This document shows positions 1 to 29,253 of a stretch of DNA of 29,253 bases, piece by piece (the first letter of the stretch is position 1; the number at the start of each line of letters is the position of its first letter). Both the position numbers and the translations under genes were made by a program. The notes under the pieces were generated by a model. That model worked only from the letters and a program-made list of their open reading frames with translations, did not search any database and was not told the DNA's origin. The DNA comes from a virus, in IMG/VR virus record IMGVR_UViG_3300048996_000033, positions 1 to 29,253 of that record; one strand, 5' to 3'.

Positions 1-225
1 GAAGGAGAATCGGACCCCCCAGCGATGATCGCAATAATCGAGAGAAATCGCGAAGCCCGCGAGCGCCATGTAGTGATGGATCGCTAACATCCAATTTCTC
101 GCCTATGATGCGTTTGGCAGCGTCGGTGCGTTAATCGCACGCCCCCTCCAACCCGCCTTCGGCGAGTGAGCAAGCCGGCCATAGCGTTGGCGGCAGCCTG
201 AGCTGGGATTGCGCTCCGACGAGGG

Positions 226-1095
226 CTAATGCGCCAAGAGAACGGGGCGTGCCGAAGCGTTCTTAAGGATGTGGCGCGTGGCCCCGCCCAGGAGCATCTC
301 GCGCAGGCGGCTATGGGAATAGGCGCCCATGATCAGCAGGCCGGCTTCATGCTCTGCCTCCGCCGCGAGCAGCGTATCGCCCACCGAGCGCAATTCCGGT
401 GCAACCACCTGCGCGGTCGCACCGATGCTATGACAGCGCAAATAGGCAAGCACCTCCGCCTGCGAGGCTTGGCGATTGCTGGCGTCCCGATCAACGCTTA
501 TGACCCGCACTGAATTGGCGAGTTGCATGAACGGTATGGCAGCCGAGACCGCGTGCCAGCATTCCGGGCTCTCGTCCCAGGCGATCATCACGCTGTCGGT
601 CAGATCACTCTGCGGGCGAGCCGGCGCCAACAGCACGGCGCGACGGGTCTGCAGCAGCGATTGCTCGGCAATGGCCATGAGCGATTCCATCACGGTGGCG
701 CTTGCGGCGACTATTAGGTCGAAGGCAGCGGCCCGTTGCACCGCGATTTCCACATACGATCCCTCGGCTTCGCGCCAGGATGCTGCGAGCGGGCTGCGGG
801 GCTCGTCGCTCGCCGATAGCATCGGGACGCCGGCTCCCGCGCAGGCCTGCGCGAAAACCTCACGCGCTTCCCGCGCAGTTCTCTCCCGTTCCTCGGCGTG
901 CCAGTTTACCGGGACGGTCGCCGTTCGTGCCATTTCGGTGACCGTTAGGCCGCCACGCGTGACCGGCGGCGGCTCACTGATGAACAGTGCCTGGACGTGA
1001 GCCCCCAGCGCCTTCGCGGCAGACAGGGCCGTTTCAATTTGACCGGTGAGACCGGCTGAGCCGGGAAGTGGAACCAGGATTCGCTTGATACTCAT
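226..1095 (-). CDS. Universal stress protein, two-domain UspA family
   Basis: Cytoplasmic stress protein of the UspA fold, 289 aa from the chosen start. The N-terminal half opens with the family-typical strand MSIKRILVPLPGS. The C-terminal domain starts near DSVMIAWDESPE and ends with GAYSHSRLREMLLGGATRHIL, which fits the G-2x-G-9x-G(S/T) ATP-binding loop. The length suits a tandem-domain Usp, although the N-terminal domain looks degenerate. An ATG at 1125 would add 10 residues, but 1095 is preferred because a GGAGG box lies 5 bases upstream of it. The gene points away from the prophage and is probably host DNA flanking the insertion. The family is clear; the physiological role is unknown. 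Confidence 0.9.
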   Translation of the reverse strand: MSIKRILVPLPGSAGLTGQIETALSAAKALGAHVQALFISEPPPVTRGGLTVTEMARTATVPVNWHAEERERTAREAREVFAQACAGAGVPMLSASDEPRSPLAASWREAEGSYVEIAVQRAAAFDLIVAASATVMESLMAIAEQSLLQTRRAVLLAPARPQSDLTDSVMIAWDESPECWHAVSAAIPFMQLANSVRVISVDRDASNRQASQAEVLAYLRCHSIGATAQVVAPELRSVGDTLLAAEAEHEAGLLIMGAYSHSRLREMLLGGATRHILKNASARPVLLAH

Positions 1096-1270
1096 GAGAG
1101 CCTCCAGCGATGCCGCCGTTTGCAACGACAGACGGCATATGTGTGCCGAAAGCGAAATCGCGCAATACCACCTAATTCATAACTCCCAGACCACCCCAAA
1201 GTTTCCGGAGCCCGCAGGTGTAGCCGGTTGCCGACTTTGGATGGCACCACGGTCGGAGCGATGACGGGCT

Positions 1271-1552
1271 CTAGTCGAGTAGTACCATCCAAGTTTCCGC
1301 CGCTCCCAACGCGGCCTTCCAAAGGGCGGGAGGGGCAAACTCGTCCGCTTGGAGAGTTTTAGCCAGGGCGGAAATTGCAACCCATGCAGCCTGACGAGCT
1401 TCTTCTATTTCAGGGATCCGCAAGCCTGTGCCTGCCATCTCATAGACCAGATCCCCGAGCATTAACGCTGCGACCTCATTTCGCGACAAACGGGCCCGGC
1501 GCAGCACCTGCAGCGCGTGATTGGCCTTCGGAAAATCCGGGTCGTCGCTCAT
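1271..1552 (-). CDS. Small conserved hypothetical protein
   Basis: A 93-residue, mostly helical, soluble protein beginning MSDDPDFPKANHALQVLRRA. I do not recognise a family. The start at 1552 is chosen over an ATG at 1576 because GAGGAG sits 4 bases upstream. It lies between the UspA gene and the start of the phage late operon and is transcribed away from the phage. It could be host DNA or an edge gene of the prophage. Repeated Ala/Leu helices and the absence of Cys or membrane segments are all that can be said. Its reality rests on the ribosome-binding site and ordinary composition. Confidence 0.6.
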   Translation of the reverse strand: MSDDPDFPKANHALQVLRRARLSRNEVAALMLGDLVYEMAGTGLRIPEIEEARQAAWVAISALAKTLQADEFAPPALWKAALGAAETWMVLLD

Positions 1553-1801
1553 GCGCTCCTCGCCGGTTGCCCTCACAAGGCCCGGCGACCGATAAAGTTC
1601 CAGAGGACCCGCGAAGGTGACCCAGCGCCCCGTGGGGCTTTGCTGGATTTGGCGATGGCCGCGATCAAGCCACCCCCGACGCGCATGGATTGGAGCCGGT
1701 CAGCACTTCTGATATTCAGAAGGATGTCGCGCTGGGCGCGCGTCTCCGGAGCGGCCCCGCCCGGAGGCTCCAAGAACACCCCGCCGCGGAGGGCCATAAA
1801 A

Positions 1802-2371
1802 TTGCCGCCAGCCAATCAGCCCACCGAGGCCGGGATCATCAGCACTGAGGTCGCGTGCCAACTTCTGATGCTGTCCCGGCAGCGCATCGATCAGCTAGTC
1901 GCGGCGGGCCATCTGCAACGCCACGCGCCCGGTCGCTTCCGCACCGTTGACGTCGTGCAAGGTTACATCCGGTTTTTGCGTGACGAAGATCGGCGATCGA
2001 GCAAGAGTGCCGCCGACAGCAGGATGCGCGACGCCAAGGCGCGCGAGATCGAGGTGCGCACGCAACAGCGGCTTAGTCGCTTGGTCCCGCTTGAAGCCTA
2101 CGAGGAGATGATCGAAAACGTTGCAGGCGTGGTAAGGAGTGAGTTCGCAGGCCTGGCGGCGGCATCCACCCGCGACCTGTCCATGCGGCGCATCATCGAG
2201 CGAGAGGTGAATGCTAGACTTCGTCGGATCGCAGAGCACGCAATGGCACAGGCCATACGGCTGGAGACGGTTCGCGGCGCTGATGATGCCTTCAGAGCCG
2301 ACGGAGCCGGACATCTGGGCGGCGAGCAATCGAACCTACCCGGCGACGGCGGCGGTGCCGGGACCGCGTGA
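1802..2371 (+). CDS. Phage terminase small subunit-like protein (Nu1-type)
   Basis: First gene of the phage late operon. The N-terminal part (IISTEVACQLLMLSRQRIDQLVAAGHL) reads as a winged helix-turn-helix of the kind small terminases use to recognise packaging sites. It is followed by a basic helical segment (RDAKAREIEVRTQQRLSRLVPLEAYEEM), as in the Nu1 group. The frame is open back to a GTG at 1517, so the start is uncertain. I chose TTG at 1802 because GGAGGG lies 8 bases upstream and the protein then starts just before the HTH. ATGs at 1655, 1685 and 1724 are alternatives with poorer sites. It overlaps the large terminase by 89 bases. The last ~30 residues lie in that overlap and look unconstrained. 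The call rests on the HTH plus position directly before TerL. Confidence 0.72.
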   Translation: MPPANQPTEAGIISTEVACQLLMLSRQRIDQLVAAGHLQRHAPGRFRTVDVVQGYIRFLRDEDRRSSKSAADSRMRDAKAREIEVRTQQRLSRLVPLEAYEEMIENVAGVVRSEFAGLAAASTRDLSMRRIIEREVNARLRRIAEHAMAQAIRLETVRGADDAFRADGAGHLGGEQSNLPGDGGGAGTA

Positions 2372-4247
2372 TCCACTGCTGACGCCCTACGTGGTCGAGC
2401 CGGAGCGCGTCATCGCCAGCGGGATCTTCAAGCGCGTCGTCATGGTGTTCGGCGCGCAGACCGGCAAAAGCGAATTGATGCTGGACGTTGCCGGTCAGCG
2501 GCTCGACCAGCGGCCCGGCCCGATCCTGTATGTCGGACCCAGCAAGCAATTCCTGACCGAGCAATTCGAGCCGCGCGTCATGGCACTGCTTGATGAAGCG
2601 CCGACGCTGATGGCCAAGGTCGCGCGCGGCAAGCGCATGACCAAGACCCGCAAGGTGGTGGCAGGCGTGCCGTTCCGCCTCGCGCATTCGGGATCATCGA
2701 CCGCGCTGAAGTCCGATCCGGCGGTCCTGGCATTGGTCGATGAATACGACGAGATGCGTGACAACGTGAATAATCAAGGTGGCCCGCTTGGTCTGATCGA
2801 GCGGCGCGGCGACACCTATGCCGACTTCGTTTGCGTGGTGACATCGACGCCCAAGCGCGGCAGGGTGGCGGCGGTCAAGGACGAGGCCAGCGGCCTGTAC
2901 TTCTGGGATGTTGCGGTGGCAGAGGACATCGAAAGTCCGATCTGGCAACTCTGGCAGCAGGGCACGCGGCATCACTGGTGCTGGCCATGTCCGCACTGCC
3001 AAGAGTTCTTCGTGCCGCGGTTCAACCTGCTGCGCTATCCGCTGAAGGCCAAGCCACTGCAGGCCGCGCGCGAGACCTTCCTCGAATGCCCGCACTGCGG
3101 CGGCGTGATCGAGGACAGCCACAAGGCCGACATGAATTCGCGGGGCAGATACGTCGCGCCGGGCCAGAACATCGCCAAGGACGGCGTCATCCGCGGCGCA
3201 CCGCAGGAGAGCAAATCAATTTCGTACTGGGTCTCCGGTCTGGCATCACCGTTCGTCACCTTTGGCGAGCGGGTCGCAACGTTGGTCGAGGCGCAGCAGT
3301 CCGGCGACGACGCGATGGTGCAGCAGGCCGTCAATGCAGGCTTCGGCGAGCTGTATTCTCCAGGCGGCGGCGAAGTGCCGGAGTGGATGGAGATCAAGGA
3401 GAAGTCGCGGCAGGCCACCTACAAGCGCGGCGAGGTGCCGAGCGATGTGCTGTATCTGACGCTGGCCTGCGACGTGCAGCGGCACTCGATCCCGTGGGTC
3501 ATAAGGGGCTGGGGCGCGCGCGCGACGTCGTGGCTTGTCAACTACGGCTACCTGCGCGGCGACACCAGCGAGGAAGACATCTGGAATGCGCTGGGCGATC
3601 TGGTCAGCCAGCCGATCGAGGGCGTTCCGATCCGGCTCGCCTTCATCGACAGCGGCTTCCGGCCCGGCAAAACCGACACCCTGCCCCTCAACCGCGTTTA
3701 TGAATTCTGCCGCCGCTTCATGCGCCGGGTGCGACCGACCAAGGGTTCATCGAGCGCGATGCGGACACCGCTGATCTTCAGCAAGATCGAGGTCGCCCGC
3801 AAGGACGGGCGCGCAGCCAAGTACGGACTGGAGCTGGTGCGGCTCGACACCGATCACTGGAAAAGCTGGGTGCATGAGCGGCTTCGTTGGCCAGAAGATC
3901 ACATCGGCGGCTGGCATGTGTTCAACGGCGTCGATGACGATTACTGCCACCAGCTCGTCAGCGAGGCGCGGCTCAAGCAGCCGACCGGCAGGGTCGAATG
4001 GTTTCAGCGCTCGCGCGACAACCACTTTTTCGATTGCGAAGCGATGCAGGCGGCGGCGGGTTACCTGCTCAACGTGCAGCGTATCCCATTGCAAAAAAGT
4101 CATAACAGGAATACGGATGGCGTTGGCAGGCAGCCAGTCACCCCCTCCGAGGTAGTTAGCGCGACGAGCGCGCCCCCACAGCCACCGCCACCAGAGCGCG
4201 GTCGAAGGGTGAGGCGCATCATCAGGTCGAGTTATCTCGGAGCCTGA
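2283..4247 (+). CDS. terL: Phage terminase large subunit, GpA family
   Basis: ATPase-nuclease that packages DNA into proheads; 654 aa, the normal size for GpA/COG5525. Walker A GAQTGKSE is at residues 57-64 and a Walker B-like VLALVDEYDE at about 148-157. A zinc-ribbon-like pair CPHC is at 236-239 and 269-272. The nuclease half shows the acidic residues expected of an RNase H-like fold: D397 (LACDVQ), D456 (FIDSGF) and D584 (FFDCEAM). The C-terminal tail is Pro/Arg-rich and probably disordered. ATG 2283 (MMPSEPTEPD) is preferred because family members begin shortly before the PxxxxxxWA element. ATG 2211 adds 24 residues that look like out-of-frame reading of the upstream gene, although GAGAGG precedes it. 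Confidence 0.96.
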   Translation: MMPSEPTEPDIWAASNRTYPATAAVPGPRDPLLTPYVVEPERVIASGIFKRVVMVFGAQTGKSELMLDVAGQRLDQRPGPILYVGPSKQFLTEQFEPRVMALLDEAPTLMAKVARGKRMTKTRKVVAGVPFRLAHSGSSTALKSDPAVLALVDEYDEMRDNVNNQGGPLGLIERRGDTYADFVCVVTSTPKRGRVAAVKDEASGLYFWDVAVAEDIESPIWQLWQQGTRHHWCWPCPHCQEFFVPRFNLLRYPLKAKPLQAARETFLECPHCGGVIEDSHKADMNSRGRYVAPGQNIAKDGVIRGAPQESKSISYWVSGLASPFVTFGERVATLVEAQQSGDDAMVQQAVNAGFGELYSPGGGEVPEWMEIKEKSRQATYKRGEVPSDVLYLTLACDVQRHSIPWVIRGWGARATSWLVNYGYLRGDTSEEDIWNALGDLVSQPIEGVPIRLAFIDSGFRPGKTDTLPLNRVYEFCRRFMRRVRPTKGSSSAMRTPLIFSKIEVARKDGRAAKYGLELVRLDTDHWKSWVHERLRWPEDHIGGWHVFNGVDDDYCHQLVSEARLKQPTGRVEWFQRSRDNHFFDCEAMQAAAGYLLNVQRIPLQKSHNRNTDGVGRQPVTPSEVVSATSAPPQPPPPERGRRVRRIIRSSYLGA

Positions 4248-4259
4248 CGGCTCCCGGCG

Positions 4260-4496
4260 ATGCCCCGCTTCAAGTCGACGCCTGCCCAGATACGGTCGCA
4301 GATCGATGCGCTGAAAACGGTCATCATCTCCGGCGTCAACAGCGCTGGCTACGGTGACAAGCGCACCGAATTCCGCTCGCTGACCGAGCTTCGCCAAATC
4401 CTCAACGACCTTGAAGAAGAACTGGCCGCCGCCTTGGGCCAGGGCGGGCGCATGCGCCAGATCAGGATGACCACTCAAGCCGACAAGGGGCTTTGA
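4260..4496 (+). CDS. gpW-like head-tail joining protein
   Basis: A 78-aa protein between the large terminase and the portal, exactly where lambda carries gene W. The middle pattern KRTEFRSLTELRQILNDLEEEL matches the conserved gpW element (a polar turn, then EF/EY, then a helix ending in LE). The Arg-rich C-terminus (MRQIRMTTQ) resembles the basic tail of gpW. In lambda, gpW binds the portal after packaging and prepares the head for tail attachment. The start ATG has only a weak ribosome-binding site, so translational coupling from terL, 12 bases upstream, is likely. The call rests on size, motif and synteny. Confidence 0.82.
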   Translation: MPRFKSTPAQIRSQIDALKTVIISGVNSAGYGDKRTEFRSLTELRQILNDLEEELAAALGQGGRMRQIRMTTQADKGL

Positions 4497-4497
4497 G

Positions 4498-6078
4498 ATG
4501 GGCGTCATGCGCGACATCCTGTCGGAAGGCATTCTCGGCAAGTTCATCTCGAAAAGCGGTAAGCGCGCCAGCAATTATTATTTCGACGGCGCGGGGCAAC
4601 GGCGGCGGCTCAAAAGCTGGATGCCGACCCAGTACACCACCAACGTCATCCTGTCGGCGACCGGCTCGTTGTTGCGCTCGCGCGCGCGGGATGCGCTGCG
4701 AAACAACCCGCACGCCAACTCTGCCGTCGAGAGCTTCGTTGCCAATCTGATCGGCACCGGCATCAAGCCGTCCTCACTGATCACCGACGATCCCGATCTG
4801 CGCGCCGCGTTGATGCAGCTCTTTCTGGACTGGACCGACAAATGCGATGCCGATGGCATCGCTGACTTTTACGGCATGCAGACCATCGTGGCGCGCGCGC
4901 TGTTCGAGGCTGGCGAGTGCTTCATCCGCTACAGGCCGCGCAAGGTCGATGACGGCTATCCGGTGCCGCTCCAAATCCAACTACTCGAAAGCGAGATGTG
5001 TCCCTACTGGATGAACCAGCAGGCCCCGAACGGCAACTGGATCATGAACGGCGTCGAGCTGGACCTGTTGGGCAAGCGCGCGGCCTATTGGTTCTTTCCC
5101 GTCCATCCCGGCGACATGCCGATCGAGATCACCGGCACGCTGTACCCGGTGCGCATCCCGGCATCCGAGGTGCTGCACATTTTCAAATGCACCCGCCCCG
5201 GTCAGATGCGCGGCGTGCCGCTGATCACGCCCGCGCTGGTGCGCATGTTCCTGCTCGACCAGTACGACGACGCCGAGCTTGAGCGAAAGCGCATCGCCGC
5301 GATGTTCGCGGGCTTCATCACCACCGCAACGCCGGAAGATGTCATCCCGCTCGACGGCATCGACGCCTCCGCGCCCCAGGACAATATCGCACTGTCGGGG
5401 CTTGAGCCGGGCACCATGCAGACACTGCTGCCGGGCGAGGACATCAAGTTCTCGGAGCCTGCCGATGTCGGCGGGTCATACGAAGCCTATCAATATCGGC
5501 AGCAGCTCGCGCTGTTCTCTGCGCTGGGCATTCCCTATTCGGTCGGCACCTCCGATCTGCGCCGCGCCAATTATTCGTCGCTGCGCGGCTCGATCGTGGA
5601 GTACCGCCGCAAGCTGGAGCAATTCCAGCACAACATCATCGTCTTCCAGATGTGCATGCCGATCTGGAAGCGCTGGCTCGATACGGCGGTGCTGGCGCAG
5701 GCGATCCCGATCGACGCCAGCGCTTACCTTGCAGCGCAATCGACCTATCAGCGCGCGAAGTGGATACCGCAGCGGAACGATTGGGTCGATCCGCTCAAGG
5801 ATCGTCAGGCCGAAAAACTCGCAGTCGATGCGGGCTTCAAGAGCCGCAGCGACGTGGTCGAAGCCGAAGGTGCAGACCCGGAAGAAAACGACCAGCGCAT
5901 TGCCGCAGACAAGGCGCGCGAGGAAAGCCTTGGGCTGGAATTCCCGGTCGTCTACGCGGCGGCCACTCAGCCGGGCGATCAGGCAGCGGCAGACCAAGCC
6001 CAACAGGACGCGCAGGACGCCGCCGATCAAGCCGCACAGGAACAAGCCGACGAGGCCGCCGCCGACGACGCGGCATGA
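4498..6078 (+). CDS. Lambda-type phage portal protein
   Basis: Dodecameric portal at the head vertex, 526 aa. It fits the lambda gpB/phage_portal_2 family. Seen here are an N-terminal basic region, an early RARDALRNNPHANSAVESFVANLIGTGIKP block that is highly typical of the family, a central FFPVHPGDMP segment, and LHIFKCTRPGQMRGVPLITPAL. Further on, IPYSVGTSDLRRANYSSLRG matches the conserved region near the clip and stem. The C-terminal ~45 residues are Ala/Gln/Asp-rich, acidic and probably disordered, which could be a site of proteolytic maturation. The start lies one base after the gpW-like stop with AAGGGG upstream. It is translationally coupled with its neighbours. Confidence 0.96.
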   Translation: MGVMRDILSEGILGKFISKSGKRASNYYFDGAGQRRRLKSWMPTQYTTNVILSATGSLLRSRARDALRNNPHANSAVESFVANLIGTGIKPSSLITDDPDLRAALMQLFLDWTDKCDADGIADFYGMQTIVARALFEAGECFIRYRPRKVDDGYPVPLQIQLLESEMCPYWMNQQAPNGNWIMNGVELDLLGKRAAYWFFPVHPGDMPIEITGTLYPVRIPASEVLHIFKCTRPGQMRGVPLITPALVRMFLLDQYDDAELERKRIAAMFAGFITTATPEDVIPLDGIDASAPQDNIALSGLEPGTMQTLLPGEDIKFSEPADVGGSYEAYQYRQQLALFSALGIPYSVGTSDLRRANYSSLRGSIVEYRRKLEQFQHNIIVFQMCMPIWKRWLDTAVLAQAIPIDASAYLAAQSTYQRAKWIPQRNDWVDPLKDRQAEKLAVDAGFKSRSDVVEAEGADPEENDQRIAADKAREESLGLEFPVVYAAATQPGDQAAADQAQQDAQDAADQAAQEQADEAAADDAA

Positions 6079-6093
6079 AACAGGAGCGAGATC

Positions 6094-7122
6094 ATGCGCC
6101 AGTGGTTCACGATGAAGGCCGAGGACAAGTCCGCAGAGATCGTCATCTACGACGAGATTGGCAAATCGTGGTGGGGCGAAGACACCGTCAGCGCCAAGCA
6201 GTTCTTGGATGACCTCAACGCCCTGGGCGATGTCGATGAGATCGCGCTGCGCATCAACTCGCCCGGCGGGGACGTATTCGACGGCGTCGCGATCCACAAT
6301 TCGCTGAAGAGCCACAAGGCCAAGGTCACCGCGCATGTCGACGGCATCGCGGCGTCAGCCGCCTCGTTCATCGCGATGGCCGCCGACAAGATCGTGATGC
6401 CCGCGAACAGCTTCCTGCTGATCCACGGCGCGTCCGGCATGTCGTGGGGCAATGCCGACGACATGCGCGCGGTGGCCGATGACCTCGACCGCATCGACAA
6501 ATCGCTGACCGCTACCTACGTCGCGCGCGCCAAGTCGACCACCGCGAAGGTCAAGGCCCTGATGAAAGAGGACCGGCTGATGGACGCCGACGAGGCCAAG
6601 TCCTGGGGTTTCGCGGACGAAGTTACGGCGGAGAAAAAGATGGCGGCGAAGTTTTCGCTGCGTCTCCTTCCGAAGGCGGCAGCCGACCGCTTCCGCGCAG
6701 AGACAGGTGACGAGCAGAGCGAAACGCCTCCGCCTGCCCCGGAACCTGAGACGCCGGAGGTGCCGCCAGCACTTCCGGCGTCGCCCACCGAGACGCCGCC
6801 CGCCGTGACCGAACCGCCGCCCGCCGTGACCGAACCGCCAACAGCGAAGGTGGTCACGCTCGATGCAGCGAAGAAGCAGGGCATCGAGGAGCACCGGCAG
6901 TATGTCGCCAGCGTCACCGACCTTTGCACGCTCGCGCAAACGCCGGAGCGCGTCGGCGGCTACGTGCGCGCCAACACGCCGGTCGAGCAGGTCCGCAAGG
7001 AATTGCTGGAGGTGCGCGCGGCAGAAACGGTGATGCCGCATCACCCCTTTGTGCCGCCGACACCTCCAGCGACGGCGTGGAACAAGATCACCGACAAGAT
7101 CAACGCCCGCCTCAAAAAGTAA
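6094..7122 (+). CDS. ClpP/S49-like prohead protease with C-terminal scaffold-like region
   Basis: Serine protease that matures the prohead, equivalent to lambda gpC (with an internal scaffold like Nu3). Residues ~20-190 form a ClpP-like fold: RINSPGGDVFDGVAIHN, then GIAASAASFIAMAAD with the presumed nucleophile S88, then LLIHGASG with H111. A Pro/Glu/Thr-rich linker at ~215-250 contains two copies of PPAVTEP. A helical C-terminal region follows, ending NKITDKINARLKK, as scaffold domains often do. CAGGAG is placed well before the ATG. No separate scaffold gene follows, supporting an in-cis scaffold. An internal start producing scaffold alone is possible but not visible. Confidence 0.93.
   Translation: MRQWFTMKAEDKSAEIVIYDEIGKSWWGEDTVSAKQFLDDLNALGDVDEIALRINSPGGDVFDGVAIHNSLKSHKAKVTAHVDGIAASAASFIAMAADKIVMPANSFLLIHGASGMSWGNADDMRAVADDLDRIDKSLTATYVARAKSTTAKVKALMKEDRLMDADEAKSWGFADEVTAEKKMAAKFSLRLLPKAAADRFRAETGDEQSETPPPAPEPETPEVPPALPASPTETPPAVTEPPPAVTEPPTAKVVTLDAAKKQGIEEHRQYVASVTDLCTLAQTPERVGGYVRANTPVEQVRKELLEVRAAETVMPHHPFVPPTPPATAWNKITDKINARLKK
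6795..6836 (+). repeat. Two tandem 21-bp units in the protease linker
   Basis: Two exact adjacent 21-bp copies (6795-6815 and 6816-6836), each encoding the seven-residue element PPAVTEP in frame. They lie in the flexible linker between protease and scaffold-like regions, so copy-number slippage would only change linker length. Confidence 0.9.
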
Positions 7123-7148
7123 CCAGCAGAGAGAGGAGCTAACAGATC

Positions 7149-7616
7149 ATGGCAAAGCATCCGCACGAAACCGAAACCTTCGATGAGAGGGGCCGACCCG
7201 ATGTAAGGAGCGGCGAAGCCCCCGCGCAGCTTGCAGCCACCGCGCCGCACTTCCCTGTGCTGACCGAACCGCACCACAGTGCCGAATTCATTCTGACTGA
7301 AGCGAACGGTCAGCGCTCGCGCGGTGCCGCTTACTTTGCGGACCCGACGACCATCTATGTCGGGATGCCGGTGAAGAAAACGGCAGAAGCAACCGGAACG
7401 CAACCGGCGACCTACGTTCCGGCTGCGGTTGGTGCCGACTGCATGGCGCTTTGCATCTACGCGGGCGGCACGATCCCCGGCGAGGGTCTGCGCACCGCAG
7501 TCATCGTGCGCGATGCCGAAGTGAACAAGAACCTGATTTCGTGGGGCGCGATCACCGCACCGGAACAGGTGATTGGAATGCAGACGCTCGCCACCAACGG
7601 CATCATCTCCCGATAG
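7149..7616 (+). CDS. Head decoration protein, lambda gpD-like
   Basis: A 155-aa protein in the lambda D position, between protease and major capsid. The core HHSAEFILTEANGQRSRGAAYF is the typical gpD start of the beta-tulip. After it comes a long central segment, and the end NLISWGAITAPEQVIGMQTLATNGI matches the conserved gpD C-terminal helix. gpD trimers bind the expanded capsid and stabilise it against DNA pressure. The N-terminal ~35 residues are extra relative to lambda gpD and polar (ETETFDERGRPD). GAGGAG upstream of the ATG supports the start. Confidence 0.88.
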   Translation: MAKHPHETETFDERGRPDVRSGEAPAQLAATAPHFPVLTEPHHSAEFILTEANGQRSRGAAYFADPTTIYVGMPVKKTAEATGTQPATYVPAAVGADCMALCIYAGGTIPGEGLRTAVIVRDAEVNKNLISWGAITAPEQVIGMQTLATNGIISR

Positions 7617-7667
7617 TCGGGCCCCATCAACCGCTCGCCGACAGGCAGCTAACAAAGGATCACGGAA

Positions 7668-8696
7668 ATGCTCGACATCTTTCGCGGCGATGCCTTCGGC
7701 GTGGTGCCGCTCTCAATCGCCATCAACAACTTGAAATTCGTCCCCGGCTACATCGGCAGCAGAGGACTGTTTCAGGAGACAAGCATCGCTCAAACGTCAG
7801 TGGCAATCGAGGAGAAGAACAACGTCTTGTCATTGATCGCTCCGTCGCCGCGCGGCGCACCGGGCACGACGCTTGCAAAGCCCCGGCGCGCAATGCGCCT
7901 GCTTGGCGTGCCCCACTTCGAAATCAACGACGCGATCATGGCCGAGGAGGTGCAGGGCGTGCGCCCGTTCGGTCAGGAGACCGGCACCGAAGCGGTGATG
8001 ACCAAGGTCGGCGAGCGGATGCAGACCGCTGGGCAGTCGCTGGAGTACACGCAGGAACATGCCCGCGTTGGCGCGATCAAGGGCATCGTCGCCTATGCCG
8101 ATGGCACTACGCTGAACCTGTTCACCGAGTACGGCATCGCCGCGCCTGCTGCGATCAACTTCCCGTTCTCGACCAAACCGGGCGACGGCACGATCCGCAA
8201 GACCTGTCAGCAGGTCATCCGCACGATCGGCAACAACCTTGATGGGCAGGGCTTCCAGTCTGTCGAAGCAATTTGCGGCGACGCCTTCTTCGACGCGCTC
8301 ATCATGGCCGATGAAGTTCGCCAGACCTACCTCAACCAAGCTGACGCTGCCGAGTTGCGGCTTGCCTACGTCAGTGCAGGTCAGACCTGGGGCAGCTTCA
8401 CCTTCGGCGGCATCCTGTGGACCAACTATCGCGGCTATGCGTCGGTCGCAGGCGCGGCGACGGCTCCGATGGTCGAGACCGATGCAGCCTACTTCTATCC
8501 GACAGGCGTGCCGAACCTGTTCCCAACGGTCTTTGCGCCCGCCGACTACATCGAGACCGTCAACACGATGGGTCTGGCGCGCTACGTCAAGCAATACCCG
8601 ATGCCGAACGACAAGGGCGTCCACATGGACACGCAGATGAACGCGATCAATTTCTGCTCGCGCCCGCTGGCGCTGCAGAAGGGTTCGCATTCGTAA
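7668..8696 (+). CDS. Major capsid protein, lambda gpE family
   Basis: A 342-aa HK97-fold shell protein. Recognisable family features are the start (LDIFRGDAFGVVPLSIAIN), the P-loop-like RPFGQETGTEAVMTKVGERM region, the long helix leading to KGIVAYADGT, and the end FCSRPLALQKG, which is highly characteristic of gpE-type capsids. AAAGGATC precedes the ATG. Size is as expected for lambda E. It follows the gpD-like gene with a 51-base gap. Probably the most abundant phage protein made from this operon. Confidence 0.95.
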   Translation: MLDIFRGDAFGVVPLSIAINNLKFVPGYIGSRGLFQETSIAQTSVAIEEKNNVLSLIAPSPRGAPGTTLAKPRRAMRLLGVPHFEINDAIMAEEVQGVRPFGQETGTEAVMTKVGERMQTAGQSLEYTQEHARVGAIKGIVAYADGTTLNLFTEYGIAAPAAINFPFSTKPGDGTIRKTCQQVIRTIGNNLDGQGFQSVEAICGDAFFDALIMADEVRQTYLNQADAAELRLAYVSAGQTWGSFTFGGILWTNYRGYASVAGAATAPMVETDAAYFYPTGVPNLFPTVFAPADYIETVNTMGLARYVKQYPMPNDKGVHMDTQMNAINFCSRPLALQKGSHS

Positions 8697-8749
8697 ACCT
8701 CTCAGACTTGGACCCGGCGCGTTGCCGGGTCGCTTTGCCGAGGCAGCTA

Positions 8750-9103
8750 ATGATCGACTTCGATGCGTTGGTTCTCAAACCGGCGGGCGACATTTTCCAG
8801 ATCATGGTCAGCTATACGCCGACCGTGAGCCAGCCCGGCGTGCCCGCGTTCGATACCAACGGCGTCTATTCATCGACCGCGCTCGATGTCGAATTGCAGG
8901 ACGGCACGATCTATTCCGATCAGCAGACCAAGCTCGAAGTCCGGCTCGCCGATTTTGCCGCGTACCCGGAGGAAGGCGACTTCGTCACCATCACCGACGC
9001 GCGCCACCCGGCATTCGGCAAGCAATTCTGGATCGGCGATCTCGATGAGGACGGCCAGGGCGGCGGCATCTTGTTGCTGCGCCTGAAGGAGCCGCCCTCA
9101 TGA
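8750..9103 (+). CDS. Probable head-tail connector protein (lambda FII-sized)
   Basis: A 117-aa beta-rich protein directly after the major capsid gene, the site of lambda FII, which is also 117 aa. I see no strong sequence motif. Patterns such as DVELQDGTIYSDQQTKLEVRLADF and the end QGGGILLLRLKEP suggest a small barrel like other head-completion or connector proteins. The frame is open from 8417, but that upstream part is a shadow of the capsid gene. ATG 8750 follows GAGG and lies just after the capsid stop. It overlaps the next gene by the ATGA signature, indicating coupling. The function is inferred mainly from position and length. Confidence 0.6.
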   Translation: MIDFDALVLKPAGDIFQIMVSYTPTVSQPGVPAFDTNGVYSSTALDVELQDGTIYSDQQTKLEVRLADFAAYPEEGDFVTITDARHPAFGKQFWIGDLDEDGQGGGILLLRLKEPPS

Positions 9104-9660
9104 GCCACTACGCCAGCACGGTGCAACTCAAGGCGATGGAGCTGGCGCAGGCGGGTTTCGGCGCGCGCTTCAAGACCTACAGAAGCACGCCGATGCTGCA
9201 GATACAGCCGGGCGACCTGCCGATCCTGGCCGTCCACATCCTGCGCGAACGTCGCGAGCAGGACGGACAGGCGAACCAGACCGTCCCGCACTTCAAGCAC
9301 ACGCTGACGCTGGGCTTTTCCGGCGCGGTGCATGTCGAGACCGACAAGCAGGATCAGCTTTCGATCCTTGAGGAGATGATGAGCGATCTGGACGACATGC
9401 TGTTGTGCGACCCGCGCTTCGTCAATCTGGTCGAGGGCGTCACCGCAATGGACCGTGTCGGCCAGTACGCGAAGGTCGGCGAGACCACGCTCTACGAAAT
9501 CCGGGTCGAGATGAACATGGAATTCTCCAGCCGGTTCGAGCCGGCGATCGTTGATGACCTCAAGGTCGTGAACATCAAGACGCAATTCCCAGACCAGGCG
9601 CACGCCGACAGCGGCACGCCGCAACTGGAGCAAGACATCGAACTCGATACCGGGACTTAA
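9100..9660 (+). CDS. Probable tail terminator / tail completion protein
   Basis: A 186-aa protein between the connector candidate and the sheath gene, the usual place of a tail terminator. The central pattern fits terminator-type folds: a hydrophobic strand (HTLTLGFSGAVHVE), then a helix with acidic residues (QLSILEEMMSDLDDMLL), then a DPRFVNLVEGV turn and a strand pair ending in LYEIRVEMNMEFSSRF. Such proteins cap the tube and sheath and bind the head connector. Start and previous stop overlap (ATGA). The C-terminus is acidic. I do not recognise it by direct family signature, so this is a fold-and-position call. Confidence 0.55.
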   Translation: MSHYASTVQLKAMELAQAGFGARFKTYRSTPMLQIQPGDLPILAVHILRERREQDGQANQTVPHFKHTLTLGFSGAVHVETDKQDQLSILEEMMSDLDDMLLCDPRFVNLVEGVTAMDRVGQYAKVGETTLYEIRVEMNMEFSSRFEPAIVDDLKVVNIKTQFPDQAHADSGTPQLEQDIELDTGT

Positions 9661-9708
9661 AAGCGGGAGCTGCCCGCCTCACCTCTGACCGCGAAGGAGA
9701 CCGCGCCG

Positions 9709-11262
9709 ATGCCCGTGTCATTCAATTCCATTCCCTCCAACTGGCGTATGCCGCTCTACTGGGTCGAAGTCGATCCGAGCATGGCCGGTTATCCGACTTC
9801 GCGTCTCGCATCGCTGATCTTCGGCATCATGCTGCCGACCGGCACCGCAACTGCTGACGTGCCGGTACCGGTGCCATCGCTCGCCGACGCAAGGCAATTG
9901 TTTGGCTATGGCTCGATGCTCGACAGCATGGTGGATTTTTTCACGCAGAACAATTTCGCGCAGGAGCTTTGGGTGGTCCCGATTGCAGAAGCAGCGGCGG
10001 GCGTGGCCGCGACCGGCAAGATGACGGTGACGGCTGCGGCGGTTTCCGCTGGCACGCTGCCGGTCTACGTCGCAGGCCGTCGCGTTCAGGTGTTCGTCGC
10101 CGCCGGAGAAGCGATGGACACGACCGCGACCAACATCGCGGCGGCGATAACCGCCGGTCCATCGATGCCGGTGACAGCGGTTGCCACTGCCGCGGAAATC
10201 GACCTGACCTGCAAATGGAAGGGCATCGAGGGCAACGACATCGATGTCAGGCTGGCCTATGGCGGCACGCTGGCTGCGGAACAGGTGCCAATTGGTCTCA
10301 CCATCACCTTGCCAACCGGCAACAAATTGTCGGGCGGCACCGGCACGGTGGATTTGACCAACGCCATCGTCAATCTTGGCGACGAACCGTATGAGTACGT
10401 TGCAACCGCCTTCACCGACAGCACCTCGCTGGCCCTCTTGGAGGCGGAATACGGCTTCGGCGACAATGGACGCTGGGGCTGGATGCGCCAGCTTTACGGC
10501 CACATCTTCGCGGCCCGGCGCGGCGTTGCGGCGTCTGGGGACAGCGTCGGTTATTCGGACCTTTTGGAGTACGGCCCGAACAACAATTCCGGTGTGGTCT
10601 CGGTGATGGGCATCGAGAGCAATTCGCCGACGCCGCCCTGGTGCTTCGCCGCGGCCTACACCGCGAAAGCCGCGCGCGCTCTGGTCAATGATCCCGCGCG
10701 CCCGCTGCAGACGCTGTCGCTAGACGGCTGCCTGCCCGCACCAAAACATCAGCGCTTCACGATGCGGCAGCTCAACGACCTGTCCGGCGTCGGGATCGCC
10801 ACGCAAGGCATCAACGGCGACGGCGTGCCATCGGTCAAACGAGAGAGCACGACCTATCAGCGCAATCTCTATGGTCAGGGTGACGACGCCTATGAACTGG
10901 TGCCGACGCTGGCAACGCTGGCCGCGCTGTTCCGATCGCAGCGCTACGCCATCACCTCGAAATATCCCAGGCACAAGCTGGCGGATGACGGCACAAGGTT
11001 CGGTGCCGGTCAGGCGATCGTGACGCCGAAGATCATCAAGGCGGAACTGATCGCGCAATATCGGCAGGATGAATTCCTGGGCCGGGTCGAGAACGCCAGC
11101 GCGTTCAAGGCCAATCTGATTGTGGAGCGCGACCCGAACGATCCGAACCGCGTCAACGTGCTGTATCCGCCTGATCTGATCAACCAGCTCCGCGTCTTCG
11201 CCGTGCTGGCGCAATTCCGCCTACAATATGATAGAGGGGTGGACACTTCCATCGCGGTTTAA
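9709..11262 (+). CDS. Contractile tail sheath protein, Mu gpL family
   Basis: A 517-aa sheath subunit showing that the phage is a myovirus. The start FNSIPSNWRMPLYWVEVDPSMAG and following LFGIMLPTGTATADVPVP are typical of Mu gpL-type sheaths. The C-terminal core has the family pattern FTMRQLNDLSGVGIATQGINGDGVPSVKRESTTYQRN, then KYPRHKLADDG and the final VNVLYPPDLINQLRVFAVLAQFRLQY. A variable insertion at residues ~110-220 is Ala/Thr/Val-rich. AAGGAG precedes the ATG. It directly abuts the zinc-ribbon gene rather than the tube gene, which is unusual. Confidence 0.96.
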   Translation: MPVSFNSIPSNWRMPLYWVEVDPSMAGYPTSRLASLIFGIMLPTGTATADVPVPVPSLADARQLFGYGSMLDSMVDFFTQNNFAQELWVVPIAEAAAGVAATGKMTVTAAAVSAGTLPVYVAGRRVQVFVAAGEAMDTTATNIAAAITAGPSMPVTAVATAAEIDLTCKWKGIEGNDIDVRLAYGGTLAAEQVPIGLTITLPTGNKLSGGTGTVDLTNAIVNLGDEPYEYVATAFTDSTSLALLEAEYGFGDNGRWGWMRQLYGHIFAARRGVAASGDSVGYSDLLEYGPNNNSGVVSVMGIESNSPTPPWCFAAAYTAKAARALVNDPARPLQTLSLDGCLPAPKHQRFTMRQLNDLSGVGIATQGINGDGVPSVKRESTTYQRNLYGQGDDAYELVPTLATLAALFRSQRYAITSKYPRHKLADDGTRFGAGQAIVTPKIIKAELIAQYRQDEFLGRVENASAFKANLIVERDPNDPNRVNVLYPPDLINQLRVFAVLAQFRLQYDRGVDTSIAV

Positions 11263-11577
11263 ATGGGCGAATATCTCTCACCAACCTACCAGCGAGATTG
11301 GAAGCGCCGCTATCGTGCGGCGCATCCGGGTTGTGACACGCTTGCGGGTGGACGCCCGTCGCGGGCCACCAAAGCAAAATTGCTGCCCGGTCAATGCAGG
11401 AAGTGTCGAAAAATCTTTCCGGGAAAAAGCGCAAGAAATTTCGTTCTATTAAAGAAAAAGAATTGGCGGGGTTGGTCGGCGGAATGTCGCGACTGCCGCA
11501 ACAAGCGGTTTAGAGACTGGTATGAGGCGAAGAACAATGGAGATTTACGGCAAGATCAACAAGCCGTTCTGGGATGA
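11263..11577 (+). CDS. Small zinc-ribbon protein inserted in the tail operon
   Basis: A 104-aa, strongly basic protein with two CxxC knuckles (CRKC near residue 45 and CRDC near 75) separated by ~26 residues, followed by a basic helix KRFRDWYEAKN. This resembles the zinc-ribbon front of phage HNH/endonuclease VII-like proteins, but the catalytic His-Asn-His part is missing. The start ATG directly follows the sheath stop TAA. The last 14 residues overlap the next gene. Its middle (about 11370-11460) is visibly richer in A and T than neighbouring structural genes, suggesting separate acquisition. It could act as a nucleic-acid-binding regulator or be a nuclease remnant. Confidence 0.65.
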   Translation: MGEYLSPTYQRDWKRRYRAAHPGCDTLAGGRPSRATKAKLLPGQCRKCRKIFPGKSARNFVLLKKKNWRGWSAECRDCRNKRFRDWYEAKNNGDLRQDQQAVLG

Positions 11578-12193
11578 CAAACCCGTCGCCGTGATCGGCG
11601 GTGGCCCGTCGCTAATCGATTTTGATTTCGAGAAATTGCGCGGCGCGCACGTGCTCGCGGTCAAGGGGTCGATCTTCGACATCCCCTGGGCGGACGCAGG
11701 CTTCGGTCTCGACATGCCGCGATACAAGTGCTGGCGCGACAAGCTCGCCAACGTGCAGAGCCGGGTCTATTGGGCAGTGCCGGAGGATCAGCTTGAGCGA
11801 ACCGGGCCACCGCCGTCGAAGAACATCACGTTCCTGAAGCGGCTTGACGGGCAGCACGTGTCTGATGATCCAGGCGCGGTCTATGACGGCGGTACCAGCG
11901 GCTTCGGCGCGCTGCAAATCTGCATCCATAAGCGCGCCAAGCAGATCGTGCTGTTCGGCTTCGACTACGATGGATCAAGCCATGCGCCGTCCGGCGTCGG
12001 ACAAGAGAAACGGCGGGCGCAGAGCGCGGCGAACTGGGCGGGTTGGGCCGAGCACTTCTCTATCTATTCGCCCTACTTCAATCAGCAGGGCATCCATATC
12101 GTCAACGCCTGTCCGACATCGGCGATCAGGTGTTTCCAGAAGGTTGCGCTGCAGGATGGTGTTGCGATCTGCGCCAACGGCAGAAGCATCTGA
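11537..12193 (+). CDS. GGGPSL-motif protein, possible DUF115/glycosyltransferase-like enzyme
   Basis: A 218-aa protein not expected in a minimal tail operon. It has an N-terminal VAVIGGGPSLIDFDFEKLRG loop, then LAVKGSIFDIPWADAGFGLD, and later GGTSGFGALQICIHKRAKQIVLFGFDYDG. This layout (glycine-rich loop, Asp-containing strand, GxSGxxAL helix, then LxGFD strand) resembles DUF115/MptE-like and sialyltransferase-like phage proteins that probably bind a nucleotide-linked substrate. Related phage proteins are sometimes labelled as morphogenetic without proof. The start overlaps the zinc-ribbon gene by 41 bases. ATG 11522 is an alternative adding five residues. The substrate and role are unknown; modification of a surface or virion component is one possibility. 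Confidence 0.55.
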   Translation: MEIYGKINKPFWDDKPVAVIGGGPSLIDFDFEKLRGAHVLAVKGSIFDIPWADAGFGLDMPRYKCWRDKLANVQSRVYWAVPEDQLERTGPPPSKNITFLKRLDGQHVSDDPGAVYDGGTSGFGALQICIHKRAKQIVLFGFDYDGSSHAPSGVGQEKRRAQSAANWAGWAEHFSIYSPYFNQQGIHIVNACPTSAIRCFQKVALQDGVAICANGRSI

Positions 12194-12308
12194 GATTGAT
12201 GCGCCCGCATTAACAAATTTTTGGATTTTCCCAACGTCCTGAGCGTTCCGTGCCGCGCGGCGCGATGGCCTTTCTTGCGCATCGTTCATTCCGAAGCGGG
12301 AGAGGGCA

Positions 12309-12674
12309 ATGGCGCAAGGACCGTTCGCGGGCACCGCGTATCTGAAAGTTGACGGCGATCAGTATCCGCTCAAGGGCAATCTTACGGTGTCGGGATCGCC
12401 GGTCGAACGCACCGGCATCGCTGGGCAGGACTACGTGCACGGCTATCAGGAGCTGCCGCGCGTGCCCTACATCGAGGGCGACGTGTCGACGCTGCCGGAG
12501 GTGTCCCTGGAGTTTCTGGAGACCGTCATCAACGCGACGGTGACCGCCGAACTCATCAACGGCAAGACCTATGTGCTGCGCAATGCGTGGACCAAGGGGC
12601 CGCTCGACATCAACACGCACGACGGTCAATTCCGCATCCGGTTCGAAGGCGTGTCCTGCGACGAAGTCGCCTAA
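12309..12674 (+). CDS. Tail tube protein, Mu gpM family
   Basis: A 121-aa inner tube subunit. The start FAGTAYLKVDGDQYPLKGNLTVS, the middle GYQELPRVPYIEGDVS and the end DGQFRIRFEGVSCDE are characteristic of the Mu gpM tube family, in which rings of this protein stack inside the sheath. GGGAGAGGG is placed close before the ATG. In Mu the tube gene follows the sheath directly. Here two extra genes and a 115-base gap intervene, so the tube may have its own ribosome loading or promoter, though no clear promoter is visible in the gap. Confidence 0.93.
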   Translation: MAQGPFAGTAYLKVDGDQYPLKGNLTVSGSPVERTGIAGQDYVHGYQELPRVPYIEGDVSTLPEVSLEFLETVINATVTAELINGKTYVLRNAWTKGPLDINTHDGQFRIRFEGVSCDEVA

Positions 12675-12682
12675 CGGAGTGA

Positions 12683-13045
12683 ATGATGGCAGAGGCGGCG
12701 GCAAGAAAGCATGAGCCGGTGGCGGCGGAGCCCCCTGCTCGACCGAAGGAGATCGTCATCGACCTCACCACTCCGGTGCAGGCTCATGGCGAAACGCTCA
12801 AGCAGATGAAGTTTCGCAGGCCGACCGGTGGCGACATCATGGCGATGGGCGACGGCTACCCGATCAACATCAACTGGCAGACCGGCGCAGTCACGCCAAA
12901 CCCGCCAGTGATGGGTCAGATGATGTCGGTGCTGGCGGCGGTCCCTCCTTCAACGATCAAGGCTTTGGATGCGGAGGACTGGTCAACCTGCGCCCATGCG
13001 CTGATGGGTTTTTTCCCGCCGGGCGCACAGGCGATGCAGTTCTGA
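12683..13045 (+). CDS. Tail assembly chaperone, gp41/E-like (short form)
   Basis: A 120-aa product (or 119 aa from ATG 12686) of the Mu gp41/P2 gpE group that coats the tape measure before tube polymerisation. Diagnostic residues are IDLTTPVQAHGETLKQMKFRRPTGGDIMAM in the first half. The second half has Pro/Ala-rich helices ending GFFPPGAQAMQF. It lies between tube and tape measure as expected. A T TTT TTC heptamer at 13009-13015, 28 bases before the stop, provides a probable -1 frameshift into a longer product. GGAG is close before the ATGATG pair, so either ATG is possible. Confidence 0.92.
   Translation: MMAEAAARKHEPVAAEPPARPKEIVIDLTTPVQAHGETLKQMKFRRPTGGDIMAMGDGYPININWQTGAVTPNPPVMGQMMSVLAAVPPSTIKALDAEDWSTCAHALMGFFPPGAQAMQF
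13009..13015 (+). promoter_or_regulatory. Probable -1 frameshift slippery site
   Basis: The zero-frame codons GGT TTT TTC give the canonical heptamer T TTT TTC. Slipping one base back leads into an open frame that runs from there to a TAG at 13177-13179. A small stem is possible just downstream, with CGCC at 13017-13020 pairing GGCG at 13030-13033. The position, shortly before the short chaperone's stop, is the classic site in lambda G/GT and P2 E/E' genes. Confidence 0.78.
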
Positions 13046-13179
13046 ACTGCTATCGGCTGGCGAAATTTTACTCGCGGTCACCCGGCGAGTTTCTGGCGAT
13101 GCCGCTGGATGAAGTCCGACAGCACATGATCTGGACCGACAGGTTGCTGGAGACTGCCGAGAGGCAGAGACCGCAATAG
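13015..13179 (+). CDS. Frameshift-encoded extension of the tail assembly chaperone
   Basis: This frame has no independent start that would make sense. It is open from the slippery site onward and encodes 54 residues joined to the first 111 of the short form, giving a ~165-aa long form. The extension reads LNCYRLAKFYSRSPGEFLAMPLDEVRQ followed by a charged helix. It resembles the second part of P2 E' or lambda T-type chaperone domains, with the typical PxEFLAMPLDE pattern that links the assembly chaperone to the tape measure. It ends 10 bases before the tape measure ATG. The assignment is inferred from frame continuity, family habit and position. Confidence 0.75.
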   Translation, partial: PAGRTGDAVLNCYRLAKFYSRSPGEFLAMPLDEVRQHMIWTDRLLETAERQRPQ

Positions 13180-13189
13180 GACGGCGACA

Positions 13190-15550
13190 ATGGCCAACGA
13201 AGATGTCCTACGGCTGAGAGCGACGGTCGTCTCCGAGGAGGCGTTGGCGAACATTCGCGCCATCGGGCGCGAAATCGGATTGGTGCCGCAGCGTGCGCGC
13301 CCCGGTCTCAATCAACTCAACACCCAGTTCTCAACCCTGGCGAACACCGTCAAGAACCTCGGCGACGAATTGCTCAAGGTTGCGCCGGGACTGAGCGGCT
13401 TCGGGCTGGGCGCGGCTGGTGCCGGTCTTGCAGCCGCAACGTTGGTCCGCACGCTTTCCAGCATCTCCGCAAAGATTGTCGAGCTTCAATACGCGAGCAA
13501 AGAACTCGGCATGAGCGAGCGCGACCTGCGCGCATGGTCGAAGACCGCCGAACGTGCGGGCATCGCGCCGGAAGCGATGATGGAGGGCCTGAAGGGCTTC
13601 AGGCGAACAGCGCAGGAGTTCAAATACAACATTGGTGGCGTCCGCGACGAGTTGATCGCGATGGGCGCAGGCCCGGTGGTCTCGCGCATCATGAATGCGA
13701 AAGACCAGACCGAAAAACTCAAAGAGGCGTTCGACTTCAAAGATGCGCTGATGAAGGCCGACCCGACCGGGTACAAGGCCAGAAAATTCTTTGAGATGAT
13801 CCAGCTCGGCGCGGACGCCGCGCGGCTGTCATTCGCGGAGTTTCAGGAGCAGCAGGCGAAGACCAAACCGATGTCGCAGGAGGACATCGACAACGCCGAC
13901 AAATTTCGCAAGGGCATCCTCGATCTCGGCGAGGCCTGGGACAAGCTGCTGAAGAAGACAGCGGTCAAGATGTTCCCCATGCTGATGCAGGACATCGACG
14001 ACATCAAATGGATTTTGGGAGCCTTTGAAAAAGTTGATGGGTTCATGGACAAGTGGCTGCCCGGCAAGGGCGGCAACCCAATGGGCCGCATGGTCTCGCC
14101 GTTTGTCCCGTCGAGCAAGGGGACACCCCTGCCGCAATCGCAGCAGCGTGGACCACGGACACCAGCAGAGAGTTTTGCCATGGGCTACCAGCCGATGGCG
14201 TTTCATCCTGGCGGCGGTGGCATCATCGGCGGTGGCGCAGGCAGCAACCTGAGCGAATTCTCCAAGGCGGTTAAAGATGGCGTGTTCGCCGCGTTGGTGG
14301 ATTTCAAAACCTATACTGAGACCGGCGGTGCTGGCAGGGCTGGTGACGGCTTCACCCATGCATCGTTCGGTGGCAGCGCTGGGGCAGCGGCTGGCGGCGG
14401 CATGGGTGGGAGCGCAGGCGGCGCGCCGGGCTTCGGCGGTGGCGGCTACACCAACCTGACGCCGGGCGCTGGCGGCGGCACGTCGGGCGGTCAGTCGCCG
14501 CCGGTCTACGATCCCGGCACCGGCAAGGTGATCGGCAACACGGGCGGCGCAGGCGTGCCGGGCGGATCGCGCGGCGGTTCTGGCGGCATCTCAGCGCCTG
14601 CGGGCACGCCGATCGCCCATTCTGGTCTGGCTACGGTCACGACCGCAAGCGGCAAGAACTTTCAGGTCGATAGTCGGTTCGCGCAGAACTTCCAAGGCTT
14701 CGTCAACGATTACGAAAAGTCTGGCGGCGTCATCGGCCCGGACAGCGGCACGCTTGGCTCTCGTCCACACAACGCCAGCGGTCACCCGATCGGCGCGGCG
14801 ATCGACATCAATCAAATCGGTCGGGGCGTGCGCAGCCACCCAGGTCGCGGCGTCTCGCTGCCGCCTGGACAAGAGGATGAGTTGGCTGCGAAGTGGGGTC
14901 TGGTCTCCGGCAATCAGTGGCGCAGCAACGATCAGGGGCATTTCGGCGTCAAGACCGTCGAGGACGCGCGGCAGGCTCTGATCAGGAACGGCGTCGAACC
15001 GGGACAGGCCACCGACATCGCGACAGCGCAATCCGGCGGAAAATCGGAAGGCGGAAAGACGGTCAAGGGATCGTGGTTCGGCAGCGGGCCCGGCTGGCAC
15101 GATCCATCGGAGCTGGTGGGGCGCAAGACGGCTTCCGGCCAAACGAACCAAGTGCCGGGCATCGCCCTGCCCGACCGATCCGGTCTCGGCAAGATGTTCG
15201 AGGTGACGACGCCGGACGGGCGCAAATTCATGCTGCCTCAAACCGATCTCGGCCCGGCCAAGAGCACCGGACGCGGCATCGACATCACGTCTGCTGCGGC
15301 GACGCAGATGGGCTATTCGGCAAAGAATTTTCCGACCGACAAGGGCTTCAGCTATCGCCGGCTCGACGGCGCAGTCGATAGCGCTGCGACCGGCGGCCAG
15401 AAGGTCGAAGGCAACGTCAACCTCACCGTCAATTCGAACGGCACGGCGGCGAAGACCAACGCGTCATCCGATGGTCTTTGGCAGAAGACCACGATCCAAA
15501 ACTACAAACAGATGCAGAAAACCGAAGCGCCGAGCTGGGGGCCCAGCTGA
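13190..15550 (+). CDS. Tail tape measure protein with M15-like peptidase and double-psi barrel-like domains
   Basis: A 786-aa ruler protein that sets tail length and is ejected during DNA entry. Residues 1-300 are helical with a hydrophobic Gly/Ala-rich stretch (~65-90). A Gly-rich low-complexity region covers ~340-480. Then comes a D,D-carboxypeptidase (VanY/M15)-like block: SGHPIGAAIDIN with H532 and D539, and DQGHFGV with H584, matching the SGHxxGxAxD...GHF metal-binding pattern. After residue 627 a GSWFGSGPGWHDPSE-to-GFSYRRLDG segment resembles RlpA/double-psi barrel lysozyme-associated domains. AGGACGG precedes the ATG. The stop overlaps the next ATG. It is the only visible cell-wall hydrolase candidate in the window. 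Confidence 0.88.
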   Translation: MANEDVLRLRATVVSEEALANIRAIGREIGLVPQRARPGLNQLNTQFSTLANTVKNLGDELLKVAPGLSGFGLGAAGAGLAAATLVRTLSSISAKIVELQYASKELGMSERDLRAWSKTAERAGIAPEAMMEGLKGFRRTAQEFKYNIGGVRDELIAMGAGPVVSRIMNAKDQTEKLKEAFDFKDALMKADPTGYKARKFFEMIQLGADAARLSFAEFQEQQAKTKPMSQEDIDNADKFRKGILDLGEAWDKLLKKTAVKMFPMLMQDIDDIKWILGAFEKVDGFMDKWLPGKGGNPMGRMVSPFVPSSKGTPLPQSQQRGPRTPAESFAMGYQPMAFHPGGGGIIGGGAGSNLSEFSKAVKDGVFAALVDFKTYTETGGAGRAGDGFTHASFGGSAGAAAGGGMGGSAGGAPGFGGGGYTNLTPGAGGGTSGGQSPPVYDPGTGKVIGNTGGAGVPGGSRGGSGGISAPAGTPIAHSGLATVTTASGKNFQVDSRFAQNFQGFVNDYEKSGGVIGPDSGTLGSRPHNASGHPIGAAIDINQIGRGVRSHPGRGVSLPPGQEDELAAKWGLVSGNQWRSNDQGHFGVKTVEDARQALIRNGVEPGQATDIATAQSGGKSEGGKTVKGSWFGSGPGWHDPSELVGRKTASGQTNQVPGIALPDRSGLGKMFEVTTPDGRKFMLPQTDLGPAKSTGRGIDITSAAATQMGYSAKNFPTDKGFSYRRLDGAVDSAATGGQKVEGNVNLTVNSNGTAAKTNASSDGLWQKTTIQNYKQMQKTEAPSWGPS

Positions 15551-16128
15551 TGGTCGCGATCAGGGACATCCACAATCCGTGGCGAGACAAGTTTCAGCGC
15601 GCGAAGTTTCGCAATGCGATCTTCTATGTCGAGGCCGACGTTCGCGCTGGCGGGCGGCGAGTGGCGCTGCATCAATACCCCAAGCGCAACATTCCCTATG
15701 CCGAGGACATGGGGCACACCGCAAACACCTTCACGGTGCAGGGCTTCCTGATCACGCTAGACGGCACCTATCTCGACCTGAAGAACCAATTGATCGACGC
15801 GCTGGAGCAGGATGGTCCCGGCATGCTGCGGCTGCCGCTGCCGTATCAGATGTCCGACGTGCAGGTGATGGTGCAGGCATACAGCATCACCGAGAGCCGC
15901 GATAAAGGCGGTATGTGCGCCGTCGAGATGAGCTTCGTTGAGTACGGCGACCCGGCCTATCGAACGACCATCTCGACACCGGCACAGATCCAACAATCCG
16001 CGGCGAACGTCGAGAGCAACGTGATGGGGCCGCCTGCCCCGGACACCGTGCAACAGGCGCAGCCGTACACCGATGTTTTCAAGAGCGCGAACGTGCCGAA
16101 TAGCGTTCCGAACCTGCCACAGCAATGA
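15550..16128 (+). CDS. DNA circulation protein gpN, N-terminal part (Mu gpN-like)
   Basis: A 192-aa protein matching the DNA-circularisation N-terminal domain of Mu gpN/gp43. It starts MVAIRDIHNPWRDKFQRAKF and has FYVEADVRAGGRRVALHQYPKRNIPYAEDMG, which is diagnostic of the family, then FTVQGFLITLDGTYL. In Mu-type myoviruses this is a baseplate/tail-tip component. ATG 15550 overlaps the tape-measure stop (TGATG) and is preferred over the longer reading from 15478. The last ~40 residues are Pro/Gln/Asn-rich linker. Family members are usually one longer protein; here the remainder follows in the same frame after a TGA. Confidence 0.88.
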   Translation: MVAIRDIHNPWRDKFQRAKFRNAIFYVEADVRAGGRRVALHQYPKRNIPYAEDMGHTANTFTVQGFLITLDGTYLDLKNQLIDALEQDGPGMLRLPLPYQMSDVQVMVQAYSITESRDKGGMCAVEMSFVEYGDPAYRTTISTPAQIQQSAANVESNVMGPPAPDTVQQAQPYTDVFKSANVPNSVPNLPQQ

Positions 16129-16134
16129 GCTGCC

Positions 16135-16803
16135 ATGACCTCAGATGAAGCCAACGAAGTCCTGGGCATCGTGCAGCGCATCGGGCCTGTGGTGCTGTCG
16201 GTTGCCGTGAACCCGTCCGGCACGATCGGCACCGCGCTGCGCCGGGCTGTCGGCATGCTGATTGCCGACTACAACATGATCAATATGCCGACGTTCGCCT
16301 TCGCGTTTGGCGTCTGTGTCGATCTGGCCCGCAACAGTCAGGCGACGCTGGCGACGATGGACCGCGTGCGCAAGGCGGCGCTGGCCGAGACGCCGGTCAG
16401 TCTGCCCGCCATCGCAACCGTGCTGGCGATCGTGCGGATCACGCTGACGCAGGAAGCCCGCATCATCGCCTATACGCAATTCAAGTCCCGTGACGAAGTC
16501 GATGCGGTCTCGACCGCGATCAACGACGCCTTCAGCCAGACCGAGGAAGTCGCCTCCGACGACCTCGACAGCGGCAGCTACATGGCGCTGATCAGATTGC
16601 ATGGCGACGTGGTGAAGCATCTCTCCGATCGCGCCCGCAAACTTCCGCGCGTGGTGACTTACAACTATTCGATGGTGATGCCGGCGCTGCGAATGGCGCA
16701 ACGCGCCTATGGCGACCCGTCGCGATTTCAGGAGTTGATTGACGAAAACGGCGTGGTCCATCCCGCGTTCATGCCCCGCGAGGGCAAGATGTTGGCGGTG
16801 TGA
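16135..16803 (+). CDS. DNA circulation protein gpN, C-terminal part
   Basis: A 222-aa helical protein that probably supplies the C-terminal half of Mu gpN. The end PALRMAQRAYGDPSRFQELIDENGVVHPAFMPREGKMLAV has the YGDxxR-xELxxxN-x-HPxFxPxGxxL ending used by gpN and related baseplate proteins to close the chain. It lies in the same reading frame as the preceding piece, separated only by TGA and two codons. The two products together (~414 residues) approach the size of Mu gpN (491 aa). A weak ribosome-binding site suggests coupling or low-level read-through. A separate protein with its own role cannot be excluded. Confidence 0.72.
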   Translation: MTSDEANEVLGIVQRIGPVVLSVAVNPSGTIGTALRRAVGMLIADYNMINMPTFAFAFGVCVDLARNSQATLATMDRVRKAALAETPVSLPAIATVLAIVRITLTQEARIIAYTQFKSRDEVDAVSTAINDAFSQTEEVASDDLDSGSYMALIRLHGDVVKHLSDRARKLPRVVTYNYSMVMPALRMAQRAYGDPSRFQELIDENGVVHPAFMPREGKMLAV

Positions 16804-16804
16804 C

Positions 16805-18004
16805 ATGGCCGATGCACCGACCCGCGTCTACATCACCGGAGGTACGACGGAGCCAGCGCCGCAAGCTCCGCCCCCTGCCCCGCCCGCGCGCTTCGGCTCC
16901 AAGGAGATCATGACGCTGGAGGTCAACGGGCAGCTATTCACCAACTGGACCAATGTGCGCGTCGAGCAGAAGGTCACCGAATGGTTTCCGGTCTTCCAGT
17001 TCGAATGCACCGAGGAAAGCCCGATCCCTCTCAGCATCAACGCGGCGCAATTTGTGCCGGGCGACATCGTGCGCGTCTATGTCGGCGGCGTCTCTGCCGT
17101 GTTTGGCTACATCACCGAGCGCCACGTCGGCTATGACGCCAAAACCCACGGCGTCCGATTGATCGGCGTCGGCAGGACCGCCGACCTGACCAATTCGTCG
17201 GTGCCTCTGGAAAAACTGAATGGCAACGACGGCAAGTCGTGGACGCAACTCGCAACCGACTTGTCGGCGCATCTCGGCATTCCAGTGGTGCCGACGGGCA
17301 ACGTCGACAACAAGCCGTTCCACAACGTCCAGATACAGCCGGGCGATACCATTCAATCCGTGCTGGAGCGCTATGCGCGGATGCGCAACATCGTGATCGG
17401 CTCCGACCCGAACGGCGCGCTGCTCGCGATCGGCGAAAATCAATCGGCCTCGTCTGGCGAGCTGGTCGAGGGCCGCAACATCCTGCGCGCCAACTGCGTG
17501 CTGCGCGACCAGATGGTCTTCAAGAAATTGTTCGTCGTCGGTCAAGGCTACGGCAGCGACGGTGCCAACGGCGACCAGCAGAACAAGCAGCTCGCGTTTC
17601 TGCCGGGAAGCTCGACGCGCAACCGTTACATGCTGGTCCCGGCTGACATCGCCGAGAAGGACGATCACGGCGTGCAGCGCCGCGTGAAGATGGAGCAATT
17701 GTTCACCGAGGGCAGCTACCTCGAAGCGCAGATCACCGTGCAGGGCTGGTTCAAGGATGAGAACAAGAGCGAGAGCGTATGGCGCGCTGGTGAATATTAC
17801 ACCGTCAACTCGCCGATGCTGATCCTCGACACGCTGCTCGGCTGCGCGGCTTGCGTCTACGAGCAGAGCGATGCGGGCAGCACGACGACGCTGACGATGG
17901 TTCTGCCGGTCCACATGAACGGCATTCTCAATTTCCGAGACGGTGAGACGGCGGTGCAGGCGGCCAACGCCGCGTCACAGGCCGCGCCCGAGGCAACTCA
18001 GTAA
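16805..18004 (+). CDS. Baseplate hub protein, Mu gpP (gp44) family
   Basis: A 399-aa hub protein, equivalent to T4 gp27, that forms the ring joining tube and spike. After a Pro-rich N-terminus (~25 residues, PAPQAPPPAPP) come typical family blocks: LEVNGQLFTNWTNVRVEQKV, then YVGGVSAVFGYITERHVGYD, RLIGVGRTADLTNSS and the DTIQSVLERYARMRNIVIGSD segment. The end has a GEYYTVNSPMLIL strand. ATG 16805 follows the previous stop by one base. It is followed by the spike gene as in Mu. Confidence 0.92.
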   Translation: MADAPTRVYITGGTTEPAPQAPPPAPPARFGSKEIMTLEVNGQLFTNWTNVRVEQKVTEWFPVFQFECTEESPIPLSINAAQFVPGDIVRVYVGGVSAVFGYITERHVGYDAKTHGVRLIGVGRTADLTNSSVPLEKLNGNDGKSWTQLATDLSAHLGIPVVPTGNVDNKPFHNVQIQPGDTIQSVLERYARMRNIVIGSDPNGALLAIGENQSASSGELVEGRNILRANCVLRDQMVFKKLFVVGQGYGSDGANGDQQNKQLAFLPGSSTRNRYMLVPADIAEKDDHGVQRRVKMEQLFTEGSYLEAQITVQGWFKDENKSESVWRAGEYYTVNSPMLILDTLLGCAACVYEQSDAGSTTTLTMVLPVHMNGILNFRDGETAVQAANAASQAAPEATQ

Positions 18005-18014
18005 GGAAGCGGCG

Positions 18015-18923
18015 ATGCAGCGAAACACACTTTTGGAAATGTCTGGCCGGGCAATGCACATGGCGGTGCGCTTCACGCTCAATCAGGGCAACGACAGCCC
18101 CATGATGCAGGAGTTGAATTTTGACGGCATGAACTCCGAAGGTCGCGACCGCGTCGAGCGCGTCCAGTCATTCGGTTTCACCAGCACGCCGCTGCCGCGT
18201 GATCAGAAACAAGGTCAGCAGAGCCAGAGCGGCGGCGGCGGCGGTGGCACCGGCGGCGACGGTGAACAGGCGAAAGGTCCGGCGGCGGAAGGCATCGCGC
18301 TGTTCCTGGGCGGCCAGCGCAATCATCCGGTCGTCATCGCCATCGATGACCGGCGGCATCGCCCGATGGGACTGAAGCCCGGCGAGAACGCGCAATATGA
18401 CGATCAGGGCCAGATGACGCTGCTCCGCCGGGGCGGCCTGTTCCTATTGTCGCTCGATGACGAACAGGGCAGCGGCAACGGCGGCGCGAGCCAGCTCGCG
18501 GCGGATGGCAGCCAGCAGCAGAACCAAGAACGCATGGTCTCACTGCGCCACGTCATGAAGAAGAAACAGCAGCGACCGGGACAGAGCGGCAGCGGCTCGT
18601 CGAGCGGCGGCGCAAGTGCGGGGACGCGCGATGCCAGCGGCGGCGGTGCGCAGAGCCAGCAGGACTACAAGCACGAAGGTGAAACCGTAAACACCGAGGT
18701 GCGCTGCAAGAAAAACACCGTCGAGATATTGGACGGCGAGACCGTGGTCGCCGTCTACAACAGGCAAGACGGTTCGTGGGCCTTCACGTCGAAGAAAATC
18801 ACGCTGACCGCGAGCGACAGCATGACCGTCGAATGCAAGAACGGCACGCTCGACCTCAAAGGCAAGCCGATCAAGTTCAACGGCGGCGGACCAAGCACGC
18901 AGCCCTTCGAAGTGCCGGGGTGA
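18015..18923 (+). CDS. Baseplate spike protein, Mu gp45 family
   Basis: A 302-aa central spike (gpV-type) that punctures the outer membrane. The N-terminal block MAVRFTLNQGNDSPMMQELNFDGMNSEGRDRVERVQSFGFTS is typical of the Mu gp45 OB-fold domain. AEGIALFLGGQRNHPVVIAIDDRRHRP is the conserved gp45 strand pair. The C-terminus (TVEILDGETVVAVYN onward, ending DLKGKPIKFNG) reads as short beta-helix strands of a spike tip. Three Gly/Ser/Gln-rich low-complexity stretches are inserted, unlike the compact Mu protein. AAGGA precedes ATG 18015. The frame's upstream part overlaps gpP and is not used. Confidence 0.92.
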   Translation: MQRNTLLEMSGRAMHMAVRFTLNQGNDSPMMQELNFDGMNSEGRDRVERVQSFGFTSTPLPRDQKQGQQSQSGGGGGGTGGDGEQAKGPAAEGIALFLGGQRNHPVVIAIDDRRHRPMGLKPGENAQYDDQGQMTLLRRGGLFLLSLDDEQGSGNGGASQLAADGSQQQNQERMVSLRHVMKKKQQRPGQSGSGSSSGGASAGTRDASGGGAQSQQDYKHEGETVNTEVRCKKNTVEILDGETVVAVYNRQDGSWAFTSKKITLTASDSMTVECKNGTLDLKGKPIKFNGGGPSTQPFEVPG

Positions 18924-18926
18924 GCC

Positions 18927-19433
18927 ATGGTCAGTGACATCCGATATCTGCAGCAACTCGATTTCCCGGCTTACGCCGTCACGCTCGATTGGCTGATGAC
19001 CGATCAGAACCTGATCGCGGACGGCCTCGATCTGCAGACGGCGGTCATCATCGCGCTCGGCACCGACGCCCTGGCACCACCAGACGAGGAGCTGCCGGAC
19101 CCGGACGCGACCGATCGCCGAGGCTGGTGGGGCGACATGGACGCGGACCTGATCTGGCAAGGCTGGCCGGTCGGCTGCCTGCTCTGGCTGTTGTCGCGCG
19201 CAAAGCTGACCGGGCCGCTCGCGCGCGAAGGATCGACGCTGTCGCGAGCAGACGGCTGGACCCGCGATGCCATGCGCCCATTCACGCAGCACCTGATCGC
19301 GTCCCGCATCGATGTCTATTCGGAGCAGCTTGGCACTGACCGCATCGATGTCGGCGTCACGATCTATCGCGGGCCGGATGCGGCGATTGACCTTCGATAT
19401 AGTGACCTCTGGGATGAACTGGGGAGGCAGTGA
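18927..19433 (+). CDS. Baseplate protein, Mu gp46 family
   Basis: A 168-aa wedge/baseplate protein of the gp46 group (a gp25-like role). The diagnostic element is ATDRRGWWGDMDADL (usually D-x-R-G-WWGD), preceded by LQTAVIIALGTDALAPPDEELPD and followed by hydrophobic LLWLLSRAKL. It ends in beta strands (RIDVGVTIYRGPDAAIDLRYSDLW). GGGGTGA is a good ribosome-binding site before the ATG. The position between gp45 and gp47 is as in Mu. Confidence 0.93.
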   Translation: MVSDIRYLQQLDFPAYAVTLDWLMTDQNLIADGLDLQTAVIIALGTDALAPPDEELPDPDATDRRGWWGDMDADLIWQGWPVGCLLWLLSRAKLTGPLAREGSTLSRADGWTRDAMRPFTQHLIASRIDVYSEQLGTDRIDVGVTIYRGPDAAIDLRYSDLWDELGRQ

Positions 19434-20515
19434 TGCCTTGGACGACGCCAACACTTCGCGACACCAGACGCCTGACGCGGGACTACGTGCTGTCGCAACT
19501 CGGCGCGAAGGCGATGATCCCGAATTCGACGCTGCGCATCATGAGCGATGCAATGTCGGCGCTCGCGAACCTCGCCTACCTCTATCTCGACTGGCTGGCC
19601 AAGCAATTGCTGCCCGACACTGCAGAGACGGTGTGGCTGGGCCGGCATGGCGTGATCTGGCTGACCAATGCGGACGGCTCGAAGGGGCGCAAGGCCGCGA
19701 CCTACGCGCACGGCACCGTCGAATTCGTGAACCAGAGCGGCACCCCAGGCGCGATCGTTCCGATCGGCTCGCTGATGACCGGCGGAAACGGCGTCCAGTA
19801 TCAGACCATCACGGCGGGCGAGATCGGAAGCGGCGGCTTGGGAACGGCTGATGCGGTGGCGTTGACCGCAGGCACGGTCGGCAATCTGCCGAATGGCGAT
19901 GCGATGTCGCTTAACCCCGCTATTCCCGGCATCGATACCGCCATGCTGCTTGGCGACATGGGCGGCGGCTTCGACACCGAGACCGACGACCAGCTCCGCG
20001 AGCGCATCCTATTCCGCATCCAGAACCCGCCGATGGGTGGCGATCAAGCGGACTATGTCGCCTGGGCGATGGCGGTGCCGGGCGTCACGCGCGCGTGGGC
20101 CGCTTGCGAGATCGGACCCGGCACCATGACGGTGCGCTTCCTGATGGATGACACCTACCCCGACAATTACGGACTGCCCACGCAGGCCGACATCGAGATG
20201 GTTTACGACTACGTCAATTCAAAGCGCCCGGTCACGGTGGTCGACTGCTTCGTGATGGCTCCGATCCTGTTCTTCTACGACATCACCATCCGCAACCTGA
20301 CGAACAATGATCCAACGGTGCGCGCGCGGATCGAGACCTCGATCAAGGACATGGAGTTCGCGCGCAGCAAGCCGGGCCAGACCATGTACCGCTCATGGGT
20401 CGATGAGGCGATCAGCCAGGCGGTGGGCGAGGAAACGCACGAACTCGACTTCGAAACCACGCCGATGCCAGCGCCCGGCAACATGCCGGTTTTAGGAACA
20501 GTGCTCTATGGCTGA
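19433..20515 (+). CDS. Baseplate J-like protein, Mu gp47 family
   Basis: A 360-aa wedge protein of the baseplate J family. Characteristic parts are the start TPTLRDTRRLTRDYVLSQLG, the block LPDTAETVWLGRHGVIW, TVGNLPNGDAMSLN, and GGGFDTETDDQLRERILFRIQNPPMGGDQADYVAWAMAVPGVTRAW, the last a clear J-family signature. The ATG overlaps the previous stop (TGATG); a GTG three bases earlier is an alternative start. It works with gp46 and gp48 to form the wedges that trigger contraction. Confidence 0.95.
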   Translation: MPWTTPTLRDTRRLTRDYVLSQLGAKAMIPNSTLRIMSDAMSALANLAYLYLDWLAKQLLPDTAETVWLGRHGVIWLTNADGSKGRKAATYAHGTVEFVNQSGTPGAIVPIGSLMTGGNGVQYQTITAGEIGSGGLGTADAVALTAGTVGNLPNGDAMSLNPAIPGIDTAMLLGDMGGGFDTETDDQLRERILFRIQNPPMGGDQADYVAWAMAVPGVTRAWAACEIGPGTMTVRFLMDDTYPDNYGLPTQADIEMVYDYVNSKRPVTVVDCFVMAPILFFYDITIRNLTNNDPTVRARIETSIKDMEFARSKPGQTMYRSWVDEAISQAVGEETHELDFETTPMPAPGNMPVLGTVLYG

Positions 20516-21275
20516 CCAGCACGTCACCAGAACCGGCGAGGACTACGCCGACGCGATGCAGGCACTGCTGCCGCTCGGTCAGGCGTGGCCGCGCGACTGG
20601 AATGGTGTGCTGATGCTGGTCGTGCGCGGGCTGACGCGCATCTGGGGCGACTTCGAAATCCGCGCCAGCAAATTGCTGGAGATGGAAAGCGATCCAAGAT
20701 CGACCATCGAATTACTGCCGGATTGGGAACGCAACTGGGGCCTGCCTGATCCCTGCTACAGCGCGCCGCAATCGATCGCGGAGCGGCAGCTTGCGTTGGT
20801 GATGCGCATGACGCTGGAGGGCGGGCAGTCGCGCGAGTTCTTCATCAAAGCCGCCGCGATGATCGGCTACACGATCACCATCACCGAATATCGCCCGTTC
20901 TTCATCGCCATGGATCGTTGCGGCGACAGCCGCACCATCGGCGCGTTGCCGCCCGATCCGATGCGCAATGAGTGGAGCCAGCCGATCCTGGCACCGCCGG
21001 GCGATCACTACATCGCGGACGGCGAGCTATCGGCGTGGCCGCATTACGGGCTGGGTCCGCTGGAGAACCGCTATTACTGGACCGTCCATGTCGCGGCCGC
21101 GAAGTTGATCTGGTTGCGCTGCTCAAGCGGCCAGTGCGGCGTCGACCCACATCTGCGCATCGGCATCGCCGACGATCTGGAGTGCCTGCTCAATCGATGG
21201 AAGCCCGGTCATACACAAATCATTTTCGACTACAGCGGCCTGCAGTCCGGCGGCGATATGGCGGGGACACCGTGA
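20508..21275 (+). CDS. Tail protein of the Mu gp48/DUF2313 family
   Basis: A 255-aa baseplate-peripheral protein (YmfQ/DUF2313). The conserved beginning is EDYADAMQALLPLGQAWPRDW, then FEIRASKLLEMESDPRSTIELLPDWERNWGLPDPC, both diagnostic. The later part includes RCSSGQCGVDPHLR with three cysteines and the end DLECLLNRWKPGHTQIIFDYSG, the usual family ending. It overlaps gp47 by 8 bases and is followed directly by the second zinc-ribbon gene rather than the fibre gene. In Mu, gp48 links the baseplate to fibres. Confidence 0.93.
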   Translation: MADQHVTRTGEDYADAMQALLPLGQAWPRDWNGVLMLVVRGLTRIWGDFEIRASKLLEMESDPRSTIELLPDWERNWGLPDPCYSAPQSIAERQLALVMRMTLEGGQSREFFIKAAAMIGYTITITEYRPFFIAMDRCGDSRTIGALPPDPMRNEWSQPILAPPGDHYIADGELSAWPHYGLGPLENRYYWTVHVAAAKLIWLRCSSGQCGVDPHLRIGIADDLECLLNRWKPGHTQIIFDYSGLQSGGDMAGTP

Positions 21276-21472
21276 TGACCAAGACCTGTAATCGTTGTGG
21301 GCTGACGAAGCCAATTAGCGAATTCCACTTGCATCCATTGCTGCGCGGCGGACGACGAAATCAATGCAGGACTTGCACCAACGCTGTTCGCGCCAAGCGA
21401 CGTGCTGACCCGAAGAAGATGCGAGCGGAGTTAGATCGAGACAATCGATGTCGTCGCAACAACCCGGAGTAA
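21275..21472 (+). CDS. Small zinc-ribbon protein, apparently cut short by an in-frame stop
   Basis: A 65-aa product with CNRCGLTKPISEFHL and QCRTCTNAVRAKRRADP. This two-knuckle ribbon (CxxC-x~25-CxxC) with a basic helix is typical of the N-terminus of HNH/endonuclease VII-like proteins. It overlaps the gp48 stop (TGATG). The frame ends at TAA 21470-21472, but the same frame then continues for 43 codons of plausible coding sequence to 21604. The ribbon itself is intact, so a short DNA- or RNA-binding product may still be made. No HNH nuclease residues are present. Confidence 0.62.
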   Translation: MTKTCNRCGLTKPISEFHLHPLLRGGRRNQCRTCTNAVRAKRRADPKKMRAELDRDNRCRRNNPE

Positions 21473-21604
21473 CGGGAGCGACATCGCGTGCAAGAGAACG
21501 CAAGGCGAGACGCCGACCGCGCGTCCTTCCGCGCCTATCGCCGCGACTACTATGCGAGAAAAACGCGCGTCACGCCAACTCAGGAGTGCAGCAATGAAAT
21601 ATAA
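21473..21604 (+). pseudogene. In-frame continuation of the zinc-ribbon gene beyond the TAA
   Basis: After the TAA, the same frame reads RERHRVQENARRDADRASF and then RAYRRDYYARKTR before stopping at 21602-21604. This Arg/Tyr-rich helical composition is what normally follows such zinc ribbons (repeated xYRxxYYxRKT-type helices). It suggests one ancestral gene of ~109 residues interrupted by a nonsense change. A GTG at 21488 could in principle restart translation. The end overlaps the fibre gene start. Confidence 0.5.
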
Positions 21605-22934
21605 CCAACCCTACGGCGTCAGCGATGTGAACGCGCCGTATGTCAACGGCAACCCTTCGACCGGCACGATGGGTTCGATCCCGCCTGCGGCCTCGATCGA
21701 GTATCCGCAGCGCGAGATCGTGAACCTGATCACGAACGTCAATATCGCCGCGCCCGACAATGGCGATCTGCAGCAACTGGCGAAGGCGATCCAGTCGTCA
21801 CGGTTGAACTTCTCCGCCGACTACGGCACCGCCAACGCCTACGTCGCGCGCCTGTCGCCAGCTCCCGATGATTACTTCACCGGCATGGTGTGCCGCCTGA
21901 AGGTCGGGGCCAGCAACGCGGGCGACAGCACGCTGGCACTCTATCCGCTGGCCCCGAAGCATGTCGTCAGGCCCGATGGCAGCGTCCTGCAGCAGTACGA
22001 TCTGATCAAGGACAGCGTCGCGACCTTCGTCTATGACGGCGCGCAATGGGTGTTGTCCGGCATCAACAGCGCAGGCTCGGGTGGCCCGATCTATCTCGCC
22101 GCGCCCCTCGACTATTATGTCAATGGCAATACCGGCGACGATGCCTTCGATGGTTCGCAGGCTGCGGTCAGCACGGCACCGAAGGGACCGTTCAAGACCC
22201 TGCAGCGCGCAAGCAACGCGGTGTCGAAATTCAACCTCAACGGCTTCAGCGTCACGGTCCATGTCGCGGACGCCACCAATTACAGCCAGTGCATTCTGCC
22301 TGCCGCCGCCGGTCAAGGTTCGATCCTTTGGCAAGGCAACAAGGCCAACCCGCAGAACTGCCTCATCTCCTGCGGTCGCAACGATTATGCCGAAGCCTGC
22401 TTCATTACGCAGGGCGTCAACAATCATGTCAGTGGCTTCAAGTTGACGGGTATGCTCGGGGCGATGGGCAGCGGCATCGCCGCTCCGGGTTCGACCGCCC
22501 TCGTCATCGACAACATCGATTGGGGACAGTGCAACGGCACGCACATGACGGTCTACAACGGCGGCAGTGTGCGTCTCGATGGTACGACAGGCGACACCTT
22601 CAAGATCAGCGGTCCTCCGCTTGGCAACGCCTACGCTGCCGCTAATTGGTTGCAGTGCTTTGCGGCTGGCCACGTTGATATTGTGAACGTCGGTGCGCCG
22701 CCGCAGTTTGTTCTCACCAACACGCCGATGAACTTCGCGGGAGCGTTCGTGCAGTCATTCGATGTCGGCACCGTGGCGCTGCTGTTCTCGGGCGGCTTTG
22801 CAAACGGCGGGGCCTGCACCGGCAAGAAGTACGACGCGCGGACAAACGGCGTCATCAACACGGCGGGCAGCGGCATCAACTATTTACCCGGCAGCGTCGC
22901 GGGCACCACATCATCGGGAGGGCAGTACGTATGA
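21594..22934 (+). CDS. Tail fibre-like protein with predicted beta-helix
   Basis: A 446-aa protein at the start of the fibre module. The first ~65 residues (YGVSDVNAPYVNGNPSTGTMGSIPPAASIEYPQREIVNLI) are a virion-attachment-type segment common in alphaproteobacterial prophage fibres. The stretch APLDYYVNGNTGDDAFDGSQAAVSTAPKGPFKTLQRA matches the entry of pectate-lyase-like parallel beta-helix fibres. Regular short hydrophobic strands with Gly/Asn turns follow to the end. CAGGAG lies 8 bases before ATG 21594. An upstream ATG at 21552 falls in the zinc-ribbon frame region and is not favoured. It probably contacts the host surface. Confidence 0.8.
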   Translation: MKYNQPYGVSDVNAPYVNGNPSTGTMGSIPPAASIEYPQREIVNLITNVNIAAPDNGDLQQLAKAIQSSRLNFSADYGTANAYVARLSPAPDDYFTGMVCRLKVGASNAGDSTLALYPLAPKHVVRPDGSVLQQYDLIKDSVATFVYDGAQWVLSGINSAGSGGPIYLAAPLDYYVNGNTGDDAFDGSQAAVSTAPKGPFKTLQRASNAVSKFNLNGFSVTVHVADATNYSQCILPAAAGQGSILWQGNKANPQNCLISCGRNDYAEACFITQGVNNHVSGFKLTGMLGAMGSGIAAPGSTALVIDNIDWGQCNGTHMTVYNGGSVRLDGTTGDTFKISGPPLGNAYAAANWLQCFAAGHVDIVNVGAPPQFVLTNTPMNFAGAFVQSFDVGTVALLFSGGFANGGACTGKKYDARTNGVINTAGSGINYLPGSVAGTTSSGGQYV

Positions 22935-23509
22935 ATTTCGATCCGCACATTTGGTATTGGCTCGCCGATGACGGTCGCATCTTCAGCGGCGCGCGGCAGA
23001 CGATCGTCGCCGAGGACGATGCTGACTATCTGGTGTTCAAGCAGATGGCGATGCCAACGCAGTGGCCTCGCGATCTCCCGGGCGAGCAGACCGATGCCGA
23101 GCTACAGAAGGTGCTCGATCCCTTCAACCTCTTCGTCACGCTGCAGGGTTACACCGCATTCAAGCGTTGGCAAAAGGAGCAAGGTGGCATCATGCTGGCG
23201 TCGGGCATGCCGATCACGACCGACGACCGCTCGCAGGCCAAGATCACCGGGGCCTATTCGGCCGCGGTCGAGTTGCCCACCGTTGTCACACCGTGGGCGG
23301 CGGCGGACGGCAACGTCTACCCGCTCGACGGCGCGGCCATCGTCGCGATGAACAACGAGCTGCTGACGCACATCAACAACTGCTTTGCGATCTCGGGCGA
23401 CGTGATCGCGCAGATCGAGGCTGGCACCATCACCACGCACGAGCAGATCGACGCCGCGTTCAACGCGCCCATGACGGCGGCGCGCAAGGATTGGCTGAAG
23501 CCAGGATAG
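22931..23509 (+). CDS. DUF4376-type fibre-associated protein
   Basis: A 192-aa protein whose second half matches DUF4376: FKRWQKEQGGIMLASGMPITTDDRSQAKITGAY, then PWAAADGNVYPLDGAAIVAMNNELLTHINNCFA. The ending, ITTHEQIDAAFNAPM, is also usual. The N-terminal FDPHIWYWLADDGRIFSGARQ resembles fibre-tip accessory domains. DUF4376 proteins are found next to tail fibre genes and may act in fibre attachment or assembly, but their activity is not established. GGGAGGG precedes the ATG and the start overlaps the fibre stop (ATGA). Confidence 0.82.
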   Translation: MNFDPHIWYWLADDGRIFSGARQTIVAEDDADYLVFKQMAMPTQWPRDLPGEQTDAELQKVLDPFNLFVTLQGYTAFKRWQKEQGGIMLASGMPITTDDRSQAKITGAYSAAVELPTVVTPWAAADGNVYPLDGAAIVAMNNELLTHINNCFAISGDVIAQIEAGTITTHEQIDAAFNAPMTAARKDWLKPG

Positions 23510-23515
23510 TCGCAC

Positions 23516-23863
23516 ATGGCCATTGTCAACATCACCACGCAGAACGACGCCGACTTCATCCGGCAGTTCGCCTATCAGACCGTCTCCGGTGTGCCGATTG
23601 ATCTGACCGGCAACATGATGCGGATGGGCGTGCGCCGTCACGCCGAGGACATCGCAGAACAGTTGCTGCTGACCACCGAGAACGGCGGGCTGGAGATCAC
23701 CGACGCGCCGAACGGCAGGTTCAACGTGTGGATCACCGACGAACAATTGGTGCGGATGCAACTCGGCGACTACGACCATTCGCTGGTCCGCGTCGTGCCG
23801 ACCGGCCTGACGCTTCGCATCTGGTCCGGCCTGCTCACCGTCAACGCGGGGCCAAGCCGATGA
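23516..23863 (+). CDS. Small phage protein between fibre genes, possible baseplate/fibre adaptor
   Basis: A 115-aa beta-rich protein: INITTQNDADFIRQFAYQT, then PIDLTGNMMRMGVRRHAED and GRFNVWITDEQLVRMQLGDYDHSLVRV. This strand arrangement (a tension between D-F-x-x-x-x-Y-x-T and P-I-D-L-T-G) recalls the N-terminal domain of baseplate upper proteins (BppU-like) that connect receptor-binding modules. The similarity is only by eye. It overlaps the collagen-like fibre gene by an ATGA, so the two are probably made in proportion. No enzyme motif is seen. Confidence 0.6.
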   Translation: MAIVNITTQNDADFIRQFAYQTVSGVPIDLTGNMMRMGVRRHAEDIAEQLLLTTENGGLEITDAPNGRFNVWITDEQLVRMQLGDYDHSLVRVVPTGLTLRIWSGLLTVNAGPSR

Positions 23864-25653
23864 ACGATGTTGTTTCCGTCGCCCAGGATATCGATGTCAC
23901 CACTGACGACATCACCGTCGTCACCGATTTCGATATCGAGGTCATCCAGACGCCCGATGAGGGACCGCCCGGACCGCAGGGTCCGCAGGGCTATCCGGGA
24001 CCGCCGGGTCCAGCCGGTCCAATCGGGCCGAGTGGAAATAAAATCTGGTACGCACCCCGCGACCCGCTCGCGACTGACGGCGTGCCCGGCGATAGCTGGA
24101 TCAACACCACGACGAACATGTTGTTCGGCCCCAAGAGCGCACTGGGCGTCTGGCTTCCCGGTGTGTCGCTGGTTGGCCCGCAAGGCCCGCAGGGCATCCA
24201 AGGACCGCAAGGCAATCAGGGTCCGCAGGGTCTTCAGGGCAACCCCGGCGTCGACGGCAATACCGTGCTGTACGGCGCTGCCGATCCGGTCGCAGGCACG
24301 GGCGTCAACGGCAACTTCTACATCAACACCACGACGCATTTCCTGTTCGGCCCCAAGGCAGGCGGCGCTTGGCCCGCAGGCACGTCTCTGGTGGGACCGC
24401 AGGGGCCGAAGGGCGATCAGGGTATTCAGGGAACGCCGGGTGTAGGCACGCCGGGGACCGCCGTTCCGTTGGTCGATAGCGGCGCAGGCGCAGTCGGCGT
24501 CTCGACCACCAACTTCGCGCGCGAGGATCACGTCCATCCGTTCCCGCCTGTCGTGCGCTACGACGCCGCGCAGGCGCTGACGGCGGCACAGCAACTGCAA
24601 GCGCGGCAGAACGTCTACGCCGCGCCGCTCGATGCGCTGGCCTATAGCGGCATGCAGGTCAACGGCTCGGCGGATGTCAGTCAGGAGCTGGGCACGAACG
24701 CCTTCACGCTGATCAGCGGTAGTGGGAAGTACCCAATCGATGGATGGTGGGCAGGCTACGCTCATGCGGCTGGCACAGCGGTGTTTCAGGTGCAGCAGCA
24801 GGCGATAAACAGTCTTCCGGGTTTCTCGAATTGTCTCACGCTGAGCGCTCCCACGCTGTGCGCGATGGCGGGCGCAGGCGACATGGCCTGCATCTATCCG
24901 TCGATCGAAGCGTACCGGGTTGTGAGACTGGCATTCGGCACGGCAGCGGCGGCTGCCGTGACGGTCGGGTTCTGGGTGTCGGCGACCGTGCCCGGCATCA
25001 TGGCGGTTGCGCTTAGAAACGCTGCGGGCACCCGAAGCTGCGTGGTGGACGTGCCAATCAACAATGCGGCCACGTGGGAGTACAAGACGGTCACGTTTCC
25101 CGGTGATGTCACCGGGTCGTGGGTCGCGGCTGCTGGCGGCGCTGGTCTTTACGTGTTTTTCACTTTCGGCGTCGGCTCGATTTGGCGTGGTCCGGCTGGC
25201 GTCTGGCAGGCCGCTGAACTGCGCGGCACCGCCAACACGACCAACTTCTTTGCGGCGAACGGCAATCAGATCAACCTGACCGGCGTCGTAGTGTTGCCCG
25301 GCAGCGATGCGCCGTCAGCGGCGCGCTCGCCGTACATCATGCGGCCCTACGATACCGAACTGGTGCTGTGCCAGCGCTATTATCAGAAGCTAGTGTGGAG
25401 CGTCGAAGGCAATTCTTCAGGCCCGACCGCGCGCATCACCAGCACGACCGCGATCCCGACGATGCGGGTCGCGCCGACCGTAACTCAGCTTAGTCGTGGC
25501 GGCACCTATACCAACATCCGCAACGGCGATCCCGTCAGCTATGTCTTGGCGACGGCGATCTCCGCAAACACGGTTCAGTTCTCGGTCGAGACCGCAGCCG
25601 CCGGGCAGACGGTGGCAACGAGCAATTTCGATGCGTTGAACGCGAGGCTGTGA
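23860..25653 (+). CDS. Collagen-like tail fibre protein
   Basis: A 597-aa probable trimeric receptor-binding fibre. After an acidic N-terminus (DIDVTTDDITVVTDFDIEVI) come three Gly-x-y blocks of collagen type (for example GPPGPQGPQGYPGPPGP). They are separated by two copies of a ~50-residue globular unit with INTTTxxLFGPK. From residue ~220 a head-like domain begins (FAREDHVHPFPP), followed by beta-rich sequence. The end includes YDTELVLCQRYYQKLVW, a signature shared by many phage fibre tips. ATG 23860 overlaps the previous stop; the upstream open frame is a shadow. Probably determines host range. Confidence 0.88.
   Translation: MNDVVSVAQDIDVTTDDITVVTDFDIEVIQTPDEGPPGPQGPQGYPGPPGPAGPIGPSGNKIWYAPRDPLATDGVPGDSWINTTTNMLFGPKSALGVWLPGVSLVGPQGPQGIQGPQGNQGPQGLQGNPGVDGNTVLYGAADPVAGTGVNGNFYINTTTHFLFGPKAGGAWPAGTSLVGPQGPKGDQGIQGTPGVGTPGTAVPLVDSGAGAVGVSTTNFAREDHVHPFPPVVRYDAAQALTAAQQLQARQNVYAAPLDALAYSGMQVNGSADVSQELGTNAFTLISGSGKYPIDGWWAGYAHAAGTAVFQVQQQAINSLPGFSNCLTLSAPTLCAMAGAGDMACIYPSIEAYRVVRLAFGTAAAAAVTVGFWVSATVPGIMAVALRNAAGTRSCVVDVPINNAATWEYKTVTFPGDVTGSWVAAAGGAGLYVFFTFGVGSIWRGPAGVWQAAELRGTANTTNFFAANGNQINLTGVVVLPGSDAPSAARSPYIMRPYDTELVLCQRYYQKLVWSVEGNSSGPTARITSTTAIPTMRVAPTVTQLSRGGTYTNIRNGDPVSYVLATAISANTVQFSVETAAAGQTVATSNFDALNARL
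24037..24480 (+). repeat. Two tandem 74-residue units within the collagen-like fibre
   Basis: Unit 1 (24037-24258) and unit 2 (24259-24480) are in frame and equal in length. Shared residues are Y....DP....GV.G...INTTT..LFGPK....W..G.SLVGPQGP, followed by Gly-x-y repeats. DNA identity is lower than protein identity, so the duplication is old or kept by selection. Confidence 0.85.
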
Positions 25654-25937
25654 TGTCCGAATATCAACTGACCGCGACCGACGCTCATGTGATCCGCACC
25701 ATCGATCACGCCATCATCCCGAACGATCCGGGCAACGCCGACTGGATCGAATATCAGGGCTGGCTCGCCGATGGCGGCGTCCCCGACCCCTACGTGCCGT
25801 TAGAGCCGGTGCCGCCGGAGCCTTCTCCAGAAGACGAGGTGTTATTCGATCACGAGAACCGGCTTCGCTCGCTGGAGGGCATGCCGCCGCTGACGACGGA
25901 CGAGTTCATCGCGAAGATGAGAGGCGGCAAGTCATAA
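25653..25937 (+). CDS. Small fibre-associated protein
   Basis: A 94-aa acidic protein following the fibre gene, starting MSEYQLTATDAHVIRTIDHAIIPNDPGNADWIEYQGWLADGG. This N-terminal pattern (a residue run ending in NxDWxEYxxWLAxGGxPDPY) is common in short proteins or fibre-assembly segments next to tail fibre genes. The middle is Pro/Glu-rich. The C-terminal helix LTTDEFIAKMRG is short. The start overlaps the fibre stop (TGATG). It may be a fibre chaperone or collar piece; no direct evidence. Confidence 0.7.
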   Translation: MSEYQLTATDAHVIRTIDHAIIPNDPGNADWIEYQGWLADGGVPDPYVPLEPVPPEPSPEDEVLFDHENRLRSLEGMPPLTTDEFIAKMRGGKS

Positions 25938-26110
25938 ACGCTCCGACCGACATCGCGCACAAAGTCGTTGAACAGATGAAGGCAACGCCGTTCGTCCTGG
26001 CAATCCTGATCATCAACGTCACGGTGCTGGCCGGGTTTGCCATCACGCTGCACGAAGTCGGCGCTGCGATTGCCCGCCGCGACAACATCCTCGAACGCTG
26101 CATCAAATAG
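25934..26110 (+). CDS. Small single-pass membrane protein, possible AUA start
   Basis: A 58-aa frame ending in TAG with a clear membrane helix (TPFVLAILIINVTVLAGFAITL) preceded by DIAHKVVEQMK and followed by a basic, Cys-containing tail. There is no ATG, GTG or TTG upstream of residue 15. The first in-frame ATG is 25976, which lacks a ribosome-binding site and would give 44 aa. An ATA codon at 25934 has GAGAGG 9 bases upstream, so the gene may start at AUA or may have lost an ATG. It closes the late operon. A holin-like or superinfection role is conceivable but unproven. Confidence 0.6.
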   Translation: MNAPTDIAHKVVEQMKATPFVLAILIINVTVLAGFAITLHEVGAAIARRDNILERCIK

Positions 26111-26172
26111 CGCCCGCCGCTCACCGCCTGCAACTCCAATAGCGATGCCTGTTTTTTGGTGAAGTAAGCGTT

Positions 26173-26257
26173 CTTGCTCCGGGACCGGCGCTCGGCGGTA
26201 CCCGTACTCTCCTCCGATCGGTGGGATCGATCCCGGAGCAAGCTCGTTATTTTTTTT
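26173..26257 (+). terminator. Large inverted repeat with T-run at the convergent junction
   Basis: CTTGCTCCGGGA (26173-26184) is perfectly repeated in inverse as TCCCGGAGCAAG (26231-26242), with a 46-base loop that itself contains a CGATC/GATCG pairing. Eight Ts follow at 26250-26257. It lies between the end of the late operon and the stop of the minus-strand HTH gene, so it is a probable terminator for the late transcripts. The T-run is 7 bases from the stem, which is not ideal, so processing or another structural role is possible. Confidence 0.5.
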
Positions 26258-26621
26258 GCTGGTTGCGGTCGGCTTCGCGCTTCTCGTGCCAGCGTTCCGC
26301 CTTCGCCATCTCGGTCTTGTAATCCATCTTCTCGACCTGCTTGATGGTGAACCCGTAGCCCATGCCCGCGAGCGTGGCTTTCATGGTGAGATGCTGCGGG
26401 CGCTTGGTCTTTTTCTTCTGCCAATTGGCGATGGTCTGATTGCCGACGCCTGACAGCATCGCGGCTTCGCCGACGGTCAAACCTTCCTTGGCGATGACAC
26501 TGACAATTTCGTCCATGTCCGGATCGTGATCGTGCTCGATAATTTTCCGGTACAGGCGGATCGTCCCGCTGCGCTTGTTGTGTCCAGGCTTGCCGTGTCC
26601 GTTGGTCGCCTTCTTAGCCAT
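26247..26621 (-). CDS. Small helix-turn-helix protein
   Basis: A 124-aa, strongly basic DNA-binding protein. The HTH is at residues ~48-75: LTVGEAAMLSGVGNQTIANWQKKKTKRPQ, with the GVGNQTIANW recognition-helix pattern of XRE/MerR-like proteins. The next segment HLTMKATLAGMGYGFTIKQVE matches the tail of many XRE-like proteins in which the domain ends in LxxxGY. The C-terminus is Lys/Glu/Arg-rich. It overlaps the preceding gene by 8 bases (translation-coupled) and is the last of a three-gene minus-strand cluster. Confidence 0.78.
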   Translation of the reverse strand: MAKKATNGHGKPGHNKRSGTIRLYRKIIEHDHDPDMDEIVSVIAKEGLTVGEAAMLSGVGNQTIANWQKKKTKRPQHLTMKATLAGMGYGFTIKQVEKMDYKTEMAKAERWHEKREADRNQQKK

Positions 26622-27279
26622 GTGCCGCCACTCCGCTGCCGTTCATCATCGCGCCGTTATGGGCATGTGCCGGTGCTTCGGCGACTACCTTCGCGCCCTT
26701 TGCCAGAACGATGTATTGACCAGTGCCGACGAGCTTGACCTCCTTACGCTGCACCATTTTTGACAGGATCGGGCTGATCGATTTCTCTGGGCGGCCTTCC
26801 TTCACGAATAAGTCCCGAAGCTCTCGCACCGCGAATTGCTTCCGCCCCTTGATTGCAGTTGCGATCAAGTCCTTATTCGCCACGGCATAATGCCCTGTCC
26901 GCTTCTGTTCTGGTGCTGCCAGCGCCTCGACCCGGACGATTTCGTCACCGCTCTTTCTGACGATGTTGGCTTCCGTCAGTTTCTTGATCGCATAATAGGC
27001 CCCGCTCGGGGTCCGGCCCGCCGCCTTGAAATGCGCGACCAGTTCAGTCGATTTGAACCGGGGATGCGCCTTGACGTATTCGGCGGCGAAGTCCTCCACG
27101 CTGACCTCGTGAACCTTGCGCTCTTTCGTCTTGAAGAGATTAACGTCGGTGATCAGTTCGTAGCCGATGTTTTGAAGACCCATGCGGGTGAGCGCGGCGA
27201 GCACGAACCCCATCTGCTCCATCGAGGTCTCAGCAAATATTTTGTATCGATCTATCGTCTCTGGGTCTTTCTTTGCCAT
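26614..27279 (-). CDS. Winged-helix-like regulatory protein, unrecognised family
   Basis: A 221-aa protein I cannot assign to a named family. Residues ~60-120 (FAAEYVKAHPRFKSTELVAHFKAAGRTPSGAYYAIKKLTEANIVRKSGDEIVRV) have the pattern of a winged helix. A second similar unit follows at ~135-195 (ATAIKGRKQFAVRELRDLFVKEGRPEKSISPILSKMVQRKEVKLVGTGQYIV). Two wHTH domains in tandem suggest DNA binding at extended or paired sites. The C-terminus is Ala/His/Gly-rich. It lies between the XRE gene and the small HTH gene, so a lysogeny or late-gene control role is likely. Confidence 0.62.
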   Translation of the reverse strand: MAKKDPETIDRYKIFAETSMEQMGFVLAALTRMGLQNIGYELITDVNLFKTKERKVHEVSVEDFAAEYVKAHPRFKSTELVAHFKAAGRTPSGAYYAIKKLTEANIVRKSGDEIVRVEALAAPEQKRTGHYAVANKDLIATAIKGRKQFAVRELRDLFVKEGRPEKSISPILSKMVQRKEVKLVGTGQYIVLAKGAKVVAEAPAHAHNGAMMNGSGVAAHG

Positions 27280-27311
27280 TCCGCTTTTCCTCTTGTGATG
27301 AGAGTTTGGTT

Positions 27312-27701
27312 TCAGAGGTTTTCGAACCGCCTCGCCAGATCGACGACCGCAGCCCGCAGGTTTTCGTCCTTGATGGTGACGAAGCTGTCGACCAGCTTCG
27401 ATCCGTCGCGCGTCGCAATCATGCGATCGACGTTGGATAGTTTCGGCTTCTTCCTGCCGCTGCCGTTGCCGGGTTGCTCCGGCAGAAGGTCAGCAACATC
27501 GATATCGAAGACCTGCGCAATCTGCATCATGCGCGTTCCGCTCACCCGGTTGACGCCCTTCTCATACTTTTGGATTTGCTGGAATGAGACGCCGAGCTTT
27601 TCCCCGAGTTCGGCCTGCGAAATTTGAAGCTGATTGCGGTAGCCACGAATTTTTTCGCCGATGTAGGCATCGACTGGCGTGACGCCTCGAATGTTCGACA
27701 T
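27312..27701 (-). CDS. XRE-family helix-turn-helix regulator, repressor-like
   Basis: A 129-aa regulator. The XRE HTH spans residues ~14-70: IGEKIRGYRNQLQISQAELGEKLGVSFQQIQKYEKGVNRVSGTRMMQIAQVFDIDVADLL, with SQAELGEKLGVSFQQIQKYE as the recognition core. This is the short type common in Rhizobiales. A basic linker and a helical C-terminal part (DSFVTIKDENLRAAVVDLARRFE) that could dimerise follow. It is transcribed away from the Crp-like gene across a 357-base control region, as phage repressor genes often are. There is no peptidase/cleavage domain, so induction would not be LexA-like. Confidence 0.85.
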   Translation of the reverse strand: MSNIRGVTPVDAYIGEKIRGYRNQLQISQAELGEKLGVSFQQIQKYEKGVNRVSGTRMMQIAQVFDIDVADLLPEQPGNGSGRKKPKLSNVDRMIATRDGSKLVDSFVTIKDENLRAAVVDLARRFENL

Positions 27702-27931
27702 GGTGATGTTGATCCCTTTGGTTGCTGTTTCTTAGGTCCCCGCATCTTTGCCGTGCGCGAAGACGGGTCAAGCACAGCCTTCGGCTGAACTCTTCACACG
27801 CATTCAAGCCTTCGTGCAATCGCAGTGATCAACGCGCGCATGGCTGGAATTTCTTTTCGGCGGAGCGATATCCACTTTGTGCCAACTGATCTCGGTTTCC
27901 CACGTCGATTGCCTCATCGCACCTTTTGCCT

Positions 27932-27960
27932 TTGACAAATTATTTTTCGAAAAGCTAAGT
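27932..27960 (+). promoter_or_regulatory. Candidate promoter toward the Crp-like gene
   Basis: TTGACA (27932-27937) is followed 17 bases later by CTAAGT (27955-27960), close to the alphaproteobacterial CTTGAC-N17-CTATAT type. The spacer contains the 10-bp palindrome TTTTCGAAAA (27944-27953), which could be an operator. Transcription would begin near 27967 and give a leader of ~90 bases holding both 19-bp palindromes. The rest of the gap, 27702-27931, shows only a short CAGCC/GGCTG hairpin (27775-27787) and no clear minus-strand promoter. Confidence 0.5.
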
Positions 27961-27988
27961 CAGGAAATTGTCAGGCGCAAGCATGGCT

Positions 27989-28009
27989 TGAGTAAAGCGC
28001 CTTTACTCA
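27989..28009. promoter_or_regulatory. Palindromic operator-like site 1
   Basis: GAGTAAAGCGCCTTTACTC (27990-28008) has perfect 8-base arms around a CGC centre, and one more T-A pair extends it to 21 bp. It is the exact reverse complement of site 2. As DNA it fits a dimeric regulator; as RNA it forms an 8-bp hairpin. Likely binders are the XRE protein or the Crp-like protein, not decidable here. Confidence 0.7.
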
Positions 28010-28017
28010 TAGAGGTG

Positions 28018-28036
28018 GAGTAAAGGCGCTTTACTC
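28018..28036. promoter_or_regulatory. Palindromic operator-like site 2
   Basis: GAGTAAAGGCGCTTTACTC is the second 19-bp palindrome, 28 bp from site 1 start to start, and ends 22 bases before the TTG start of the Crp-like gene. Only the centre (GCG instead of CGC) differs in orientation. The two copies could therefore also pair with each other in the transcript around a 9-base loop. Confidence 0.7.
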
Positions 28037-28058
28037 ATCGGCGCGGGGGCGCAAAAAA

Positions 28059-28727
28059 TTGAAAGCGACCGTGATGGCGGCAGCGACACTGAGCGACGAT
28101 GAGGCCGCTTGGCTATTCGAGTTTTTCTCAACGCCGGGACCGGGCCGGGAACTGCGCCCCGTGAGAAAGGGCGCGGTGCTATTCAAAAAGGGAGCCGAGG
28201 TGAAGGAAATTTTCTTCATCATGAGGGGCGAGTTCAAGATGAATGCGATCTCCCCGCAGGGCAAGCTGCGCCGGGAAATCTACGGTCCACAAGACTGGTT
28301 GGAATGGGGTTCGCTAACCGCTGACCTTCGCGCTCATAGCGACACTGCCGTCGCGGCAGTGGACAGCGAGGTCGTCGCCTTCCCGCTAACGACATTCCGC
28401 AAGCTGCGTGAGGATCATCCACCCCTGAACGACTTGTTTGTGATAGGAATGGCTCGCCACATCGCTACGATAAACGATGTCGCCGCCGATAGACGGCTCG
28501 CCCGCGAGCTTCTCAAATGGTTTGACGGCAAAGACGTGGATGTCCTGGCGATCGAGATTTCACCGACCCGGCTCGCCGAATTGATCAGTGTCACTCGGCA
28601 AACCGTTCACACCCATATCAATAGATTTCGGGCGAGCGGCTTGGTAACGAAGACGGGCGTGGATGCCTACCTTCTTCACAAGGAACCCCTACAACAGTTC
28701 TTGGCCAACGGAAAACACCGCCGATGA
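28059..28727 (+). CDS. Crp/Fnr-family transcription regulator
   Basis: A 222-aa protein with an N-terminal beta-roll sensor domain (residues ~35-130: GAVLFKKGAEVKEIFFIMRGEFKM...) and a C-terminal HTH at ~167-196 (ISPTRLAELISVTRQTVHTHINRFRASGLV), the usual Crp order. The cyclic-nucleotide pocket looks degenerate. Where FGE and RS are expected there is LEWGSL and RAHSDTAVA, so cAMP response is doubtful. The Fnr-type cysteines are absent. The first codon could be TTG 28059 (GGGGGC 8 bases upstream) or ATG 28074, which has little ribosome-binding site. The gene faces the minus-strand XRE gene and directly follows the two palindromes. Confidence 0.88.
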   Translation: MKATVMAAATLSDDEAAWLFEFFSTPGPGRELRPVRKGAVLFKKGAEVKEIFFIMRGEFKMNAISPQGKLRREIYGPQDWLEWGSLTADLRAHSDTAVAAVDSEVVAFPLTTFRKLREDHPPLNDLFVIGMARHIATINDVAADRRLARELLKWFDGKDVDVLAIEISPTRLAELISVTRQTVHTHINRFRASGLVTKTGVDAYLLHKEPLQQFLANGKHRR

Positions 28728-29053
28728 AACTACGACTTCGACAAATCACCGACAGCAACGCGACCCTTCGCCTCGACGAGGAAGGCATCGTCACCGTGAA
28801 CTGCGCCGACGCGGGAGCGGTCGCCCTTCAGATCGCGCGCGCCGCCAACCGCGATCATATATTCGACGCACTGGTCGCCGCGCTATCGCCGTTTCGATCC
28901 GACGAGATGGGCGGCTTGCTGGTCAGCATGATCGACATTCGCGAACCCAAAGCCGAGGAAGCAGAGAGACGCCTGCGCAGGCTGGTCAGCATGATCGACG
29001 TGATCCTGAACTCCGTCGAGGCCGTCGAGTACGATGACGCCGACGCCGCATGA
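28724..29053 (+). CDS. Small protein translationally coupled to the Crp-like regulator
   Basis: A 109-aa acidic, helical protein that I do not recognise. Its ATG overlaps the regulator stop (ATGA), so the two are coexpressed. The middle contains two LVSMID elements 21 residues apart, separated by a charged helix (REPKAEEAERRLRR), and it ends in an acidic VEYDDADAA tail. Such a small acidic partner could bind or antagonise the regulator, but this is speculation from position and charge only. A terminator 41 bases after the stop ends the two-gene operon. Confidence 0.65.
   Translation: MKLRLRQITDSNATLRLDEEGIVTVNCADAGAVALQIARAANRDHIFDALVAALSPFRSDEMGGLLVSMIDIREPKAEEAERRLRRLVSMIDVILNSVEAVEYDDADAA
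28918..28936 (+). repeat. 19-bp direct repeat, copy 1
   Basis: GCTGGTCAGCATGATCGAC, repeated exactly at 28981-28999, 63 bases (21 codons) later in the same frame. Both encode LVSMID. The intervening sequence is not repeated. Confidence 0.85.
28981..28999 (+). repeat. 19-bp direct repeat, copy 2
   Basis: Exact copy of 28918-28936, in the same frame of the same gene. Confidence 0.85.
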
Positions 29054-29093
29054 GGTGGCCCTGGCCGACGAGATAAAACAATAAACACTGATC

Positions 29094-29118
29094 GGGCCGC
29101 CATCGCGCGGCCCTTTTT
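29094..29118 (+). terminator. Strong intrinsic terminator
   Basis: GGGCCGC (29094-29100), a six-base loop, GCGGCCC (29107-29113), then five Ts. A GC-rich 7-bp stem directly followed by T residues is a classic factor-independent terminator, ending the Crp-like/small-protein operon. Beyond it, to 29253, I see no gene, only short GATCACAT repeats. Confidence 0.9.
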
Positions 29119-29136
29119 GTTGGAGCGCTTCGAATT

Positions 29137-29164
29137 GATCACATCCATTCAAATGCGATCACAT
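29137..29164 (+). repeat. Two GATCACAT copies 20 bp apart
   Basis: GATCACAT at 29137-29144 and 29157-29164, both followed closely by CATTCAA or TTCAA. The spacing is about two helical turns. They lie in an AT-richer stretch after the terminator and may be a control site for genes beyond the window edge. Confidence 0.35.
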
Positions 29165-29253
29165 TCAACCAACGGCGTTCGTGCAGCAATAACCGCAGCT
29201 CGTGCATTCGCGACAAAAGATCGCAAATAAAACACAACGACAGACGATCCGGC

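Follow-up and report, generated by a model that had tools for sequence, protein, structure and literature searches.

The leader of a phage gene for a Crp/Fnr-type regulator carries two mirrored palindromes, raising the question of whether they act as DNA or as RNA and, if as DNA, which protein reads them. The window, i.e., the whole stretch of DNA analyzed, is an entire IMG/VR record of 29,253 bases and carries terminase, portal, sheath, and tape-measure genes. Predicted operator 1 of the Crp-like regulator, GAGTAAAG-CGC-CTTTACTC (27990–28008, plus strand; full site GAGTAAAGCGCCTTTACTC; core GTAAAG-N3-CTTTAC at 27992–28006), was delineated by pattern scans and by the homologous leader site of the relative L005. 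Predicted operator 2, GAGTAAAG-GCG-CTTTACTC (28018–28036, minus strand; core 28020–28034), is its exact reverse complement. A scan of the whole window returned only these two copies, even when up to three mismatches were allowed, and 100 dinucleotide-preserving shuffles of the window yielded none, giving a chance expectation of none. The original prediction of a palindrome and its exact reverse complement is thereby confirmed, as is the larger dyad proposed for the pair, since inverted-repeat arms of 20 bp, separated by a 9-nt loop, span the two sites with their flanking bases (27989–28037). Three of its details required adjustment. The interval given as 27989–28036 ends correctly, but the sequence block begins at 27990; the sites described as perfect dyads are so in their 8-bp arms but not in the 3-bp center (CGC or GCG), which is not self-complementary; and the stated 28 bp is the center-to-center distance, as also seen in L004/L005, rather than the gap, which is 9 bp. 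With regard to the putative cooperative binding of the original prediction, a spacing of 28 bp amounts to ∼2.7 helical turns, and the spacings observed among relatives (15, 21, 22, and 28 bp) follow no rule.

The palindromes lie between a weakly supported promoter and the start of the Crp-like gene, with a divergent XRE gene adjoining. The probable promoter (TTGACA at 27932–27937, 17 bp, CTAAGT at 27955–27960; plus strand, 27932–27960), already named in the original prediction, fails to pass a sigma70 consensus scan, although part of it falls within a block (TTTTCG...GSTAWGTCA) conserved in L005 and L007. The Crp/Fnr-type gene (28059–28727, plus strand) starts at TTG 28059 or ATG 28074, and its end is overlapped by a gene encoding a 109-residue protein with no family match (28724–29053, plus strand), which is kept in all four module relatives and in which family searches recognized no DNA-binding domain. 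On the minus strand, the divergent gene encodes a 129-residue XRE/Cro-CI type regulator (HTH_3; 27312–27701) with an almost invariant helix, SFQQ[IV]QKYEKG, and its start is ∼290 bp from the palindromes. It is followed by a gene for a 221-residue protein with no family match (26614–27279, minus strand), which by eye resembles two winged-helix units. Against the NCBIfam model for Wmk, a protein of Wolbachia phage WO, the XRE protein scored E 1.7e-14, a score far short of the model's cut-off that means a common HTH group and nothing more.

The Crp-like protein contains PF00027 (cNMP_binding) followed by PF13545 (HTH_Crp_2), both above cut-off, and has sequence and fold matches in the PDB. The fold matches are CRP, FNR, GlxR, and NtcA, with significant E-values and TM-scores of only ∼0.43–0.50. 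An AlphaFold model reached a mean pLDDT of 82 and a pTM of 0.58, which leaves the domain packing uncertain; the low TM-scores would fit two well-modeled domains misplaced relative to each other. In the alignment with E. coli CRP, the cAMP contacts E72 and R82 (E. coli numbering) are not kept, and the N-terminal cysteines of FNR-type proteins for a 4Fe-4S cluster are absent from the sequence.

A search with the Crp-like protein as a single query gave no match in the phage collection or in the viral and genome contigs, and the 109-residue protein had no match in genome contigs or plasmids. Relatives were found through the XRE protein, and G008 and G009 were added by a search with the early exonuclease. 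The module of XRE gene, divergent Crp-like gene, and 109-residue gene is kept in four independent relatives, namely, L004/L005 (records G001/G002), L007 (G003), L008 (G004), and G008. L004 (a 56,971-base record) and L005 (41,518 bases) are near-identical in the module and were counted as one case. In L004/L005, L007, and L008, the gene order equals that of the window (221-residue gene, XRE, divergent Crp-like, 109-residue gene), except that in L008 a small additional gene separates XRE from Crp-like, while G008 has the XRE, Crp-like, and 109-residue genes and no match to the 221-residue gene. The window is 84–87% identical to G001 in TerL and portal and 80–86% identical to G001 and G004 in sheath; across the group, identities are 73–85% for TerL, 64–87% for portal, and 66–87% for sheath, with some records lacking some of these genes, and the relatives therefore form a single phage group. 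Integrases are present in G003, G004, and G008, so a temperate lifestyle is likely. The hosts, as suggested by the XRE matches, are alphaproteobacteria, probably Hyphomicrobiales. In G008, a gene for a LuxR-type autoinducer-binding regulator (PF03472 and GerE; L259:1664–2449) lies between the XRE and Crp-like genes, and in L008 the equivalent spot holds a small HTH gene (IclR-like, 5481–5882), as if this intergenic spot were a slot for additional sensors.

The Crp-like leader of every module relative carries repeated or dyad sites. The L005 leader contains three, in the order GTCAAGCAGCTTTAC, near mirror GTAAAGCTACTTGAC, and GTCAAGCAGCTTTAC, of which the first two are 28 bp apart center to center and mirrored, with several shared changes. 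Single sites were found in L008 (GAGTAAAGGACTTTACTC, 2-bp center) and G008 (GAGTTACC-AA-GGTAACTC), and three direct copies of GGTCAAATGGYCGAYGC in L007. The original prediction had proposed that related prophages be searched for the same paired sites: the mirrored pair at 28-bp spacing is kept in L004/L005 but occurs otherwise only in the window, the remaining relatives having one site (G004 and G008) or direct repeats (G003). Just upstream of the three direct repeats of the L007 leader (G003:17465) lies a TAACA-AA-TGTTA dyad, near to a PrfA-type box.

In whole-record scans, the leader site type recurred at a single further location, namely, the region controlling an operon for exonuclease VIII-like and RecT-like proteins. 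These early sites are GAGTAAAGCGCTTTACTC (core 4958) and GTAAAGCCCTTGAC (5229) in G004; GTCAAGCGACTTTAC (50804) and a weaker GTAAACCTGCTTGAC (51062) in G001; GTCACCTCGGTGAC (53329) and GTAACCTCGGTGAC (53629) in G008; two copies of the CGACCATTTGG dyad at ∼2830–2866 and ATCGACCAAATGGTCGAT at ∼3115–3132 in G003; and GTCAAACATTTTAC (42525) and GTAAAATGCTTTAC (42827) in G009. Per record, shuffles gave an expectation of 0 to 0.05 for each site class. G001, G003, G004, and G008 thus have operators at the regulator gene as well as at the early operon. Because the window stops short of the early operon, early operators in its own phage are a prediction; a second operator set very likely lies just past the window end. 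The early sites flank a sigma54-like element, TGGCA[CT]-N6-TGC[TA], at 50905 in G001, 5052 in G004, 53444 in G008, 2941 in G003, and 42637 in G009. Beyond these control regions, sigma54-like −24/−12 elements of the form TGGCACG-N4-TTGCTACGCGCGG were observed in viral contigs (L221:5052, G001:50905, L225:2941, L252:2108, and L254:2106), with further loci in L229, L232, L237, L239, L241, and L249. The full motif is common to several otherwise unrelated viral contigs, and its recurrence suggests RpoN-dependent phage promoters. Paired CGTTAG/CGTTAC repeats were also noted near both operators in the exo-RecT control regions of G001, G003, G004, G008, and G009; these are possible sites of the conserved XRE protein.

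Comparison of the sites with the neighboring regulators points to the protein that reads them. Across the phages, four operator classes were distinguished (GTMAAG-N3, GTMAAG-N2, GTNACC-N2, and CGACCA-N2-TGGTCG), and within each of four phages, the leader and early sites share a class, while the class differs between phages. The recognition helix of the Crp-like protein is VTRQTVHTHIN in the window, and the corresponding segments read VTRQTVHT (window), YSRQTVND (G001), ATRQRVTD (G004), IARGTAHR (G008), and CSHSTAKR (G003). In a correlation over five phages, TRQTVHT, SRQTVND, and TRQRVTD go with GTMAAG, ARGTAHR with GTNACC, and SHSTAKR with CGACCA. The XRE helix is SFQQ[VI]QKYEKG in all five (TFQQ in G004); XRE proteins are 57–81% identical among these phages, and Crp-like proteins 24–38%. 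Because operator changes track the helix of the Crp-like protein while that of the XRE protein is almost invariant, the former is the likely binder. It is also the fitting conserved neighbor, given that the 221-residue protein has no match in G008 and the 109-residue protein no DNA-binding domain. Taken together, the palindromes are most probably operators read by the Crp-like protein, whose gene they precede. Several observations count against this reading. In G003, the copies in the leader are imperfect as dyads, one of the G001 sites (site B) is degenerate, and in the G009 record early operators are present while no Crp-like neighbor was found. Also counted against it are the odd 3-bp center and 15-bp core of the window and G001 sites; sites of Crp/Fnr proteins are normally even-centered, with 14-bp cores such as GTA-N8-TAC or TTGAT-N4-ATCAA, and an odd center is unusual for the family. 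Even-centered dyads of the 14-bp core type do occur in G004, G008, and G009 and at the early sites of G003, in contrast to the odd-centered sites of the window and G001.

An alternative reading assigns the palindromes to the XRE protein, which would bind them as CI and Cro bind lambda OR, with the Crp-like gene as merely one target. Phage repressors are commonly of XRE type, and the divergent orientation of the gene recalls CI/Cro regions, but a nearly invariant recognition helix is difficult to reconcile with clearly different operator classes. Moreover, among 80 XRE relatives examined, full sites were present only in those beside this Crp-like gene, the palindromes are remote from the XRE start, and the comparison of relatives gave no sign of XRE binding to the palindromes; this reading is highly unlikely. 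Still less probable is that the inverted repeats act as RNA, with a 20-bp stem and GAGGTG loop or two small hairpins controlling the Crp-like gene at the level of translation or transcription. The fold of the window leader is strong (z −5.4), a score that follows trivially from the palindromes, and the mirrored L005 sites 1 and 2, with their shared changes and 28-bp spacing, count in favor. However, the L005 leader folds weakly (z −1.95), the G004, G008, and G003 leaders have no such pair, and the early control region holds the same dyads singly. The RNA structures of the original prediction (one 19-bp stem or two hairpins) are accordingly not conserved across relatives.

The remaining alternative takes the sites for replication-origin iterons, with the Crp-like or another winged-helix protein as initiator. 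GTAAAG-N3-CTTTAC is also present, apparently as an iteron, in unrelated winged-helix initiator-like genes, and sequence alone therefore cannot name the binder. Arrays of this palindrome occur in many phages inside HTH_36 winged-helix genes resembling replication initiators, and the helix part of the window Crp-like protein shows weak similarity (E 0.011) to a PHROG of replication initiation proteins. On the other hand, window-type sites lie in the leader rather than in the gene and number one to three, and at the exo-RecT operon, matching sites stand on both sides of a promoter-like element. An HTH_36 initiator as the binder was rejected, as no protein in the records compared here passed the cut-off for this family. 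An iteron function is accordingly very improbable. Lambda O-like (HTH_36) initiators have the palindrome in common with the present system and resemble it in their recognition helix (S[RK][PQ]T), but their iterons lie in the gene at about codon 92–120, in contrast to the upstream and distant early positions found here. GTAAAG-N3-CTTTAC iterons within the genes of many unrelated initiator-like proteins with S[RK][PQ]T make it plausible that a winged helix of this type reads GTAAAG, which is an independent hint toward the Crp-like protein. Two to four such palindromes, often 22–24 bp apart, were observed in L101, L103, L111, L118, L138, L167, and others, at about codon 92–120 of HTH_36 genes of very diverse phages that share this helix; these arrays are probably replication iterons placed within the gene and read by a common code. 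A looser palindrome pattern gave >120 matches. Among the 45 loci that had at least two full sites, 38 had them inside one open reading frame, mostly winged-helix initiator-like, and these sites were rejected as relatives of the switch, their placement appearing iteron-like. The sole viral-contig locus matching the palindrome over 16 bases (L003) falls within a coding gene of an AT-rich phage that is unrelated to this one and was attributed to chance.

With the Crp-like protein as reader of the sites, a homodimer would bind each palindrome through its C-terminal winged helices. As the leader sites lie downstream of the putative promoter, the bound protein would probably block transcription of its own gene, i.e., autorepression. 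In the sister phages, matching operators, one or two to either side of the sigma54-like element, are very probably bound by it as well, an arrangement suggestive of repression by blocking or looping; it would thereby probably hold the exonuclease VIII/RecT operon off as an immunity-type master repressor, and a putative ligand may relieve the repression. Repression, rather than activation, is moderately favored by the site positions. Diversification of regulator and operators together, with the XRE protein little changed, resembles heteroimmunity and likewise points to the Crp-like protein as immunity repressor. The core of the original proposal, an unusual phage switch self-controlled by the Crp-like protein, thus gains support from the comparison of four relatives, whereas its paired layout, cooperative binding, and RNA components are weaker. 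A broader scenario is offered tentatively, at a level somewhat short of even: in temperate alphaproteobacterial myophages, a Crp/Fnr-type protein may have taken the place of the classical XRE repressor as immunity master on a sigma54-type early promoter and split into heteroimmune operator classes, with its pocket tying induction to a host metabolite or redox signal. If so, a metabolism- and redox-sensing regulator family would control the choice between lysis and lysogeny in a phage family, and the prophages could respond to a metabolic signal instead of DNA damage; the sigma54-like early promoter would be a further link between the phage and host nitrogen or stress regulation. The sister phages supply regulator-operator pairs of differing specificity, a natural experiment on how Crp-type helices read DNA and on the divergence of phage immunity groups. 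Searches of open-access papers yielded no phage master regulator of the Crp type, and a search of the phage collection no Crp-like protein of this kind.

Compared with known members of the CRP/FNR family (CRP, FNR, NtcA, and GlxR), the window protein shares domain order, Crp fold, and dyad operators, but differs in being phage-encoded, in its apparent targets (its own gene and the early operon), and in having odd-centered (3 bp) sites and neither cAMP contacts nor FNR cysteines. The NtcA site is reported to be a 14-bp GTA-N8-TAC (PMC3898017), a shape shared by the GTMAAG-N2 sites of G004. Phage VP882, whose TerL is related (37% identical), is known for its host-derived sensory regulator VqmA (PMC10274711), which, unlike the Crp-like protein, is a quorum-sensing receptor. 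As in a lambda-type CI/Cro switch, regulators are divergent and operators stand at both the regulator gene and an early recombination operon, and as in lambda-type heteroimmunity groups, operator and regulator specificity shift together between sister phages. In contrast to CI/Cro, where the XRE protein binds the operators, operator classes here change while the XRE helix stays nearly constant, which speaks indirectly against XRE binding; the regulator that diversifies is a Crp-type protein beside a short, conserved XRE protein, and the early promoter element is sigma54-like.
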